From Pycnococcus provasolii (lineage: Eukaryota > Chlorophyta > Pseudoscourfieldiophyceae > Pseudoscourfieldiales > Pycnococcaceae), in NCBI GenBank assembly GCA_938743325.2, contig OW568869.1:1-64000 (forward strand): a stretch of 64,000 nucleotides of DNA. Reading direction: 5' to 3'. Position 1 is the stretch's first letter. Each line of letters opens with the position of its first letter. This document shows positions 1 to 64,000 of this stretch, piece after piece. The position numbers and the translations under genes are program-made. Below the pieces are notes generated by a model that was given only the letters and a program-made list of their open reading frames with translations, ran no database searches and had not been told where the DNA came from.

Positions 1-202
1 CTAACCCTAACCCTAACCCTAACCCTAACCCTAACCCTAACCCTAACCCTAACCCTAACCCTAACCCTAACCCTAACCCTAACCCTAACCCTAACCCTAA
101 CCCTAACCCTAACCCTAACCCTAACCCTAACCCTAACCCTAACCCTAACCCTAACCCTAACCCTAACCCTAACCCTAACCCTAACCCTAACCCTAACCCT
201 AA
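1..202. repeat. Telomere, CCCTAA repeats
   Basis: Uninterrupted CCCTAA hexamers run from the first base, so this is the left end of a chromosome with the G-rich TTAGGG strand reading toward the terminus. TTAGGG differs from the TTTAGGG of most land plants and the TTTTAGGG of Chlamydomonas. Confidence 0.98.
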
Positions 203-290
203 TTGTAACCCTAATTGTAACCCTAATTGTAACCCTAATTGTAACCCTAATTGTAACCCTAATTGTAACCCTAATTGTAACCCTAATTGC
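203..290. repeat. Variant telomeric 12-mer array
   Basis: Seven head-to-tail units of TTGTAACCCTAA (203-286) and a partial unit directly follow the canonical telomere. Each unit equals two telomeric hexamers, one of them altered (TTGTAA for CCCTAA). The regular alternation suggests amplification of a mutated telomere segment rather than random decay. Confidence 0.95.
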
Positions 291-311
291 CAGGCTGGCA
301 GTTTGACCCAC

Positions 312-980
312 ATGTTGAAAAAAAAATTTCGCCTCCGGTATGCGGCCGACCGTCGGCCAGCGTCGTGCAGAACGAAGCCAATAACAACAGCCATTTTTTT
401 CACCCGCCGTTTCCGGCGATATCTTGTCATATCACCAAGTAGCGCGGTAATGTTATTGCCAAACGTCATCGCAAACTTCCATGAGCTGGCTAACCTTCAT
501 GCACAGGGTAGGGAGGACCCTTCATCAATCATCGAGCGAGCTGAAAGTATCGTAGAGAATTTTTTTGGAGACACGGATACGCTCAAGACTGCACTTCTCT
601 GCCGCATCCTTAAGGGGCACAGGTACAAGAGCGTCATCGACAACGCAACTTTGCAGGGCATCCCAGAATACGTCGAACTAAAGGACAACATCATGTCCTA
701 TTGGCAGCGCCAGATCAAGACGCATGGTGAACCATCCAAGGAGAAATCATCTGACGACGAAGTACACAAAGCTGCTGCGCGTGCGGCCGCTATTGCACTT
801 ACTGCTAAGGACGTAGGAACGCAACAGCTCAACCGCAGGACGTTCTGCAAGACGTGCAATCAGCACGTAACCGACCACACGACCATCACATGCCCCTATT
901 GGAGCAAAACCCGCCCGTGTTTGCGCAAACACAAATGTGTTTGCGCAAACACGGGTTTTCTAGAAAACTCCAACGGCTAG
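312..980 (+). CDS. Subtelomeric hypothetical protein, zinc-knuckle-like
   Basis: The first in-frame ATG is at 312 and the frame stays open for about 222 codons. The middle is rich in helix-forming residues. Near the C-terminus is a possible metal-binding pattern (CKTC, two His, then CPYW). The last 20 codons run through the palindromic repeats at 917-952, so the true end may differ. I recognise no family. The position next to the telomere suits either a subtelomeric multicopy gene or a decayed element. The reading frame alone is weak support. Confidence 0.3.
   Translation: MLKKKFRLRYAADRRPASCRTKPITTAIFFTRRFRRYLVISPSSAVMLLPNVIANFHELANLHAQGREDPSSIIERAESIVENFFGDTDTLKTALLCRILKGHRYKSVIDNATLQGIPEYVELKDNIMSYWQRQIKTHGEPSKEKSSDDEVHKAAARAAAIALTAKDVGTQQLNRRTFCKTCNQHVTDHTTITCPYWSKTRPCLRKHKCVCANTGFLENSNG
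917..952. repeat. Paired 16-bp palindromes forming a hairpin
   Basis: GTGTTTGCGCAAACAC, a perfect 16-bp palindrome, occurs at 917-932 and again at 937-952, separated by AAAT. Flanking AAAACCCG and CGGGTTTT extend the pairing, so the whole stretch can fold into a hairpin longer than 20 bp. A third copy lies at 1524-1539. Confidence 0.9.
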
Positions 981-2410
981 AAAGTGTCCGAATAGACGTT
1001 GGGGGCCGGATTAGTGTTTAAGTTAGATGTAAACGATGAAGTCCACGCCAAACCGCGTTCAATTTGGAGACGAATTCGAGAAGTTATGCTAACCTAAAGT
1101 GTGCGTGTTGCCCGCGTGTATACCTTAAGATTTTCCCGACCATTTACCTCGACCATTAAGGTAATAGTTTTAGTACCTTAAGCACAAAATGGACATGTCA
1201 CGGGTCCGTACGATATATCCCATGGTGCTTCCGTTGTATAGACTTGTTCCCCAACTCACATAGGCTATGTGAGTTACGTTTGGTCGACTCACGAAGGCTA
1301 TATCGATCGCTATTAACGGTTAACCACAACTTTGCACAATCTGAGCAAAATTTTGGTATAGTGGTCCACTTCGCGCTTAACGGCGGAGCGGTTCCACGTA
1401 TTCAAATGCCGTGCAAACTTAGGAACTTCTTTTTTACATATTGAACAAAATTTTCCTAGCCGGGCGTGTCATTTGAACAGTACTATAGCCTCCGCCGCGC
1501 GCATGCGAAATAAGGACGAAAACGTGTTTGCGCAAACACACCCCGCCGGGTATTCGTCCACTATGGCAATGGAACTGGATCAGGCGGTCGTGGAGGACGT
1601 GGATACGGCGGACGCGGACGAGGAGGACGCGGCCGCGGACAGTACGGACGAGGTGCTAGCGGCACGGTAACGTCTCGTGTTCGCACAAAAAGCACTGCAT
1701 TGCACGGTTGCTAATTATCATGCTGCCGGGTTTGCGTTCCAATTTTGCTCGGTGCCCACCCTTTTTTGTGAATGCGTACGTGTCAGGAGCCGCTATTTGT
1801 CCAAGTCCAAGTGCACCAGAACTAAAATTGTCTTTGTGTTTGGCATGGTGGCATTCCATCGGAGGCGGCGGCGGAGGTGGAGGTGGAGCCCGTGGAGGAG
1901 GAGGAGGAGGATGGTGTGGAGCACCGGCGGCATCGGTGGCGGCGGCATCGGCGGAAGTATCGGCAAAATCGGTGATGGCGGCAACATCGGCGACGGCGGC
2001 AGGAGCACCGGCGAGTGGGCGGGGCCCTCCTCCACAATCTATACGACCATTCTGCTACTAAAAAAGTGTAGGATCCCGACCGGGATCCCCAAACCTCGAA
2101 AAGGGACCTCTCCCCATGCCCCAGGGCCAGGGACCTCCCCCCCACGGCGGATCCCGGATTTCATCCCGACGACGCGTGTTATCGTTCCCTCAGAATAGGT
2201 CCCCTCGAAGTTCCCGGTCAGATTTCCCGGTGGTTCCATTTCCAACTCCATAATGCTGCGCATGTGTGTGGTGTGGGTGTGAGCTGCATGGCTTGGCTTG
2301 GCATGGTGTGCCCGCCTTTTTTGCCATGTGTATTTGATTGTATTGTATCGTATCCTTTTCTTTTCTTTTCCTGTATGACAGTGTCATATGGCATATGGCT
2401 GTATGGCTGT
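981..2410. other. Subtelomeric DNA without a convincing gene
   Basis: Only short open frames are found here. Positions 1857-2030 are GGC/GGA-rich and open in several frames only because of composition. A short inverted repeat, GGATCCCG-A-CCGGGATCC, lies at 2071-2088 in a stretch rich in GGGACC and GGATCC words. The last 150 bases (from about 2262) are open in frame with the downstream gene, but its signal peptide begins at 2411. Confidence 0.6.
1524..1539. repeat. Third copy of the 16-bp palindrome
   Basis: This GTGTTTGCGCAAACAC is identical to the copies at 917 and 937. The motif was not noticed elsewhere in the window, so it looks specific to the subtelomere. Confidence 0.85.
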
Positions 2411-3829
2411 ATGGCGTTAATCAGGAGTAGAGTGGGGTGGCTTGGGCTTCGGAGCGGTGTCTCTCTCTCTTTGTCTTTGGTAAGTATCTCTCTCTTGGGA
2501 GTGGCATTCGCGCAGACGCCACCATTGCAGCACGCCGGTTCGAGTCAGTACGACAATTCCGGCATGACAAATGGTTCTGGCTTGCCGCCAGATGATACGA
2601 CAGATGTGGCAGCAGCAGAATCGCCGTCTACTGGTGGTGGTAATCTCACAACAGAACAGGCGTTCCGCGGCGCGGTCAACTACGTGCTTGATGACGAAGG
2701 CCCTGAGCCGAAGTTCGAATACGACAAACTCTTCTTGTCCATCGTCACAAAGAGCTTCATTGCGAAGTCGCGCAACTCGAAACTCGTATCAACTGCTGGC
2801 GTGCTCAACGAACTCGACGTGTACCCACCACAACCTGAGCCTCCCGCACCTAGGCTTACGCCGGGTGGCGAGCCTACGTTGCCCATCGTACAGGCGGCGG
2901 CGGGGTTCATCCAAACGTACGCTATCGCGACGAGAGTTATCGTCAACACGCCAGCCTATCTCGAGGGAATTCGACTGAGACAGGAGCTCGCGAGGCGCTT
3001 TCGCGGAGAACCGGCGGACGAACCACCACCACCTATTGACGAGGCGGAAGAAGTTGCGCAGGCGGGGCGGCGGAGGAGCAGGAGGAGGAGGAGGAGAAGA
3101 AGAAGGCTCCTCGACGACGACGACGACGACGACGACGAATCGTTCATCATCAGCAAGCTGAACGAAACGCTCATGGATGTCGTGGAGAACCCTCCTCCCA
3201 CAAGCACTGACGCGAATATTCAAAACGCATCAGCCACACTGCAAGACTGGCTGGAGCTCGTACGCGAATCCGATTCCTCTGACATACGAGACATACCAGA
3301 CTTTCGGGTGAATCGTCTCGTTCACGACGTTCGCGATCTCGCGAAGAGCGGGATGTGGAAAACACTCCTCCCACTGGACATGAGAGAGATGATCGACTTG
3401 AAAGATGACGAGGTGTGGGCTGAAGAGATTCGCAAGCAGCTGCGCAACACTCGTCCAAGTTTCGACGCACAACTTACGCTGACTATACGTCCGGTGCACA
3501 AGCCACTCGCGGGCGCACTTGACATGACGGCGCCTGTGATTGGTGCGACTGGCATTCGTTTTCTGCCACCTGGCTTGCGTAAACTTTTCGACGGCCCACT
3601 TGCCGCAGGCGCGGACATCGTTCCGTATGCGTATTACGACCCTTTTGCCATCGCCGGCGTGGATTTGTTGCCGGAGGAGGCGACGCTGATTGCGAAGGAG
3701 AGCGGCTTCAGGAGAGTCGTGGAGGCGACGCAACTTCAGCTTGCGTGCGTCTTGGGGGTGACATTTCGCGAGCAGATTAGGGTGAACAACGGCGACATCG
3801 CAAGGCGGTTCTTCGCTGGTGTAACCTAA
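2411..3829 (+). CDS. Secreted protein of unknown function, R- and D-rich tracts
   Basis: The frame is open from 2264, but the ATG at 2411 starts a good signal peptide: basic residues, a hydrophobic serine/leucine core, and a likely cut after AFA. That start gives about 472 residues. The mature part has a proline-rich N-terminal third, then an arginine run directly followed by an aspartate run (about 3073-3140). The globular C-terminal part contains RDIPDFRVNRLVHDVRDLAKSG and a hydrophobic segment that could sit at a membrane. TGTAA overlaps the stop and recurs at 3830-3834. I recognise no family. Secretion or entry into the endomembrane system is inferred from the signal peptide only. Confidence 0.6.
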   Translation: MALIRSRVGWLGLRSGVSLSLSLVSISLLGVAFAQTPPLQHAGSSQYDNSGMTNGSGLPPDDTTDVAAAESPSTGGGNLTTEQAFRGAVNYVLDDEGPEPKFEYDKLFLSIVTKSFIAKSRNSKLVSTAGVLNELDVYPPQPEPPAPRLTPGGEPTLPIVQAAAGFIQTYAIATRVIVNTPAYLEGIRLRQELARRFRGEPADEPPPPIDEAEEVAQAGRRRSRRRRRRRRRLLDDDDDDDDESFIISKLNETLMDVVENPPPTSTDANIQNASATLQDWLELVRESDSSDIRDIPDFRVNRLVHDVRDLAKSGMWKTLLPLDMREMIDLKDDEVWAEEIRKQLRNTRPSFDAQLTLTIRPVHKPLAGALDMTAPVIGATGIRFLPPGLRKLFDGPLAAGADIVPYAYYDPFAIAGVDLLPEEATLIAKESGFRRVVEATQLQLACVLGVTFREQIRVNNGDIARRFFAGVT

Positions 3830-3905
3830 TGTAAAAGGAAAGGCTTTAGAGAGCGCTTTATTATTGTGTATGGATGAATGGTGCAATGAAAAGCGGCGGG
3901 AATGA

Positions 3906-4247
3906 ATGTTCGTTGTCGATTTACTTACTTCGATGACATGTGTTTTGCTGCGATGGTTTGTGAGAAGAACGCATCTGTCTGTGCGGGTTTTATGTATGCG
4001 GCGTTGCTTAAGAGGCTTTTTACCACATTATAGACGGATACACCTAAATTATGGCATGCCACAAGATGTGAACACTTTCCTCTGGGCACATTACGACAAT
4101 ACAAAGAATCAGCGCACGATATCAAATGCATCGCCGCACTGCCTTCATGATCACGAAGAAGACGACCTGTGTAAGACGACGAAAAAGTTTATCTTGGAGG
4201 AGTGGTACAGAAGCGACCATGAACTTTTCCTCAATATGACGAATTGA
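3906..4247 (+). CDS. Short ORF, possibly the 3' end of a broken gene
   Basis: An ATG at 3906 opens 113 codons. The first half does not look like protein. The second half, with an acidic His-rich stretch and FILEEWYRSDHELFLNMTN at the end, is more protein-like and faintly recalls the C-termini of sulfotransferases (aromatic-Tyr, then acidic-Leu). TGTAA at 4260-4264 sits 13 bases after the stop, as at real gene ends here. It may be a leftover 3' exon; the assignment is speculative. Confidence 0.25.
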   Translation: MFVVDLLTSMTCVLLRWFVRRTHLSVRVLCMRRCLRGFLPHYRRIHLNYGMPQDVNTFLWAHYDNTKNQRTISNASPHCLHDHEEDDLCKTTKKFILEEWYRSDHELFLNMTN

Positions 4248-4394
4248 CGAGTCAGCAGGTGTAACACTCATACATAATGACACCTTGTTCCATCCATGAC
4301 GAGTCGCATGTATGTGCGCTGCGAGGCTCAACTACTACTACCAAAGAATAAAGGTTGTTGTTTGGTTAGGGTACAATGTGCGCGTGAGATTTGC

Positions 4395-5441
4395 TTACAA
4401 GATGCGAACCTCAGTCATGAACCGCGTGCCGTTGAGCTCACCTAAGCGCGACGCATCGGTAGGCGCTTGGCCGTCGTCGTTCCAACCCCAGCACGCGACG
4501 CTTCCGTCGGCTCGCAGTGCCAACGAGTGATCATTGCCCGCGGCGATCGCTACGAAGTCGCCCTCCACGCCCGCGGGAGGCGCTTCGCCGAATTCGTTAA
4601 CACCCCAGCACGCGACGCTCCCGTCGGCTCGCAGTGCCAACGAGTGATCAAGGCCCGCGGCGACCGCTACGAAGTCGCCCTCCACACCAGCGGGAGGCGC
4701 TTGGCCGAAGGTGTTGCGTCCCCAGCACGCGACGCTCCCGTCGGCTCGCAGTGCCAACGAGTGTTCATTGCCCGCGGCGACCGCTACGAAGTCGCCCTCC
4801 ACGCCGGCGGGAGGCGCTTCGCCGAAGGTGTTGGATCCCCAACACGCGACGCTCCCGTCGGCTCGCAGTGCCAACGAGTGTTCAAGGCCCGCGGCGACCG
4901 CTACGAAGTCGCCCTCCACGCCGCCGGGAGGCGCCTGGTCGAAGGCGTTATCACCCCAGCACGCGACGCTCCCGTCGGCTCGCAATGCCAATGAGTGCCC
5001 GTAACCTGCGGCGACCGCTACAAAGTCGCCCTCCACGCCGGCGGGAGGCGCCTGGTCGAAGTGGTTCCAGCCCCAGCAAGCGACGCTCCCGTCGGCTCGC
5101 AATGCCAACGAGAATTGATTGCCCGCGGCGACCGCTACAAAGTCGCCCTCCACGCCGGCGGGAGGCGCTTGGCCCAAGTAGTTGGCACCCCAGCACGCGA
5201 CGCTCCCGTCGGCTCGCACTGCCAACGAGTGCCCGTTACCCGCACTAGTCATGGCGTTTGCCCTCGCGCGCCGAATGCGCCGATTGCGCCTTTCCTGAAC
5301 AGCGGCGAGTCGCCGCGGTCTGTGCACGGTGACGAGCCAGTCGAGCCATACGGCGATTGCGTTGTCTCTCAGGCTCAGAAGCAGGTGGTGGTTGGGTGAC
5401 GCTGACGCTGGTGGGACATTCGTGTCGGACACGGGCATCAT
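4395..5441 (-). CDS. RCC1-like repeat protein
   Basis: The product is about 348 residues, started at the paired ATGs near 5441. After an N-terminal stretch of about 65 residues come seven tandem units of 39 residues. Each contains a core like HSLALRADGSVACWGWN followed by QAPPAGVEGDFVAVAAG. The Gly-Ser-Val-x-x-Trp-Gly core is that of RCC1 / alpha-tubulin-suppressor (BLIP-II) blades, and seven units fit a closed seven-bladed propeller. The 117-bp DNA units are almost identical, differing mainly in the few residues after CWG, so the array has expanded or been homogenised recently. A TGTAA on the gene strand lies at the 3' end. The binding partner is unknown; nothing shows that it is a Ran exchange factor. 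Confidence 0.8.
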   Translation of the reverse strand: MMPVSDTNVPPASASPNHHLLLSLRDNAIAVWLDWLVTVHRPRRLAAVQERRNRRIRRARANAMTSAGNGHSLAVRADGSVACWGANYLGQAPPAGVEGDFVAVAAGNQFSLALRADGSVACWGWNHFDQAPPAGVEGDFVAVAAGYGHSLALRADGSVACWGDNAFDQAPPGGVEGDFVAVAAGLEHSLALRADGSVACWGSNTFGEAPPAGVEGDFVAVAAGNEHSLALRADGSVACWGRNTFGQAPPAGVEGDFVAVAAGLDHSLALRADGSVACWGVNEFGEAPPAGVEGDFVAIAAGNDHSLALRADGSVACWGWNDDGQAPTDASRLGELNGTRFMTEVRIL

Positions 5442-6108
5442 GACGTTCTTCACGCGCAAATGATGAGGCGAGGAAGCAGACCCCCAGGTCCAGGGACGTT
5501 TCTTTTTTTCTTTCCCTTTTCTCCCTCAGAGACTTTTTCGCTTGTCCATTCTCTGCCCCAGGGTTAGGGTTAGCGGGTCGGGGTTCCCTCTCCGAAGACG
5601 TCCCCTCAGGGGAGGGAGGCTTTATCTTTCCGTAGTTGGTATTACTGACTGAACGTCCCGTCATTCGTCGCCATGTCAGCACCCCACGAGCACCTCGTGG
5701 CGTTACTGGCGTACGATGCGCTGCGCCTAGGAGTTTTTCCCTGGCAGCGTGAGCGACGCCTCGTAAAGGAGCGTGAGCGCGTTCGCATTGCGCGGATGTC
5801 TTCTAGAGTGAACTCCTTGACGACGTGCCAGCTTTGCGTCGTTCCGACGTGCGCCTTAACAAACTGCGCAAGCCATGCGAGCGACACCGCGCGGCCGACG
5901 GGCGACTCGGACGCATGTTCGGTCTGAGTCTTCCCATCGTCTTCCCAGTCTTGCCTCGTTGGCTTGACTGGCAGCACCGTCGTCGGCCAGAGTTCTTCCT
6001 TGCGCGCCGTTGGTGTTGACGTTGACTCCGCGCCCTCGCATTTTCGCACCTTGAGGCAAAAAAAAAATTCTTCGCGGAATGTTGGCAAACTGTTGTGGTT
6101 GGATTCGG
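5442..6108. other. Intergenic, with interstitial telomere-like sequence
   Basis: No gene could be supported. AGGGTTAGGGTTAG at 5560-5573 is a short interstitial telomere match. The minus strand is open for 148 codons (5642-6088) but lacks an early ATG and resembles nothing I know. It could be a decayed gene. Confidence 0.5.
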
Positions 6109-6549
6109 TTAGATCTGGTTTGCCGTTCTCACAGGCTTGTTTGTTTTCTTGTTGACCATCGTGCCACCCGTCATTGCAGTCTCGTTAGATAGCTCGATGA
6201 TGTAGAATGTCATCGCGGCGATAGCGCCGACAATAAAGAACAGCGCGATGAGCAGCAAGATGAGCGCCCGCTGCAGCTGCGCGCGAGCTCGACAGTCGTG
6301 GATAGCTCCTCCGACGGCGCCGCGAAATTCCTCCTTGGTGAGGTGTCCGTCGCTGTCGTTGTCCGACCTCATGATTCGCTGCCCGACGGCGCCCGAGCCT
6401 CGGTTCTTTCCGAAGAGCGCGACGACGGGAATGCCGCTCGGATTGCGCGACCAGAAGTCCTCCGAGTCGCCGATGGACTTTTCGCGCCGCAGTGCCGCCG
6501 CGAAGGCTGACGCGCCCGCGCGTGTGTCGCGACGCGACAACTGGCGCAT
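6109..6549 (-). CDS. Small EF-hand protein with one membrane segment
   Basis: The first ATG of the frame is at 6549 and gives 146 residues. A canonical EF-hand loop, DNDSDGHLTKEE, follows the motif RIMRS. About 20 residues later is a strong membrane span (ALILLLIALFFIVGAIAAM) and a short polar tail ending in KPVRTANQI. The frame remains open upstream of 6549, so an upstream exon cannot be excluded. The layout suggests a calcium-responsive membrane-anchored protein. I know no specific family, and orientation in the membrane is not clear. Confidence 0.5.
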   Translation of the reverse strand: MRQLSRRDTRAGASAFAAALRREKSIGDSEDFWSRNPSGIPVVALFGKNRGSGAVGQRIMRSDNDSDGHLTKEEFRGAVGGAIHDCRARAQLQRALILLLIALFFIVGAIAAMTFYIIELSNETAMTGGTMVNKKTNKPVRTANQI

Positions 6550-6627
6550 AAGCGGCGGCCTTTTCTTCTTGTTTCTTTCGCCTTCTCCTTCTTCACCACC
6601 TTGGGTGGTGTTTTCATCAGCAGTCAC

Positions 6628-7185
6628 GGTTGTTCTCGGCGTTGTTGTTTTTTCTGGTGGCGGCGGCGGTGGTGGTGAATCCTCCTCACCCTGTGCTCCA
6701 TGTGTGAGGATAACGGTTAAGTTCCAGTTACACGAGTACTATGTAACACCAGTTGATGTAATTAATGAATCGTTACTAGGGGGGGGTTACACACCAGAGA
6801 GACCCGAGCCTTAAGGTCGCCCTCCCCGGGGGGCAAAGCACGGCATGGAAGGCCACCAAATAGGTCTAGAGAGACCGTACCGAATCTAACCTCATCCCCT
6901 GATCCATCCCCTGATCCGGCCATGCATCCATGCAAGGCTGGCCAGGGGTTTGCATCCATGCAAGACCCGACCGCGGGGTTTGCAACCTCCGCCGTGCCGC
7001 CAGCGGCCACCAAGGCCGTGACGTCACACACCACCCCGGCATGGGGAGGATGCAATCTGCGATAAACCAAAAAATCCAAACCAAAGAAAACCAAACGTGA
7101 AACATCCAGGACTGCCAACGGAGAGGAGAGATTTCAACTCCTAATCGTCCTGACGGGATAAGTGCCCATGTGAAAATGTAAGAAG
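6628..7185. other. Gene-free stretch, possible LTR region
   Basis: No gene is visible. The stretch lies on the 3' side of the copia fragment at 7186-7523 and has direct word repeats (for example CATGCATCCATGCAAG near 6920 and TTTGCATCCATGCAAG near 6948), so it may contain the element's long terminal repeat. I could not fix LTR ends because no second copy is present. Confidence 0.4.
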
Positions 7186-7523
7186 TCAGTAGCGTCGTTG
7201 ACGCTTCGGGGACGGGTCGATCGGTGTGCTCGTGCCAGTCTGTCGCTTGCTATCAGATACCGCAACATCACCACCCCACGAGCGCAACGTGCGCTTGAGG
7301 TGGCGTATGGTAGATCCATCCAAAGGTTTAGTGAGCATGTCAGCGGGGTTGTGAATGCCAGGAATGTGGTAGAAACTGAACCGGCCAGCTCCGACCAATT
7401 CGCGAACATAAAACATACGGGTGCGGACATGTTTCATGGCGGGAGAAAAAGGTTGACAAGAAAGAGTGAAGGTTACAAGGTGGGTATTCCGGGGGTTGTC
7501 GCCAAGGGGATGCCTCGCGAGCC
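7186..7523 (-). mobile_element. Ty1/copia retrotransposon fragment (end of pol)
   Basis: The minus strand encodes the end of a copia-type RNase H domain. The conserved order is visible: DN, then KHV-R-MFYVRE, then the IPG-NPADMLTKPL signature found just before the end of copia polyproteins. Only this 3' part survives. It stops exactly where the left inverted-repeat arm begins (7523/7524), so it is a truncated fossil. The family match rests on the FYVRE and ADMLTKPL motifs. Age cannot be judged because no LTR pair remains. Confidence 0.8.
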
Positions 7524-7667
7524 CTCGTTCAACTTTAAGAGAGGTTCTTCTTCTTCTTCTTCAGGCTCTTCTTTTGCGAGTTCGTCTTCTCCTTCCGAGT
7601 GTGAAGAAGAGTCGTCGTCGTCGTCGTCGTCGAAGATTGCGCGCTTATTTCGTGCAGCAGGTGCCAT
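7524..7667 (-). pseudogene. KRI1 5'-end fragment
   Basis: The ATG at 7667 starts 48 codons that match the N-terminus of the intact KRI1 at 14457 (APAARNKRAIFDDDD through PLLKLNE), apart from a small shift in the Glu run. Homology stops at the arm edge, after which the frame runs into copia DNA. It is therefore a promoter plus N-terminus copied by the duplication, with no way to make the rest of the protein. Confidence 0.9.
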
Positions 7668-7815
7668 ACGACTTGTGAGCTTTTGTGACGGAATGGCGGA
7701 TGGATGGCGGCGGGAACAAACACACGTGCGTCAAAAAGTACGTAAAGAATGAAGATCACGATGCGCAATGAGATGTCTGTCACATGGAAATTGAGGATAC
7801 CTGTTCAATCAGAAA

Positions 7816-7896
7816 CTATCTGACGGTCGTGGGTTCGAACCCCACAGGAGGTACCAATGCCTCCTTAGCTCAGTGGATAGAGCGTCAGTATCATTA
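7816..7896 (+). tRNA. Circularly permuted tRNA-Met(CAU) candidate, left copy
   Basis: The 3' half comes first. 7819-7823 is the 3' anticodon-stem strand TCTGA; 7824-7828 the variable loop CGGTC; 7829-7845 the T arm GTGGG-TTCGAAC-CCCAC; 7846-7852 the acceptor strand AGGAGGT; then A73 and an encoded CCA (7853-7856). After AT comes the 5' half: acceptor GCCTCCT (7859-7865), TA, D arm GCTC-AGTGGATA-GAGC, G26, then TCAGT and anticodon CAT at 7892-7894. Acceptor pairing is complete, with G1-U72. The TCAGT/TCTGA stem with a U-U pair and the GGTC variable loop match eukaryotic elongator tRNA-Met. B box therefore precedes A box. One oddity: position 37 reads as U whichever half supplies it, where A is expected. 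A bulge-helix-bulge fold was not resolved by eye. Confidence 0.8.
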
Positions 7897-7951
7897 TTAC
7901 TCGACAAAATAACGGACGAAACTTCGATTCACTTAGCTGCAAGGACCATTC

Positions 7952-7960
7952 TTTTTTTTT
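7952..7960 (+). terminator. T9 run, likely Pol III terminator for the tRNA
   Basis: Nine T residues lie about 56 bases after the anticodon of the permuted tRNA on its coding strand, which fits a pre-tRNA with a trailer. The same run is present in the right arm. Confidence 0.5.
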
Positions 7961-8387
7961 GCCCGAACGAAATAAGCGCTATAACTCACAACAATAAGCG
8001 ACGAACGGCATAAAAATAAAAAAAAATAAAAAGCGCTGCCGTGTACCTGCAGAGAATGAAAGGAAAAAGGCAAACAAGGCAAACGCGAACAGCGAACAGC
8101 GAAAGTTCTCCTTTGTGCGAGACGAGCACGCGCGTTTTGTTGCTGAGCAGGAAGAGCGCAACGCTGCCAACCGTGTGGCTGCCAAGTGCCAACCATGTAG
8201 CTGCCGCGGACGAACTTGGCGATGATGCCGCAACCGACGAGCTGCCCGACGACGACCAAGCTGAGCAGGGTTTTCACGAAGCAGTGGTGAACGTCATCGA
8301 GGACCACTGACATAGGACACACCGCTGCGCCGCCACGCACTGCGCCATCGCTGCCGAATGAAGAGCGTTGCGAATGGGCCGAATGGG

Positions 8388-8397
8388 AACCCCGAAT
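8388..8397. promoter_or_regulatory. GAACCCCGAA motif upstream of Notum-ABCG
   Basis: This 10-mer recurs upstream of several start codons in the window, in either orientation. Here it is 148 bases ahead of the ATG at 8546. A matching copy on the other strand lies in the right arm (13728-13737). Confidence 0.4.
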
Positions 8398-8545
8398 GGG
8401 CTGTGAGTAACACCGAATTGGATTCGTTAAAAACCGAATGGACCATCCTTAGGTGGTATGGATATTTTCCGCCCTTTCCAAATTTTCCGCCCTTGACACC
8501 TGGCGTTGACGTCAAGAGCCGCTCAATACCCGCACCCACGTGCCC

Positions 8546-11500
8546 ATGCCGGCGACATGCCGTTGGACCGCGCTCTTTCAGGTTGTTGTGCTCGTTCGGG
8601 GCGTCGTCACGGTGGCCGCGGCGCCCGTCTTGCAGCAGCATGAAGCGGCACCGTCTTCGTCTTCAAGCTTGTTCTGGGGGACCAACGAGCTTGCGAGGCA
8701 CGTGCTTGACGCACACGCACGCGCGAGGTGCAACGACGGCATGCCGGCGGCATACTACAGCGACATGGCGGCGAAAAACAGGCGCGGCGATTACAGCAAG
8801 GTTCTCGTGCTACTGCAAGGGGGAGGGCAGTGTTACAATCTTCGAAGCTGCACATCGCGTGTGGCAACCATGGCGCGTGCCAAGACAGGCGAAAACGGGT
8901 ACATGCAAGGGTACGACGAAACGAGACCGTCGAGTGTGGAGATGTGGCCAAAACGGCTAGCCGTCACCGGAGTGCTCAGCACTTCCAAGAGTGTTAATCC
9001 TGTATTCCACGACTGGCTGCACGTCTTCATACCGTACTGCAGCAGTGACATGCACACGGGACGAACCTGTGAGACGACGGCTTCCAAGACGCAGTCAACG
9101 CCGAGCGACACGGCCCTGCAGTCATACAACCTGCTCCACACAAACGCCACCGCGACGGGATTCTGCGGTGCTTACATTGTGGATGCCGTGCTTGATGAGT
9201 TGTACGGCACGCTGAAAGAGTTCAAGCAGGTTGTTCTCGCCGGTCTTAGTGCCGGAGGCGTGGGCGCAGTCTATCACACAAGTGCGTGGAGGAGACGACT
9301 TCCCGCAAGTGTCGACGTGAAGGTGCTTGCTGACAGTGCGTGGTTCCCAGCCGTGTCTAGACTAGAAAGCTACGGACAGCAAGATGGCTCGGGAGTCCAA
9401 GAGCAGCGCCATATCATCAGAGACGCGGCGAAGGCTTGGGGAACCTTGCCAGTAAATTCTGCGTGTGAAGCAGACGCCGTCGCGCGTGTTGGACGTGGCG
9501 ATTCCGCACGTGGCGCTTGCCTACTTTTGGAGTTTGCGCTTCCGCACCTAAATGTTCCCGCCTGGATCTTTCAGGGCTTGTACGACGCCTACTTTGCGCT
9601 TCCAGAGACGGGACGCCTGTCGAGCACCTTCCTCTCTGCTAACACGGTATTCTCGAATCTCAACTTCGTGCTATGGCTGCAGGAGTACGGAGAAATCTCC
9701 AGACATGCTCTCGAGCGCGCGCTTATCGATGCGCGCAGCGCGAATCACAGCATATTTGCACCCTCGTGTGTGCTGCACGGCACCATGTACCACAGCGCAC
9801 GCAGTCTCACACGAGAGCTCCCCGTCGATCGAGCAACAGGTTTGCCTGATTGGAAAGGACACGTGAACACACGCATTGGTAAAGCGCCAAGGCAGGTTGA
9901 TGTGCGCCGCTCAACCGCTGGGATGGACTTTGCTCATCTGGCGAAAGATCCCGCGCGTGTACTCAATGACATGCGCATCGGAAATACTTACGCACTTGAC
10001 CACCTCGCCGCATTCGTCAACGGTAAGGCGATGTCAATGACCTTGGACAATTGCTCCACAGTGAACTGCAATCCAACATGCGGTGCCGCGATGCGCCTGC
10101 CATACGAAACGGCGCCATCACTCGAAATTACCGCTGACTCGTCTACGTTTGAGGTGTTCGTTGCGATTCTGTCGATTGTGGTGATCGCCGGATCCTTCCT
10201 TTTGGACTTTTTGGCTAGCGTGCTCGGTCTCCTTCGAGTCAGGACGTGGACAAGAGTGTTTGAAGCGGCAACACCAGCACGGGAACATATGATGGGCCAA
10301 GCATCACAACCAGCTACAGGAGATGTCGAGCTGGGCGCTGTCATCCCTCGTAAAACCATAAGGGTACAAATGTCACTGCAGGTGCATGATGAGTCTGCAG
10401 ATCTCACGCAAATTCCATATCCGATTCAGCTCTTGCGCCTAACCTACGTGGTACCCGATCGAAAGGACAAAACAAAGGAAATCAGCCTCCTTAACGACGT
10501 CACGCTCGATCTAAGAGGGTCAGGTCTCGTCGCGGTGATGGGCGCGTCCGGCTGTGGTAAGAGCACTCTCATCGAGCTCATCTGTGGCCGCAGGAAAACA
10601 GGAACGATGCGTGGCGTCATGCTGCGTAATTCGCTTCCTTCGACGCCCGAGCGTGACGCAGCTCTCAGCGATACCATGGGTTATGTACCGCAATTTGAAT
10701 TCAGCAGTTACCCGAGTCTCACGGTGTACGAGACGCTGCTCTATGAGATGTGCTGCTCGGAACGCTTTACCAACCGAAATTTAGAATGGTGCAGCGAGCG
10801 CGTGTTTTCCACACTAAAGCTTGTCCAGCTAGAACAATTAGCAGGCACGCGCGTTGGCGGCGGCGGAGGTACTGGAGGGCTTTCGGGTGGCCAACGCCGA
10901 CGTCTTAGCGTTGCCAAGGAACTCTTGCACAGGCCAGTGCACCTCATTGCCGACGAGCCAACAAGTGGGCTGGACGCGAGCTCAACCATTCAGCTTGTTG
11001 ACAGTCTTTACAACGTGTCAACGCACGGCCACTCTCTGACGATGACGATACACCAACCGAGAGAGGAGGCGTTTGAGTCATTCACAACTCTGATAATCAT
11101 GACGAAGGGTCGTGTCGCCTACTGTGGCGGCGTGGTCCCCGCGATCAAGCATTTCAACGAGCTACTGTTGACGTACATCGGCGTTGGCGAGGGGGCAACC
11201 ATGAGCAATCCTGCAAACATGATCATCGATGTTGTCACCAATCTCGACAAGGAAATGCAGCGCGCCATCGTCGAAAAGAATATCCCGCATCAAAAGGAGC
11301 AGCAGAAGCTGGTGCTCGACGAATTTCTCAGTAACATCGCCCTGAGTGGAGACAATCTGGACGACGACGAGATTGCAGAAGCGCTTGAACCCCTTGCCCA
11401 GGAGTACACGCTCAACGGTTCTTATGACATCGCGCCACCGATGGAGCATGACGAGCACGACGACAAGGAAACGTTCCAAGATCGCTTAAAGGATGCCAAA

Positions 11501-13054
11501 TCCAGAATCATCCGCAACGCAGCCGAAGCGAAAAATTCTTTGCTTCACGGCAAATCATGGGCAAGAAAAAAGGCGCAGGAGACGGCGGAAAGGCTTCAGA
11601 ATACACTCGAAGCGATGCGGGCATTTCCGATGATGAGGAAGCTTAGACAAGATCGCGTCGTGATGGACATGATGCAAAGTCGTGCGATTTCTCGACAGCA
11701 CACGCAACTTATGAAGGCACGAAAGAATCGCACCTGGAGGGATGGTCTGGTCGCGTTCTCAAACATCAGTGCCACGGTTCATGGTCGGCTCTTCCATACT
11801 CTTCTTCACCAGGGCATTAGCGGCGAGGTGGTGTCGAGCTATATGGTCACCTTGACGGTCACACTCATCATTGGGATTACATTCTGGGACATTGACCGAG
11901 GTTCCGCCGGCTTGCTGAATGGGATGACTGCATACTTCTTGTTTCTTCTTTTTCCGCCGGTGTCCCGACTGATGCTGCTCGACAACACTGCTCGACTTCT
12001 CGCGAACCATCGCGTGAGCAGAGGCGCGGGGAATGAGGAGTCTGTGCACTTTGCCCTGAGCCTTAGCATATTTATGAATTGCACGAGTTGGATATTTTTA
12101 GCCATGGCGACTCTGCTGTTTCTGATTATGACGGGGCTTCCGACATCGGCGTGGCTGCAACTGGTGCTCGTGCTCGTGCTGTCGGAGTCTGTGATGGCTG
12201 CGATGCTGAGCGTCATCTCCGCGGTAATGCCAAATTCCATGAGGTTTGTCGTCGGCACATTTGCCGGTATGACGAATGGCTGGATGAGTGGCGCAGTCGT
12301 CCAGTACGGCGGGATGCACGCCATCTACCGTTGGATTGCGTGGATCACGCCGTCCAGCTACGCTCGTTGCCTTGGTATGATTGCGCTGTTCTCAGGTCGA
12401 CGGATTGACTGCGACGGAGATGGGAATGCTGCTCCTCCGGCCGTCGCAGGTGACGACGGCACGGCGCCACAAGCTGGTCTTGCCGGCTCTTTCCCCGTTC
12501 TACGCAATGCATGTCAGTACACGGATGCCTTTCAAATCTTGCAGCAGTTTAGCGCGAGCGATGCCCAGTTGGCTTGGGTGATTGATCACATGTTCGAAGC
12601 CCTCTTGATTTTACTCGTGCAGCTTCTCTTCTGGCGAGCCATGCTTATCGTCGTGCTCTACGCCGAGCAGATTGTCGGTGGAGGCTTGAAACGCGAGCCG
12701 TACTCCAAGCTCGTCTACGATCTTTTGCAAGCTTGCAGAGGCAATCGGCAGATTTCCGAAACGGCGGTGCGCGCGCAAGCTGCCCGTACGCTTCAAACGA
12801 AACTGTTTCTAAAGAAGTACCAAAAATTTCTCGAGGGTCATATTCCTGAAACGTATCGGGTGAAAACGCTCATGATGAGAGCTTTTCAGATCGAGGGCAT
12901 CGGCCTTGTTGATCTCGATATTTCGTCAACAGGACTCAAGGCGCTCATGCACGCGCGCTTTGTTGGCGCCTGCAACGACTATGCGATGGAAATTAAAAAA
13001 GCCGCCTCTGCCGCCTCTGCGGCGCTGAGCAGCAGCGTGTTCTCCTCCTCCTAG
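8546..13054 (+). CDS. Notum/pectin-acetylesterase hydrolase fused to ABCG half-transporter
   Basis: One uninterrupted frame of 1,502 residues. Residues 1-28 resemble a signal peptide. Residues about 55-520 are a Notum/PAE-family serine hydrolase: LLQGGGQCYN, FIPYCSSDMHTG, the nucleophile in GLSAGGVGA (about S235), LYDAYF (about D347) and VLHGTMYH (about H411). A membrane span follows at about 535-562. The ABCG nucleotide-binding domain comes next, with Walker A GASGCGKST (about 666), LSGGQRRRLS, Walker B LIADEPTSGLD and H-loop TIHQP, and then an ABC2 membrane domain with six or so spans. The order NBD before TMD is that of ABCG. The layout puts the esterase on the lumenal or external face. 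The 5' 423 bases lie in the inverted-repeat arm. Deacylation coupled to export of the product is inferred, not shown. Whether the fusion is made as one protein is untested. Confidence 0.9.
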   Translation: MPATCRWTALFQVVVLVRGVVTVAAAPVLQQHEAAPSSSSSLFWGTNELARHVLDAHARARCNDGMPAAYYSDMAAKNRRGDYSKVLVLLQGGGQCYNLRSCTSRVATMARAKTGENGYMQGYDETRPSSVEMWPKRLAVTGVLSTSKSVNPVFHDWLHVFIPYCSSDMHTGRTCETTASKTQSTPSDTALQSYNLLHTNATATGFCGAYIVDAVLDELYGTLKEFKQVVLAGLSAGGVGAVYHTSAWRRRLPASVDVKVLADSAWFPAVSRLESYGQQDGSGVQEQRHIIRDAAKAWGTLPVNSACEADAVARVGRGDSARGACLLLEFALPHLNVPAWIFQGLYDAYFALPETGRLSSTFLSANTVFSNLNFVLWLQEYGEISRHALERALIDARSANHSIFAPSCVLHGTMYHSARSLTRELPVDRATGLPDWKGHVNTRIGKAPRQVDVRRSTAGMDFAHLAKDPARVLNDMRIGNTYALDHLAAFVNGKAMSMTLDNCSTVNCNPTCGAAMRLPYETAPSLEITADSSTFEVFVAILSIVVIAGSFLLDFLASVLGLLRVRTWTRVFEAATPAREHMMGQASQPATGDVELGAVIPRKTIRVQMSLQVHDESADLTQIPYPIQLLRLTYVVPDRKDKTKEISLLNDVTLDLRGSGLVAVMGASGCGKSTLIELICGRRKTGTMRGVMLRNSLPSTPERDAALSDTMGYVPQFEFSSYPSLTVYETLLYEMCCSERFTNRNLEWCSERVFSTLKLVQLEQLAGTRVGGGGGTGGLSGGQRRRLSVAKELLHRPVHLIADEPTSGLDASSTIQLVDSLYNVSTHGHSLTMTIHQPREEAFESFTTLIIMTKGRVAYCGGVVPAIKHFNELLLTYIGVGEGATMSNPANMIIDVVTNLDKEMQRAIVEKNIPHQKEQQKLVLDEFLSNIALSGDNLDDDEIAEALEPLAQEYTLNGSYDIAPPMEHDEHDDKETFQDRLKDAKSRIIRNAAEAKNSLLHGKSWARKKAQETAERLQNTLEAMRAFPMMRKLRQDRVVMDMMQSRAISRQHTQLMKARKNRTWRDGLVAFSNISATVHGRLFHTLLHQGISGEVVSSYMVTLTVTLIIGITFWDIDRGSAGLLNGMTAYFLFLLFPPVSRLMLLDNTARLLANHRVSRGAGNEESVHFALSLSIFMNCTSWIFLAMATLLFLIMTGLPTSAWLQLVLVLVLSESVMAAMLSVISAVMPNSMRFVVGTFAGMTNGWMSGAVVQYGGMHAIYRWIAWITPSSYARCLGMIALFSGRRIDCDGDGNAAPPAVAGDDGTAPQAGLAGSFPVLRNACQYTDAFQILQQFSASDAQLAWVIDHMFEALLILLVQLLFWRAMLIVVLYAEQIVGGGLKREPYSKLVYDLLQACRGNRQISETAVRAQAARTLQTKLFLKKYQKFLEGHIPETYRVKTLMMRAFQIEGIGLVDLDISSTGLKALMHARFVGACNDYAMEIKKAASAASAALSSSVFSSS

Positions 13055-13155
13055 TTAGAGAATTTCCAAGGCGCGTGTTGAAGAAACTTCTTAGTAACAA
13101 ATGATATGTATGTACACTGATGGGAGATGCCAGCAGAGAATGTGTGTGGATGAGT

Positions 13156-13578
13156 GGTGACGGCTAGCCGTTTTGGCCACATCTCCACACTCGACGGTCT
13201 CGTTTCGTCGTACCCTTGCATGTACCCGTTTTCGCCTGTCTTGGCACGCGCCATGGTTGCCACACGCGACGTGCTTGACGCACACGCACGCGCGAGGTGC
13301 AACGACGGCATGCCGGCGGCATACTACAGCGACATGGCGGCGAAAAACAGGCGCGGCGATTACAGCAAGGTTCTCGTGCTACTGCAAGGGGGAGGGCAGT
13401 GTTACAATCTTCGAAGCTGCACGTGCCTCGCAAGCTCGTTGGTCCCCCAGAACAAGCTTGAAGACGAAGACGGTGCCGCTTCATGCTGCTGCAAGACGGG
13501 CGCCGCGGCCACCGTGACGACGCCCCGAACGAGCACAACAACCTGAAAGAGCGCGGTCCAACGGCATGTCGCCGGCAT
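13156..13578 (-). pseudogene. Notum-ABCG 5'-end fragment, internally rearranged
   Basis: The ATG at 13578 reproduces the signal peptide and the first 50 or so residues of the Notum domain. The frame then enters the flipped 146-bp block and stops near 13402. Homology to the parent resumes beyond the block and ends at 13156, the arm boundary. It cannot make an enzyme. Confidence 0.9.
13274..13419. repeat. 146-bp microinversion inside the right arm
   Basis: This block matches 8705-8850 in the same orientation, whereas the rest of the arm is inverted. It is bounded by CGACGTG on the left and CACGTGCC on the right; in the left arm the equivalent edges are CACGTG and CACATCG. The inward-facing ACGTG words could have served as the exchange sites. 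The left-arm orientation keeps the Notum reading frame and its GGGQCYN motif, so the right-arm orientation is the derived one. Confidence 0.92.
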
Positions 13579-14227
13579 GGGCACGTGGGTGCGGGTATTG
13601 AGCGGCTCTTGACGTCAACGCCAGGTGTCAAGGGCGGAAAATTTGGAAAGGGCGGAAAATATCCATACCACCTAAGGATGGTCCATTCGGTTTTTAACGA
13701 ATCCAATTCGGTGTTACTCACAGCCCATTCGGGGTTCCCATTCGGCCCATTCGCAACGCTCTTCATTCGGCAGCGATGGCGCAGTGCGTGGCGGCGCAGC
13801 GGTGTGTCCTATGTCAGTGGTCCTCGATGACGTTCACCACTGCTTCGTGAAAACCCTGCTCAGCTTGGTCGTCGTCGGGCAGCTCGTCGGTTGCGGCATC
13901 ATCGCCAAGTTCGTCCGCGGCAGCTACATGGTTGGCACTTGGCAGCCACACGGTTGGCAGCGTTGCGCTCTTCCTGCTCAGCAACAAAACGCGCGTGCTC
14001 GTCTCGCACAAAGGAGAACTTTCGCTGTTCGCTGTTCGCGTTTGCCTTGTTTGCCTTTTTCCTTTCATTCTCTGCAGGTACACGGCAGCGCTTTTTATTT
14101 TTTTTTATTTTTATGCCGTTCGTCGCTTATTGTTGTGAGTTATAGCGCTTATTTCGTTCGGGCAAAAAAAAAGAATGGTCCTTGCAGCTAAGTGAATCGA
14201 AGTTTCGTCCGTTATTTTGTCGAGTAA

Positions 14228-14308
14228 TAATGATACTGACGCTCTATCCACTGAGCTAAGGAGGCATTGGTACCTCCTGTGGGGTTCGAACCCACGACCG
14301 TCAGATAG
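14228..14308 (-). tRNA. Circularly permuted tRNA-Met(CAU) candidate, right copy
   Basis: The sequence and permuted order match 7816-7896 in the opposite orientation. The 3' half occupies about 14307-14268 and the 5' half 14265-14230, with the anticodon at 14232-14230. It lies about 150 bases upstream of KRI1 and transcribes away from it. A run of nine A (T on the tRNA strand) at about 14164-14172 is the matching terminator. Confidence 0.8.
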
Positions 14309-14456
14309 TTTCTGATTGAACAGGTATCCTCAATTTCCATGTGACAGACATCTCATTGCGCATCGTGATCTTCATTCTTTACGTACTTTTTGACGCACGT
14401 GTGTTTGTTCCCGCCGCCATCCATCCGCCATTCCGTCACAAAAGCTCACAAGTCGT

Positions 14457-16532
14457 ATGGCACCTGCTGCACGAAATAAGCGCGCAATCTTCGACGACGA
14501 CGACGACGACGACTCTTCTTCACACTCGGAAGGAGAAGACGAACTCGCAAAAGAAGAAGAACCTGAAGAAGAAGAAGAACCTCTCTTAAAGTTGAACGAG
14601 TCGTACGCGAAGCGCTTCGAGCACAATGCCGAGCGTGAGGAGCTGCAGCGCCTCGAGGCAAAGTACCCGGACATGGCGAGTGGTGCGTCACGCAAGCGTC
14701 GCGTGGAAAAGGAGCGAAAACGTGACGACGACGATGCCGCCTCAGATTCGTCGGAGGAGGAGGAGGAGGATGACGGCGTCGTGAATCCAAAGCAGCAGGT
14801 GAAGTTCCTTGAGGCGCTTGTGAAGCTTCGCAAGCGTGACCCCACCATCTACGAGCAGGACGCGACGCTTTTCGAAGACGACGACGACAACGAAGACGAC
14901 GACGAAAATGGCCGAAAAGAAAAAAAGAAATCGCTACGTCTTCGCGAAATGTTGGCGCGAGACGCACAAAAAACAGCTGAAGTCGGAGTCTCCTCCGACT
15001 CCGACTCTGAAAATGAAAATGATGAAGCCACACGACGAACATACCACGACGAGCAGGAGGCGCTTCGTGCGTCATTCAAGAGCGCTGCTGCGGATGATGA
15101 TGCCAACACTCAACTTCTCGAGCTCAAGAAGTCCAAGCAAAAAGATGCTGCTCCTTCATCATCCTACCCGTCTCAGCTGATGGACACGTACTACGGCAAG
15201 TCTGCAGAGAAGCTTGACGCCGACGAGCGCTTTCTGCGTGACTACATCCTAAATCGTGGATGGATGGAAAAGGATGACGACGACGACGACGACGACGACG
15301 GTTCCGACTCCTCAGACGTCTCGCACTCCTCCGACGTCTCCTCCGACTTTGACGATCACGAAGCCTTTGAGAGGCAGTATAACTTCCGCTACGAGGAGGG
15401 ACCGGAGGCGCACACCATCACATCGCATCCACGCCACGTCGAAGGAAGCCTTCGTGCAGAGGACACGCGGAGAAAGGATGCTCGTGCACGCAAGAAGGAC
15501 TCTAAGGAGAACCAGGAGCGTGAGCGCCTCGCACTTTTGCAGAAACGTGACCTGAAGAGGCGCGTCAACCAGGTGAAGGTGGTCGCGGGTGGCATCGAAG
15601 ACAAGGACAAGGTTGCCAAGGCTAGCCTCAAGGCGATGCTCGTCGACGACGGCGCGTTCAACCCAAAAGCTCACGACGACATGATGGCACGCCTGTTTGA
15701 CGACGACTACTACGGTGCGGAGGATGAAGACGAAGACGGCATGGGTGCTCTGGAGGCGTTGGATGACGACGACGACGAGGAGGAGGAGGAGTACGACGAG
15801 GAGGAGGAGGAGGCGAAGAACGATGATGTGGGACCCTCGCCTTCAGCAGAAGAACCTCCAACAGAACCGTCAAGACGCCAGAGAAAGAAAAATGCATCCC
15901 GACGTAAGCAGAAAAACAGACAGCAGCCGCATAACGACGATCCGCTGCTGCGCAGTGTGTTGGCTGTCGACGACCCATCGCAAGCAAACACGTCCTCCTC
16001 CTTTGTTCGATTTCCCTACAAAGATGTCATTGCGCAGGACTATGCCTGCACAGCGGTGGATGTGCTGACGATGTCCGACAAGGAGCTGAACCAGGTGGTT
16101 TCGCTGAAAAAGCTCGTGCCATACGCGGATGACGACATGAAAGTTGTGAAACGCGCAAAGAAAATCAAAAAGCATCTCGATAAGCTTGCATCGTATCGCG
16201 ACGAGAATGACGACATCGACGACGACAACGACGACGACGGCGAAGATGTGGTTCGAAAAAAGCGTACTTCCAAAAAAGAACGCCGACGCAAGGCTCGCGG
16301 TGACAGTATTCCAGAAGTGGAGAAGAAGAAGAAGAGCGAGCCTTCGTCGTCGAAGGAACCGAAGAAGCCTTCGTCGTCAAAGGAATCAAAGAAGAAGGAA
16401 TCGCGCAGCTTGAAGAAGGAGGAGCAGAAAAAACGCAAGGCGGAGGATGCTGCCCGGAAGGATCGCCTTTCAGCATTCGAGGTGCCAACACTGAAGAAGA
16501 GAAGGCAGGAGCCGTTGTTGAAGCTCTTCTAG
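14457..16532 (+). CDS. KRI1: KRI1-like ribosome biogenesis factor
   Basis: The product is 691 residues, highly charged, with long Asp/Glu runs. Family motifs are seen in order: GKSAEKLDADERFLRDYILN followed by GWMEKD; the RYEEGP to RRKDARARKKDSKE block; the KAMLVDDGAFNPKAHDDMM region; and near the C-terminus FVRFPYKDVIAQDY followed by SDKELNQVVSLKKLVPY, which is the Kri1 C-terminal domain. The tail is Lys/Glu-rich and probably nucleolar-targeting. Kri1 works with Krr1 in 40S subunit assembly. Its first 144 coding bases lie in the right inverted-repeat arm, so its promoter and N-terminus are duplicated at 7524-8968. TTC/GAA repeats encode most of the acidic runs. Confidence 0.92.
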   Translation: MAPAARNKRAIFDDDDDDDSSSHSEGEDELAKEEEPEEEEEPLLKLNESYAKRFEHNAEREELQRLEAKYPDMASGASRKRRVEKERKRDDDDAASDSSEEEEEDDGVVNPKQQVKFLEALVKLRKRDPTIYEQDATLFEDDDDNEDDDENGRKEKKKSLRLREMLARDAQKTAEVGVSSDSDSENENDEATRRTYHDEQEALRASFKSAAADDDANTQLLELKKSKQKDAAPSSSYPSQLMDTYYGKSAEKLDADERFLRDYILNRGWMEKDDDDDDDDDGSDSSDVSHSSDVSSDFDDHEAFERQYNFRYEEGPEAHTITSHPRHVEGSLRAEDTRRKDARARKKDSKENQERERLALLQKRDLKRRVNQVKVVAGGIEDKDKVAKASLKAMLVDDGAFNPKAHDDMMARLFDDDYYGAEDEDEDGMGALEALDDDDDEEEEEYDEEEEEAKNDDVGPSPSAEEPPTEPSRRQRKKNASRRKQKNRQQPHNDDPLLRSVLAVDDPSQANTSSSFVRFPYKDVIAQDYACTAVDVLTMSDKELNQVVSLKKLVPYADDDMKVVKRAKKIKKHLDKLASYRDENDDIDDDNDDDGEDVVRKKRTSKKERRRKARGDSIPEVEKKKKSEPSSSKEPKKPSSSKESKKKESRSLKKEEQKKRKAEDAARKDRLSAFEVPTLKKRRQEPLLKLF

Positions 16533-16572
16533 TTATAAAATTTCTTGACTTTGATATTTTTTAATAATGATT

Positions 16573-18192
16573 TTATGCGGCGGCGGCGGCTGCCACCGGT
16601 ACCAACCCACCTACTCCATACATGTGCTCCTTCTTGCCGCCCCCAAAATTCCCGTCATCATTATCATCACAATCACAACACACAAGGTGCGCAAACACCT
16701 TGTCCACAGTCTCTTTCGCATCGCTCGCATACAGAAATCCCCCATGCTCCCACTCCCCCTTGCTGATGAGCACGGCACCAGGCATGCGCTCTCGCACGTA
16801 CGCCTCCACCTCCGCGCTTGGCACAATCGCATCCTTGCCGCTCACGAGCACGAGCGTGCTGGAGTCGCCGGGACATTCGTTCCTCAGCTCCGTTCCATTC
16901 GGGTCGAACAGCAGCTCTGTGAAGTACGTCTTCCTGCGCACGACAAACTGGTGGCTGAGATCCGTGCGAACCAGCAGGCACTGGTACGCATCCTGAAAGC
17001 GACCCTCTCTCACCTGCGTCAGGCTCCACGAGAGCGCGCTCTGCAGGCTCTTCAGCTCGTCGCCCCAAAAGAAGCGCATCCACTTCGTGAAAGCTGTGGG
17101 AAATGCAATCGGGTCGATGAGAGCCCGCCGCCTGACGAATCCCTTTGGCGCGATGCGGTGCAGCGCCGCCGAAACGCCGGTTCCCCAACTGTGTGCGATG
17201 AGGTCCACGCAGTGAGGCACGCGCGGCGCGGCGAGCGCCTGCTCGGCAAGCACGTCGCGGCATGCGGCTAGCAGTGACGATGCGATGCCGCGTGGGTTTG
17301 GAAAGTCGTGGTGCCGCCTCGCGAATCCGACGAGGTCAAACACCTCCGTGAGCGTGTCACGCTGGCTCACAATCGGCATCTCGGGGCAGACGACGTACCT
17401 GTTTGCAAATTCCGGCCCGGCGAAGCGCACAATCAGCGGAACGTACAGCGCAAGTCCCATGCCAAAGCCGTGCGCAAAGAGGATGGGAGGCGCGGTGGCG
17501 GCGACTCCGCCGGTCGGCGGCTTGACCCAAACGACGACGTCGCGGTGCTCCGGCAGGCTGCGAGGTCGGAACCCGTTCGCAAACAGGATGGCAGCCTTCA
17601 CCTTGTGCATCGCGTAGATGGCTGCGCGCATCGTAAGCGGCTTGTGCAGCGCGTGTATCGGCCCGCCGAGCAGGCACGTGTCTGGCCCGCGCGTGAAGAG
17701 CGCCTGCGGGTGCGGCGAGATGGGGTCGTGCGTGTCATCCCTCAGCGTGACGCCCATGCGTAGTTCAAGGGTGCGAAGCAGCTCCTCCGACTCGCGCACC
17801 ACCTCCGACGGGTACCCGTTCGTTTCGAAGTGGTCGCTCTTCGCGTACGTGAGGTACGCGCTGAGAACGTGAATCGCCTTGGAGCGAGGAATGTCCTGGA
17901 CCTCGCACCCGACGAACATGTCCTGGAGAAACTTGCGCGGATCTGGCGTGCCCACTGCGAGAAGCGTTCGTATGCGCCTCCTGTGCTCCGCGTCGTCGTG
18001 GTCCTCGTCGGGCGGGTACGCGTGCAGACTTTCGAGCGAGCTCTTCTGGTACGTGTGGCACAGGTACGCGAACAGCTCGACGCCCGCGACGCCTAACCCA
18101 AGCGCGGCGGCGTACGTGACGCGCGGGTCCTTGAGGCTGTGCCTGTACATCCGGCTCATTTGACGGTACCACGACTTTGCATGGTAGCCCAT
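16573..18192 (-). CDS. Alpha/beta-hydrolase with N-terminal membrane segment
   Basis: The product is 539 residues from the ATG at 18192. A membrane-like span is seen at about residues 27-48. The hydrolase fold shows ILFAHGFGMGL (oxyanion strand, about 237-247), the nucleophile elbow LIAHSWGTG (about S335), VSGKDAIVP for the acid, and EWEHGGFL for the histidine, so the triad is intact. The C-terminus ends in an alanine run encoded by a GCC/GCG repeat. Similar large algal hydrolases are often lipases or esterases, but no substrate can be named. It converges with KRI1, with only 40 bases between stop codons. Confidence 0.8.
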   Translation of the reverse strand: MGYHAKSWYRQMSRMYRHSLKDPRVTYAAALGLGVAGVELFAYLCHTYQKSSLESLHAYPPDEDHDDAEHRRRIRTLLAVGTPDPRKFLQDMFVGCEVQDIPRSKAIHVLSAYLTYAKSDHFETNGYPSEVVRESEELLRTLELRMGVTLRDDTHDPISPHPQALFTRGPDTCLLGGPIHALHKPLTMRAAIYAMHKVKAAILFANGFRPRSLPEHRDVVVWVKPPTGGVAATAPPILFAHGFGMGLALYVPLIVRFAGPEFANRYVVCPEMPIVSQRDTLTEVFDLVGFARRHHDFPNPRGIASSLLAACRDVLAEQALAAPRVPHCVDLIAHSWGTGVSAALHRIAPKGFVRRRALIDPIAFPTAFTKWMRFFWGDELKSLQSALSWSLTQVREGRFQDAYQCLLVRTDLSHQFVVRRKTYFTELLFDPNGTELRNECPGDSSTLVLVSGKDAIVPSAEVEAYVRERMPGAVLISKGEWEHGGFLYASDAKETVDKVFAHLVCCDCDDNDDGNFGGGKKEHMYGVGGLVPVAAAAAA

Positions 18193-18782
18193 GGTGCTGC
18201 ACTAAATGTCCAGGGAGACACACACGCGCAGGTGTACTAACTGCCGTGCTACGAGCGCGCGTGGCCGACCCGAACCCAGAAAGAGGACGGGGAAGAGGAA
18301 GGGGAGGGGCCCAGCGCGAGAAGAACCAAGAACAGCGTACCTGAACAGCGTGGAGGCGAGACAAAGCAGTGACGTGGCCGGAGAAAAGAAGCAGAAACAG
18401 GAGAAGAAGAAGGGGAAAGGGGAAAAGAAGGAGGAGGAGGAGGAGGCGCGGAAGAGGCGCACGCCCTGGGGAAGACGAGACAATGACATGCGAAGAAGAC
18501 CCTCTGCTTCTGCTGCTTCTAATGCTTTCGATGAATGGATGGTCCATCCTTCACCTTCCCCTGACCCAATCGAATGCCTTTACAGCAGGAAGGTGCACTT
18601 TATTTTATCGGTGCGCTTTTCACCACCCTCCGCTCTCCGCAGTCATCAGTCCCTGTCTCTGGTACTAAGTTTCATGCCACGAGGGCACTCCCCCCCTCCC
18701 TCTCCCCTCCCCCTCCCATCCCAAACCACGCCTGGGTCTGTCTCGTCGTCCGTCTCATTTCACGACGACGACGACCGTGAGG
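18193..18782. other. Divergent intergenic region
   Basis: This region separates the hydrolase (minus) from the hydratase (plus) and probably holds both promoters. GGAGGA repeats dominate 18430-18460. GAACCCAGAA near 18270 is a near match to the recurring upstream motif. A plus-strand open frame (18206-18916) is purine-rich low complexity and is not called. Confidence 0.5.
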
Positions 18783-19859
18783 ATGAGGAGGATGACGACG
18801 ATGACGATGCCTCGTCCTGGCCCACTCCTCACCATGATGGGGAACACCATGAACACCCTGCATCATCATCATCAACAACATCCTCATCCTCCTCCTCCTC
18901 ATCATCACAACCATAAAACATGTGGTGGTGGTGATGGTGCCAGATTTATTTGGCACTCTTCTTCTCAACTATTCTCAACGTCCTCCTCCTCCTCCTCCTC
19001 CTCCTCCTCCTCCTCCTCCTCCCCGTCAGCTCTTCCAGAAGAAAAAGAAGCGGCTCCAGAAGCACGTCTCATCCAAACGTCCGTCGAACACGTCGTCGCG
19101 ATCACGCTAAGCAGACCTCAAAAGAAAAATGCTCTGGGAAACAAACTAGTCTCACAGCTAGAGGCGATCGTCAAACAAGCCACAGAAATGCCTCAGCAAG
19201 AAGCGCGCGTGCTCATCCTGCACTCGGACGTGCCTGGCGTCTTCTGCGCGGGCGCGGACCTCAAGGAGAGGAAAGGCATGTCCATCGACGACGTGCGCGA
19301 GTTTGTGTCGCGCCTGCGTGCGCTCACGGATGCCATTGACAGCCTTCCCATGCCCACCATCGCGGCACTTGACGGCGTCGCGCTTGGCGGGGGACTCGAA
19401 ATGGCACTGGCGTGCGACCTGCGCGTCGCTGGTCCTGAGGCGAAGGTGGCCCTGCCTGAGGTGCGCCTGGGAATCATACCAGGTGCGGGTGGTACGCAGC
19501 GCCTAAGCCGCGTCGTCGGATACTCGCGAGCGTGTGACCTCACCTTCAGCGGCCGCCGCGTGAACGCGAACGAGGGTGTGAGCATGGGGCTGTTCAGCGA
19601 GTGTGCTGAGCAGGATGCGAGCGTTTTCCCCGCATACGAGCGCGCACTGAAGATGGCATCCGACATCGCGCAGGGTGCTCCGTTGGCACTTCGTGCCGCG
19701 AAACGCGCCATCCGCGCGAGTGGTGGAGTGCATGGCAAGGTGTGCGACGGAATGGCGGCTGAGGCTGATGCGTACGAGTTGGTGCTCCACAGTTCTGATC
19801 GCGTCGAGGCGCTCGAGGCATTTGCGGACAAGCGCAAGCCAACGTTCGAAGGGCGATAG
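18783..19859 (+). CDS. Enoyl-CoA hydratase, AUH / methylglutaconyl-CoA hydratase type
   Basis: About 358 residues if started at the ATG at 18783; several in-frame ATGs follow and the true start is uncertain. The first 90 residues are His- and Ser-rich low complexity that could serve as a mitochondrial leader. The crotonase core has RPQKKNALGNKLVSQL, the oxyanion segment VFCAGADLKERK, ALGGGLEMALACDLRVA with the catalytic Glu region, and LPEVRLGIIPGAGGTQRL. This combination, including LKERK, is typical of AUH, which hydrates 3-methylglutaconyl-CoA in leucine breakdown. A general short-chain hydratase is the alternative. TGTAA follows at 19900 and 19909. Confidence 0.85.
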   Translation: MRRMTTMTMPRPGPLLTMMGNTMNTLHHHHQQHPHPPPPHHHNHKTCGGGDGARFIWHSSSQLFSTSSSSSSSSSSSSSSPSALPEEKEAAPEARLIQTSVEHVVAITLSRPQKKNALGNKLVSQLEAIVKQATEMPQQEARVLILHSDVPGVFCAGADLKERKGMSIDDVREFVSRLRALTDAIDSLPMPTIAALDGVALGGGLEMALACDLRVAGPEAKVALPEVRLGIIPGAGGTQRLSRVVGYSRACDLTFSGRRVNANEGVSMGLFSECAEQDASVFPAYERALKMASDIAQGAPLALRAAKRAIRASGGVHGKVCDGMAAEADAYELVLHSSDRVEALEAFADKRKPTFEGR

Positions 19860-19997
19860 ATTGAAATGCCTCGCTTTAGTATTTGTTTGTAGATTTTGCT
19901 GTAATTAATGTAATAGAGTAATTTTTTTTATAACTTCGTTGCTGTCTCTCTCTCTACACACAAACTCAACAAACTAAGTCTCTAACTTACTTTTTAC

Positions 19998-21620
19998 TTA
20001 GCCAAACAGAACCTTGGAGAACGAGTGCATGTCGTGCACACCACCCTCAGCCTGCGCGGCGCCGCTGCGGCATTCCATGCGCAAGCATCCCTCGTCAAGC
20101 TCCGTGCGTGCCGCCGCAAGAGACGTAACGCCAAGGTCCTGGAATCCCTGCCGAGCGGCGTGTGCAACGTAGGGAACCATCTTGCGCACGGATCCCTTGT
20201 CCTTGACCGTGCCCGCGACGCCCTGAGCAACCTTGAGATGGTTCTTGTCGCTGTGATAGCGCACGTCGCTGCCCTTCTGCATCGCCTCCAGGCTGCCCAT
20301 GCCTCGGTACTTCTTCACGCGCACTCCCGTCGCCGGGTCGGTGACGTACGCGCCAGGCGCCTCCGTGCTTCCCGCGAACATGCTGCCGCACATCACGCAG
20401 CTCGCTCCGAGAGAAAGCGCCTTCACAACGTGGCCCGAGTTCTGAACGCCGCCATCCGCAATCACCGGCACGCCGAGGCTCCTCGCGTACGAGCTGACGT
20501 GGTACACCGCGGTTGCCTGCCCACGGCCCACCGCGCAAACCTCCTGCGTCGTGCAGATGGACCCACTTCCCATTCCCACGCGCAAGCCATCAACGCTCAC
20601 CGTGCCACCCTTGCCATCGTCGATGTGTGTCAGGTGGTAAGCCTGCCGGCGCGTGACGATGTTCCCGCCAATCACCTTGACGTTCGGGTGACTTGCCCTG
20701 ATGTGAAGCACCATCGACTTCTGGAACGTGCTGTCGCCCTGGCTGCTGTCCAAGATCACGACGTCCACGCCCGCGGCAACGAGCGCCTTGATGCGATCCT
20801 TGTCACCCTCCCTCGTTCCCACAGCCGCGCCACACAGCAGGCGCCCGCCCGCGTCGACGGAGGGCGCGCCGGCGTCTGGCAGCGTCTCGCGGAGGAGCAG
20901 GTATTCTCGCGTCTCGGCTCCGAGCAGATTGCCGTCGTCAGAGACAATGGGAACAGCCTCGAGCTTTTCGTCAGCCTTGATCGCGGCGTGCGCGTCGTCG
21001 CGGCTCTTCTTGGCAGAAACCTTCGCGAGGTGGTCGACGAGCTTCGCGGATGCCGACAGCTGCTTTCCGTCACTCGCATGCGCGACGCCGAGGTAGCGTC
21101 CACCCAAGCGCCCGTCGTCCGTGACGACGGCGTACGACCGTCCCGAGGCTGCAAGGATGGAGAACGTTGCCGACGCGTCGACGACGTTCACGTCCGTCGC
21201 GCTTCCCACAGGGTGGTTCTTGACGGCACGCACGAACGACACCTGCTCGTCCACGGACAGGTTGTAGTGCACAAATCCCAAGCCGCCAACCTCAGCCATC
21301 GCAATCGCCATATTCGCCTCCGTGACGGTGTCCATGGGCGAGCTCACGAGAGGCGTGCGCAGCTTAATTCCCTTCGCCACCTCCGTTTCGAGGGACACCT
21401 CGTGCGCGCCAAAGTCAATGGGACCGGGGTGCAAGATGACGTCGTCGTACGTGTACGACGTTCCCTGCCCAAAGAGCTGCCTCGCGGTGAATCCGTCGGG
21501 GCAGTCGTCAGGTCCGAACACGCCGTCGTCGTCCTGGTTGCGCTTTCGCTTCGCCGCTGCGTTGGGCGCCATCCTTCCGCGTTTGAGGCGTTCTACTGTA
21601 CTGCTGGCGGCGTTCCCCAT
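19998..21620 (-). CDS. IMP dehydrogenase
   Basis: The product is 540 residues from the ATG at 21620; the frame is open further upstream but that stretch looks like 5' UTR. It catalyses NAD-dependent oxidation of IMP to XMP, the committing step of GMP synthesis. Visible features: TYDDVILHPG, LVSSPMDTVTEANMA, a CBS-pair insert at about 135-245, DSSQGDST, GMGSGSICTTQEV with the catalytic cysteine at about 356, IADGGVQNSGHVVKAL, and KKYRGMGSLEAM with the mobile flap after it. The C-terminus replaces the usual short tail with FSKVLFG. The N-terminus MGNAASS fits an N-myristoylation site followed by a basic stretch (KRGRM, AAAKRKR), suggesting membrane or nuclear association. This would be unusual for IMPDH. 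Confidence 0.95.
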   Translation of the reverse strand: MGNAASSTVERLKRGRMAPNAAAKRKRNQDDDGVFGPDDCPDGFTARQLFGQGTSYTYDDVILHPGPIDFGAHEVSLETEVAKGIKLRTPLVSSPMDTVTEANMAIAMAEVGGLGFVHYNLSVDEQVSFVRAVKNHPVGSATDVNVVDASATFSILAASGRSYAVVTDDGRLGGRYLGVAHASDGKQLSASAKLVDHLAKVSAKKSRDDAHAAIKADEKLEAVPIVSDDGNLLGAETREYLLLRETLPDAGAPSVDAGGRLLCGAAVGTREGDKDRIKALVAAGVDVVILDSSQGDSTFQKSMVLHIRASHPNVKVIGGNIVTRRQAYHLTHIDDGKGGTVSVDGLRVGMGSGSICTTQEVCAVGRGQATAVYHVSSYARSLGVPVIADGGVQNSGHVVKALSLGASCVMCGSMFAGSTEAPGAYVTDPATGVRVKKYRGMGSLEAMQKGSDVRYHSDKNHLKVAQGVAGTVKDKGSVRKMVPYVAHAARQGFQDLGVTSLAAARTELDEGCLRMECRSGAAQAEGGVHDMHSFSKVLFG

Positions 21621-21988
21621 TTGGTGGCTGGGAGTGGGAACGGGGGGTGGGGCGGCGGCGAGGGGAGGGGAGGGGAGGGCGGGAAGAAGGGAAGAAGGGG
21701 ACGGGACGAGAGAACGAGCAAGGGTTTTCGGGGTTTGAAAGGCTCGCCGCCTCTGATTGATTATTCGGTTATTCCCCTTGGTTCGAACTTCGAACTTCGA
21801 ATCGCCTCCCCCTTCCAGGCTGCCAGGTGCGGAGTCAGTCGAGGCCTTCCTAGAGGCGACGCGACGTCGGTCTCCCCCTCTCACTCAAAAACGCCCTGCG
21901 TGACGATCCCTGACTGACACTCTCGCCTCCCTCCCTGAAAGTAGTAGTACTCTCCGGAGAAGAAAGAACAACAACAACAAGAAGATTC

Positions 21989-23206
21989 ATGACGACGACG
22001 ACGACGATGCACCTCCTCATGACGACGACGACGACGACGACGACGACGATGCACCTCCTCCTCCTCCTCCTCCTCCTCCTACCCGCCGCCTTCTCTGAAG
22101 AATTAGTTGAAGAACGCGCGAAAACGTACGTAGAAGAACTCGCCACGAAGAAGATACACGCGATTCACGCGAAAGAGGGAGGATCGCAGGCTTCGCGGTG
22201 CAAACTGAACGTTCGCGGATCCGTCTATGACCTCAGTATGCTCAAAGATGCCGTTGACATGGGGCACCACCCAACCACCAAGAGGCCCATCGACAGCCCA
22301 GGGAGCATAGTCATCGAGGGCGCTTCCGGAGGGAGATTCGACGTGCCACACATGCGATACACATATTACCTCAGCAACCTGTGTGACAACGTCGCAATTG
22401 CGCCATCCGAGTGCGACCATCTACCGCCCGCCGCGGCTTATCAAGTCAGCGATCCACGACCGGAGCTCTTTCAAGACAAAAAGCAGATGCTGCAAAGCCA
22501 AGAAGGACTCAAGAAGTCGTGCCACGCACTCGGCACGGCTCGCGATCCCACGACGAAAAATCTGATCTTCTCGTACGCGCATATCGACGAAAGTCAACCT
22601 GAAGTGGGAGTACAACTCATCTATCCGCTGGGAGAGAATTGTACGGCACGTCGCCGCGTCTATTCATCAGGCACTTCGAGGTCGCGCATGGCGTGGACCA
22701 CCGTCCCACGCGAACTGATTTTGAATGTGCGCTGTGACCCAACAGTGGACATTCTCGCGCGACGCACTCTAAGGCTGCAGGCGAGGGACACCAATCTGGA
22801 AACGCACCCTAATCGATTTGATGATGACGACGGCGTACTTGTGAGCGAGGTGGAGATGTGCCAGTACAAGATTGATTTGCCATCAAAGCTCGGCTGTCCC
22901 GATAAAATGGGCAAGGCGGCACTCCAGCGTATTAAGCACAAACGAGAGCAGCATCAGAAAAGGCAGCGGTACAACAATCGGTTTCGCCAGAAGAGGAATG
23001 GCGGTTCCTACTACTACGCCGTCTTGGGATGGACAGCCTTGCTCTGCACCGTGATGTTCATGGGATATCGAGTCTGGACGAGGCGCGAGTGGATTGTCAT
23101 TTTGAAGGATGGTCTTAGCAAGGGAGATGCGAGGGCGTGGAGACGTTTTTTGCGCGAGCTGGTGAAGAAGGAGAACAAAAACAACAACAGTCCTTTGGGC
23201 GTGTAG
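21989..23206 (+). CDS. MRH-domain-like type I membrane protein
   Basis: The product is 405 residues. The N-terminus is a Thr-rich repeat followed by a signal-peptide core (HLLLLLLLLLPAAFS). The lumenal part has spaced cysteines and the sequence VQLIYPLGENCTARRRV followed by ILNVRCDP. This matches the C-terminal half of mannose-6-phosphate-receptor homology domains (Gly-x-x-Cys, Arg, then strand and final Cys). One span lies near the C-terminus (YYYAVLGWTALLCTVMFMGYRVW), followed by a basic cytoplasmic tail of about 40 residues. A lectin or ATG27-like sorting receptor is the best guess. The sugar-binding residues were not verified. TGTAA is at 23255-23259. Confidence 0.6.
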   Translation: MTTTTTMHLLMTTTTTTTTTMHLLLLLLLLLPAAFSEELVEERAKTYVEELATKKIHAIHAKEGGSQASRCKLNVRGSVYDLSMLKDAVDMGHHPTTKRPIDSPGSIVIEGASGGRFDVPHMRYTYYLSNLCDNVAIAPSECDHLPPAAAYQVSDPRPELFQDKKQMLQSQEGLKKSCHALGTARDPTTKNLIFSYAHIDESQPEVGVQLIYPLGENCTARRRVYSSGTSRSRMAWTTVPRELILNVRCDPTVDILARRTLRLQARDTNLETHPNRFDDDDGVLVSEVEMCQYKIDLPSKLGCPDKMGKAALQRIKHKREQHQKRQRYNNRFRQKRNGGSYYYAVLGWTALLCTVMFMGYRVWTRREWIVILKDGLSKGDARAWRRFLRELVKKENKNNNSPLGV

Positions 23207-23314
23207 TTGGTTAGTCCACGATTTCTTTATCGTTGCGATGATGATGGACGATGATGTAAGTGGTAAAAAGACAAAATTACAGCAGCAGCAGTTCTGGAGT
23301 TTTGAAACTCTTCA

Positions 23315-24364
23315 TCATTCGTGACGGCCGAACTGGCCACCTGCCCCTTGGTTGTGCTGTCCCTTCTTACCCATCACCTTCGACACGTTGCTCACGAGGC
23401 TAAATGCCGGGAACACGATGTTCGGGAAGCGGCGCGCGAGCAGAACAAATTCGTCAAAGCTGATGGTCCCGTCGTTGTTCTTATCCACCTGGCTCATCAG
23501 CCACTTCACCTTACGATCGAGCTGCTTCTCGCTCGCCATGTTCGTAGCCTTGACAATCTTTCGCAGCTCATTCTCGTCGATGTAACCCGAGCCGTCGAGG
23601 TCGAAGATCTGAAATGCAAACTTCACCTTGTTGTCGCGTCCCGTCTGGCTAACGTTGCTCAGCCCGATGATGAACTCCTTAAGGTCAACCAGGCCAGACC
23701 GGTCGTTGTCGAACATGGCGAAGAGGCGCTCGACGTACTCGTTGCGGCCAACCTGCAGCAGGTTGCAAAACGCGTTGATGTCCACGAGTCCTGTTCCATC
23801 CTTGTCCGCCTCGAGAAACTTTTTGTATATAAGCTTGAGCGCGCCGTCGTCAAGGTTGTGCATTCTCTGGAACGACTCCAGGTCACCCATGGGAGTGCCA
23901 CCGCCGCCAGCACCCATCGTCATGGGAGGTGGCGGCGCGACACCACCCCCGAGGCCGCCGCCCATCATCATCCCCGCAGCAGCTCCTCCCATTGCAGCTG
24001 CTCCTCCCATCGCGGCTGAGGCTCCTCCCATCGAAGGTGCCGGAGGCCCGGTAAAGCCGCTGATGAGCTTGAAAAACTCGTCAAACGAAACCTGGCCGTC
24101 GCCGTCAAGGTCAGCCATGAGAATCATCTCGTCCACCTCGTCGTCCGTCACCTTTTCGCCAAGAGAGGCGAGTATGTGGCTAATCTCAGCCGCGCCGACG
24201 TACCCGTTCTTGTCCAAGTCAAACTCGCGGAACGCCTGCTTGGCATCCTCCATGGACATGCCCAGGCCCTGCTGGGGTGCTCCTCCATACGGCTGCTGCT
24301 GCTGCATAGGTGGTGGTGCGGCACCGGCGGATGCGGCGCCCTTGCCTCCTCCGAAGCCGAACAT
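23315..24364 (-). CDS. Six-EF-hand calcium-binding protein
   Basis: The product is 349 residues. A Gly/Gln/Pro-rich leader precedes an EF-hand pair with loops [12 protein letters not shown] and [13 protein letters not shown] Pro/Gly/Met linker with many GGAA units comes next, then four more loops: [36 protein letters not shown] and [12 protein letters not shown]. The last four resemble a calcineurin-B or recoverin-like module and the first pair a calmodulin or centrin lobe. All six loops keep acidic residues at positions 1, 3 and 12 except the third, which ends in Ala. No catalytic domain is attached, so the role is probably as a calcium sensor or adaptor. It converges with the MRH-like gene. 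Confidence 0.85.
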
Positions 24365-24753
24365 GCTTTTGTGCGTGCGTGCGCGCGTGAGACACTTGTG
24401 AAATGGCGCGTTTGACGTGCGTTTGACGCGCGGGACACGAGGAGACCAGGTGGAGGAAAAAGAAAGGCCCCTTGCGCCAGAGCTCTCCTAACTCCTTGCG
24501 CCCCCCCCCCCCCCCCCGTGCATGGCGTGCAGAGGCAGAGAGGAGGGGGAAGGACTGGAACCATGCCAGTCCAGCCAAATTCTTGCGAAAAAGATGAACT
24601 TTGACCACCCCAGTCCCCACCCCGCCTTTCGCCCTCGGCCCCAGTCCCCACCTCTCCTCGACTCCTTGCCCACCATCCTCTAAAGTTTACCGTTGCCTGT
24701 GCTGGCAAATCTATGCTAAACTTTAAAATTACTGTACTGTACATGAATACAAC

Positions 24754-27700
24754 TCAGTCGCCGCCGTTACTCGAAACCACCTTGTGTGTCGTCGTGCGCC
24801 TCACGATCGATCTCCCATCCAATCTCCGCGGTGTCATCGACGAAGCGGTGGCCAGTTTACGACCTGCAAGGCCATTCGCCTTCTCCTCGTCGCGCGCGTA
24901 CTCCACCTCCTCTCGGTTGTGCCAGTATCGTTGCCTGTACTGCTCCTCGAATACGTCGTGTGGCAGCCCACCGGCCGATAGCAAAAGTATCACCACAGCA
25001 ACAAGGACATGCTCGAATATTGTCATGTATACAGTGCGCTCGGCAACAGTGCTCTTTCGCATAATCACCTCCGCTTCCGTGCGTCCTGCAATGTCTGGGT
25101 TGCTGTAGGTTGTCCTACCGTCCACGACCGGGTGCTTCGTGAGCAGCATAATGGCACAGTTAGTGAAGATGCCGATGAACACCATGAATGATAGCGCCGA
25201 GAAGGACACGTCAAGGCCCACAGACATGCGTGGAATCGGCATGCGCAGTTCCTTCACGAGCTTGTGCAAGTCGATTTTTATCTCAATCACGCAGCTTGCG
25301 AGAACAATCAAGGCACCAATCGGGCATGCGGTAGCAAACATGGTAAGCATGCCAAATTGAAGAGCAATCTCCATCACCTCGTCCAGCAATTGATAGTCGT
25401 CAGGTTTCGATTGAGACGCCACAGTTGCCTTGCAAGCAAGCGCCGCCGAACCGCCACGCTTCAAATCCACGTCAAGAAAAGTTTCGTCGCCTTGGCCATG
25501 CCCATTCAAATTATGAAACGAAGAAGAAACCCGGCTCACCATTCGCTGGAGCCAGGGATCAATAGACTCCTTTACGTTGCCATACGTGCACTGGAACAAG
25601 ATAAGAAGAAACACCTGAGTTCTCAGGTACTCGCGATCACGGCGCCAGAATGCAATGTAAGCAACGCTGTTGAAGTAGTTGAAGAAGGCAAACGCGAAGA
25701 GCTTGAAGAAGAGCGATGCTTGGAATTCACGATCGGTTCGAAGCAGTTGTCTCTCCGTCATGTTAAGTGCCACAATGCGATGGAGACTGTTGAGTACCGG
25801 CACGGCGAAGCCCTGCGAAAGGCCGGAGATGACATGGCTCAGTAGAATGCCGTTGGAGTTTTCGCCGCCCTGTTGCTCGATTGCCTGCTGAAAGCTCAGG
25901 CTTAGAGTTGTGATGAGCACGGCGAGAGCGACGAATGCGGCGGACGCCAAAGCGGCCTGGATGCGGCGCCAGATCCTGACGCCATCTGGGACGACGCATG
26001 TATCGTTGTAAGCTTCCAAGTCATTCTCGAGCATTCGATCTGAAAATCGACCGTCTCCGTCGCCATTGCTGCCATTTTCGACATTGCCAAGATTCAGTTT
26101 GCTGCGGATTGTCGTCAGCATTCGTCTTTTCACTCGCTCGTCATTTTCCATCTCTTTTCGAACGCGCATGGAAAATTCAGGCCTCACGTGCAGCAAGTCC
26201 CGGTGGCTTACGTCGCGGCTCAGCTCGGCACCCACCTCGATCACGCCATTATCCCATTTGTAGGCGAGCTTCGCGACCTTCCTTCTCCACAGCATGCACG
26301 TTGCTGCACCCCAGATAACCATGAAAAAGCCGTAGATGGTGTGCGCATGCATTAGGATGGGATGTGCTTCCGCGGTGTCCCCAATAGTTCCCACGAAATG
26401 CATCACAGCTCCGACAATGGCTGGTATGCGCAGTTGTATCATATAGAATTCGAGAAACTCGAAGTATGAGGCAATCTCCGGACCGTAGTGCAAGTTGATC
26501 GTTTCCACGTCGGCTGAGAAGAGCATTCCATTCCATATGGATTGCCACAGGCGAGAGAATTCAAAGTAGCCGCCCGGCGACTTATATGGCTGAATGACAC
26601 GATTTATGAAACTTTCCACGTCAAGGCTCAGCGGCAGCGCCTCAAATGCGTCCAAGATACCCTCAGCCTTAAGCTCACGAGGATCAATGTCCGCACCACC
26701 CTTCGACGGGTCGATCATGCCGTTCGGAAGTCGAATTTCCGAAACTGGGTCCATGATAAATGTACGCACGATGTACTTCCGCTCCGCGGGAGACAGCAAC
26801 GACACCGGATCTAAGCCAGGGATCGCTGCACGGAAGTAGTGGCGGTAAGAGTACGGATCCTAGTGGCGAATCATTTCGTCAGCTCATACTCGTGTCGTTC
26901 AGGCAAAATCGATGTGTCACCGCCAGAACCCACCTTCCACCGAAGCAAACTCCGCATCAACGCTGTGCACACACACACAAACACACACATAGAGAAAGAA
27001 AATAATAATATCCTAAGCAAAGGGAAAACCACACAAACCTGCACGCAACGCGGGACCAAAATTGTTTCAGACATCATTTCTCCCAACGTACCTGCTTCGT
27101 TAGCGCCCAGTATTGGCACGTCGGGCCGCCGCGCGTGAACTGCTCGGGCCTGAAGCCTCCTACAAAGCACCCGTCATCCCTGTTCGGCGCAATCTGACGA
27201 ATCCATTTCTGACTTTCCATGCGACCCTCAATCACGACAGGAGTTGCTGTGACAAACATCAGAACTTGAATCTCGCTTCTGACGTTGTCTTCGTGGCCGC
27301 TTGGGTCATCCACACCATGGGTTGTCAAACAGCAGCGGTATGCGTTGCCGACAATACTGCCTTCGGCTTGCCGCGGTATTTCACGCCTCTTCTCCATGAC
27401 TGACAGGCCAACTTCGCGTAGCTGCTTTTTGATGGACATGCGCTGCAGTGCATGCAGGCCAAATGCAACCTCTCCTAGCCATTTCTGGATCTTAGTGCTC
27501 CCCATTGTGTTTGGATTCTTCTCCATCTTCTCGATCGCTTCCAACATGCTTTGCATATCCCAGTGAAGCATCGCGTTGATGTCAAGCACGCGAATCTCAT
27601 CCTTAGCATCCCACTCCGACACGTCCACGATAATCGTGCATTTCTTGCTTTCATCGTCTTCACGTTCGTCATCTTCCGTCGACTCACCTTTTCTTCCTTG

Positions 27701-29158
27701 CGTTACTGTGCGAAGGATGCCGTTGAATGTCACAAGCGCGAGACCATCTTCGATGTCATCTGGCAAAGATCTGCACGACTTCCTATCTGTCAGATACTCT
27801 ACAGCGAAGTTCTCCTCATCCACCTCGATTGGCCAAATGTCGTCGTCCTTGCTTCGCGGAGGCCATGCCGACGGCATAAGAGAGCTCCCTGCCGATGCCA
27901 CGCTTGAACGTTCAATCTTACCCGCAGCTGCACAGATCGCCTTCTGCACAGCCAACCTGATCGCGTCCTTCCCCTCTTGTGTGACCTTGCCCTCTTCGTT
28001 CCGCAGGCTTGATCCAGTACTGACGCCGGGTAGCTCGCCGCGGCTGACGGTGCTACTGAAGGAAAACTCAAACTCGTTGGGACGAACGATGTGCCAGAGC
28101 GCAGTGTACGCTTCGTCGGCATCTTTTGCAGAGGACAGCGACGGTGCGACCTTCCACATTTGCACGGTGTGGTCGTCTTTCTCCGTGCCATATTTCCCGT
28201 TTGTGCTGATCCCGTTGCCGTTGGTGCTGATGTCACTGTAAAGAGCATCGAAGCATTGCCAGAAGCGGCGTGCGAGCAAAGCCTTCAGAGCATGCACGTC
28301 GTCGTTGAGCGCACGCAAGCTCGCGCCCTGCTCTTCGGTCACGTCGCCGCTGATATTTGAAAATGCGTAGTGCATTTTTGCTGCGAGTCCGTCATTGGAA
28401 AGGTTGCAGTTTGGGTACGGCAAGGTTGGAAACACGAGCGCATAGTCGTAGCTGTACAAGCGTGTAAAAACGACGTCGCGGCGCGAGCTCGCGTCAAACC
28501 CACCGTCGTCGTCCTCCTTCGGCTTTTCGTTGATTACGAAACGAACCTTAATGCACGTTTTGTCCTCTGGGAAGCCGATGGCTTCAAGAAGTGGGTCGCC
28601 TGAGATGTCGACGATGGCTATGGCCGCGGTGTCGTTGTAGCAGTCCTGGAGTCCTTCGAACGTTAAGGGTGTCTCTTGTTCCTCAAATCGCACATCCTCA
28701 ACCACGCAGCATGCCTTCAATTTTTTGTAGACGGCTTCCACCATCTGGCCCCTATCCTTGTCCTGAGCTGCTCGTAGCAAGCGTTTCATGTACTTTGAAC
28801 GAGGGCTCAGATCTCCTCCAAATCTGCGCGCGCAGTCCTCCACCTCAGGCGGCGCCTTGCCCGCACGCGCCCACTCGTACTCCTGCCTTCGACGAGCGGA
28901 TCTCCAACCTGACTCAATCTTTTTGCGAACCGTGTCGGTGACATCCTCGCCCTCGTCGAGGTTCGGCACAACGTGCAATACGAAGTGGTGCGTGACTAAG
29001 TTATTGTCGAGGTACTCGTAGCTGTCGAGCGTGTAGCCTTTCACAGGACGATGCGTACCGTCCACAAACGGCGGCAGTGACTGGAGGAGTTCGGGACCGG
29101 GGGAGGTGACCGCCATCACATGAGGAGTCTCCTCCTCAGGGTGCACCTTCGACGCCAT
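24754..29158 (-). CDS. Anoctamin (TMEM16-like), two exons
   Basis: Exon 1 is 29158-27092 and exon 2 is 26859-24754, joined in phase 0; the product is about 1,390 residues. Exon 2 carries anoctamin hallmarks: SPAERKYIVRTFI before the first span, FFMVIWGAATCMLWRRKVAK with LAYKW and RPEF, the FQASLFFKLFAFAFFNYFNS segment, and ALQFGMLTMFATACPIGAL followed by VIEIKIDLHKLV. Exon 1 is long (689 codons) and should contain the cytoplasmic dimerisation region, although its sequence is strongly diverged. The family comprises calcium-gated chloride channels and lipid scramblases; which activity applies here is unknown. The first ATG of the frame is 29158. Without splicing, exon 2 has no start codon upstream of its first helices, which supports the two-exon model. 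Confidence 0.85.
26860..27091 (-). other. Spliceosomal intron in the anoctamin gene
   Basis: The donor is CAG|GTACGT at 27091, the branch point GAGCTGACG lies about 20 bases before the end, and the acceptor is CACTAG|GATCCG at 26860. The length is 232 bp, phase 0. Removing it joins ALTKQ to DPYSYRHYF. A TAG in the exon 2 frame lies exactly at the acceptor, so splicing is needed to link the two frames. Confidence 0.85.
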
Positions 29159-29636
29159 ACTAATGGGACCACCGTCTTTTAGATTCTCTGGCCTCCGAGT
29201 CGGCCGGGGCGGAGAGGAGAGGAGATCTAAAGTCAAACAACTTCAGGGAATCTGTGCATAGGTCAACCAACGCAAGATGGCAATGCAAGGCCGAAGCAGT
29301 TCAAGATCAATGCCTTCCTTGGGGGAGATCTACTTCCTACCTTTACCGGGTACTGTACCACCCCCGTCAGCCCGTGGTATCCTCATCTTACAGCCTACCA
29401 CGGTACCTGTAAGTTTGTACCTCCCTGGACTTCCTACCCTTACTGTATTTGGGAAAAGGGGCAGAAGCGAGTGACACGCACGCACCTGCAGACCTGTCAC
29501 CTGTGATATTTTACCTTTTACGTGCACGTAGTCTGCGTATTTTGCTGAATATTTGGTCGGGAAGGTGACGACTCCGCTCAGCAACCATCAGTGCTACCAT
29601 AGGCGATGGCGGCGAAGCGATATCTATCTTTTAAGG
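29159..29636. other. Intergenic region, no gene seen
   Basis: This stretch lies between the anoctamin start and the 3' end of the RHL1-like gene. Only short open frames without family resemblance are present. Confidence 0.5.
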
Positions 29637-29674
29637 TTACACAATTTTGCACGAGCAGGTCTTCTCGTTCAAAG

Positions 29675-30559
29675 TTAGTCGTCGTCGTCGTCGTCGTCAT
29701 CGTCGCTATCTTCCGCCAGATTTACAGCCTGCGCTGAAGCACGCCGTTGGCGAGACGTTGGCCTCTTCTCGTACTTCTCCTCTTCGTCCTCCTCACCATC
29801 TCCGTCCTCCTCCGACTCCTCGTCCTGCTCGTCCTCGTCGTCGACGACATTCGCAACGTCCTCCATCTCATCGTCTTCTTGATGCACAGCGTCGCCGTCC
29901 AGTGGGTGTCCCGTGCCCACGCCTGACGCGTATCGTGACGAAGCGACGACTCCCCTCAGCTCCTCCGGAAGCGGCAACTCGCGCTCATCTGGGTTGTCCA
30001 GTTCAGTGCCCACGAACGTGGCGTGCGAGAAGACGATGGCGCGGTGGAAGACGTCCTCGCACGCGGCGTGCTTGCGCCCGCTCAAGTTGACGTTGAGCCA
30101 CCTGTTCTGCGTGTTGACTTTCGTTCCCTGTAGCTTTAGCCGTCCCTGCGGCGTGTCTAGGTACAGCACCGGGTTGCGCGAGTCGAGGTGTCTGAGCGCG
30201 CCGATGGTGACGGTCGACGGCGGCGCGGCCTCCTTCTCCTTGGCGTTGGACGCGTCGCCAGCCCCCTTGCCCGACGCCGTCGACGACGTGTTGAGCGCGA
30301 GTGCGCCAGGCAGCACGAGCATGTACCTGAGTTTTCTCGACGCGCCTTTCTTGACAATGTCGCGTCCTTTGCATTTTGCCAGCGCTGCACCTGCCTTGGT
30401 TCCTTTCGCGAATGCCGAAGATGCCAAGGGTTGCCGTGAGACGACGGAGGTGGCGAGAGAGCGCTTCAAGGTGTCCTGTGCCAACAAGACTTCTGGCGCT
30501 AACACTTCCTCCTGCTCGTCATCCTCATCCTCCTCCGCGTAGTCGTCGTCCCCGCCCAT
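29675..30559 (-). CDS. RHL1: RHL1-like topoisomerase VI accessory protein
   Basis: The product is 294 residues from the ATG at 30559. The core is recognisable: KKGASRKLRYMLVLPGALA, then HLDSRNPVLYLDTPQGRLKL, NTQNRWLNVNLSGRKHAACEDVF and HRAIVFSHATFVGTELDNPDE. This is the order and spacing of plant ROOT HAIRLESS 1, a DNA-binding partner of topoisomerase VI needed for endoreduplication. The N- and C-termini are acidic, and the C-terminus ends in a nine-Asp run encoded by GAC repeats. TGTAA on the gene strand lies at 29641-29637. Its presence implies that the genome also has SPO11-3 and TOP6B-type subunits. It is divergent from the KEA-type antiporter. Confidence 0.88.
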   Translation of the reverse strand: MGGDDDYAEEDEDDEQEEVLAPEVLLAQDTLKRSLATSVVSRQPLASSAFAKGTKAGAALAKCKGRDIVKKGASRKLRYMLVLPGALALNTSSTASGKGAGDASNAKEKEAAPPSTVTIGALRHLDSRNPVLYLDTPQGRLKLQGTKVNTQNRWLNVNLSGRKHAACEDVFHRAIVFSHATFVGTELDNPDERELPLPEELRGVVASSRYASGVGTGHPLDGDAVHQEDDEMEDVANVVDDEDEQDEESEEDGDGEEDEEEKYEKRPTSRQRRASAQAVNLAEDSDDDDDDDDD

Positions 30560-30725
30560 GTTTTTTTCTATTCCGAGGTGTACGTGGAAGCAGCCCAGCG
30601 GCGGCGGCTTTGAGCAGCAGGGTGAATGAGACCTATGGCGCGCCTCGGGAGGAGCGACTCGGAGGAAAAAAACTCCCCCCACCTGGCCAGACTCTCCCCG
30701 GGCAGGTCTGCGAAGAACAGTTTCT

Positions 30726-30735
30726 TTCGGGGTTT
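30726..30735. promoter_or_regulatory. TTCGGGGTTT motif between RHL1 and KEA-like genes
   Basis: The recurring upstream motif lies 105 bases ahead of the ATG at 30841 and about 167 bases ahead of the RHL1 ATG on the other strand. Confidence 0.4.
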
Positions 30736-30840
30736 GTCGTCTTGCTTGGTGCTTTTTTTCTTCTCTTGAGGTTCTCGTCAAAACAAGCCTGCCAGGGGAG
30801 GGGTCAAGGGACAGAAGACGGAAGGAGGGCCGTTATCAGG

Positions 30841-33396
30841 ATGTTTGTCACACCTGTCATAATTCCACGTTGCACGCAGCCCGCATTGAACATGATGCTG
30901 CTTCTTCTCATGTTGCAGATGATGATTTTGGGCGACGGAAGGATGCCCTTGGCGACGTCGAGGGAGATTGTGCCGGTGGTGGGGTGGCTGGCGGGTGTTC
31001 ATGCTGCCGAAGAAAATCCAAATAATAATTTACGCCGTGATGAGAGGCAATCGATAGGTGATCTGGAGGATCGAAGTCTGGTTGTCACCAACGACGATGC
31101 ATTGACGAAAATTGATGGCGACGACAACAGAATAACAAGCCGCAGTAACAACAACGTTCGAGAAGATGGTCGTGAAGGTAGCACTGCCGCCACTGCTGGA
31201 GGAGGAGGAGGAGGAGGAGGAGGCATGTCACACACGGGGCTTGTGGCAAAATTTGACGATGAGCTGCAACGCGCCTTTCCCGCAAAGGAAGAGAGCAGCG
31301 TCGTTAGTTCCGGACGCAGCTTCAACGATACTGCTCATGACGATAAGACGGGGGAGATCAAGGTGGAGCTTGTGGCACGTGCGGGTGCAAGCGTTCTCAA
31401 CGAAGACTACGAGATGATTGAAGAAGATGATGATTCGACAGGAGACTTTGACGTGGGTGCACCGGCAGCAGGCGACGAAATAATCAACAGCACGCTTGAA
31501 GAAGAAAAGCCGGCGGTGCTCCATCCACCACCACCAGCATCGATCCAAGTAGAGAAGACAGTCGTCGTGGATCATCATCATTCCGCCAAAACAACAAATA
31601 CGACAAAGTCGTCATCATCATCATTATCATCATCATCATCGACGTCGTCGTCGCTGCCAAAGCTCGTCGATTCGCATGATAACGTTTACATACTCAGCAG
31701 CGCAAAGACTTCAATCGCCATGCAGCTATCGGATGATCCACAGTTCTTCCAAGATATCACGATCCTGCTCGTCTTGGCAACGACATTGGGAGCCCTGGCG
31801 AATCAACTTGGTATTCCAAGCATTCTCGGCTACCTGCTCGCAGGCGCACTGGTGGGACCAGGTGGTTTCGGGGCAATCAATGAAGTGGTGCAGGTGCAGA
31901 CGACAAGTCAGATTGGTGTACTTCTCATCATGTTTTCGCTTGGGCTGGAATTTGACGTCAAGGCAACGATGGAGTCGAATCTGCGGAACGTTTCCATCTT
32001 TGGCAGCCTACTCTCCATCGCCGTGCTCACGTGCATCATTTCTGTTGGCCTGTGGATCACGGGAGGTGTCATCATTCAAGGACTCTTCATTGGACTCGTC
32101 GTATCGATGAGTTCAACGAGCGTGGCAATCAAGTGTCTAGAGGCGCAGCCACGCGGATTGAGCAGCACAGCTGCGCGCGTATCCGTGGGTGTGCTGATCG
32201 TGCAGGATTTTTGTGTCGGCCTGATCTTCGCATTTTTACCCTTTATGAAGACTGCGGCTGCTGAGTATAAGCGCCGAAAAGCCGCCGCCACATCTGTCGC
32301 CGATGCCACGACAACGACAATGTCGAATTCGGAGGCTGCTATCATCACGACGCTGTTCATGGTGATTGTTAAATTGGCAGCTTTCCTGCTACTTGCCGTT
32401 GCACTTGCTCGCCTTATTGTGCCTAAGCTGTTTGTGAGTCGATCATACGCGGAGGAACGTAGACTCAGGAGGCGCATGCAGACAGCCACGCCACCAACGA
32501 CACCACAACCAGACACCACCGCCACCACCACCACCACCACCAATAACAATAACAATAACAACAAGCAGCATGCTGCAGTAAATCGTCGTACATCGTCGTC
32601 GTCACAACATGCGGTATCATTCGACGAAGAGCTTGCTTCCTCTGCCACGGCGACGGCGGCGACGACGACGACGGCGGCGGTTGCCACAACATTTTGCTCG
32701 TCGTTGTCACCACAGCCAAAAGTTGGCTGGGGAAGAACGCCACGACGATCGCCGGGAGGACTCTTCGAGGCGGCGGTTGTGACTCCACGCGATGATGACC
32801 TCTCAAACGGCAACATCCTCGAAGAGGAGACGATTGACGAGCTAAAGCACCTCATCGCACTGTCTCTGTGCTTCGGCCTTTCGCTGTTGAGCTTCCAGCT
32901 CGGCCTATCTTCTGAGATGGGCGCATTCGTTGCGGGCCTTTGCCTCAACGGCGCACTCGAATCTCATGACGAGCTTAAGGAGGTCCTGCACAGGCGAATC
33001 GTCATGCTTCGTGATTTCTTTGCGACGCTATTCATCGGCACGATTGGGATGTTCATCAACGCGAGATTCCTGGCACATTCGTTTCGTCTATTTGTGGGAA
33101 CTGCGGCGTCCATTTTACTCCTCAAGTTTACCGTGATGTCGCTCGTCGTGCGCGCATTTGGCCTGACCACGCGCGAGTCAGCTTCCGTCGGCTTGACGTT
33201 GTGCCAGGTGAGCGAGTTCGCGTTTATTTTGCTCGCTGCCGGTAAGCCGATTCTAGGTCGTTCGTACTACCTGCTGCTTCTGGGAGTCACGCCTTTGACG
33301 CTCATCTTCACGCCCATCAGCCTTTTCGCTGCGAGCGCGTGTTGCAGGCGAGGCAGGCTTCCCGTCGAGCGCGCGTGTGAGATGCAGATGCGTTGA
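30841..33396 (+). CDS. CPA2 potassium/proton antiporter, KEA/TMCO3-like
   Basis: The product is 851 residues from the ATG at 30841, which begins a signal-peptide-like segment ending near HAAEE. A lumenal low-complexity region with acidic, Gly and Ser runs follows to about residue 290. The antiporter domain starts at DDPQFFQDITILLVLATTLG and includes LGIPSILGYLLAGALVGPGG, IGVLLIMFSLGLEFDV, SMSSTSVAIKCL and VGVLIVQDFCVGL with the Q-D pair of the ion site. A loop of about 150 residues rich in Thr, Asn, Ser and Ala interrupts the membrane domain (about 32460-32820) before the last spans. No C-terminal RCK/TrkA-N domain is present. This fits endomembrane KEA4-6 or animal TMCO3 better than plastid KEA1-3. 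TGTAA is at 33400. Confidence 0.88.
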   Translation: MFVTPVIIPRCTQPALNMMLLLLMLQMMILGDGRMPLATSREIVPVVGWLAGVHAAEENPNNNLRRDERQSIGDLEDRSLVVTNDDALTKIDGDDNRITSRSNNNVREDGREGSTAATAGGGGGGGGGMSHTGLVAKFDDELQRAFPAKEESSVVSSGRSFNDTAHDDKTGEIKVELVARAGASVLNEDYEMIEEDDDSTGDFDVGAPAAGDEIINSTLEEEKPAVLHPPPPASIQVEKTVVVDHHHSAKTTNTTKSSSSSLSSSSSTSSSLPKLVDSHDNVYILSSAKTSIAMQLSDDPQFFQDITILLVLATTLGALANQLGIPSILGYLLAGALVGPGGFGAINEVVQVQTTSQIGVLLIMFSLGLEFDVKATMESNLRNVSIFGSLLSIAVLTCIISVGLWITGGVIIQGLFIGLVVSMSSTSVAIKCLEAQPRGLSSTAARVSVGVLIVQDFCVGLIFAFLPFMKTAAAEYKRRKAAATSVADATTTTMSNSEAAIITTLFMVIVKLAAFLLLAVALARLIVPKLFVSRSYAEERRLRRRMQTATPPTTPQPDTTATTTTTTNNNNNNNKQHAAVNRRTSSSSQHAVSFDEELASSATATAATTTTAAVATTFCSSLSPQPKVGWGRTPRRSPGGLFEAAVVTPRDDDLSNGNILEEETIDELKHLIALSLCFGLSLLSFQLGLSSEMGAFVAGLCLNGALESHDELKEVLHRRIVMLRDFFATLFIGTIGMFINARFLAHSFRLFVGTAASILLLKFTVMSLVVRAFGLTTRESASVGLTLCQVSEFAFILLAAGKPILGRSYYLLLLGVTPLTLIFTPISLFAASACCRRGRLPVERACEMQMR

Positions 33397-33558
33397 AGGT
33401 GTAACGAAAAGTGGAAAAATAAAGTCGCGGGGAGAAGGGAAGGAGGAAGGGAAGGGGGAGGAGAAAAACTGAAAAATTCCCCCCTCAAAACCAAACCATG
33501 GCGCACTAGCCTTAGCTAGCCTCACCTCCAGCCAGGAGCAGCAGCGACAGCGATAGCG

Positions 33559-34215
33559 ATGGAGCGCGTGTTACGCAACGCAGCGCAGCAGTACGCGCGC
33601 GCTCAGCAGCACGTCGACGATATCGACGTCCTGCACGCGAACGTCGTCGACGCGAAGAAACGAGTCGTGCGGCTAGGGCGACGCGCGAAAGCTCTGCACC
33701 GGTACCTTGCGCGTGTGCAACCTGATGTTGCGCAAACGGATTCCGCATTCAAGGACGCTGTCAGCGATTTGTGCGCGCGTGACTCTCGCGTGCTTGACGA
33801 CGCGCTGTTTCAGGTGACTGTGGAGTGTGCGCAGCTGAAAGCGTTCACCGAAGCTGACTTGGAGAAAATGAAAAAAGCGGTACACGAGTTGGAACGCGTC
33901 GCGTCGTCGGCGTCGGCAACGTTGCTGGCTAACACGGCACAAAACGCGACGGCTTTTAAGGACGTTCAAATCGGTCCTGTGCCGAGCCTCGCGGACTTGC
34001 ACGAAGGACTTCAAACAGTTGCGACTATGGCAAGAAACGAACTTCGGCTCGTCACCAACATCGTTCAGAGTGCTGCTGCTGCTGCTGACGACGACGACGA
34101 CGACGACGAGGCGATTGCTTTCGTCGCGCTGCAACCATGCATCGACCGCGGCGTCTTGGATGCCATCTTCGAACGTGCCAAGCCACTACGAGCATATGCA
34201 ACTAAAGAACGATGA
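33559..34215 (+). CDS. Coiled-coil protein of unknown function
   Basis: The product is 218 residues, with ATG at 33559, mostly charged and helical with heptad-like spacing, an acidic run of seven Asp, and no membrane segment. TGTAA follows the stop at 34253-34257, supporting a real gene. Short coiled-coil proteins of this kind occur in trafficking and kinetochore complexes, but no motif allows an assignment. Confidence 0.6.
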   Translation: MERVLRNAAQQYARAQQHVDDIDVLHANVVDAKKRVVRLGRRAKALHRYLARVQPDVAQTDSAFKDAVSDLCARDSRVLDDALFQVTVECAQLKAFTEADLEKMKKAVHELERVASSASATLLANTAQNATAFKDVQIGPVPSLADLHEGLQTVATMARNELRLVTNIVQSAAAAADDDDDDDEAIAFVALQPCIDRGVLDAIFERAKPLRAYATKER

Positions 34216-34286
34216 CAAGGTTTAGCAAACAATTCGACCATTGTACATCAGGTGTAACAAGTTGAAGGTGAAGTTTTACTTTCGCG

Positions 34287-35690
34287 TTACACAATCTCAA
34301 TCGAAGGCCCAATCTCAATCGAAGGCCCAATCTCAATCGAAGGCCCAAGCTGCGCATATGCTGCAAGCTCTGCAGTGGAGGCTGGCACGGCGTTGACTCG
34401 CGCAAATGCAGCGACGGCTATTGTGTCGAGGTGCTCGAGCGATTCCTCGCCGTCTGGCATCGCAGGCTTCGGACGCTTCGCGGCAGGCGAGGGCACAACG
34501 TCCGTGTCCGTTTCCAAGGCGCTCGCCGCCGTGATGAGCGCACCGGCATCTTGCAGCGCCAAACCTGGCGTTTTAGACCCAATATCCTCGCCTGCCGCTA
34601 GCGGAGGTGCCTCCCCTGTCATGACGCTCTCGAGAAGCTGTGCATTGAGCATGTAGCGCTTCAGAGCCTCCTCCGCAGCCTCCACGTCCGCCATGTCGTT
34701 GTCGTGATAGACAGCTCGTCGATATGCCGTCGCGTCTGATGTATCCTGCCTTGCCACGGCGATCGCCTCGGCATGGTTGCGAAGCTTCTGCATCGAGGCA
34801 CCTATCGACGCGATGTTAACGCCCGCGACGATCGGATTGCCCGCCTCGACATCGGCGCCGTCGTTCTCGAGAGGCGTGAGACCATGGTAACCACGTGTCA
34901 TGCGAGCTTGCGGATTCATCGCGTGCACGCGCTCTCGCGGCAACAGCGCACGCGCCGCCGCCTCCGCTGCGGCGCTCACCAGTCCGTCCGAACCCCTTGT
35001 CACTACAAACGGCTTCTCCTCGCCAGCCTCCACTCGCTTCAGACGGCGTGTATTGCAACGCTGCCAGATGTAGCGGTATGCAGCCTGCACGTCGACGCCA
35101 ACTCCCGCGGCGTCAGGAAGCCGGAAGAGCGTCTCCGAGATTAAGTTGAGAAACTCGTCCGTCTTGGAAACCGAGTCGAGCGTGTCAAATGCCTTGAGCG
35201 CAGCGATGACTGGCGCAGAGAAGAGTGTCGTCGCATTTTTTGGCGCCATCGGCCCGCCGGCGGACTGCACCGGAGCGCGCGGCGCGCTTGGACGTGAAAG
35301 CTGTGCGGGGTTAGGCGGGCTGCTCACACCAGCAGCCTCCGCCTGTGCCTGTCTCTCCTGACGCGCGATCTGCCGCTCGCGCTTGCTTATGTTCCCACCC
35401 TCGTTTTTCACATCTTCCATAGTGCCATCCTCGAGGCCGTCACGTATGCGCGCCATGCGTGTCACCTGCGCGATCAGCCGCTCCTTCTCCCAAGAAGGTC
35501 TTTCTATGCCCGCGCGGAAGAGGTACTCGCGGCAGTCCTGCCTTGTGAGTGACGTAATGTCGCCGAGCGCTATCTCATCCCACGGTCTCATCGTACGGAT
35601 GCCTAGCGCAGCTTCGCTGGATTCGCGCTTTTGGCTCGACACCAAGGCAGCGGCGCCGTCGTCCGCCTCGAGCGGAGGGGTGTTCGGCAT
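34287..35690 (-). CDS. PEAPOD (PPD)-domain protein lacking TIFY
   Basis: The product is 467 residues from the ATG at 35690. Residues about 35-82 contain DITSLTRQDCREYLFRAGIE followed by RPSWEKERLIAQV. This aligns with the PPD domain of land-plant PEAPOD/TIFY4 proteins (DI-xx-LTREDCR, GMRRPSWNK, AIQQV). Neither a TIFY motif nor a Jas or CCT-type motif was found. The rest is Ala-rich, with a basic glutamine stretch and an HGL/ENDGADVE region. The protein ends in three exact GPSIEI repeats from 18-bp DNA units. In plants PPD proteins recruit co-repressors to limit meristemoid division; an algal version without TIFY would show the domain on its own. TGTAA overlaps the stop. Confidence 0.7.
   Translation of the reverse strand: MPNTPPLEADDGAAALVSSQKRESSEAALGIRTMRPWDEIALGDITSLTRQDCREYLFRAGIERPSWEKERLIAQVTRMARIRDGLEDGTMEDVKNEGGNISKRERQIARQERQAQAEAAGVSSPPNPAQLSRPSAPRAPVQSAGGPMAPKNATTLFSAPVIAALKAFDTLDSVSKTDEFLNLISETLFRLPDAAGVGVDVQAAYRYIWQRCNTRRLKRVEAGEEKPFVVTRGSDGLVSAAAEAAARALLPRERVHAMNPQARMTRGYHGLTPLENDGADVEAGNPIVAGVNIASIGASMQKLRNHAEAIAVARQDTSDATAYRRAVYHDNDMADVEAAEEALKRYMLNAQLLESVMTGEAPPLAAGEDIGSKTPGLALQDAGALITAASALETDTDVVPSPAAKRPKPAMPDGEESLEHLDTIAVAAFARVNAVPASTAELAAYAQLGPSIEIGPSIEIGPSIEIV
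34293..34346. repeat. Three exact 18-bp tandem repeats in coding sequence
   Basis: The unit AATCTCAATCGAAGGCCC occurs at 34293, 34311 and 34329 and codes for GPSIEI on the minus strand at the very C-terminus of the PPD-domain protein. Exact identity points to recent slippage. Confidence 0.95.
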
Positions 35691-36237
35691 TTCGCACGGG
35701 ACAAGGAAAAGAATTGCGGAGGAGGACGCCGAGGTGGGAGAAGGTGGTGGGAGAGGGGGGCCGGGGGCGCGAATTTCCAAAATCGGGGATCCGTCCTTGG
35801 TGTTACACTCGCGGTCAACGAAGGGGCGGGATCATCCCGGTCGAGCATTGGTCTTGGTCGTGCACTCGTTCTTGAACTCACGCACTCTTACTCTTCTTTG
35901 TACACAATCCAAATTCCTTGTCACCTATCGCGTTCGGTGGCGACATGCCGCGGCGGGCCGGCGGCGTACGTACGAGCGCGGCGACGCGGCAACGGTGCCA
36001 TCCCAAGCGCCGTCCGTCCGCGACTCCGCGATGCGTACAACGCGGCGAGGCGAGCGTATCGCGCGATACCCGACCTTAATGCCGCGGTGAACGCGAGTCA
36101 ACGAGCGCGGATGGCGGACCCGGACGTGCGTGAAGCGAGGAACGCGCGTGAACACAGGTGATTGAAAAAGCATTTACAAAAGACGAACCGTGAACCACCC
36201 AACACTGTACTTCACCAACTTCACACGCAACAAGTAC
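35691..36237. other. Intergenic region with a weak plus-strand ORF
   Basis: No confident gene is present. The plus-strand frame ending at 36161 encodes LRDAYNAARRAYRAI followed by NASQRARMADPDVREARN, with a rhythmic Ala/Arg helical pattern that looks more like protein than chance, but it lacks an early ATG. It may be an exon or a relic. Confidence 0.4.
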
Positions 36238-36621
36238 CTAGGGTGCGTGTGCAGACCATGCGCGAAAAAAAATAACGTGCCATGTGACCCGCACGGCAAG
36301 CAGGCTACAGACTGTTTGAAAAACGTTCACTGAGAGCTTTCTCTTCGGGTAGGTCTTCTGAGCTTCACCAAGCGCACGCTCCGCCCGAGCAAGCGCAAGA
36401 GCAACCGCTTTTTCCTTCGCTGTGTCGCTGAGGTCAATGTCGGGGTTCGAGGAGGCTTCAAAAGCCTCACGAGCTTTGCGCTTGCGGTCTTGCGTCTTCG
36501 CATTCCAAAACACCTCGTCGTCACCCTTATACGGATGCGCTACATAGTTCTTATACACCAAAAACGGATAACGGAGAGTGGTAGTTTTTAAAAAAAAGAA
36601 TTTTATTACAAATTCACTCAT
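36238..36621 (-). CDS. Unassigned ORF after the paladin gene
   Basis: A frame of about 127 codons begins at an ATG overlapping the paladin stop. The central part (GDDEVFWNAKTQDRKRKA, then IDLSDTAKEKAVALALARAE) is charged, helical and uses codons like neighbouring genes. The first 15 codons read through AT-rich 3' UTR-like DNA. It could be an exon of a short gene whose start I cannot place, or chance. Confidence 0.25.
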   Translation of the reverse strand: MSEFVIKFFFLKTTTLRYPFLVYKNYVAHPYKGDDEVFWNAKTQDRKRKAREAFEASSNPDIDLSDTAKEKAVALALARAERALGEAQKTYPKRKLSVNVFQTVCSLLAVRVTWHVIFFRAWSAHAP

Positions 36622-39600
36622 CACAGGATCGAAAAGTTAGCCTCGAACGTGCTTAGCTCGTCGCGCTTGGCGAACCACTCGCTGTAGCGAAGAGCGCCGG
36701 CATCAGCTTTTAACGAAGACTCGCACAGAAAACTTGCAAAGGTGACGAGGTGAAACACGCGCTTGATGTAGTTGAGTCCAAGCGCCGCCGCCTCGGCAGC
36801 CTTGCGCGAGGGAGTCTTTGGCCAGCCACCGGCTTTCGCGGTGCGCTGGCACTCGGCAATGTCCTGGCGCAGGTCGCCGATTAACGGCGCGAGCTCGCTC
36901 ATCACACGGTTCACGGCGCGCAGGCACGCCGAGCCGTGAGGCAGAGCTCGCGCAACAGTACGGATTGCGGGCAGCTCAGCGTCATCCTCCGAAGCGGCGC
37001 CGTCCGCGGGGTCAGACGCCATAAGCTCTGTGCTGCTGCTTAGCGCAAGCACAGCCGCGATGCAGGCGAAGCGCACGGATGTACCAAGACCCGTGTGGCT
37101 GACGAAAAGCACCGTGCTGTCTTCTGCCGATGCCTCGGCACCCATGCCGCTGCGCACCGCCTCGTGGATGCGGTCGACGTCAGCCACCGCGGGACGCCGC
37201 GCGCGGCTCAGCGGAACGCGCTGATACTGCAGTGCCACGCCGGTGGCGCCGAAGCTTGAGAAGAACGCCTCAGGCGTCTCCGCGTTCTGCAGTGTCGCGT
37301 AGTACGCGCGAACCTCGTGGCCTGGCGTGGACGCTCCCATGATGTGCGTTGAGTCGCTCGCGTTCGCGCCGATGCCCGCGGGGCCCTTGAGCAGCCCTCC
37401 CTTTCCCAGGGCGCTTGGCGCCTCCGCGTGCACGAGAATGCGATCTTGGCGCGTGCGTGCCTCGGTCAGAACGTCATCCATCAGCCGCGTCTCGAGCTTC
37501 ACCAGTGAGTCGGGGCTCATGCCCGCGTATCCAAGCTCGCTCTGCGGGCGGTCGAGGTCGCGAAGCACGTACGGATTGCCGTTCAGGTAAACAACCGCGT
37601 CCTCTCTCAGGTCGGCGAGAACAATCGCCGCTCCCGCCCGACGAGTCTCGAGCACGCGCACCAGGTTGGACATTCCCTCGCGCGTGGGAACAGCCGCGGC
37701 GACGATGCGCGTGCGCCGGCCCATTGTCGCGGGGATTACGCACGCGTTTGGCACACCAATCAGCGGGGGAAGGTCGCCCGAGCTCGCCACGCCCTGCTGC
37801 TCGACACCGGGGAAGTGGTAGAGCTTAAGGATCGTGCGACGACCGAGCACGCTGCCCTTGCGAGATCGGAGCACCGAAACCTGCTCTCTCGGCGGCACGC
37901 TCGGCAGCGACGCGTCGCCTTCCGCTGGACCCGCCCATGCATCGATGCCCTCTGGGCGCGCCTCCTCGCCATCCAGCAAGCCCTCAAGTCCGCGCACCTG
38001 CTCGGACACCGGCACGGGTGGAGCGAGTGCAAGTGCAGGGTTGCTGAAGATGGAGTTGCGCATCGCGAGCACCTCAGGCCGCGTGCTCATCCAGTCCTCG
38101 AAGCTCTTTTCGCCCGGAAGATGGCGCTCACCACCGTCGCCAATCGCCTCAATCGCATGCGGCGACTCCTCAGGCATATCCATGCGGCACTCTAGCCACC
38201 ACGCGTACGCGACGAGCAGGTAGTAACGCTGCAGCAGCTGAGCGCCGCGCTGCAGATTGCTTGTGCGTCGAATGCGATCGCGCCGGTACTCCTCCTCGTC
38301 CTGAGGCATCGCGCTTTCCTCGTTCGTCGTGTAGCCACTGCTCATCTTCGCGTGAGGACCTTGTACCGCGCGTACAAGCCCCGACTCGAAGAGAGGCGCC
38401 GTGCGCACATTCAGCAGCGCCCCGCACAGGTCTGTCACGGCATCGACGCCCGCCTTTACCACCTCGCCGCTGTCCAGCACCTGGCAAAGCCACCGCACGG
38501 GCGCGTAGAAGCCCATCTCGAGCGGGTACCAGCGGTTGCGCCGGTTCCACGCACGCCGAGACTTGTGTGTAAACATGTCTGGCGACGAACACGCAGAGCC
38601 GCCGCCCAGAAGGTAGTCATCATCTGACGTCAAGCTCGATGCGAGAGAGTCGCGGCTTGCATTGCGGCGCATGCCGGCACCTATGGTGGCATCGAAGGAG
38701 AAGTCACCATCCTCCGTGCTGGGCCGAGGGCTCGAGGTTGCGGCATCTTCGAGCAGGCTGTGCGATTTTGTCAGAGATTCCGAACGACCCCCGCCGCCCC
38801 CGCCGTCGCCCAAGGCTGCCGACAGGCGATTGTGCAGAAGGCACCCGACAATCATGCCCGTGGTCGTGCGGCCTCGGCCAAGCTGGCAGCTGAACACGAG
38901 CGCAGGGAATACACCGCTCTCGTTCACCGAACGGCGCACATTGTCCGTGACCTGGTCCAGGTCGCGAAGCTTCGGCGGCTGGCCGTCAGTCATCGGCACG
39001 CGAGCGTATGTCACCGGCACGCCCTTGGCGACGAGCTGATCGAATACGTGCTTCGGCGTCTGAATGTCGGCGTCGTCGAGCTCAAGCCAGGTATCGTACA
39101 AGCTGCCATCCACGCTCTCACGCGAAACGAGCAGGCGGCCTCCATACCCTCTCGCCTCTGCAAGGATGTCGAGTCGAAGGCGCTCCTCCATCCCCTCGAG
39201 GCGCTGAGCGTCAATGCCTTCGTACTCCTCGATGTTGTGGTATGGCCTGTGAGCTTCGCGGAGCACGTAAGGGGATCCCTTGAGGTACACCACAGCTTCC
39301 TCGCGGAGATTGTGCCAGTTGCACGGGTGAGCACCGTCGCCGCAGTAGCACCCCGCGGCGGCAAGAACGTCGCGAACGCCCTGTGCGGTGGGAATGGCAA
39401 CACCATACACAGGCTTCGTGTCAGCCTGTCTGAAGTTTGGAGCCTGCATGTAATTAGTGTGGTGTGTGGTGTAGCCGTTTTAGTCTCTTTCGCTTTGGCG
39501 TGACGCGGACGCCATCACGTTCAAAATACAAATACGTACCTGAGGGTAGAAGCGAGGCTCGAGCTCGGTGTACTGACAATTGGGAAAGTGGTCCTCCTTG

Positions 39601-41000
39601 ATGATGGTGAACTGCCCAAGGACGCCACCCTTTCGCTCCGCGACAACGTCCATAGCCTCCTGCGTGGAAGTCTTGGACAGAGGCGCGGACGGCCCCTTGT
39701 GCAGCAGCAGTGCCGCGAGCGGATCGCGGCGAAGCAGACGATTCAGCACGCTCTGCAGTTCCGGGCGGCTCTTCCACCAATCTGTAAACGACGGAGGAGG
39801 GCTGGCGGTGGCAGGGATGCTTTGCTGCCTCTCTCCGCACTCCGCAAGCACGTAGCTGCTGAAGAGGAGCATCACGGCGTATCGCTCAAGGTAGTCGGCA
39901 CAACGGCTTAGATTTTCGCTCTTTCTTCGGTCGTCGTGTTCATTCTGCAGATCATCGCGCATCGTTTGGATCGCGTCGCGAAGATTCTGAAACTTCCCGC
40001 ACTCGTCGAGCACGCGGTCGAGAAGGTCCTTGGCATGGTGGCCGTGCTCGAGAGCACGCACGAGGCTGCGCACGACGGGGTACATGCCGTTCAGCACATC
40101 CGTGCCGACCTGCACAGACCCGTCCGGCGGCGAGGCGCTCAACGAGCTCGGCGACGCTGCTATGGGAGGTTCAGGGGATGGCAACAAGGACGGCGTGGCA
40201 CTCGCAAGCACGATTGTCGCGATTGCCATTCCCGTGGTGGTACGCCCGCGCCCCATCTGGCAGTTGAACACCACGGCGATGCCGCCGCCCTCTCTCCACG
40301 ACGACGCGAGTCTGTCGACTAGAATGTCGCACGCCGCGGCGGTGGGAGCCTTTTCGTCGGTGAGCGGCACGCGCAGGTAGTCGACCTGAAACTCCGCGGC
40401 GAGGTGGTGCTCGTACATCTCGAGAGGCGTGAACACGACCGACGCGTCGACGTCCCTCCACACGCTGACCACCTGCATGTCGTCCGTCTCCTCCGTGACC
40501 ATGATGCGTCCGCCATACCTCGCCGCCTCCGCGAGCACGTCCCGCCTGAGCTGTCTTTCCATGGCCTCGAGGCGCGACGCCGCGATGCCCCGGTACTCGA
40601 CGTTCGCGAACGGCTTGCTCGCCTCCCTGACGACGTACGGTCGCCCGTGCACGTAAAGCACAGGTTCCTCCCTCATGTTGTGCCACAGCACGTTCGTCGA
40701 CTTTCCGTGCATGTCTCGAATCTGGCTCAGAACGTTCCTCGCCCCTCCCAGCGTGGGTGCGCCAACTCCGTAGATGGGTAGGTTGGGCACACTCCTGAAG
40801 TTGGGCGCGCCAGGTATCTGCGGCGAGAGTCTCTTTGACTGGCATCCGGGGAAGTGGTCCGCCTTGAGCATGGTTGATCGGCAGAGCACGGTGCCGTCCC
40901 TCATGTCAAGCACGGAGACGCCGGAGACATCCATGGAGTCGTTCATTGTTGTGACGCGGCTAGTAATAAGGGAGTCATCCAATAGAGCTGCTGCTGACAT
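36621..41000 (-). CDS. Paladin-like multi-repeat phosphatase, two exons
   Basis: Exon 1 is 41000-39540 and exon 2 is 39443-36621, joined in phase 0; the product is about 1,427 residues. Three paladin-type repeats are seen. The first two each contain GAPNFR or QAPNFR with a PVYG/PIYG motif, a NMREEPVLYVHGRPYVVRE-type stretch, and a Cys-x5-Arg loop (NCQMGRGRTTTGM and SCQLGRGRTTTGM). The third keeps the LREDAVVYLNGNPYVLRD part, but its loop reads SHTGLGTS, so it has lost the cysteine and is probably non-catalytic. Paladin proteins resemble inositol-phosphate and PTP-type phosphatases; activity in the family is disputed. The spliced joint ...FYPQ-APNFR restores the second repeat exactly. TGTAA overlaps the 3' end at 36606-36610. 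A start 43 codons upstream (41129) is possible. Confidence 0.88.
39444..39539 (-). other. Spliceosomal intron in the paladin gene
   Basis: The donor is CAG|GTACGT at 39539, CACTAATTAC near the end supplies a branch point, and the acceptor is ATGCAG|GCTCC at 39444. The length is 96 bp, phase 0. The donor hexamer is the same as in the anoctamin intron. Confidence 0.88.
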
Positions 41001-41230
41001 GGCAAGAAGAAGAACGAGTGGTGGCCAATCCCACCGAACCCGATAAGGGGAAGCAGGCAGGCTGGTCAAAACCACCACGAACGCGACACGGCAAAAACGT
41101 GAAAAAAAGTCCCCGTCCTCAGCCTCCATCCTATCCCCTTCTTCCCCAAAAAAGCGACTTTGCCTTTTCTTCCCTCCCCCGACGCCCCTCTCCTTTCCTG
41201 GGCGGGCACTCCCTGGGCAGACTTCCTACC

Positions 41231-44221
41231 ATGTCGGCGGCTACCATGCAGTGTTCCCCCTCTCTCTCGCAACATTGTTCACGCACTCGAAACAAACTGG
41301 CTAGCAGTGGGAGGAGTGGGTGGTCTCGCACTCGCACGCCGTCTCTCAATCTCGCGCACGCACATTCACACGCTGTGGGTGTAAGGGGGGGACCTGTGGG
41401 TTTAAGGGGGGTTGGCTGCTTGCCGGTCGCATCGGACAACGCAACATCTACAGGCTCGGAGATTCCGGGAGAGGCGGCACTCATGCAAATCCTTGGCGAG
41501 GAGAGCGGAAAGCGACTCTTCAGAACAGACCCACTCAGGTGGGGCGCCGTAAACGCACAGGACATGCTCGAAGTCAAGGAGGCGGTCGTCGAGGCGATGC
41601 AGGGCGACGCGCAAAAGGCGCTCAAGGCGCTAAACGCACACCCGAGCGTACTTAGAACGAGAAGAGCAAGCGACGTGCGGGAGTCAGCACAGGTACTCGC
41701 CAACGCATTCCAGGATAGCCAAGAAGCGGCGGCACGGGTGCTAGACAAATACCCAAGCCTGCTGTCCACGCCAGCGGAGACGATGGACACCGCGAACACG
41801 TGGCTCATCTCCACGTTCGGGTACCTGCAGGCGCAGCAGCTCATCAAAAGAGATCCTTTCATGCTCGCGCAGACGCCGGAGTTCATGGCGGCGATGACGC
41901 CGGGCGGCTCCGAGGACCCGGAGAAGAACGTTTGGGCGGACGAGTCGGTCGTCGCGAGAGACGGTGTCGCGCGCGGGCCCAGCGCGGCGACTCGAGCGAT
42001 GGAAGCGAAACAGCGAGCGGAGGAGGAGGAGCATGCAGCTGCAACGGCGGCGCGCGCAATGATCGACCCTAATTCCGCACCTGCAAGGCGAAGTCGTGAG
42101 CTGACGCAGCTGAAGATGGCGGATTTGAAGAGCCTTGGGAAGCTCTATGATGTCAAGATTGGTGGAAAGAAGAGCGACCTCGTTGCGCGCCTCGTCGCAT
42201 ATGAGACGACCGACGAAGGTGCTGCGCGGATGGAAGAGCTAATGGCTGCTAGCACCGCGTCATCCGCCGAGTCTGCGGTGCAGCAGGCCCAACCTCTTGG
42301 CGAGGAGGGTGATGAGAAACACGCCGCGACAAGAGATGGCAGAAATGAAGAAAAACGCGCATCCTCACCCGCGTCCTACCGCCCTGGCATTACGCCACTC
42401 GTCGCGCGTGCAGACGGAAAGCCGTTTGATGCCGTAAAGCTCTTACAGACGCTAGACGTCATGGTGGAGTCATCTGCCAAAAGACGGGCCATTGGAATGA
42501 GCGTTGGCGCAGTCTACCGCCTGAACCTGAAAAGTCTCGCATACAAGGCGTCCGACGCCGACGTTCGGGAGGTTGCTGAACAGTGCGCGGACATGGTGTG
42601 GAACGATTCCGTTAGCGAAATGGGCAGCGACAATGCAAACGTTCCCGGCGGTGGTAGCGCTCCCGCCAGCGAAAAGGTGAAGGTGAAATTCGTGCGCGTT
42701 AAGAAAGATCGCAAAACGAAACGAGCGTTGGGCGAGGCGACGGTGGAGCTAGAGTGCGCTGGAGCGGAGCTTGCGGATGCCGTGGCTGCTGAAATGCGCC
42801 AAAAGCGCATTCACGGGCGACGTGTGCACGTGGATCCTGTGCAGGCCAGGGCAAGCGCGGGTGCATTCGAAGATGCGGCGCAGGAGCGCGAGGCGCGATG
42901 CGCCGCGCTGTCTAACGCCGTCTCAGCGACGTACGAACGCCTCGCATTGAAATTGCCCGAGTCTGAGGGAGGGTTCGCGTCTTACCCGTTCGACGCTCGA
43001 TCTCTGCGCGTGGAGATTGACTTCATCTCCGGGCGCCTTCTCGTGGCGGGAAGGAGGCACGATCGCGTGACTGACGAGGTGGTGTCCGAGTCTGACGAGA
43101 CGGCTCGGGCGCTCACGATGATCTCGGAGCAGGCGCACCAGGATGGTTTCAACACGCGCAACCCTCTCGTGCGCGCGTACCGCAATGCACTGGACGACGA
43201 GGTGAATCGCCGAGCGGATGTCGAGCTCGAGAAGTCGCGAGCAAAGGTGAGGGATTACATAGGGAGCTTCGACGAGCTCGTTGGGCAGCCTCTGAAGGTG
43301 CGCTGCGTCGGGTTCGTCGACGCGGAGACACGGCGCGTCGAGAAGCTTCCGTACGGCACGTGGCGCTTCGTTCCAAAGAACAAATTTGACCACGACGTCG
43401 ACTGGAAATCGAGCTGGATGAAGCCTTCCGAAGGGCGCGAGGCGGCGGGCATCCTGTTCGACGTGCTCACGCCACCGCCACCATCGTCGGACGGAAGCCC
43501 GCCACCGACAAGGCTACCACGCGGTTTCCTGAAGCGCAGCAGCTTCACGCGGTCGATGCGCTTCGAGCCTGGCGAGACCTATCAGGTACTTCTGACTGGC
43601 GTTTACAGTGGTGCGAAGAGCGCGCCACTGAGCCTAACGCAGCAGACCGAGGACTTCCCCGTCGCGCTGATCGAGAGGTACCTACCCGAGCTTCGAGACG
43701 GGCTGATCGAAGTGGTGGATGTCGGCCGCGTCGAGGGTGTGCTTACGAAGGTTGTGCTCGCGCTAGGACCCAATGCACGAGACGTTGCACCGGATGTGCA
43801 TCTGGAGGATCGACGCGCTACGGCGGGTGGTGGCAGCAAGCATGACTTGAGCAAGGTCGACCCGCTAACACGAGTGCTATCGACGTGCGGCGACGTGGTG
43901 ATGGCGGTGAGTGCGGAGATGCACCGCGAGATTATCGACTTGGTGCCCTCGTACGATCGCGTCGAGGACCAGGTTCTATCGCTCCTTCGCATGGATCCTG
44001 CTGTGCGCCAGGATGATTTGATCTGGTCGCATGACAACGAGTACAATCTTGTCGTCAGCCCGGAAGAGCACCGCACCCTTGTGAGAGGGGCTGCTGCACA
44101 CCTTAAGCTTACGGAGCGCATGGCGAACGTGAGCTTGAATTTAGAAGTGGATGAGCAGCGAACGGACGTTGATGTGCTGAGAGGTGGTCGAAACTTCAAG
44201 TCCAAGTCAACACGGTATTGA
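41231..44221 (+). CDS. NusA-like protein with mTERF-like and SAP regions, probably plastid
   Basis: The product is 996 residues from the ATG at 41231; the Ser/Arg/His-rich N-terminus suits a plastid transit peptide. Residues about 130-220 hold mTERF-like repeats (LNAHPSVLRTRR, LDKYPSLLSTP, IKRDPFMLAQTPE). A SAP motif follows at about 290-325 (LTQLKMADLKSLGKLYDVKI). The C-terminal half matches bacterial NusA in order: VEIDFISGRLLVAG (N-terminal domain), an S1-like region ending in RFEPGETYQVLLTGVYSGAK, then PVALIERYLPELRDGLIEVV and ALGP, which is the NusA KH1 entry (ELFRxEVPEIxxGxVEI), and AEMHREIIDLVPSY like GEKIDIV. NusA controls pausing and termination by bacterial-type RNA polymerase, so plastid transcription is the likely target. 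The KH GxxG loops look degenerate. Confidence 0.65.
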   Translation: MSAATMQCSPSLSQHCSRTRNKLASSGRSGWSRTRTPSLNLAHAHSHAVGVRGGPVGLRGVGCLPVASDNATSTGSEIPGEAALMQILGEESGKRLFRTDPLRWGAVNAQDMLEVKEAVVEAMQGDAQKALKALNAHPSVLRTRRASDVRESAQVLANAFQDSQEAAARVLDKYPSLLSTPAETMDTANTWLISTFGYLQAQQLIKRDPFMLAQTPEFMAAMTPGGSEDPEKNVWADESVVARDGVARGPSAATRAMEAKQRAEEEEHAAATAARAMIDPNSAPARRSRELTQLKMADLKSLGKLYDVKIGGKKSDLVARLVAYETTDEGAARMEELMAASTASSAESAVQQAQPLGEEGDEKHAATRDGRNEEKRASSPASYRPGITPLVARADGKPFDAVKLLQTLDVMVESSAKRRAIGMSVGAVYRLNLKSLAYKASDADVREVAEQCADMVWNDSVSEMGSDNANVPGGGSAPASEKVKVKFVRVKKDRKTKRALGEATVELECAGAELADAVAAEMRQKRIHGRRVHVDPVQARASAGAFEDAAQEREARCAALSNAVSATYERLALKLPESEGGFASYPFDARSLRVEIDFISGRLLVAGRRHDRVTDEVVSESDETARALTMISEQAHQDGFNTRNPLVRAYRNALDDEVNRRADVELEKSRAKVRDYIGSFDELVGQPLKVRCVGFVDAETRRVEKLPYGTWRFVPKNKFDHDVDWKSSWMKPSEGREAAGILFDVLTPPPPSSDGSPPPTRLPRGFLKRSSFTRSMRFEPGETYQVLLTGVYSGAKSAPLSLTQQTEDFPVALIERYLPELRDGLIEVVDVGRVEGVLTKVVLALGPNARDVAPDVHLEDRRATAGGGSKHDLSKVDPLTRVLSTCGDVVMAVSAEMHREIIDLVPSYDRVEDQVLSLLRMDPAVRQDDLIWSHDNEYNLVVSPEEHRTLVRGAAAHLKLTERMANVSLNLEVDEQRTDVDVLRGGRNFKSKSTRY

Positions 44222-44262
44222 AACCAGGACCTCTTTTTTTTCTGTTCCAGGACTAATGAAAG

Positions 44263-44982
44263 TTACAGCGCCACCTTTTGCTTGTCTCCCTGGTACTCGT
44301 CGACGAGCTTCTCCAGCGCGTCCGTGTTCTTTGCAAGCCACTTCTCCTCCATGCGGTCGTGAAACAGGACGCCCTCTAGGTGGTCAAACTCGTGCTGAAA
44401 GATGCGTGCTAGCCACGGGTCCTTGAGCGTCAGCGTCACGGCGTCGCCGCGCTCGTCCTGTGCCTCCACCTTAATAGCGGCGTATCGCTCGACGTCGCCG
44501 CGCACCCCCGGAAAGCTGAGACACCCCTCCTCGTCGAATTCGCGGTTCTTGCCCGTCTTGACGACGCGCGGATTGCACAGCACGTATTCCGTCCCCCGTC
44601 CTCGCTCTCCCTCCGGGTTGAACACCATCATCTGCACGTTCACGCCCACCTGCGGCGCCGCCAGGCCCACACCGTCGTCGTCGTACATCACCTCCATCAT
44701 TTCCTCTGCGAGGCGCCGCACGGACTCGTCGAACTTCACGATGCGCTTGTTCACCGCGCGAAGCCGCGGATCGGGGTACAGGCAGATTGAGAGCGGCGAT
44801 TCGAAGGCGATGGGCGAAGGGGCTGCCGGCGCGGCGTCCAGGGATGGCCGCGCGCCGAACCCCGCCGCCGGCGACGACGACCGGCGCGTCGCCTGAGGCA
44901 CGAGTGAGAGCGCCAGCCTCGTTCGCCGCCCCGTCAGTCGCGCACACACGCCGCACGACGCCGTTGCTATGGAGACGGACAT
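44263..44982 (-). CDS. Peptide deformylase, organellar type 1B
   Basis: The product is 239 residues. It removes the formyl group from the N-terminal methionine of nascent organelle-encoded proteins. All three metal-enzyme motifs are present: GVGLAAPQVG (about 104-113), EEGCLSFP with metal ligand Cys at about 154, and QHEFDHLEG (196-204) with both His ligands and the catalytic Glu. The first 55 residues are Ala/Ser/Arg-rich, as in a plastid transit peptide. The short C-terminus after the third motif resembles PDF1B. TGTAA overlaps the stop. AACCCCGAA, the recurring motif, is at 45085-45093, about 100 bases upstream of the ATG. Confidence 0.95.
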   Translation of the reverse strand: MSVSIATASCGVCARLTGRRTRLALSLVPQATRRSSSPAAGFGARPSLDAAPAAPSPIAFESPLSICLYPDPRLRAVNKRIVKFDESVRRLAEEMMEVMYDDDGVGLAAPQVGVNVQMMVFNPEGERGRGTEYVLCNPRVVKTGKNREFDEEGCLSFPGVRGDVERYAAIKVEAQDERGDAVTLTLKDPWLARIFQHEFDHLEGVLFHDRMEEKWLAKNTDALEKLVDEYQGDKQKVAL

Positions 44983-45243
44983 GGACTCGCGCTATCGTCT
45001 GGCCGAGAAGTAATTTGTCGAGGTGGTCGGAAGTGGACCTATCCGGGCAACGGCACGATCCACAAAGGAATGTGTCAGGGGCCCAACCCCGAAAAAGGGG
45101 ATGCAGGGAACCTGATGCAGGGTAAAACCCCAATCGGTTAGGGGTTACGTCACGATCGATGCTTGCGATGACTATAGGTAAGTGATTGATTATTTGTCAA
45201 GCGAGTGATGGCGGCACGAAAGTGGACGGAATATTTTGGTGCA

Positions 45244-46215
45244 TTACAACGCAAGCTCCCCCCCAAACACGCGGTCACCCGGACCCGTCATGTAGATGCG
45301 GTTGTCCGACTCGCGCCACTCGATGGACAGAGTGCCGCCGGGGAGGCGCACGTCGCACACGCGGTCGCAAACTCCTTCCAGCACGCCCGCGACGACCGTC
45401 GCGCACGCGCCTGTGCCGCACGCGAGCGTAGGGCCCGCACCGCGCTCGTACACGACCATGTCGATGAGCGCGCGATTGCGCACCTTGGCAAACTCCGCGT
45501 TGGTTCGCGCTGGGAAGGCGGCGTTGCCCTCAACCTGCGGTCCTGTGCCCGCAAGGTCGAAGCACACTGACCCGTCTTTGTTGTACACTTCGTCGTCGAC
45601 AAAAGCGATGCAGTGGGGGTTTCCCATCGACACGCACGTCACCGCGAACGTCTGTCCGTCGGGCAGCGTGAGAGGCGCGCGGACCGCCGGCGCGCTGTCG
45701 TCCCCGCTGTCGCTGCGCAGCGTCGTCGGCACGTCCGCGGGAACGAGGATGGGTTCGCCCATGTCCACGGTGACGAGGCCGTCGTCACGCACCTCGGGCA
45801 CCATGACGCCCGCAAGCGTGTGCACGCGGCACTTTCCTGGCGGCGCGTTGTCGATCTCGCTGACGAATTTGGCGAGGCACCTGATCCCGTTCCCGCACAT
45901 CTCCGGCTCGCTTCCGTCGCTGTTGTAGATGCGCATCGTGTACTCGGTATCCCCCACGGGCGGCAGGGCGAAGATGACGCCATCTCCTCCCACCCCAAAG
46001 TTGCGGTCGCACAGTTTCGCCGCCTGTTCCGGCGACACGCACGGTTCTTCTGTCGTTCTGTTGTCAATGAGTATGAAGTCGTTTCCACATCCCTGGAACT
46101 TCGAGAACGGCACCTTCGACGTCGCGGTTGCGGTGGCACGCACCATCCCACGCTTGCTTCCCGCCGAAGCGACGGCCAGACGCTTGGGTTGCGTGAGACG
46201 AAGAGCGGGAGGCAT
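45244..46215 (-). CDS. dapF: Diaminopimelate epimerase
   Basis: The product is 323 residues with a 35-residue basic, Ala-rich leader suited to the plastid. It interconverts LL- and meso-diaminopimelate, the penultimate step of lysine synthesis. The motifs are [28 protein letters not shown] with catalytic Cys at about 107, [10 protein letters not shown], and [17 protein letters not shown] with the second catalytic Cys at about 266. Both acid-base cysteines are kept, so the enzyme should be active. Length after removing the leader is usual for the family. A TGTAA overlaps the stop codon on the gene strand. Confidence 0.96.
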
Positions 46216-46313
46216 CGGGAGATCCAGATGATAGACTATGTATGGCCGAGAGAGGGGAGGGGAATGGCGGCGGCGGGAGGAAGAAAGGGAGGGAGTGGTT
46301 TGGGGGTTTGGAA

Positions 46314-46323
46314 TTCGGGGTTT
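46314..46323. promoter_or_regulatory. TTCGGGGTTT motif in the DapF / ACBD-kelch divergent region
   Basis: The recurring motif lies about 100 bases from the DapF ATG (46215) and 185 bases from the ATG at 46509. It sits in a 293-bp intergenic region that otherwise is GGGA-rich. Confidence 0.4.
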
Positions 46324-46508
46324 GGATTCTGTGAAACCTTGTGCAAAGCTCTCCCCTGTGCCCGACCTTATTATTAGTCTCTGGCCTTTTCCTCTCCCTC
46401 TCCTCTCCTCTTGTTCATTTCACCCCTGACCCCACCTCGTCTCGTCGTCGAAAGCTTTCTTCGGCGGCGACGGGCGACACAAAACGGCCACCACGTTGTC
46501 GGGCCACG

Positions 46509-48122
46509 ATGGACAACGCTGCTTCCGCAACGCGCGGGTGCCCGCTGCCGTACCCGCTCAAGTTCGAGGAGGCGAAAAGATTCGTCGACACAAACGCGCA
46601 CATCGAAAAAGACTTTGACACAGAAACGAGACTCGTGCTCTACGCGCTCGCCAGACAGGCCAAAGACGGGCCGTGCACGGACCCGCGGCCTTGGGCGTGG
46701 GACGCTGTCGCAGCAGCCAAGTGGACGACGTACCGAGCTCTCGGCGACATGATCGTGCCGGAGGCGTGGAGACTGTACGTTAAGACGCTCGACGAAGCTC
46801 TGCCTGCGTGGTGGGAGCTTGCGGAAAAGCAGAAGCTCAGCGAGGCAAGCGGGGCACCCGCGACGGAGAACGGAAACGGGCACGGCGCCGACGCCGACGT
46901 TGAAGATCCGGTGGTTGGGCCTTGCGCAGCGGACGTCGTCAACGTCAGCGCGCCTTCTCCCGCGCTCTCAATGGCGCTCGCGCAGGCGCAGCCTGGCACG
47001 TGGGTGGAAGTGGAGAGCGCGGGCGTGCTGCCGCGAGCTCGCTTCGAGCACGACTGCGCCGTCGTCGGAACCGCGCTGTACGTCGCCTTTGGGAACGCCG
47101 GTGGGCGGTGCCTTGCTGACGTGCACCGTCTCGACCTCCTCACCATGACTTGGCACGAGATTGGGGATGCGTCGAGTGGCGGAGACCAGCCGCGTGCAAC
47201 CGCGGGCCACACGCTTACCGCGGTTGGCAGCCGTCTCGTTCTCATTGGCGGGTACGCAAGGAGCAACGCGCTCGCTGGGAACGGACGGCTGGAGGCGTGG
47301 CAACTTGACACCGCCGATGCCAGTGCAAGATGGCATCGCATAGACGCTGGTGGTGACGTACCGGATGCGCGTGCGTGTCACACCACGTGTCGCGTGGGAA
47401 GCCGCCTTTACGTTTACGGCGGTGAGAACACGGCGCGGAAGGTGCTCGGCGATCTGCATTACCTGGAGCTCGCCAACCCGGCAAGGCCAAGGTGGGTCTG
47501 CGTCGACAGCGCGTCTGGGAACGTGCCTCCACCGAGGGCGGGTCACACGGCGTGCTCACACGGTGCGGGGCAAGACGCGGAGATGGTCCTTTTCGGAGGT
47601 GGCACGCGATCTGACGTGTACTCGGACGTGTACTCGTTTCGCCCCGATCCGCCGAGATGGGAGCGGCTCGTGCTAGATGGACCGGCGCCAGAACCACGAT
47701 CGGGACATGCCAGCGCGCTCGTGAGCGGCCGTTACTGGTTCGTTGCAGGTGGAGGCAATGGCTCCGGTGGCGTGGAGGCGACGCGCGTGCTCGACCTGGC
47801 GCGGCGCGCATGGTTGCCGCAAGCTGTCGCCTCGGTCGCGCCCACCTACGTCAAGGCTGAGGGTTTGAGCGTTGCCACGGTGGGACATACTGACGACGGG
47901 TCGGCCGTGCTTCTGTGCTTCGGCGGGTACAACGGCCGAACGCACGCCAAGACGCACGTTCTCGTCGCCCCACTGGTCGACCGCAGTGAGACGTTGTCGC
48001 CGGCGATGGCAGGTGAAGGCGAGAAGGATGACGATGTCGAAGGCAACCTTCGAGCACGCATTGCGCAGCTTGAGAATGAGCTAGCGGAGTTGAGGCAGCG
48101 CGTGAGTGCAAGTGATACATAG
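46509..48122 (+). CDS. Acyl-CoA-binding protein with kelch repeats
   Basis: The product is 537 residues from the ATG at 46509. Residues about 15-105 form an acyl-CoA-binding domain: PLKFEEAKRFVDTNAH, then LVLYALARQAKDGPCTDPRP and AAKWTTYRALGDM. Six kelch-type repeats follow, each with the double Gly and spaced aromatic residues (for example RLVLIGGYARS, LYVYGGENTA, EMVLFGGGTRS, YWFVAGGGNG, VLLCFGGYNG). The C-terminus is a short coiled coil (ARIAQLENELAELRQRV). This order is that of plant ACBP4/5, cytosolic carriers of long-chain acyl-CoA. No signal peptide is present. TGTAA lies at 48192. Confidence 0.92.
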   Translation: MDNAASATRGCPLPYPLKFEEAKRFVDTNAHIEKDFDTETRLVLYALARQAKDGPCTDPRPWAWDAVAAAKWTTYRALGDMIVPEAWRLYVKTLDEALPAWWELAEKQKLSEASGAPATENGNGHGADADVEDPVVGPCAADVVNVSAPSPALSMALAQAQPGTWVEVESAGVLPRARFEHDCAVVGTALYVAFGNAGGRCLADVHRLDLLTMTWHEIGDASSGGDQPRATAGHTLTAVGSRLVLIGGYARSNALAGNGRLEAWQLDTADASARWHRIDAGGDVPDARACHTTCRVGSRLYVYGGENTARKVLGDLHYLELANPARPRWVCVDSASGNVPPPRAGHTACSHGAGQDAEMVLFGGGTRSDVYSDVYSFRPDPPRWERLVLDGPAPEPRSGHASALVSGRYWFVAGGGNGSGGVEATRVLDLARRAWLPQAVASVAPTYVKAEGLSVATVGHTDDGSAVLLCFGGYNGRTHAKTHVLVAPLVDRSETLSPAMAGEGEKDDDVEGNLRARIAQLENELAELRQRVSASDT

Positions 48123-48292
48123 AATATATCTCGCTATTACAATGTATACCCTTACCCCACAACTTATATCTAGTCTACATATAATGTCGAATGTAAAGAA
48201 AATACTTAGGAACTTTCCTGGAAAAAAAAAATTATATTGAGGCTCTGTTTACAAAGGACGACAACACTAGCATAACCCAAACCACGCAACCT

Positions 48293-49054
48293 TCATGATG
48301 CACTTAACCGCGTGTACAACAGGATCATCGTTGCTATGCACGCAGTCAGCGAGCAAGCGACGAAGGCGCGCGCTGGCGTGCAAGTGTTTGCGCGCCCGCG
48401 GCTCGACTTGCGTGCAATGCCCCCACCGTCCTTTTTTGCGTCGGCATCCATGACTAGCTGCGGGTTCGTCACAGGTAAGCACTCCGTCGCGAGTCCTTGG
48501 AATCCGACGTGCTGCAGCAGCTGCCTGTGCCACGGCGCACGTCGCACGTACTTCCCCTCCCCACTATCGTCGTCGTCGTCGTCGTCGACGGCGCCATTCA
48601 TCCGCGCGCCGAGGCTGACTCGGTGTTCGTCTGCCCCCGCCAAGCTTCCCCTCACGCCGCCTCGCTTCGCCGCGCTTCCCGGTGCGTACGGCACAGACGC
48701 CGATCCTGCCCCTCCGTCGAGTGCTGGCGCGGGTGCCGCCTCGAGCAAGCTCCTGTCCGCGACGTAGACTGCGGTCGCCGCCGCCCTCTTATCGTCGAGC
48801 GGCGTTTCCTCTACGAGCAGGTCCTCAATGTCCTGCAGGTCGTCCATGCCGCGCACCGCCTTTCCCGTGGTTGCGTGCGTGATGGACTGGATTCCTCGCA
48901 GCTGCAGTCTGCTGCAGCAGAGCGCGAGGAAGTCCTGGAAGGATGCGTCGTCCGCGACACCGAGCGCCCTCTTGCGTCGTGTTCGCGGCACGCTGTGGTC
49001 GTCGATGCGGTTGGATACCGCGACGAAGACAATGCGCGACGGGTGGGACGACAT
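48293..49054 (-). CDS. Tail-anchored protein with a doublecortin/ubiquitin-like N-terminus
   Basis: The product is 253 residues from the ATG at 49054. The first 80 residues (RIVFVAVSNRIDD, then DDASFQDFLALCCSRLQLRG and MDDLQDIEDLLVEE) have the strand-helix-strand pattern of a doublecortin or ubiquitin-like fold. A low-complexity middle with a seven-Asp run follows. The last 24 residues are one membrane span (FVACSLTACIATMILLYTRL) with almost nothing after it, which is the layout of a tail-anchored protein. The partner is unknown; a microtubule or vesicle link would follow if the DCX match holds. The frame is open upstream of 49054 but the sequence there is AT-rich. Confidence 0.55.
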   Translation of the reverse strand: MSSHPSRIVFVAVSNRIDDHSVPRTRRKRALGVADDASFQDFLALCCSRLQLRGIQSITHATTGKAVRGMDDLQDIEDLLVEETPLDDKRAAATAVYVADRSLLEAAPAPALDGGAGSASVPYAPGSAAKRGGVRGSLAGADEHRVSLGARMNGAVDDDDDDDSGEGKYVRRAPWHRQLLQHVGFQGLATECLPVTNPQLVMDADAKKDGGGIARKSSRGRANTCTPARAFVACSLTACIATMILLYTRLSAS

Positions 49055-49258
49055 GATTCGCTGACACGGAAAAATGAGAATGAGAATGAGAAATGAGAAT
49101 GAGGGAGCAATCTCAAAAAACGAAAAAACGCTGTCTACCAAGAACAACCTTCGAGGAGGGGGGGAACTGAACTTCGGTGGAGGAGGAGGAGGGAAGCAGG
49201 GGGAAGGGAAGGGAACGTCTTGAGAAGTCTGGGGAGAAAGAAGTCTGGGACGTTCTAG

Positions 49259-49268
49259 TTCGGGGTTG
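49259..49268. promoter_or_regulatory. TTCGGGGTTG motif upstream of CCDC137-like gene
   Basis: The recurring motif, with one change, lies 82 bases ahead of the ATG at 49351. Confidence 0.35.
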
Positions 49269-49350
49269 GGCTCTTTCTTTCCGCTTTCTGCTTTCCGCCA
49301 CCTCTTCCCGCCGCCATCCCGATTCCAGGACCCTCCATCCTTTTGTTACC

Positions 49351-49947
49351 ATGCCTGCCAAGGGGCGCAAGCGCCGCGAGCGCAACCAGCAGCGCGCGGC
49401 GTCCGCCAAGGCGAGCTGGCTCGGGAGCGACGGATTCAACGCAGCGAGGCAAATCAACAGTGGCAAGGCGAAGAGAACGGACGCAGAGGACAGGAGAGTC
49501 AGGAAAGCGGTGGAGGAACAGCAGCTAAGCAGGAGAGAAAAAATGCTCAAGCAGATGATGCAACAGACGGAAACGGAAACGACGCAGAAACAGCAAAAGC
49601 AAAACGACGCGAACGGGAACCACGGAGTTGCGAAGGAATCAACAGCAGCGCCGGAACAGCCCGAAACGAAAGACGGGAAGAAGAAACCTGTCGTTGTCGT
49701 CGTGCCGCAGGAAACGATGCCGGATTCCAAAAAGCAAGCACGAAGACCTTCGGACGTGCCCATCGCCAAGCCCAAAACGTTAACAAGTGCGCGCAAAAAG
49801 GCGTTTCTCGTCGCAAAGAAGGAGAAGAAACGAGCGAGGAAGACGCAGCAGACAGCCTCGTCGCACGGACTTGACGACGCCTTCTTCACGCGTGGACTGG
49901 CGGAACCGCCGAAGCTGCCTCAGCTTAAGCGGCGGCGGACATCCTAA
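49351..49947 (+). CDS. Basic nuclear protein, CCDC137-like
   Basis: The product is 198 residues from the ATG at 49351. It is highly basic at both ends (PAKGRKRRERNQQRAASAKA; SARKKAFLVAKKEKKRARK) with a Gln/Glu-rich coiled middle. The C-terminal order, a basic helix then DDAFFTRGLAEPPKLPQ and KRRR, resembles the end of CCDC137-family nucleolar proteins, which have FG-x-V-x-x-PP after the basic helix. A nucleolar role is likely but the family match is weak. Confidence 0.6.
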   Translation: MPAKGRKRRERNQQRAASAKASWLGSDGFNAARQINSGKAKRTDAEDRRVRKAVEEQQLSRREKMLKQMMQQTETETTQKQQKQNDANGNHGVAKESTAAPEQPETKDGKKKPVVVVVPQETMPDSKKQARRPSDVPIAKPKTLTSARKKAFLVAKKEKKRARKTQQTASSHGLDDAFFTRGLAEPPKLPQLKRRRTS

Positions 49948-49994
49948 GTTCAGTAATGGAATGTACTTTACTTTGTCAAGTGGACGTCCATAAT

Positions 49995-52900
49995 TTAGTA
50001 GCCAGCCTCATTCACGAGGCTTTGGTACGCCAACTCGTCGTCTGCAACCTTCGGCTTCTTTGCCGCGGTCGTCGCTGCCTTGACGACGGTGGGAGGTTCG
50101 ATGCGAAGCATCGCGTACAGTGGAGCACGGTTAGCCTTCGCGTCGGCAACCGTGCCGTTATCCCACCGAACGCCGCCAACCGCGTCCGACGCCTCGCGCA
50201 AACGGTTGGCGGTGTCGTCGTCGTCGTCCATCTCCGCGTCGTCCGCGGCGTCGCCCAATCGAACGTACAGCTGCTCCGCGGCGTGCCTTCGCACGCGCGG
50301 CATGCCGTGCACGAGCAAACCCAGCAAACTTGCCAATGCTCCACTCGCCACCTCGGCATGGGTACTTGTCGAAAGCTGGATCAGCACGTTTGCACCCGCA
50401 AGCTGCACGTGAGCGTCGCGCGTGAGACCCTTGATGCACCCGCGGCTCGCGAGAAGCGCGTCATTCGCAACGGTCTCCGGCAAGGTACGCTGGTTTTTTA
50501 GCAGAACATGCTCGAGGAAGCGCAGCGCGGGCACGGCGTGGCGTTCCAGGCGCAAGCGTGCCGCCTCGCCGACACTGTAAGATGGCCCATCGACGTCATC
50601 CACTGAAACGTCGTCGAGGTTGTCTGCAGACTTGGCAGCTTCCTTCGCGTCCTTCGCCGCCTTCGCCGCATCTGCCGCATCCCGGAGCACCGCCACCGCA
50701 TCTTCCACCACGGCGCACATGGATAGCCCACCGTCGCCGCGCTTGCATGCTTCTAACAGCGTGTCGCGCATATACTTCGCGAACGAGTCTCCCGAGCTTC
50801 CCGCCGCCACCACCAGACCACGCACGAAGGCTCGCTGGTACGCCGGCACGGGTAGGAGCGCCATGAGGCGTGGGATCGCCTCCACGGGTGCCGCCCAATT
50901 CACCGCATCACGCTGCTGCGGTGGCAAGACTGCGCAGTCACCATCACTCGCATCGTCGGGGATGTCCCCATTGCCGTTGCTCTCATCCTCAGCCTCCGGT
51001 TCAGGCACCACGCCGTCGCCGTCGCCGGCGCCGGCGCCGTCGCCGTCAGGCGTGACAACACCGCCGACTCCGCCATCGAACATGCCAGCATCAAGGGCAA
51101 TCGAGCGTCCCGACGCTGCAATAGGAGGATTGTCGTGTAGCAGCATGGAGCGCAAACTGCGACCCGCGGTGTCGCGCACCTTGTTGATGCGATCGGTGCA
51201 CTGCAGAAGCAGTGCGCACACCGCAGCATCGGCGAACGCAGGATCGGACGACGCTTCGCGCTCAGCGATGAGACGGTGCACGACAATAAGGCTTTCCATC
51301 GCCACCCTTCTTACCCACGAGCCGACGTCGCCGCGGTTGTCCACGGAGTAGTCGCGCGTGCAGCTCATGAGCGCGCTCGCGGCATCGCGAAGCAGGCTGT
51401 CGTCTGCAAGATCTCCAAGACGCACGCACACGCGCGAAAGCGCCGCGGCGGCGTTGCGGCGCGTCTCCGGGTCGCGGTCGTCCACATTCTCCTCCACTTT
51501 GCTCGCAGCTTGCGCGAGGCAGGTAATCACGCGCGATGCAGGCCCGAGCGATAGAAGACCGCCGCTCAGGTGTCCAAGCGCGAGCGCTGCACCACGACGC
51601 GCAGCTGGATTCGGGTCACGCCCCTTGCCGGGCTCGAGCGCGGCGCAGTGGCGACGCACAGTGCGCTCGCACGCCGCGTCACTGTCGGGTGGCAGATAAG
51701 ACGAGGCGTACGCTTCGAGCGCAGCACCCGCAGAAGCCTGAATAGTCGCATTCGGATGCTTCAAGTTCTCGTCAAGGCTTACCAGCAATGCCTTGGAGAC
51801 GGGCTTCGGCAGCGGCAGCTCAACTCGCGCAATGCACTCGATCATGCGGCAAACAGCGCCGCGCATGATTTCGCCACCCTTTCCACGGTAGAGGCGCTTC
51901 TTCTCAATGTCTGGCACGCACCTTGCGACGCGCTCTGCGAGCGCGTCCGTCAACAACGGCTCCCCATCCTGTTGTTCTGCACCCCGCCTCGACGCGTCGT
52001 GCAGACCAAGCAGCACCTCGGCGACGCCGAGGGCGGCGCCGTGGCGCACCTCCAGTGTCGTGGAGAGCGTCTGGTCGAGCAGCACCGGAAGAATCGTGCT
52101 CGCAACGTGCCGAGCAGCCGCATCGCGAGATCCACCGGTCATGCACGCGACGCGAAGCGCGTCCGCGGCGAGCTTGCGCACGCTCGCATCCCAGTGACAC
52201 AGCTTCGTTTCCGCGACGTGGCTGAGCAGATGGCGCACGTGCTGTGGCATCGCCGCAAGGACCCGGGGCGCCTCGACAAGATATGCGCGAGACCGATCGC
52301 CGAGCTTGAAGTAGTGCACGTGCTCGAGCACCGCAAGGCCGCCAGGGAAGAGCTCCGCGCCAAGACGGCCGACACACTCCTGGAACGCCGCCGCCGCGGC
52401 ACGTCGCACGTGCGCCTCGCGATCGTACAGGCTCGCCGCGAGCATGTGCGGTGTAAGGTACTCCGCGACCGACTGCACCTCGCTCGGATCGTAGGCGCGA
52501 GCAACGCTCCAGACGACGTACGCCGCGGCGTCGCGCACGTGCGCGCCCACCGAGCAGGGTCCGCGGCGCACGTCGTAGTGCAGCGCCCTTGCGGTGAGTC
52601 CAGCAGCTTCGGAGAGTCGCTCGGGCAGCAGAAGTCCGCGCCTAGCGAGTTCCGCGAGTGCGAGACATCCACCCTGCCATCCGCCGTCGCCGTCGGACGC
52701 CTCGAGCTGCGCAAGAAGTCCCGTCACGACGTCCGTCGCCAGCACGAGAGGCAGCCTGCTCGTGATCCGTCCCACACCCTTGGCGGCTGACCAGCGCACG
52801 ACGGTGTCCGCGTCGCGCAGCGCGTCGAGAAGCACGTCGCACGCGCGCTCCACACACTCGTACGTCGCGGCGAGCCGATCGTTCGGCGGCCAGTCCGCGG

Positions 52901-54227
52901 GCCCGTCGTCGTCCGGCAACGGCGCCGGCGCCTCGCCGACGGAAACGTCGGCAGGCTTCTTCGCCGCGACGGCGTTGGCGGCGGCTTCTGGGGAGGCATC
53001 GCGCCGCCTTCCGTCTGCGGCAAGGTTGTCCAGCAGGTTGGCGGCATGTGCGCCACGGTATCGCCATCGCACTTTCCGCACGGGGAGCATCGTTAGCGCG
53101 CATCTCTGGATTGTCTTGACGAGTAGCTTTCGCGTCGCAACGCCGAGCGTGCGCGCGAGGTGCACGTAGTCGCCCTGAGCTGGCTCGCAGAGCCTCTCAA
53201 CGGCACCAACAACGCGACCGAGTGCGAGCACCGCCGCGCGCAGCGTGGTGGTGGAGGCGGCGGCACCAGGCTCAAGAAAGCAGCAAAGAGCTCGCAGAAC
53301 GCCAGGAACGAGGAAGCGGTGGTGTGGCGCGTCCGCGTGATCCAAGTGCGCGCAAGCCCAGTCGACGAACGCGGGCATAGCATCCGCGCCGCTAATGTCA
53401 ACTCGAACAAGCAGCTTCGCGAGCAGCTCCGCCGCAGCACCTCGTGCCGGGCTGGGATCGCGCAAGTGCTGAGCGCACGCATCCAGCAGGGTGGTGGCGA
53501 GCGCGCCTTTGGCGGTGCCCCACTCGCACCCGCTGGGAGCGGGTATGGCGTGAGGCGCAACGATCTTTGCAGGATTCAGCGTCGAGAAGTCGAACGGCAC
53601 AAGCACGAGCACTTGGAGCCAGAGCAGCATCACGACACGCGCCTCCCACACGCCGTTTCCGTCGCTCGCGTCGCTTGCATTCTGGCGGATGGCCATCTTC
53701 CCCAGCCTCGCTAGAATGCCCGTGGCTGGCGAGAAGTCTGTGATGTCGTGCGGGAAGAAGCGCAGCGCAACCTTCGCACCTCGCACCTCGCACACGCACT
53801 GCACAACGCGGCACAGAGGTAGCATGATCGCCATGGGACTGCAGCCTCCGGCGACGTCCACGTTCTCCGCGACGTCGTTGTCACGCACCTCGCAGTCGTC
53901 CGCAAATGCGACGCCGTGAGCCTCGTGCACGAGGTTTCGGACGCGCGCCATTGCGGCACCAAGCGACGCCTCGAGCTGCGGGTCCAGCAGCTCCGGCTGC
54001 TCTCTGTACTGCGCAAAGATCTGGCACAGCGCTCGGCATGACGACGCGTACGACGCCCACGAGGACGCGTCGGATCCGCCGCGGAACGCCAGCACGTCCG
54101 CGACCAACGACGGGATGTCGTTCGCCGTCGCCGTGCGGCGCGCCTCGGTCGCGGACGCGGCGACGAGCGGCGTGCGCGCGGAGAGCGCCTGCGCGTCGAA
54201 GTCGCTCGCGTGCGAGGCTGCGTCCAT
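49995..54227 (-). CDS. TBCD: Tubulin-folding cofactor D
   Basis: The product is 1,410 residues, longer than the roughly 1,200 usual for TBCD because of Ala/Asp-rich inserts. It captures beta-tubulin and, with cofactors C and E, assembles the alpha/beta dimer. Family stretches include FAQYREQPELLDPQLE, RFFPHDITDF, RVVMLLWLQVLVLVPFDF and VRWSAAKGVGRITSRLP, and the whole protein is made of HEAT-like Ala/Leu helices. The C-terminal domain (GKGGEIMRGAVCRMIECIAR, then VRRVAMESLIVVH) is present. An acidic Gly/Asp insert of about 60 residues near the middle of the C-terminal third (about 50950-51080) is not typical. The ATG is at 54227. Confidence 0.92.
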   Translation of the reverse strand: MDAASHASDFDAQALSARTPLVAASATEARRTATANDIPSLVADVLAFRGGSDASSWASYASSCRALCQIFAQYREQPELLDPQLEASLGAAMARVRNLVHEAHGVAFADDCEVRDNDVAENVDVAGGCSPMAIMLPLCRVVQCVCEVRGAKVALRFFPHDITDFSPATGILARLGKMAIRQNASDASDGNGVWEARVVMLLWLQVLVLVPFDFSTLNPAKIVAPHAIPAPSGCEWGTAKGALATTLLDACAQHLRDPSPARGAAAELLAKLLVRVDISGADAMPAFVDWACAHLDHADAPHHRFLVPGVLRALCCFLEPGAAASTTTLRAAVLALGRVVGAVERLCEPAQGDYVHLARTLGVATRKLLVKTIQRCALTMLPVRKVRWRYRGAHAANLLDNLAADGRRRDASPEAAANAVAAKKPADVSVGEAPAPLPDDDGPADWPPNDRLAATYECVERACDVLLDALRDADTVVRWSAAKGVGRITSRLPLVLATDVVTGLLAQLEASDGDGGWQGGCLALAELARRGLLLPERLSEAAGLTARALHYDVRRGPCSVGAHVRDAAAYVVWSVARAYDPSEVQSVAEYLTPHMLAASLYDREAHVRRAAAAAFQECVGRLGAELFPGGLAVLEHVHYFKLGDRSRAYLVEAPRVLAAMPQHVRHLLSHVAETKLCHWDASVRKLAADALRVACMTGGSRDAAARHVASTILPVLLDQTLSTTLEVRHGAALGVAEVLLGLHDASRRGAEQQDGEPLLTDALAERVARCVPDIEKKRLYRGKGGEIMRGAVCRMIECIARVELPLPKPVSKALLVSLDENLKHPNATIQASAGAALEAYASSYLPPDSDAACERTVRRHCAALEPGKGRDPNPAARRGAALALGHLSGGLLSLGPASRVITCLAQAASKVEENVDDRDPETRRNAAAALSRVCVRLGDLADDSLLRDAASALMSCTRDYSVDNRGDVGSWVRRVAMESLIVVHRLIAEREASSDPAFADAAVCALLLQCTDRINKVRDTAGRSLRSMLLHDNPPIAASGRSIALDAGMFDGGVGGVVTPDGDGAGAGDGDGVVPEPEAEDESNGNGDIPDDASDGDCAVLPPQQRDAVNWAAPVEAIPRLMALLPVPAYQRAFVRGLVVAAGSSGDSFAKYMRDTLLEACKRGDGGLSMCAVVEDAVAVLRDAADAAKAAKDAKEAAKSADNLDDVSVDDVDGPSYSVGEAARLRLERHAVPALRFLEHVLLKNQRTLPETVANDALLASRGCIKGLTRDAHVQLAGANVLIQLSTSTHAEVASGALASLLGLLVHGMPRVRRHAAEQLYVRLGDAADDAEMDDDDDTANRLREASDAVGGVRWDNGTVADAKANRAPLYAMLRIEPPTVVKAATTAAKKPKVADDELAYQSLVNEAGY

Positions 54228-54472
54228 CGCGGCTGTATCCGCGGGAAAAGGAGAGTGCTGGACTGATTTCTTTCTTTCGGGTGCGGGGGGAGAAAAAGGG
54301 CGCGGACAGATCTCTGGGCAGGATTATTCGGGTTTCAGAAAGGGTAAAGATCACCGCAGACGACGTTGTATGGGCGCTTGCTTGGCGCCGCCGCTTCAGT
54401 GCACACGGACGGTGAGCAAATTTTTTAGGCGTTGCATCGCTGCTACTCCGACGCACATACGCGTGCGTCGTA

Positions 54473-56164
54473 ATGACCACCAAGACGCATAAAGTGTCAA
54501 CAAGTTTGGCGGTGTTGCTCATCTTCCAATTTAATACGTCGTCATCAACAATGATCCTGTACCCGTATTGCGTTGGTCGCTTAGGATATCTGGGCGCGGC
54601 GTTCGCTCTCATCTTCTGGTGGAGTTTTGTTATCTACATCGAAATTCTCGTGAGTCGTGCTTACTGTCGCGCAGCTGTCGCTCATCGAAAGGCGGAGACG
54701 CTTGGTGACTTGGGCGAAGCAATCTATGGTAAGCTTGGACGGATACTACTCGAGATATTTCAGCAAGCGAATATGTGGCTATGGCTGCCGGTGGCAACTG
54801 TATTCTTAGCCGACAGTATGCGTAGCATTGTGCTCACTGCATTTGGAACTAGCTCTGACAATCTTCGAGGCGGATTCAACTGCCATCTAACGTGGCTGGG
54901 CATCACGCTCGCTTTTGAACTCGTCCTTGTGCAGTTTATTGAAAACTTCCGCGAAGCAGGCTGGTTGGCGATCGTCAGTTTGATTTTCATCGTCGCAAAG
55001 CTTGGGCTTTTCGCACTTGACGGCGTCATGGAACGACGAGCGCATGGCCCGTTGGAAGACCAAATGCAGCCGCGTCTCTTCGGACATAGCGCCGCTCCCA
55101 CCGCCACCACAGACGAAGCGATGTGGGTCGAAGTGCTAAATGCTCTAACGATATTGAGTTATAGCTTCTTGCCAATCTTCATCCATGTCGAGCTCCAGTC
55201 GGAAATGGAGAAGCCACAAGAGTACGAGAAGGCACTTTGGATCGCCGTCACGATGACCGCGCTCGCCTATCTCGGTGCGGGGTACATAGCAGTGTCATTG
55301 GGCGGATGGGATACAACATATCCAATCACAAAAGCTCCAGATCGGCCGTTACAGTATGGAATGTCGTACCCACCTGCAAGCATCCCAACGAACATATTTG
55401 TGATATATGCCACACTGCTCGACTACGTGATTGCCCATCTCACGATCGCGAAGAATTTATTATCGAAATCATTCACGTCTATGCCCAGTACAAGTGGAGA
55501 ACTGACCACGCATCAGCATGAAATCGCCTCGTGGCTACATCGCCGCTTCCGCTGGTTATTGTGCTCCATTGGTCCCTGGCTTTTGAACGCCACCTTGGCT
55601 TTGGCTGTTCCGATCTTCTCGTCCTTGGTGAGTTTTCTTACCGGTTTGACTGGGCCGAGTACACAAATCGTTATACCAGCGCTGATACTATTACTCGCGA
55701 GTGTGCGCCACGACGATGTTGTCGACGACAATGAGAACGAAAACGACGACGACAACAAGCATAAGACATCAACGACGAGTTGGTGCTATCACACCTCATT
55801 AATCGCGTGCATAATATTTGGAAACTGCGGCATGCGCTGTGGCTCTTACAGCCACGGCAGGTGGATTGTCTATGACTCGATTCATCAATCATGGGGATGG
55901 TACGCGCAATTTCTTCTGTTCATGAACGTAAATATATACATTTTTTTACAATGGCGACGACTCTCAACGAGACCACGCGTTGTGCGCCGCGGATGCGCCA
56001 CTCGCACTTGCACACACACGACCATGTCGCGCGACTCGAGCAGCCACCTTGCTCATAGTTGTTGCCACAATCAGGATGGAACGAAACGTGGCGGAAAGAT
56101 ATCGTCGACCAGAGTTCGGGGTTTTGCAAGGGGTTGGTCCGAGCTGTGGTGGAAAAGAAAATGA
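54473..56164 (+). CDS. Amino acid/auxin permease family transporter
   Basis: The product is 563 residues with about 10-11 membrane spans. The first span carries NTSSSTMILYPYCVGRLGYL, like the unwound first helix of AAAP-type transporters (which have GAGILALPYAF). Later segments such as VLNALTILSYSFLPIFIHVE with QSEMEKPQEYEKA are very characteristic of the family (SFxxHxxxPxIQxEMKxP). It belongs with vesicular and plasma-membrane proton-coupled amino acid carriers; the substrate is unknown. A hydrophilic tail of about 90 residues follows the last span. Codon use and AT content are slightly higher than in neighbouring genes, as in the anoctamin and ABCG genes, which also code for membrane proteins. 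Confidence 0.8.
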   Translation: MTTKTHKVSTSLAVLLIFQFNTSSSTMILYPYCVGRLGYLGAAFALIFWWSFVIYIEILVSRAYCRAAVAHRKAETLGDLGEAIYGKLGRILLEIFQQANMWLWLPVATVFLADSMRSIVLTAFGTSSDNLRGGFNCHLTWLGITLAFELVLVQFIENFREAGWLAIVSLIFIVAKLGLFALDGVMERRAHGPLEDQMQPRLFGHSAAPTATTDEAMWVEVLNALTILSYSFLPIFIHVELQSEMEKPQEYEKALWIAVTMTALAYLGAGYIAVSLGGWDTTYPITKAPDRPLQYGMSYPPASIPTNIFVIYATLLDYVIAHLTIAKNLLSKSFTSMPSTSGELTTHQHEIASWLHRRFRWLLCSIGPWLLNATLALAVPIFSSLVSFLTGLTGPSTQIVIPALILLLASVRHDDVVDDNENENDDDNKHKTSTTSWCYHTSLIACIIFGNCGMRCGSYSHGRWIVYDSIHQSWGWYAQFLLFMNVNIYIFLQWRRLSTRPRVVRRGCATRTCTHTTMSRDSSSHLAHSCCHNQDGTKRGGKISSTRVRGFARGWSELWWKRK

Positions 56165-56177
56165 AACATGTGTTACT

Positions 56178-57026
56178 TTACGCGTACAACGATGCCGACG
56201 AGGTGCTCGTAAGCACACCAGGATCCTTTGCCACGCTCGCACCCAAGCGGCCACCAGTCGCGGACTTGAGCACGTCCGCGAGCTTGCGCGCCTCGTCGCC
56301 GCACGTCGCATCCGCGAGCCCGCCTCCCGTCTGTGAGACGGCGACGAAGAGGCGCGCTTGCCAGCCGCGTTGCTGGCACGCCGTCAGCATGCACGCGGCA
56401 GTGCCGTCGACGACGTTACCAGGCGGAAGCGGTAGCGCGGTCGCCTCGTCGACGGCATCCTCCCCCTCCGACGACGACGACGTGGCGTCCGTCTCGACGA
56501 AGTAGGCAGCTGCGGGCGGCGACGCGTGCGCGCGCATCGCCGCGTTCGGCATCGTCGCGAGTACGACGGTCTTCCTTGGCGGGCTGGAACCCATCGCCTG
56601 CACGATGGCACGCACGACGGCGTCGCTCTGCGCGCTCGTGAGTTCGTCGTACTGGCACGAAACCAGCACGGTTCCGTCACTCTCGTCGACGAAGAGGTAG
56701 CACGCCTCGTCCGCGACAGAAGGCTGTTCCGCGTTGTTCGCAAGGCTCTTTTCGCCGACGACGACGCTCCCTCGCAGTTTCGCGAACTCGCACCCGTGGA
56801 TCACGCGCGACGCGGCGCGTCCGACGGCGAATACGAGCACGGGCCCCGTCGTCGTGTCCTCGTCACTCATCGCTCGGCTGACGAGCGGTTCCGAGAGCAC
56901 GGCGAACGCGGTTGTCACGGAAGCAGAGCCAGACGCCTGACTGCTGTTTGCGGCCGCCGCTCGGCGCTCCATGTCGTCGAGCGCGACGTCGCGGAGCACG
57001 TCGACCGCGCCCATCATCATCATCAT
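56178..57026 (-). CDS. Proteasome assembly chaperone 1-like
   Basis: The product is 282 residues; it starts with five Met codons, so the exact start is not fixed. The C-terminal part, LPLPPGNVVDGTAACMLTAC followed by a Trp-containing strand and DEARKLADVL, resembles the PAC1/PSMG1 segment PNIV-x-LPAAVLSYCQ and its final helix. The middle has alternating strands (PVLVFAVGR, ACYLFVDESDG, KTVVLATM) as expected for that fold. PAC1 pairs with PAC2 to build 20S alpha rings. The match is by eye and moderate. It converges with the permease gene, with 13 bases between stop codons. Confidence 0.5.
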   Translation of the reverse strand: MMMMMGAVDVLRDVALDDMERRAAAANSSQASGSASVTTAFAVLSEPLVSRAMSDEDTTTGPVLVFAVGRAASRVIHGCEFAKLRGSVVVGEKSLANNAEQPSVADEACYLFVDESDGTVLVSCQYDELTSAQSDAVVRAIVQAMGSSPPRKTVVLATMPNAAMRAHASPPAAAYFVETDATSSSSEGEDAVDEATALPLPPGNVVDGTAACMLTACQQRGWQARLFVAVSQTGGGLADATCGDEARKLADVLKSATGGRLGASVAKDPGVLTSTSSASLYA

Positions 57027-57128
57027 AGACTAATCGCGTCCAGAGAAAAGGAAGGGAAGGGAATGGAATGGAATGGAACGGCACCTGCCCAAGGTGGAGG
57101 GGGGAAAGGGAACGCACCCCAAGGAGCG

Positions 57129-57199
57129 TAACCCTAATAACCCCAAACCCTAACCCCAAAACCCCAAAACCCTAACCCCAAAACCCTAAACCCTAACCC
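57129..57199. promoter_or_regulatory. Cluster of telo-box-like AAACCCTAA repeats
   Basis: This is a degenerate run of AACCCTAA, AAACCCTAA and AACCCCAAA units. In plants the telo-box AAACCCTA is a promoter element of translation-related genes; here it precedes eIF4G. It could also be a scar of telomeric DNA captured at a break. Next to it, AAACCCCGAA at 57285-57294 is the motif seen ahead of other genes. Confidence 0.55.
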
Positions 57200-57482
57200 A
57201 AATGAAGAGTCAATGGGAATTTCGCCATTTAGGGGTTAGAAAGAAAAACAACGAAAAACGCAACTCCATGGAGTTCAAAAACGCAAACCCCGAAACAAAG
57301 CAAAGAGACCTCCCATGGCAGCAGAGCAGCAGGATCCAAACCTGCGCTGCGGATCCCCAAGCGCGCCGCCACAATCCGTCGCTCCGGATCCCATAGACGG
57401 ATTCCCCTTTCCCCTCCCTCCAGCCCCCAGGGGCTTGCAAGGGCTTTCCCCTCTCCCCCTCTCCCCCTCTCCCATCTTCACC

Positions 57483-59576
57483 ATGGGCGCCCACTCCACG
57501 GACGACGACAGCGCAGAGGAACTATGCCTGCGACCCGGAGGACTCAGCTTCGCCAAAGTCGCAGCCACGCCTACGCCCTCGTCCTCGGCGGCGCCTCCAA
57601 CGGCAGCAGGGGGATTCATGGCGGCGTGGACGCGAGGATCGGGCGCGAACCTACGCACGGCGGCGGCGGCGCCGCGCGTCAGGCGAGAACCGGAGCACAA
57701 GTACGACAGAGACGCGCTGCTCAAAATCAGGGACAGGTGCAAGGCGCTGCCCGAAAACGCCGACGCGGCGGCGCTAGAGGGACTGCTCATCTTCACAGAC
57801 GACGACGACGAGCGCATCGCGGATGACAGGGGGGTGGACGACGACGCGCGAGACTGGCGCTCAAAACCGGCGCAGCAGGCGAACAAGACGCAAAATAAGG
57901 AGGCGCAGCAGAGCAAGCCGCAGACAACCAGCCAAGGACCGCTTCCCACCAAAATCGTAAAGGCGGAGAGCCCGTGGCAGCCTGGCAAGGCGACGACAGG
58001 ACAGGACAGGCTGCTGCGAACGGTCAAGGGCATTCTAAACAAGCTCACGCCGGAGAAGTTTGAGAGGCTATTCGAGCAGCTCATCGACAGCGGAATCACG
58101 ACCGCGCCGCTGCTCAAGGTGACAATCTCGCAGATCTTCGAGAAGGCGGTGGCGGAGCCAACGTTCTGCGAGCTGTACGCGGAGCTGTGCGTGAGGCTGC
58201 AGGAGGTCCTTCCCGAGTTCCCTCCCCTCGAGGGGGAGTCAAAGCCGATGACGTTCCGGCGCGTGCTTTTAAATACGTGCCAGGAGGAGTTTGAGGGAAC
58301 GGCGGCTCTGCGTGCCAAGCTCTCTTCCGTAACTGCCGGCGAGCGCGTCTACGAGGAGAGGCGCGTCAAGGTGCGAACGCTCGGGAACATTCGCCTCATC
58401 GCCGAGCTGTACAAGAAGAGAATGGTGCAGGAGAAGATCATACACGTTTGCATAGGCGACCTGCTTGGTGCCACGGAGAAGCTGCCTGAGGAAGACAACA
58501 TCGAGGCTCTCTGCCAGCTGCTCACCATTGCGGGCAAGATGCTGTCCGAGTCGCAGCGCGCCGCGCCGCAAATGGAGGGTGTGTACGCAAGACTCAAGCA
58601 GATCTCCTCCGACAGGGGCTTGGCGGCGCGCTTCCGCTTCCTCTGCCGCGACGTGCTCGACTTGTGCAACAACGGCTGGGTGCCGCGACGCGAGGAGCTC
58701 AAGGCGAAGAAGCTCGACGAGGTTCACCGCGAGGGTGCTGACGCGCTCGGCGTTGGCGTCGCGTCCATGGGCCTTCAGCACTCGGTTCCCGTCGACAACG
58801 ACGACGAGCTGTTCCCGGCGTTCAAGAGCGATCCCGACGGATGGGAGGTGGTCACCTCTAAGAAGAACAAGTCGGCGGACGGCAAGATCTCGAGCGCGTT
58901 TATTGGCGAGTACATTCCGCCGCCCGCGCCCGTTGCGAAGTCGGAGATGGCGCCAAAACCTGCGAAGCCAGCTAAGAAGCTATCCTTGGAGGAGGTGGAG
59001 CAGAAGACGAAGAGCATGCTCGACGAGTACGTGGTGGTTGGCGACGTCGCCGAGGCTCTGCTGTGCGTGCAGGAGCTGTACGCACCGGAGCATGCGGAGA
59101 GGATCTCGGCGATGCTCTACGACCGCTCGATCGAGGACAGCAAGGAGAAGACGACGGAGCTTCTCGCGAAGCTCGCCTCTGAACTCGTGGGGAAGAAGGC
59201 GATTGCGGCGTCGAGCTTCAAGGCGGCGACGTGCGAGCTGTTCAAGGGTCTCGACGACCTTGCCATTGATGTGCCGATGACACCGAAGCTCGTGGGATCG
59301 ATCGTCGGCGAGCTCGCGGCGAAAAAGCTGTTCCCGCTCAGCTGGCTTGCCGAGGCTTGCGAGCCTGTGGAGGACTTCGAGGTGAAGCGCAAGGTTTGCG
59401 CGGAGATTCTGCTCAGCGTGAAGAAGGCACTGGGGGAGAGCAGCCTCATGGAGATTGTTAGGTCGGACAACTTCGACGCGAGTTCCTTCCTTACCGACGA
59501 GGAGGAGGAAAAGGAGGGTGAGAAGTTGAGTACCTTCCTGAAGGGGAAGGGACTCACCTGCGTGCTCAGCCCTTGA
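57483..59576 (+). CDS. Translation initiation factor eIF4G / eIFiso4G
   Basis: The product is 697 residues from the ATG at 57483; a longer start at 57315 is possible but lies only about 20 bases from the upstream motif. It is the scaffold that joins eIF4E, eIF4A and eIF3. An eIF4E-binding motif, YDRDALL (Tyr-x4-Leu-hydrophobic), is at about residue 80. The MIF4G domain runs from LLRTVKGILNKLTPEKFERL through EPTFCELYAELC to RFLCRDVLDLCNNGWVPRR. The MA3 domain follows, with SMLDEYVVVGDVAEALLCVQEL through LVGSIVGELAAKKLFPLSWL. The compact length, and MIF4G then MA3 with no long N-terminus, match plant eIFiso4G. TGTAA is at 59597. Confidence 0.93.
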   Translation: MGAHSTDDDSAEELCLRPGGLSFAKVAATPTPSSSAAPPTAAGGFMAAWTRGSGANLRTAAAAPRVRREPEHKYDRDALLKIRDRCKALPENADAAALEGLLIFTDDDDERIADDRGVDDDARDWRSKPAQQANKTQNKEAQQSKPQTTSQGPLPTKIVKAESPWQPGKATTGQDRLLRTVKGILNKLTPEKFERLFEQLIDSGITTAPLLKVTISQIFEKAVAEPTFCELYAELCVRLQEVLPEFPPLEGESKPMTFRRVLLNTCQEEFEGTAALRAKLSSVTAGERVYEERRVKVRTLGNIRLIAELYKKRMVQEKIIHVCIGDLLGATEKLPEEDNIEALCQLLTIAGKMLSESQRAAPQMEGVYARLKQISSDRGLAARFRFLCRDVLDLCNNGWVPRREELKAKKLDEVHREGADALGVGVASMGLQHSVPVDNDDELFPAFKSDPDGWEVVTSKKNKSADGKISSAFIGEYIPPPAPVAKSEMAPKPAKPAKKLSLEEVEQKTKSMLDEYVVVGDVAEALLCVQELYAPEHAERISAMLYDRSIEDSKEKTTELLAKLASELVGKKAIAASSFKAATCELFKGLDDLAIDVPMTPKLVGSIVGELAAKKLFPLSWLAEACEPVEDFEVKRKVCAEILLSVKKALGESSLMEIVRSDNFDASSFLTDEEEEKEGEKLSTFLKGKGLTCVLSP

Positions 59577-59740
59577 TGGGGCTTATCCCAATTTGATGTA
59601 AACGGACACAAAAAAGAGAAGAGAGAATGAATCATCATCATCATCGTTACACTCACTTATTAGTCTACCTCCTCTATATTTGCTTGCTTCCCACGCTTTG
59701 CTTTTTTTGTTTTCTCAAGCACAAAAAGCAAAAGCAAAGC

Positions 59741-61531
59741 CTAGTTGCGCTTCTTCTTCTTCGTCTTCTTGGGACCAGTTAAGCCCAAAATTGCAAGCTC
59801 CTGCAATGCATCGGTGTCTGGCATGCCATCCGTCATGCCCTGACTCCATCCGTACGACGCCTGATCCCCACCGCCGAGGGCGGCGGAAGAGGATGGCGAC
59901 GACGACGACGACGACGACGAGGACGACGACGACGCCATGCTTGGCAAGCCGACGTTGTCACGTCCACCACGCCTCGTCAGGTCGTCTTCCCATCCGCTTC
60001 CAGCACCACTGAGCAGACTTTCCGCAACCTTGTCCATCGAGTCGCCTCCTCGCTCCTCCTCGTCCTCGCTGTACGGCACGGCACGAATCACCACCTCGGC
60101 GGTGCCATCTCTCATCACACGCCTCCGGTCGTTCGCGGTGGGCACACGCCCCTGCAGAATGAAGTCCACGCTCATCTCCACGTCGTGCTCCACCCAGTGC
60201 GTGCGATCGCGCATTTCAATCAGGCAGGGGAACGTCGCCGGTCCCTTCCTCTCAAGCACGCTCTTCTGCGTGCCGCGATTGCGCGCCTCCTCGTCGCTGA
60301 GCGTGACTGTGTGCACGCCGCCAATGAGGTCGCTCAGGCTTGGATTTTTCACCACGTTCTCGAGGAGACGGCCGTGCGCGGTGCCGACGAGCATCACGCC
60401 GCGCTCGGCAATCGTGCGGCACGCGAGCGCCTCCGCCTCGGTGCCAATCTCGTCGACAATCACCACCTGTGGCATGTGGTTCTCCACAGCCTCGATCATC
60501 ACGCGGTGCTGCATTCCCGGCTCGGGAACTTGCATGCGCCGTGCACGCCCGATGGCGGGGTGCGGTATGTCGCCGTCTCCTCCAATCTCGTTGGACGTGT
60601 CCACGACGACGACGCGCTTGCCGCACTCGTCAGCCAGAACTCTCGCAATCTCGCGGATCACGGTTGTCTTACCCACGCCCGGCCGTCCCAAGAACAGGAT
60701 GGAGCGTGACGACTCCGTGCTGTCGATCATGTCGCGGATCATGTCGATGTGACCTGTGACGGCACGCCCGACGCGGCACGTGAGCCCGACAATCACCCCT
60801 CGGCGGTTACGCAGCGCGCTGATGCGGTGCAGCGTTCCCTCGATGCCCGCCCGGTTGTCGCCTCCAAACTGGCCCACAGCCTCCTCGGCACTCTGCAGGT
60901 CTTCCCAGTCGACGGGACGCTGGCGGAGCACCTCGACGGTCGTTCTTGCCTCGGTGAGCGATCCTTGGAACCTCGCCTCCGGCTGACGTCCGAGGTCAAG
61001 CACCACCTCGAGCAGGTTCGCACGCTCGGGGTGCGTGAGCAGCTTGTCTCGCACATCTGCGGGGAGCACCTGCAGGAGCGAGTCGAGGTCGTCGTGCACG
61101 CGCACCGCGCCGTCGAGTTCCTCGACGCACGTTCCGTCCGCGGGGTTGCACTCCCCTGAAGTTGACGACGATGACGACGACGGTGATGTTGAGGATGAGG
61201 AGGATGGAGCAGGAGGGTTGGTTGTCGTTTCTTCCTCGTTGGCTTCGTCTGTTGGCGGTGCGGGTGTTGCGTTATTTTGCGCCTCCACCTGCGATGACGA
61301 AGACGGTGACGGTGATGGTGAAGAAGACGAAGACGCGCGGCATGCGTTTCTCACCAAGCCTTTTGTTTGGTGATGGGAAGGAGCGTGGAAGCCGTGTGAC
61401 GTCGCCAGGCGGTGCCTAGTCCCTGTAGCCACCCCCATCATAGGTTTCGAGGGGCAAGGATGACGAGGAGCATTACAAGCATTCCCACGACCATTTTTAA
61501 GCACAAGGGCTGAGCGAGAAGCCACAGGCAT
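59741..61531 (-). CDS. Ycf45 / SPD1-like AAA ATPase, plastid
   Basis: The product is 596 residues; the N-terminus is basic and Ser-rich like a transit peptide, followed by a Ser/Pro low-complexity linker to about residue 130. The ATPase domain, related to SpoIIIAA and the R3H-type Ycf45 of cyanobacteria and red-algal plastids, has Walker [10 protein letters not shown] (about 282), [20 protein letters not shown], Walker [14 protein letters not shown] (about 356) and VGTAHG as sensor. A plant homologue, SEEDLING PLASTID DEVELOPMENT 1, is needed for plastid development. The C-terminal region has a Ser run and ends [15 protein letters not shown] could not confirm the R3H motif. TGTAA on the gene strand lies about 90 bases after the stop. 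Confidence 0.85.
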
Positions 61532-62283
61532 GGTGTCTGAAAAACGAGTAGAAAAACACTACTATCGTAAAAGGAAAAGGAGGGAAGTGTGCCGCGGGAG
61601 GATGATGGGGGAGGAGTTATTCATCTTCCAGTTGACGCGCTTCGCCTTTGTGAAATAAACGCTTCTGGGCCTCTCGTCGGGTGTGAAAAATCTTCCAAGG
61701 GAGGGAGGGAGGGGAGGGGGGACCGGGAGGGATTCCCACCTGGACCTGGGGAGCACAGCCGCGGGGGACCGATGAGGAGATGACGAGGGCATTTCATGAT
61801 GGAGTTCTATGTAAGGTATTCTCCGCGGGAAGGAAGGAAGGCGCGAAGGGAACGATGCTCCGATCAGACGGAACAGATGCTCCGATCCGATGCTCTTTCT
61901 TTCCCCTCTTATTCTTTCCCCTGGCAATTACTTGAACCCCGAAACGCGAACCCCGAATAATTCACTGCATTGAAATCTCCATTGAAACCAACCCCGAGTC
62001 CCGACTGAAAACCTCGACACTGTTGATGCAGGTCCCCCCCTTCTACCGTAGTTTAGGGACGCTGTTTAGACCCCAAAAAGCGGTTTAGGGACGCGTTTTT
62101 TCGTCCCTAAACTGTTTAGGGACGTTTTCTCGGAATAGCGGGGGAGGAGGTCGGCGCCTCTTGATTGGGGGTTAGGCGAGGTCGGCGCCCCCCTGCCCCC
62201 CCCCCCCCCCCCGTCCCCGTCGCCCGCCATATTAGACTACCACAGTCTGACAGTATCGCTTGAGGTATAAGACTGACTCCATC
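61532..62283. other. Intergenic region with repeated GTTTAGGGAC motifs
   Basis: No gene is present. Two GAACCCCGAA motifs are at 61934-61943 and 61948-61957. GTTTAGGGAC is at 62051, 62083 and 62114 and in reverse at 62103. A run of C (about 62196-62212) follows. Confidence 0.6.
62083..62112. repeat. Perfect 11-bp stem hairpin
   Basis: GTTTAGGGACG (62083-62093) pairs perfectly with CGTCCCTAAAC (62102-62112) across an 8-base T-rich loop. Further direct copies of GTTTAGGGAC lie on both sides. Confidence 0.9.
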
Positions 62284-63279
62284 ATGTGCTCAAGAGGTGA
62301 CTTGGCGCGACTACGCGCCCTTGCCCAAACTTCTTCAGTACCTGTAGACGACCGTAAAGGTTTAGTACTTCAACTGTCTCCTGAAGGCCCCCGCGTTTCG
62401 CACACGAGCAGCGGTGCGTGGTCGCGGAAGCGAAAGATTTCTAACCGCATAGGTGTGTTTCGTGATTCACTGGCGCCTGAACTTAATAGCGAAGAACTTG
62501 CCTTACTGCAAGAACTTGCTCGGAACGGGAAGAGTATTAACGAATATGTATCTGCGAATCCTGGAGTTGTGGATGTGCTTACAAGAGTTGCTAATTTTGC
62601 ACGAGACGGCAGCCGGTTGCTAGGCACGCCGGTTAAGCCGGGTCCTATTGCGCGTGAGGCTGCGACCCCGATTGCTGAAGGTTTTTGCCTTGGTGGAGAC
62701 CGCCACCTTCGTTCTAGAAGCTATCCTCATACTATACGGTCGTGCGCACTTGATTCCTTTCAGGTGTTTGTTGCTTTGCGAAACGGGACGCGCGCACCCC
62801 TCGTGCTCCTCGCTGATGGGGAAAGTGCGAGTTATACTGGGAGTTCTTTTGCTCGATGTTCTGGTGGAAGCTCTCAGGTGGGCAGCTCTCAGGTGGCCAG
62901 CGCTCAGGTGGCCAGTGCTCAGGTGGGCAGCTCTCAGGTGGCCAGCGCTCAGGTGGCCAGCGCTCAGGTGGCCAGCTCTCAGGTGGGAAGCTCTGATCGT
63001 AGTGTTGGTGACGACTTAAAAAACTTTTACGGTTCCGCTGACTTGGTCTCTTCGTGCGAAAGTGAAGGGCTAGAACCGGCGCTGCTGCTTCCTCCTTACG
63101 AGCTCATATCGCGAATGCGTCAAATCACGCGCGACGATTTACGAGCAGGAGATGTCGTCGTCTTGCGGTTTGGGGTTAGGGTTAGGGTTAGGTGTCTTTT
63201 TTGGGGTAAAAAGACACCTATCCAAGAAGGGGACGGAATAGATTCACGGTGGACAACATTGCCATGGAGAAGAAGCTAA
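62284..63279 (+). CDS. Unrecognised protein with 15-bp coding repeats
   Basis: The ATG at 62284 opens about 331 codons. The N-terminal part is protein-like (GDLARLRALAQTSS, NSEELALLQELARNGKS). The centre is a run of five-residue repeats, SSQVG/SAQVA, from eight 15-bp units. The last 35 codons read through a TTAGGG run and end in another frame of the next ORF. The true C-terminus may differ if a short intron covers the TTAGGG stretch; GTTTGGGG at 63169 and a following TTAG would give GT and AG ends. No family is recognised. It could be a mobile or fast-evolving lineage-specific gene. Confidence 0.4.
   Translation: MCSRGDLARLRALAQTSSVPVDDRKGLVLQLSPEGPRVSHTSSGAWSRKRKISNRIGVFRDSLAPELNSEELALLQELARNGKSINEYVSANPGVVDVLTRVANFARDGSRLLGTPVKPGPIAREAATPIAEGFCLGGDRHLRSRSYPHTIRSCALDSFQVFVALRNGTRAPLVLLADGESASYTGSSFARCSGGSSQVGSSQVASAQVASAQVGSSQVASAQVASAQVASSQVGSSDRSVGDDLKNFYGSADLVSSCESEGLEPALLLPPYELISRMRQITRDDLRAGDVVVLRFGVRVRVRCLFWGKKTPIQEGDGIDSRWTTLPWRRS
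62869..62988 (+). repeat. Eight 15-bp tandem repeats
   Basis: Units of the form AGCTCTCAGGTGGGC or AGCGCTCAGGTGGCC start at 62869 and recur every 15 bases to 62974. Two unit types alternate irregularly, suggesting repeated unequal exchange. CAGGTGG in each unit resembles a splice donor, a possible source of cryptic splicing. Confidence 0.95.
63172..63192. repeat. Interstitial TTAGGG run
   Basis: Three TTAGGG-type units lie inside an open frame. They are in the opposite orientation to the terminal telomere, about 63 kb inward. Confidence 0.9.
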
Positions 63280-63815
63280 GGCGTTCGCCGCGTTTTGTGA
63301 ACCTGCCTGGTGGTGTGAGGTTTGTCACAGCCAAGCAGCCAGGGGTGCCTGGACTCGGCTTGAAGTACATAGGTAAGGATGTGCTGAAAGCAGTGGTGAA
63401 GAAGGAGACGCTCTACACGCCGAAGAAGTTTCGCAGGCTCATGGAGTGGCGAGGCAGGGTGAGCAGGTCGGAAGAGGAGACCTTGGACCACCTCGTGAAC
63501 AAGGGAGACGTCGTGCGCCTGGCAGAAGATACGATACTACTCCCAGAGAGGTGTGGACCCCAGCTCGCGGCCTGGGGTACGGGAGCCGGAAGGAACTGCA
63601 AGCTTAAGGCGTCGAACCGTGGAGCGTACCTGGAGCAGATGAAGGACCTCCAACCTGACCAGTTCCTGTGCCTCGGATACGGGGCGAACTTCACCGCGAA
63701 GAACACGGGTTGGGAACCAGCCCAAATTTCACCACCACGTGTGACACGAGAACCACGTCGTCAGGGGCGACCGTGCAAACAAAAAAGGGACAGTCATGGG
63801 AGGTTCACGAAGTAA
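63264..63815 (+). CDS. Unrecognised basic protein
   Basis: The ATG at 63264 starts 183 codons, overlapping the previous frame by 16 bases. It is basic, with VNLPGGVRFVTAKQPGVPGL, then KKFRRLMEWRGRVSRSEE and a final RRQGRPCKQKRDSHGRF segment. The composition is globular except for the tail. A real gene is plausible from codon use. It may be the second exon of the upstream ORF, since both sit in one transcription direction with no gap. I know no related family. Confidence 0.4.
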   Translation: MEKKLRRSPRFVNLPGGVRFVTAKQPGVPGLGLKYIGKDVLKAVVKKETLYTPKKFRRLMEWRGRVSRSEEETLDHLVNKGDVVRLAEDTILLPERCGPQLAAWGTGAGRNCKLKASNRGAYLEQMKDLQPDQFLCLGYGANFTAKNTGWEPAQISPPRVTREPRRQGRPCKQKRDSHGRFTK

Positions 63816-63835
63816 ACATTTTAGTAATCAAGAAT

Positions 63836-63961
63836 TTATCTTACACTTTTACAGTCGTAGAACTTCTTCGGCTTGGCGCGCGTGACGACGAGCGTGAGTT
63901 CCTCTTCCAAAGGATGGCCTTCGCCCGTGGGAACAGGAGCGCCGTCTTCATGCCCGTGTGA
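63836..63961 (-). CDS. 3' end of a minus-strand gene (partial)
   Basis: On the minus strand the sequence codes for EDGAPVPTGEGHPLEEELTL, then VVTRAKPKKFYDCKSVR and a stop at 63836. Composition is protein-like and TGTAA elements occur right at the end, as at other gene ends here. An in-frame stop lies just upstream, so this would be a last exon whose acceptor is near 63965. It is too short for a family call. Confidence 0.35.
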   Translation of the reverse strand, partial: SHGHEDGAPVPTGEGHPLEEELTLVVTRAKPKKFYDCKSVR

Positions 63962-64000
63962 TACTCAATATTATAGTCTTTCAATATCTCGCAGTGCCCT

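Follow-up and report, generated by a model that had tools for sequence, protein, structure and literature searches.

A circularly permuted tRNA gene of Pycnococcus provasolii, very probably a tRNA-Arg(UCG) split by an anticodon-stem intron

The DNA analysed here, hereafter named the window, is the first 64 kb (64,000 nucleotides) of contig C9 of the Pycnococcus provasolii genome. Searches described below as genome-wide covered 32.33 Mb in 46 contigs, of which C45 (24,277 bp) and C46 (80,243 bp) are organellar. For strain CCAP190/2, a size of 32.2 Mb and 44 chromosomes are given, with a mitochondrial genome of 24.3 kb and a plastid genome of 80.2 kb (PMC11130579). Close to the beginning of the window lies a tRNA gene whose two halves stand in reversed order, and a second, identical copy is found on the opposite strand. 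The parts of this locus are as follows.

7567..8705, no strand: left arm of an inverted repeat, carrying copy 1; its partner is 13419-14557 (1,139 nt, 100% identity)
7793..7806, +: element GAGGATACCTGTTC, putatively promoter-like, corresponding to the pattern GRGGATACCKGTTC
7807..7817, +: leader, from the element to position 38; bases -4 to -6 pair with positions 33-35 when the gene is read as tRNA-Arg
7818..7853, +: 3' half (positions 38-73, placed by covariance model match and cloverleaf), made of the 3' strand of the anticodon stem, variable loop CGGTC, T arm, 3' strand of the acceptor stem and A73
7854..7858, +: spacer CCAAT between A73 and G1, to be removed, includes CCA (read from the sequence)
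7859..7888, +: first exon of the 5' half (positions 1-30), made of the acceptor 5' strand, the D arm and TCAG of the anticodon stem
7889..7920, +: predicted 32-nt intron at 30/31, with H helix CGTC/GACG; contains the CAT that had been taken as anticodon
7921..7927, +: second exon of the 5' half (positions 31-37, ACTTCGA), anticodon TCG, giving stem TCAGA/TCTGA and loop CTTCGAA
7928..7951, +: 24-nt trailer, removed at the 37/38 junction (read from the sequence)
7952..7960, +: run of nine T followed by GC, likely RNA polymerase III terminator, by likeness to the T runs behind other tRNA loci
13419..14557, no strand: right arm of the inverted repeat, carrying copy 2, 100% identical to the left arm
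14164..14331, -: copy 2, 100% identical over 181 nt, model score 65.3 bits, element present (14331-14318); 3' half 14306-14271, spacer 14270-14266, first exon 14265-14236, intron 14235-14204, second exon 14203-14197, T run 14172-14164

Elsewhere in the window, TTAGGG-type telomere repeats at 1-290 pass into a variant unit bearing ATTG (ctaattgtaacc). A tandem repeat with a period of 117 nt occupies 4340-5341, where the repeat search returned a 300-nt unit seven times, in register. On the forward strand, 8540-13054 is a single frame of 1,504 amino acids in which a pectinacetylesterase domain is joined to ABC transporter domains.

The locus is a circularly permuted tRNA gene. The 3' half comes first, followed by the CCAAT spacer and by the 5' half, which starts with G1 at 7859, so that the B box lies 5' of the A box. 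Pairing is complete in the acceptor stem (7/7, one pair being G1-U72), the D stem (4/4) and the T stem (5/5). The last base of the 5' half is A37 and the first base of the 3' half is A38, as in the 37/38 class (type II), and the T9 run is found downstream, none within the spacer. To search for such genes, we used a covariance model of the cloverleaf opened at 37/38, built from 15 human and yeast tRNAs permuted in a script, the window sequence being excluded from the training set. On both strands of the window, this model gave two matches at E values up to 10, at 7818-7895 (+) and 14306-14229 (-), each with 65.3 bits and an E value of 5e-16 (the E-values of the tool are rough). ARAGORN and Rfam at gathering thresholds reported no tRNA in the window, as expected because the gene is permuted. 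The permuted order of parts, the fully paired acceptor, D and T stems and the inverted order of the boxes had all been claimed by a previous reading made from the sequence only (the sequence-only reading), and they hold. The search for permuted tRNAs that it had proposed matched the locus, together with the copy within the inverted repeat, which was absent from that reading. Permutation at 37/38 is thus supported, and the genome contains further such genes (see below).

The amino acid identity first attributed to the gene is not supported. The sequence-only reading had ended the gene at 7896 with the anticodon CAT, as a tRNA-Met(CAU) with an unusual U at position 37. Joined in this way, the anticodon loop is AT CAT TA, with U37, and T31 faces T39, leaving 4/5 pairs in the anticodon stem. 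If 7889-7920 are removed instead, positions 31-37 become ACTTCGA, 31:39 becomes an A-T pair, and the loop reads C32 U33 UCG A37 A38. Both anomalies thus vanish once 7889-7920 are read as an intron, into which the odd U falls together with the CAT. The gene would then extend past 7896, since its 5' half most likely continues beyond the intron to 7927. Presented with the joined sequences, ARAGORN scored tRNA-Arg(tcg) at 125.1 and Met(cat) at 112.7. Positions 8-26, the variable loop CGGTC and the T arm GTGGGTTCGAACCCCAC are identical to those of a permuted tRNA-Arg(CCT) gene found elsewhere in the genome (L082). A20, an identity base of arginine tRNAs, is present in both genes. G1-U72 and A73 are common to all three Arg genes found; a Leu-like locus, L084, likewise has G1-U72. 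Taken together, these sequence features make it very probable that the locus is a permuted nuclear gene for tRNA-Arg(UCG), in two identical copies, with its junction at 37/38 and a 32-nt anticodon-stem intron at 30/31. In the mature tRNA, this reading predicts the stretch GTCAGACTTCGAATCTGA; the contrary stretch is GTCAGTATCATTATCTGA.

Other ways of joining the locus were tried and discarded. In all the single-junction joins of the two halves that were written out by hand, U37 stays. A Met anticodon followed by A37 could be obtained with a 10-nt intron in the 3' half (AATC, then AGAAACTATC, then TGACGG), which gives CAT AA TCTGA, at the price of a 36/37 junction and with no helix support. The trailer loop GCTGCAA, taken as bearing a Cys anticodon, has just 2/4 H pairs, and the stem is not repaired by taking GTATCA...CTTAG of the window gene as a GT-AG intron.

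The geometry of the predicted intron was then compared with that of bulge-helix-bulge motifs. Exon bases 7883-7886 (CGTC, positions 25-28) face intron bases 7915-7918 (GACG, -6 to -3) with 4/4 Watson-Crick pairs, and this central 4-bp helix lies two nucleotides from each cut, as in non-canonical bulge-helix-bulge introns. Given the composition of the intron, the probability of GACG at that place is about 0.0012. The 63 nt from 7889 up to the T run were also put through 20,000 dinucleotide shuffles, a post hoc test run with the hit already seen. An acceptable loop alone was obtained in 91.7% of cases and a loop with an Arg anticodon in 23.1%. A loop with a 4/4 H helix was obtained in 1.3%, and all three together in 0.1%. 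The bulge-helix-bulge fold that the sequence-only reading had proposed to look for is possible as far as the helix of the intron is concerned; the lowest-energy fold differs, since free folding of the intron region gave -6.3 kcal/mol, versus -3.4 kcal/mol with H forced, and the bulge-helix-bulge was not chosen. At the 37/38 termini, positions 32-35 form 3/4 H pairs with the leader when the gene is read as Arg, versus 1/4 when it is read as Met. The missing pair is that of base 32 with leader base -3, which is C opposite A in the window gene and is paired in 7/7 other permuted genes tabulated (a table that omits L033, L053, L084 and L113); these seven are also joined at 37/38. Both this unpaired base and the free fold of the intron region count against the reading as Arg.

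Three other accounts of the locus deserve consideration. An elongator tRNA-Met(CAU), with its junction at 37/38, U37 and no further intron, is the one that ARAGORN also accepts with the lower of the two scores, and the 5' half does resemble the human elongator Met gene (GCCTCCTTAGC...GCGTCAGT.TCAT). The sequence-only reading had named an intact elongator Met gene elsewhere as part of what would speak against it. With one 28-base genome pattern (the 5' half with CTCATA, up to 3 mismatches), matches were limited to the two copies of the window gene, so that this point stands as far as a single pattern goes, and the locus stays without a better Met rival. Decoding of ATG is expected to need A37, however, and an elongator tRNA-Met(CAU) should have an intact anticodon stem, whereas here U37, T31 opposite T39 and the poor leader pairing (1/4) are found. 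Moreover, the gene shares its D loop AGTGGATA, variable loop and T arm with permuted Arg(CCT). We therefore regard a Met gene as unlikely.

We consider it just as unlikely that the locus is a relic, i.e. a permuted gene born from a duplication near the chromosome end and no longer expressed or processed. Its position 8 kb from the telomere-repeat end, inside an inverted repeat, and the unpaired base 32 would fit such a history, but the acceptor, D, T and (read as Arg) anticodon stems are intact, the copies are identical, and both the element at 7793 and the T9GC terminator have been kept. A gene with two outputs, giving a CAU-bearing RNA when the 30/31 intron is retained and tRNA-Arg(UCG) when it is removed, might be imagined from the fact that each join forms a foldable cloverleaf accepted by ARAGORN. 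The CAU form would nevertheless carry a broken stem pair and U37, and we know of no precedent for a single tRNA transcript with a dual CAU/Arg output; this account is highly improbable.

The locus suggests the following expression pathway. RNA polymerase III transcription would begin near 7793-7817 and end at the T run (7952-7960). The intron would be excised at the bulge-helix-bulge by the tRNA-splicing endonuclease, which would also cut the termini behind 37 and ahead of 38. A ligase would then join 30 to 31 and 37 to 38, yielding a circular RNA. RNase P, with tRNase Z or exonucleases, would open this circle at the CCAAT spacer, and the product would decode CGA and CGG as arginine. At the level of gene presence, the genome contains two tRNA_int_endo genes and one RtcB gene, the latter a candidate for the ligase. 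One match to the TFIIIC B-block was found (E value 1e-6), a weaker finding, as the same search was positive in 8 of 14 prokaryote control genomes. The pattern GRGGATACCKGTTC has 76 sites in the genome, versus 1 for its reversed control. It lies 5' of the two window copies, both Ser genes, Leu(TAG), Arg(CCT), Arg(TCT), L053, L084 and L113, and is absent from the stretches examined around Trp, Tyr, Asn, Leu(TAA), L033 and His. When four further sites were sampled blind, a tRNA arm was present within some 150 nt of one of them (L113), so that a restriction of this pattern to tRNA genes is unsupported. A run of 9 or 10 T followed by G was found behind all 11 tRNA loci checked, the next letters being GC in 10 of them. 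No TATA was found in 7768-7817, the 50 nt before position 38.

The CCA encoded in the spacer had been pointed out as an oddity by the sequence-only reading. It is indeed there, but as a meaningful feature it fades on comparison: among 11 genes (Trp, Tyr and nine permuted ones, with hand-entered letters), position 73 is directly followed by CCA in the window gene and in 0/10 others, and at least one CCA among 11 genes is expected at random with a chance of 16%. The encoded CCA is probably due to chance, and no function needs to be invoked.

We searched for other permuted tRNA genes in the genome. The T-arm pattern GGTTCRAWYCC has 101 genome sites, versus 69 for its reversed control. The permuted model was run on 47 of the 50 loci L032-L081 (L038, L058 and L061 omitted) and gave 10 matches at E values up to 10. 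Eight of these did not exceed an E value of 1.1e-5; they comprise both window copies, Asn(GTT), two Ser(TGA) genes, Leu(TAG), Leu(TAA) and L033. L053 was matched in part (0.0029), and the last match stood at 2.2. Among ten other loci, five matched, the best being Arg(CCT) with 64.0 bits; Arg(TCT) (L083) reached 38.4 bits. A permuted His(GTG) gene with an insert in its D loop was found by eye and was not reported by the model. In Ser and Leu genes that have a long variable arm, the model sets the anticodon stem in the wrong place, and this was corrected by eye before submission to ARAGORN; for the His join, the 7-nt D-loop insert was removed by hand. ARAGORN called 9 of the 10 joined sequences, namely the window gene as Arg(TCG) and in its rival form Met(CAT), Arg(CCT), Arg(TCT), Asn, Ser, Leu(TAG), Leu(TAA) and His. 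The one not called was L113, putatively Ile(UAU), which has G37, a D loop of 12 nt and one T-stem mismatch. Beyond the window gene, eight permuted nuclear genes of seven tRNA kinds were thus resolved, counting the second Ser copy.

Over the genome, the Rfam tRNA model gave at least 27 matches with E values up to 0.001 (63 of 587 candidates scored), of which 24 are on the two organelle contigs. At least three are nuclear, one Tyr and two Trp genes, and each of these is interrupted by an intron, while permuted genes are frequent among the loci that were read. A BLAST-like genome search with 21 tRNA sequences placed end to end gave no match, an outcome that carries no weight with that tool. L053, L033, L051 and L084-L087 resemble portions of additional tRNA genes. 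In L051 and L087, a tRNA 3' half is soon followed by a T run, and no 5' half was seen in the part read; these may be genes with long introns or split genes. In the acceptor stem, single U x U oppositions are present at 6:67 in Arg(CCT) and at 5:68 in Arg(TCT). Near-identical inverted duplications, with arms 1.6 to 21 kb apart, were observed at 7567-8968/13156-14557 in the window and at C3:1025215/1032128, C7:455184/456792 and C2:244293/265484. They carry the window gene, Trp, the L051 arm and one non-tRNA locus; because of the latter, inverted duplication is not a habit of tRNA genes alone.

Two of these loci contain introns of another kind. In the permuted gene L113, with L114 (C7:375427-375670), a 72-nt GTAAGT...AACAG insert separates acceptor positions 6 and 7. 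In the permuted Arg(TCT) gene (L083/L090, C37:417510-418000), a 75-nt GTAAGT...CAG intron lies in the anticodon stem; like the window gene, this gene requires removal of an anticodon-stem intron, of a different kind. When each insert is taken out exactly, from GT to AG, the acceptor stem on C7 regains 7/7 pairs and the anticodon stem on C37 regains 5/5. The two introns are 83% identical over 77 aligned columns and share the 22-mer CACTAACAACCTAACACACTAA, which has 122 genome sites with up to 3 mismatches, versus 0 for the control. Exact sites number 22 and one-mismatch sites 22 (44 in all, including the two tRNA sites); some of the three-mismatch sites are CCCTAACA simple repeat. GT-AG ends, a branch-like CTAAC and the exact repair of stems suggest spliceosomal introners. 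The 30/31 intron of the window gene is not of this GT-AG introner kind. We see about even chances that two systems at once interrupt nuclear tRNA genes in this alga, namely permutation with bulge-helix-bulge introns, and mobile, spliceosome-type introners inserted in RNA polymerase III genes. If this is true, the spliceosome would be required for making some tRNAs, and introner-like introns would bring two splicing systems together on a single small RNA. No report of introners in tRNA genes was found in titles and abstracts of the open-licence literature.

Permuted nuclear tRNA genes of Pycnococcus have no report that we found in the open-licence literature, and the word 'tRNA' is absent from the main text of the article on P. 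provasolii CCAP190/2 (PMC11130579). The present genes extend permutation, with a chromosome-level genome, to a green lineage for which no report was found. In practical terms, a permuted gene read without its hidden intron can yield the wrong amino acid, and the translation set of this genome is unreadable from routine annotation, since the standard tRNA model gave just three nuclear genes (a lower bound). A permuted, intron-split gene of the sort found in the window is already known; what is more unusual is the state of the tRNA genes across the genome, together with the GT-AG introns.

The list of hosts in the sequence-only reading (Cyanidioschyzon, Ostreococcus, Micromonas and a nucleomorph) was incomplete, as permuted tRNA genes are also published for Auxenochlorella (PMC12636532) and for the archaeon Thermofilum pendens (PMC3978253, Table 1). 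Auxenochlorella is a green alga too, of another lineage than Pycnococcus, and there also the tRNAscan-SE set was incomplete and permuted genes were found afterwards (PMC12636532, PMC12633428). The window gene resembles the nuclear type II (37/38) genes of Ostreococcus, Micromonas, Cyanidioschyzon merolae and the Bigelowiella nucleomorph, with their succession of 3' half, spacer, 5' half and T run (PMC3978253). Its 5-nt spacer is as short as those of two Bigelowiella nucleomorph genes (PMC3978253, Table 1). It differs by the CCA in this spacer, as CCA is not encoded in C. merolae, and by the absence of TATA from the 50 nt ahead of position 38, unlike most C. merolae permuted genes, which have a TATA-like sequence within 50 bp upstream, although this is not a defining feature (PMC3978253). 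Arg(UCG) is absent from the 34-gene table of 2014, in which Arg(CCT) is present as type IV and Arg(TCT) as type II (PMC3978253). The same Table 1 lists the combination of permutation and anticodon-stem intron once, for the Ser(TGA) gene of O. lucimarinus: it is likewise permuted at 37/38, and its intron is 56 bp long at 27/28, whereas that of the window Arg gene would be 32 nt long at 30/31 (PMC3978253). The 30/31 site and the central 4-bp exon-intron helix are those of archaeal-type non-canonical introns (found at 29/30, 30/31 and other sites), but here the intron would reside in a eukaryotic nuclear genome and be combined with permutation (PMC4090602).
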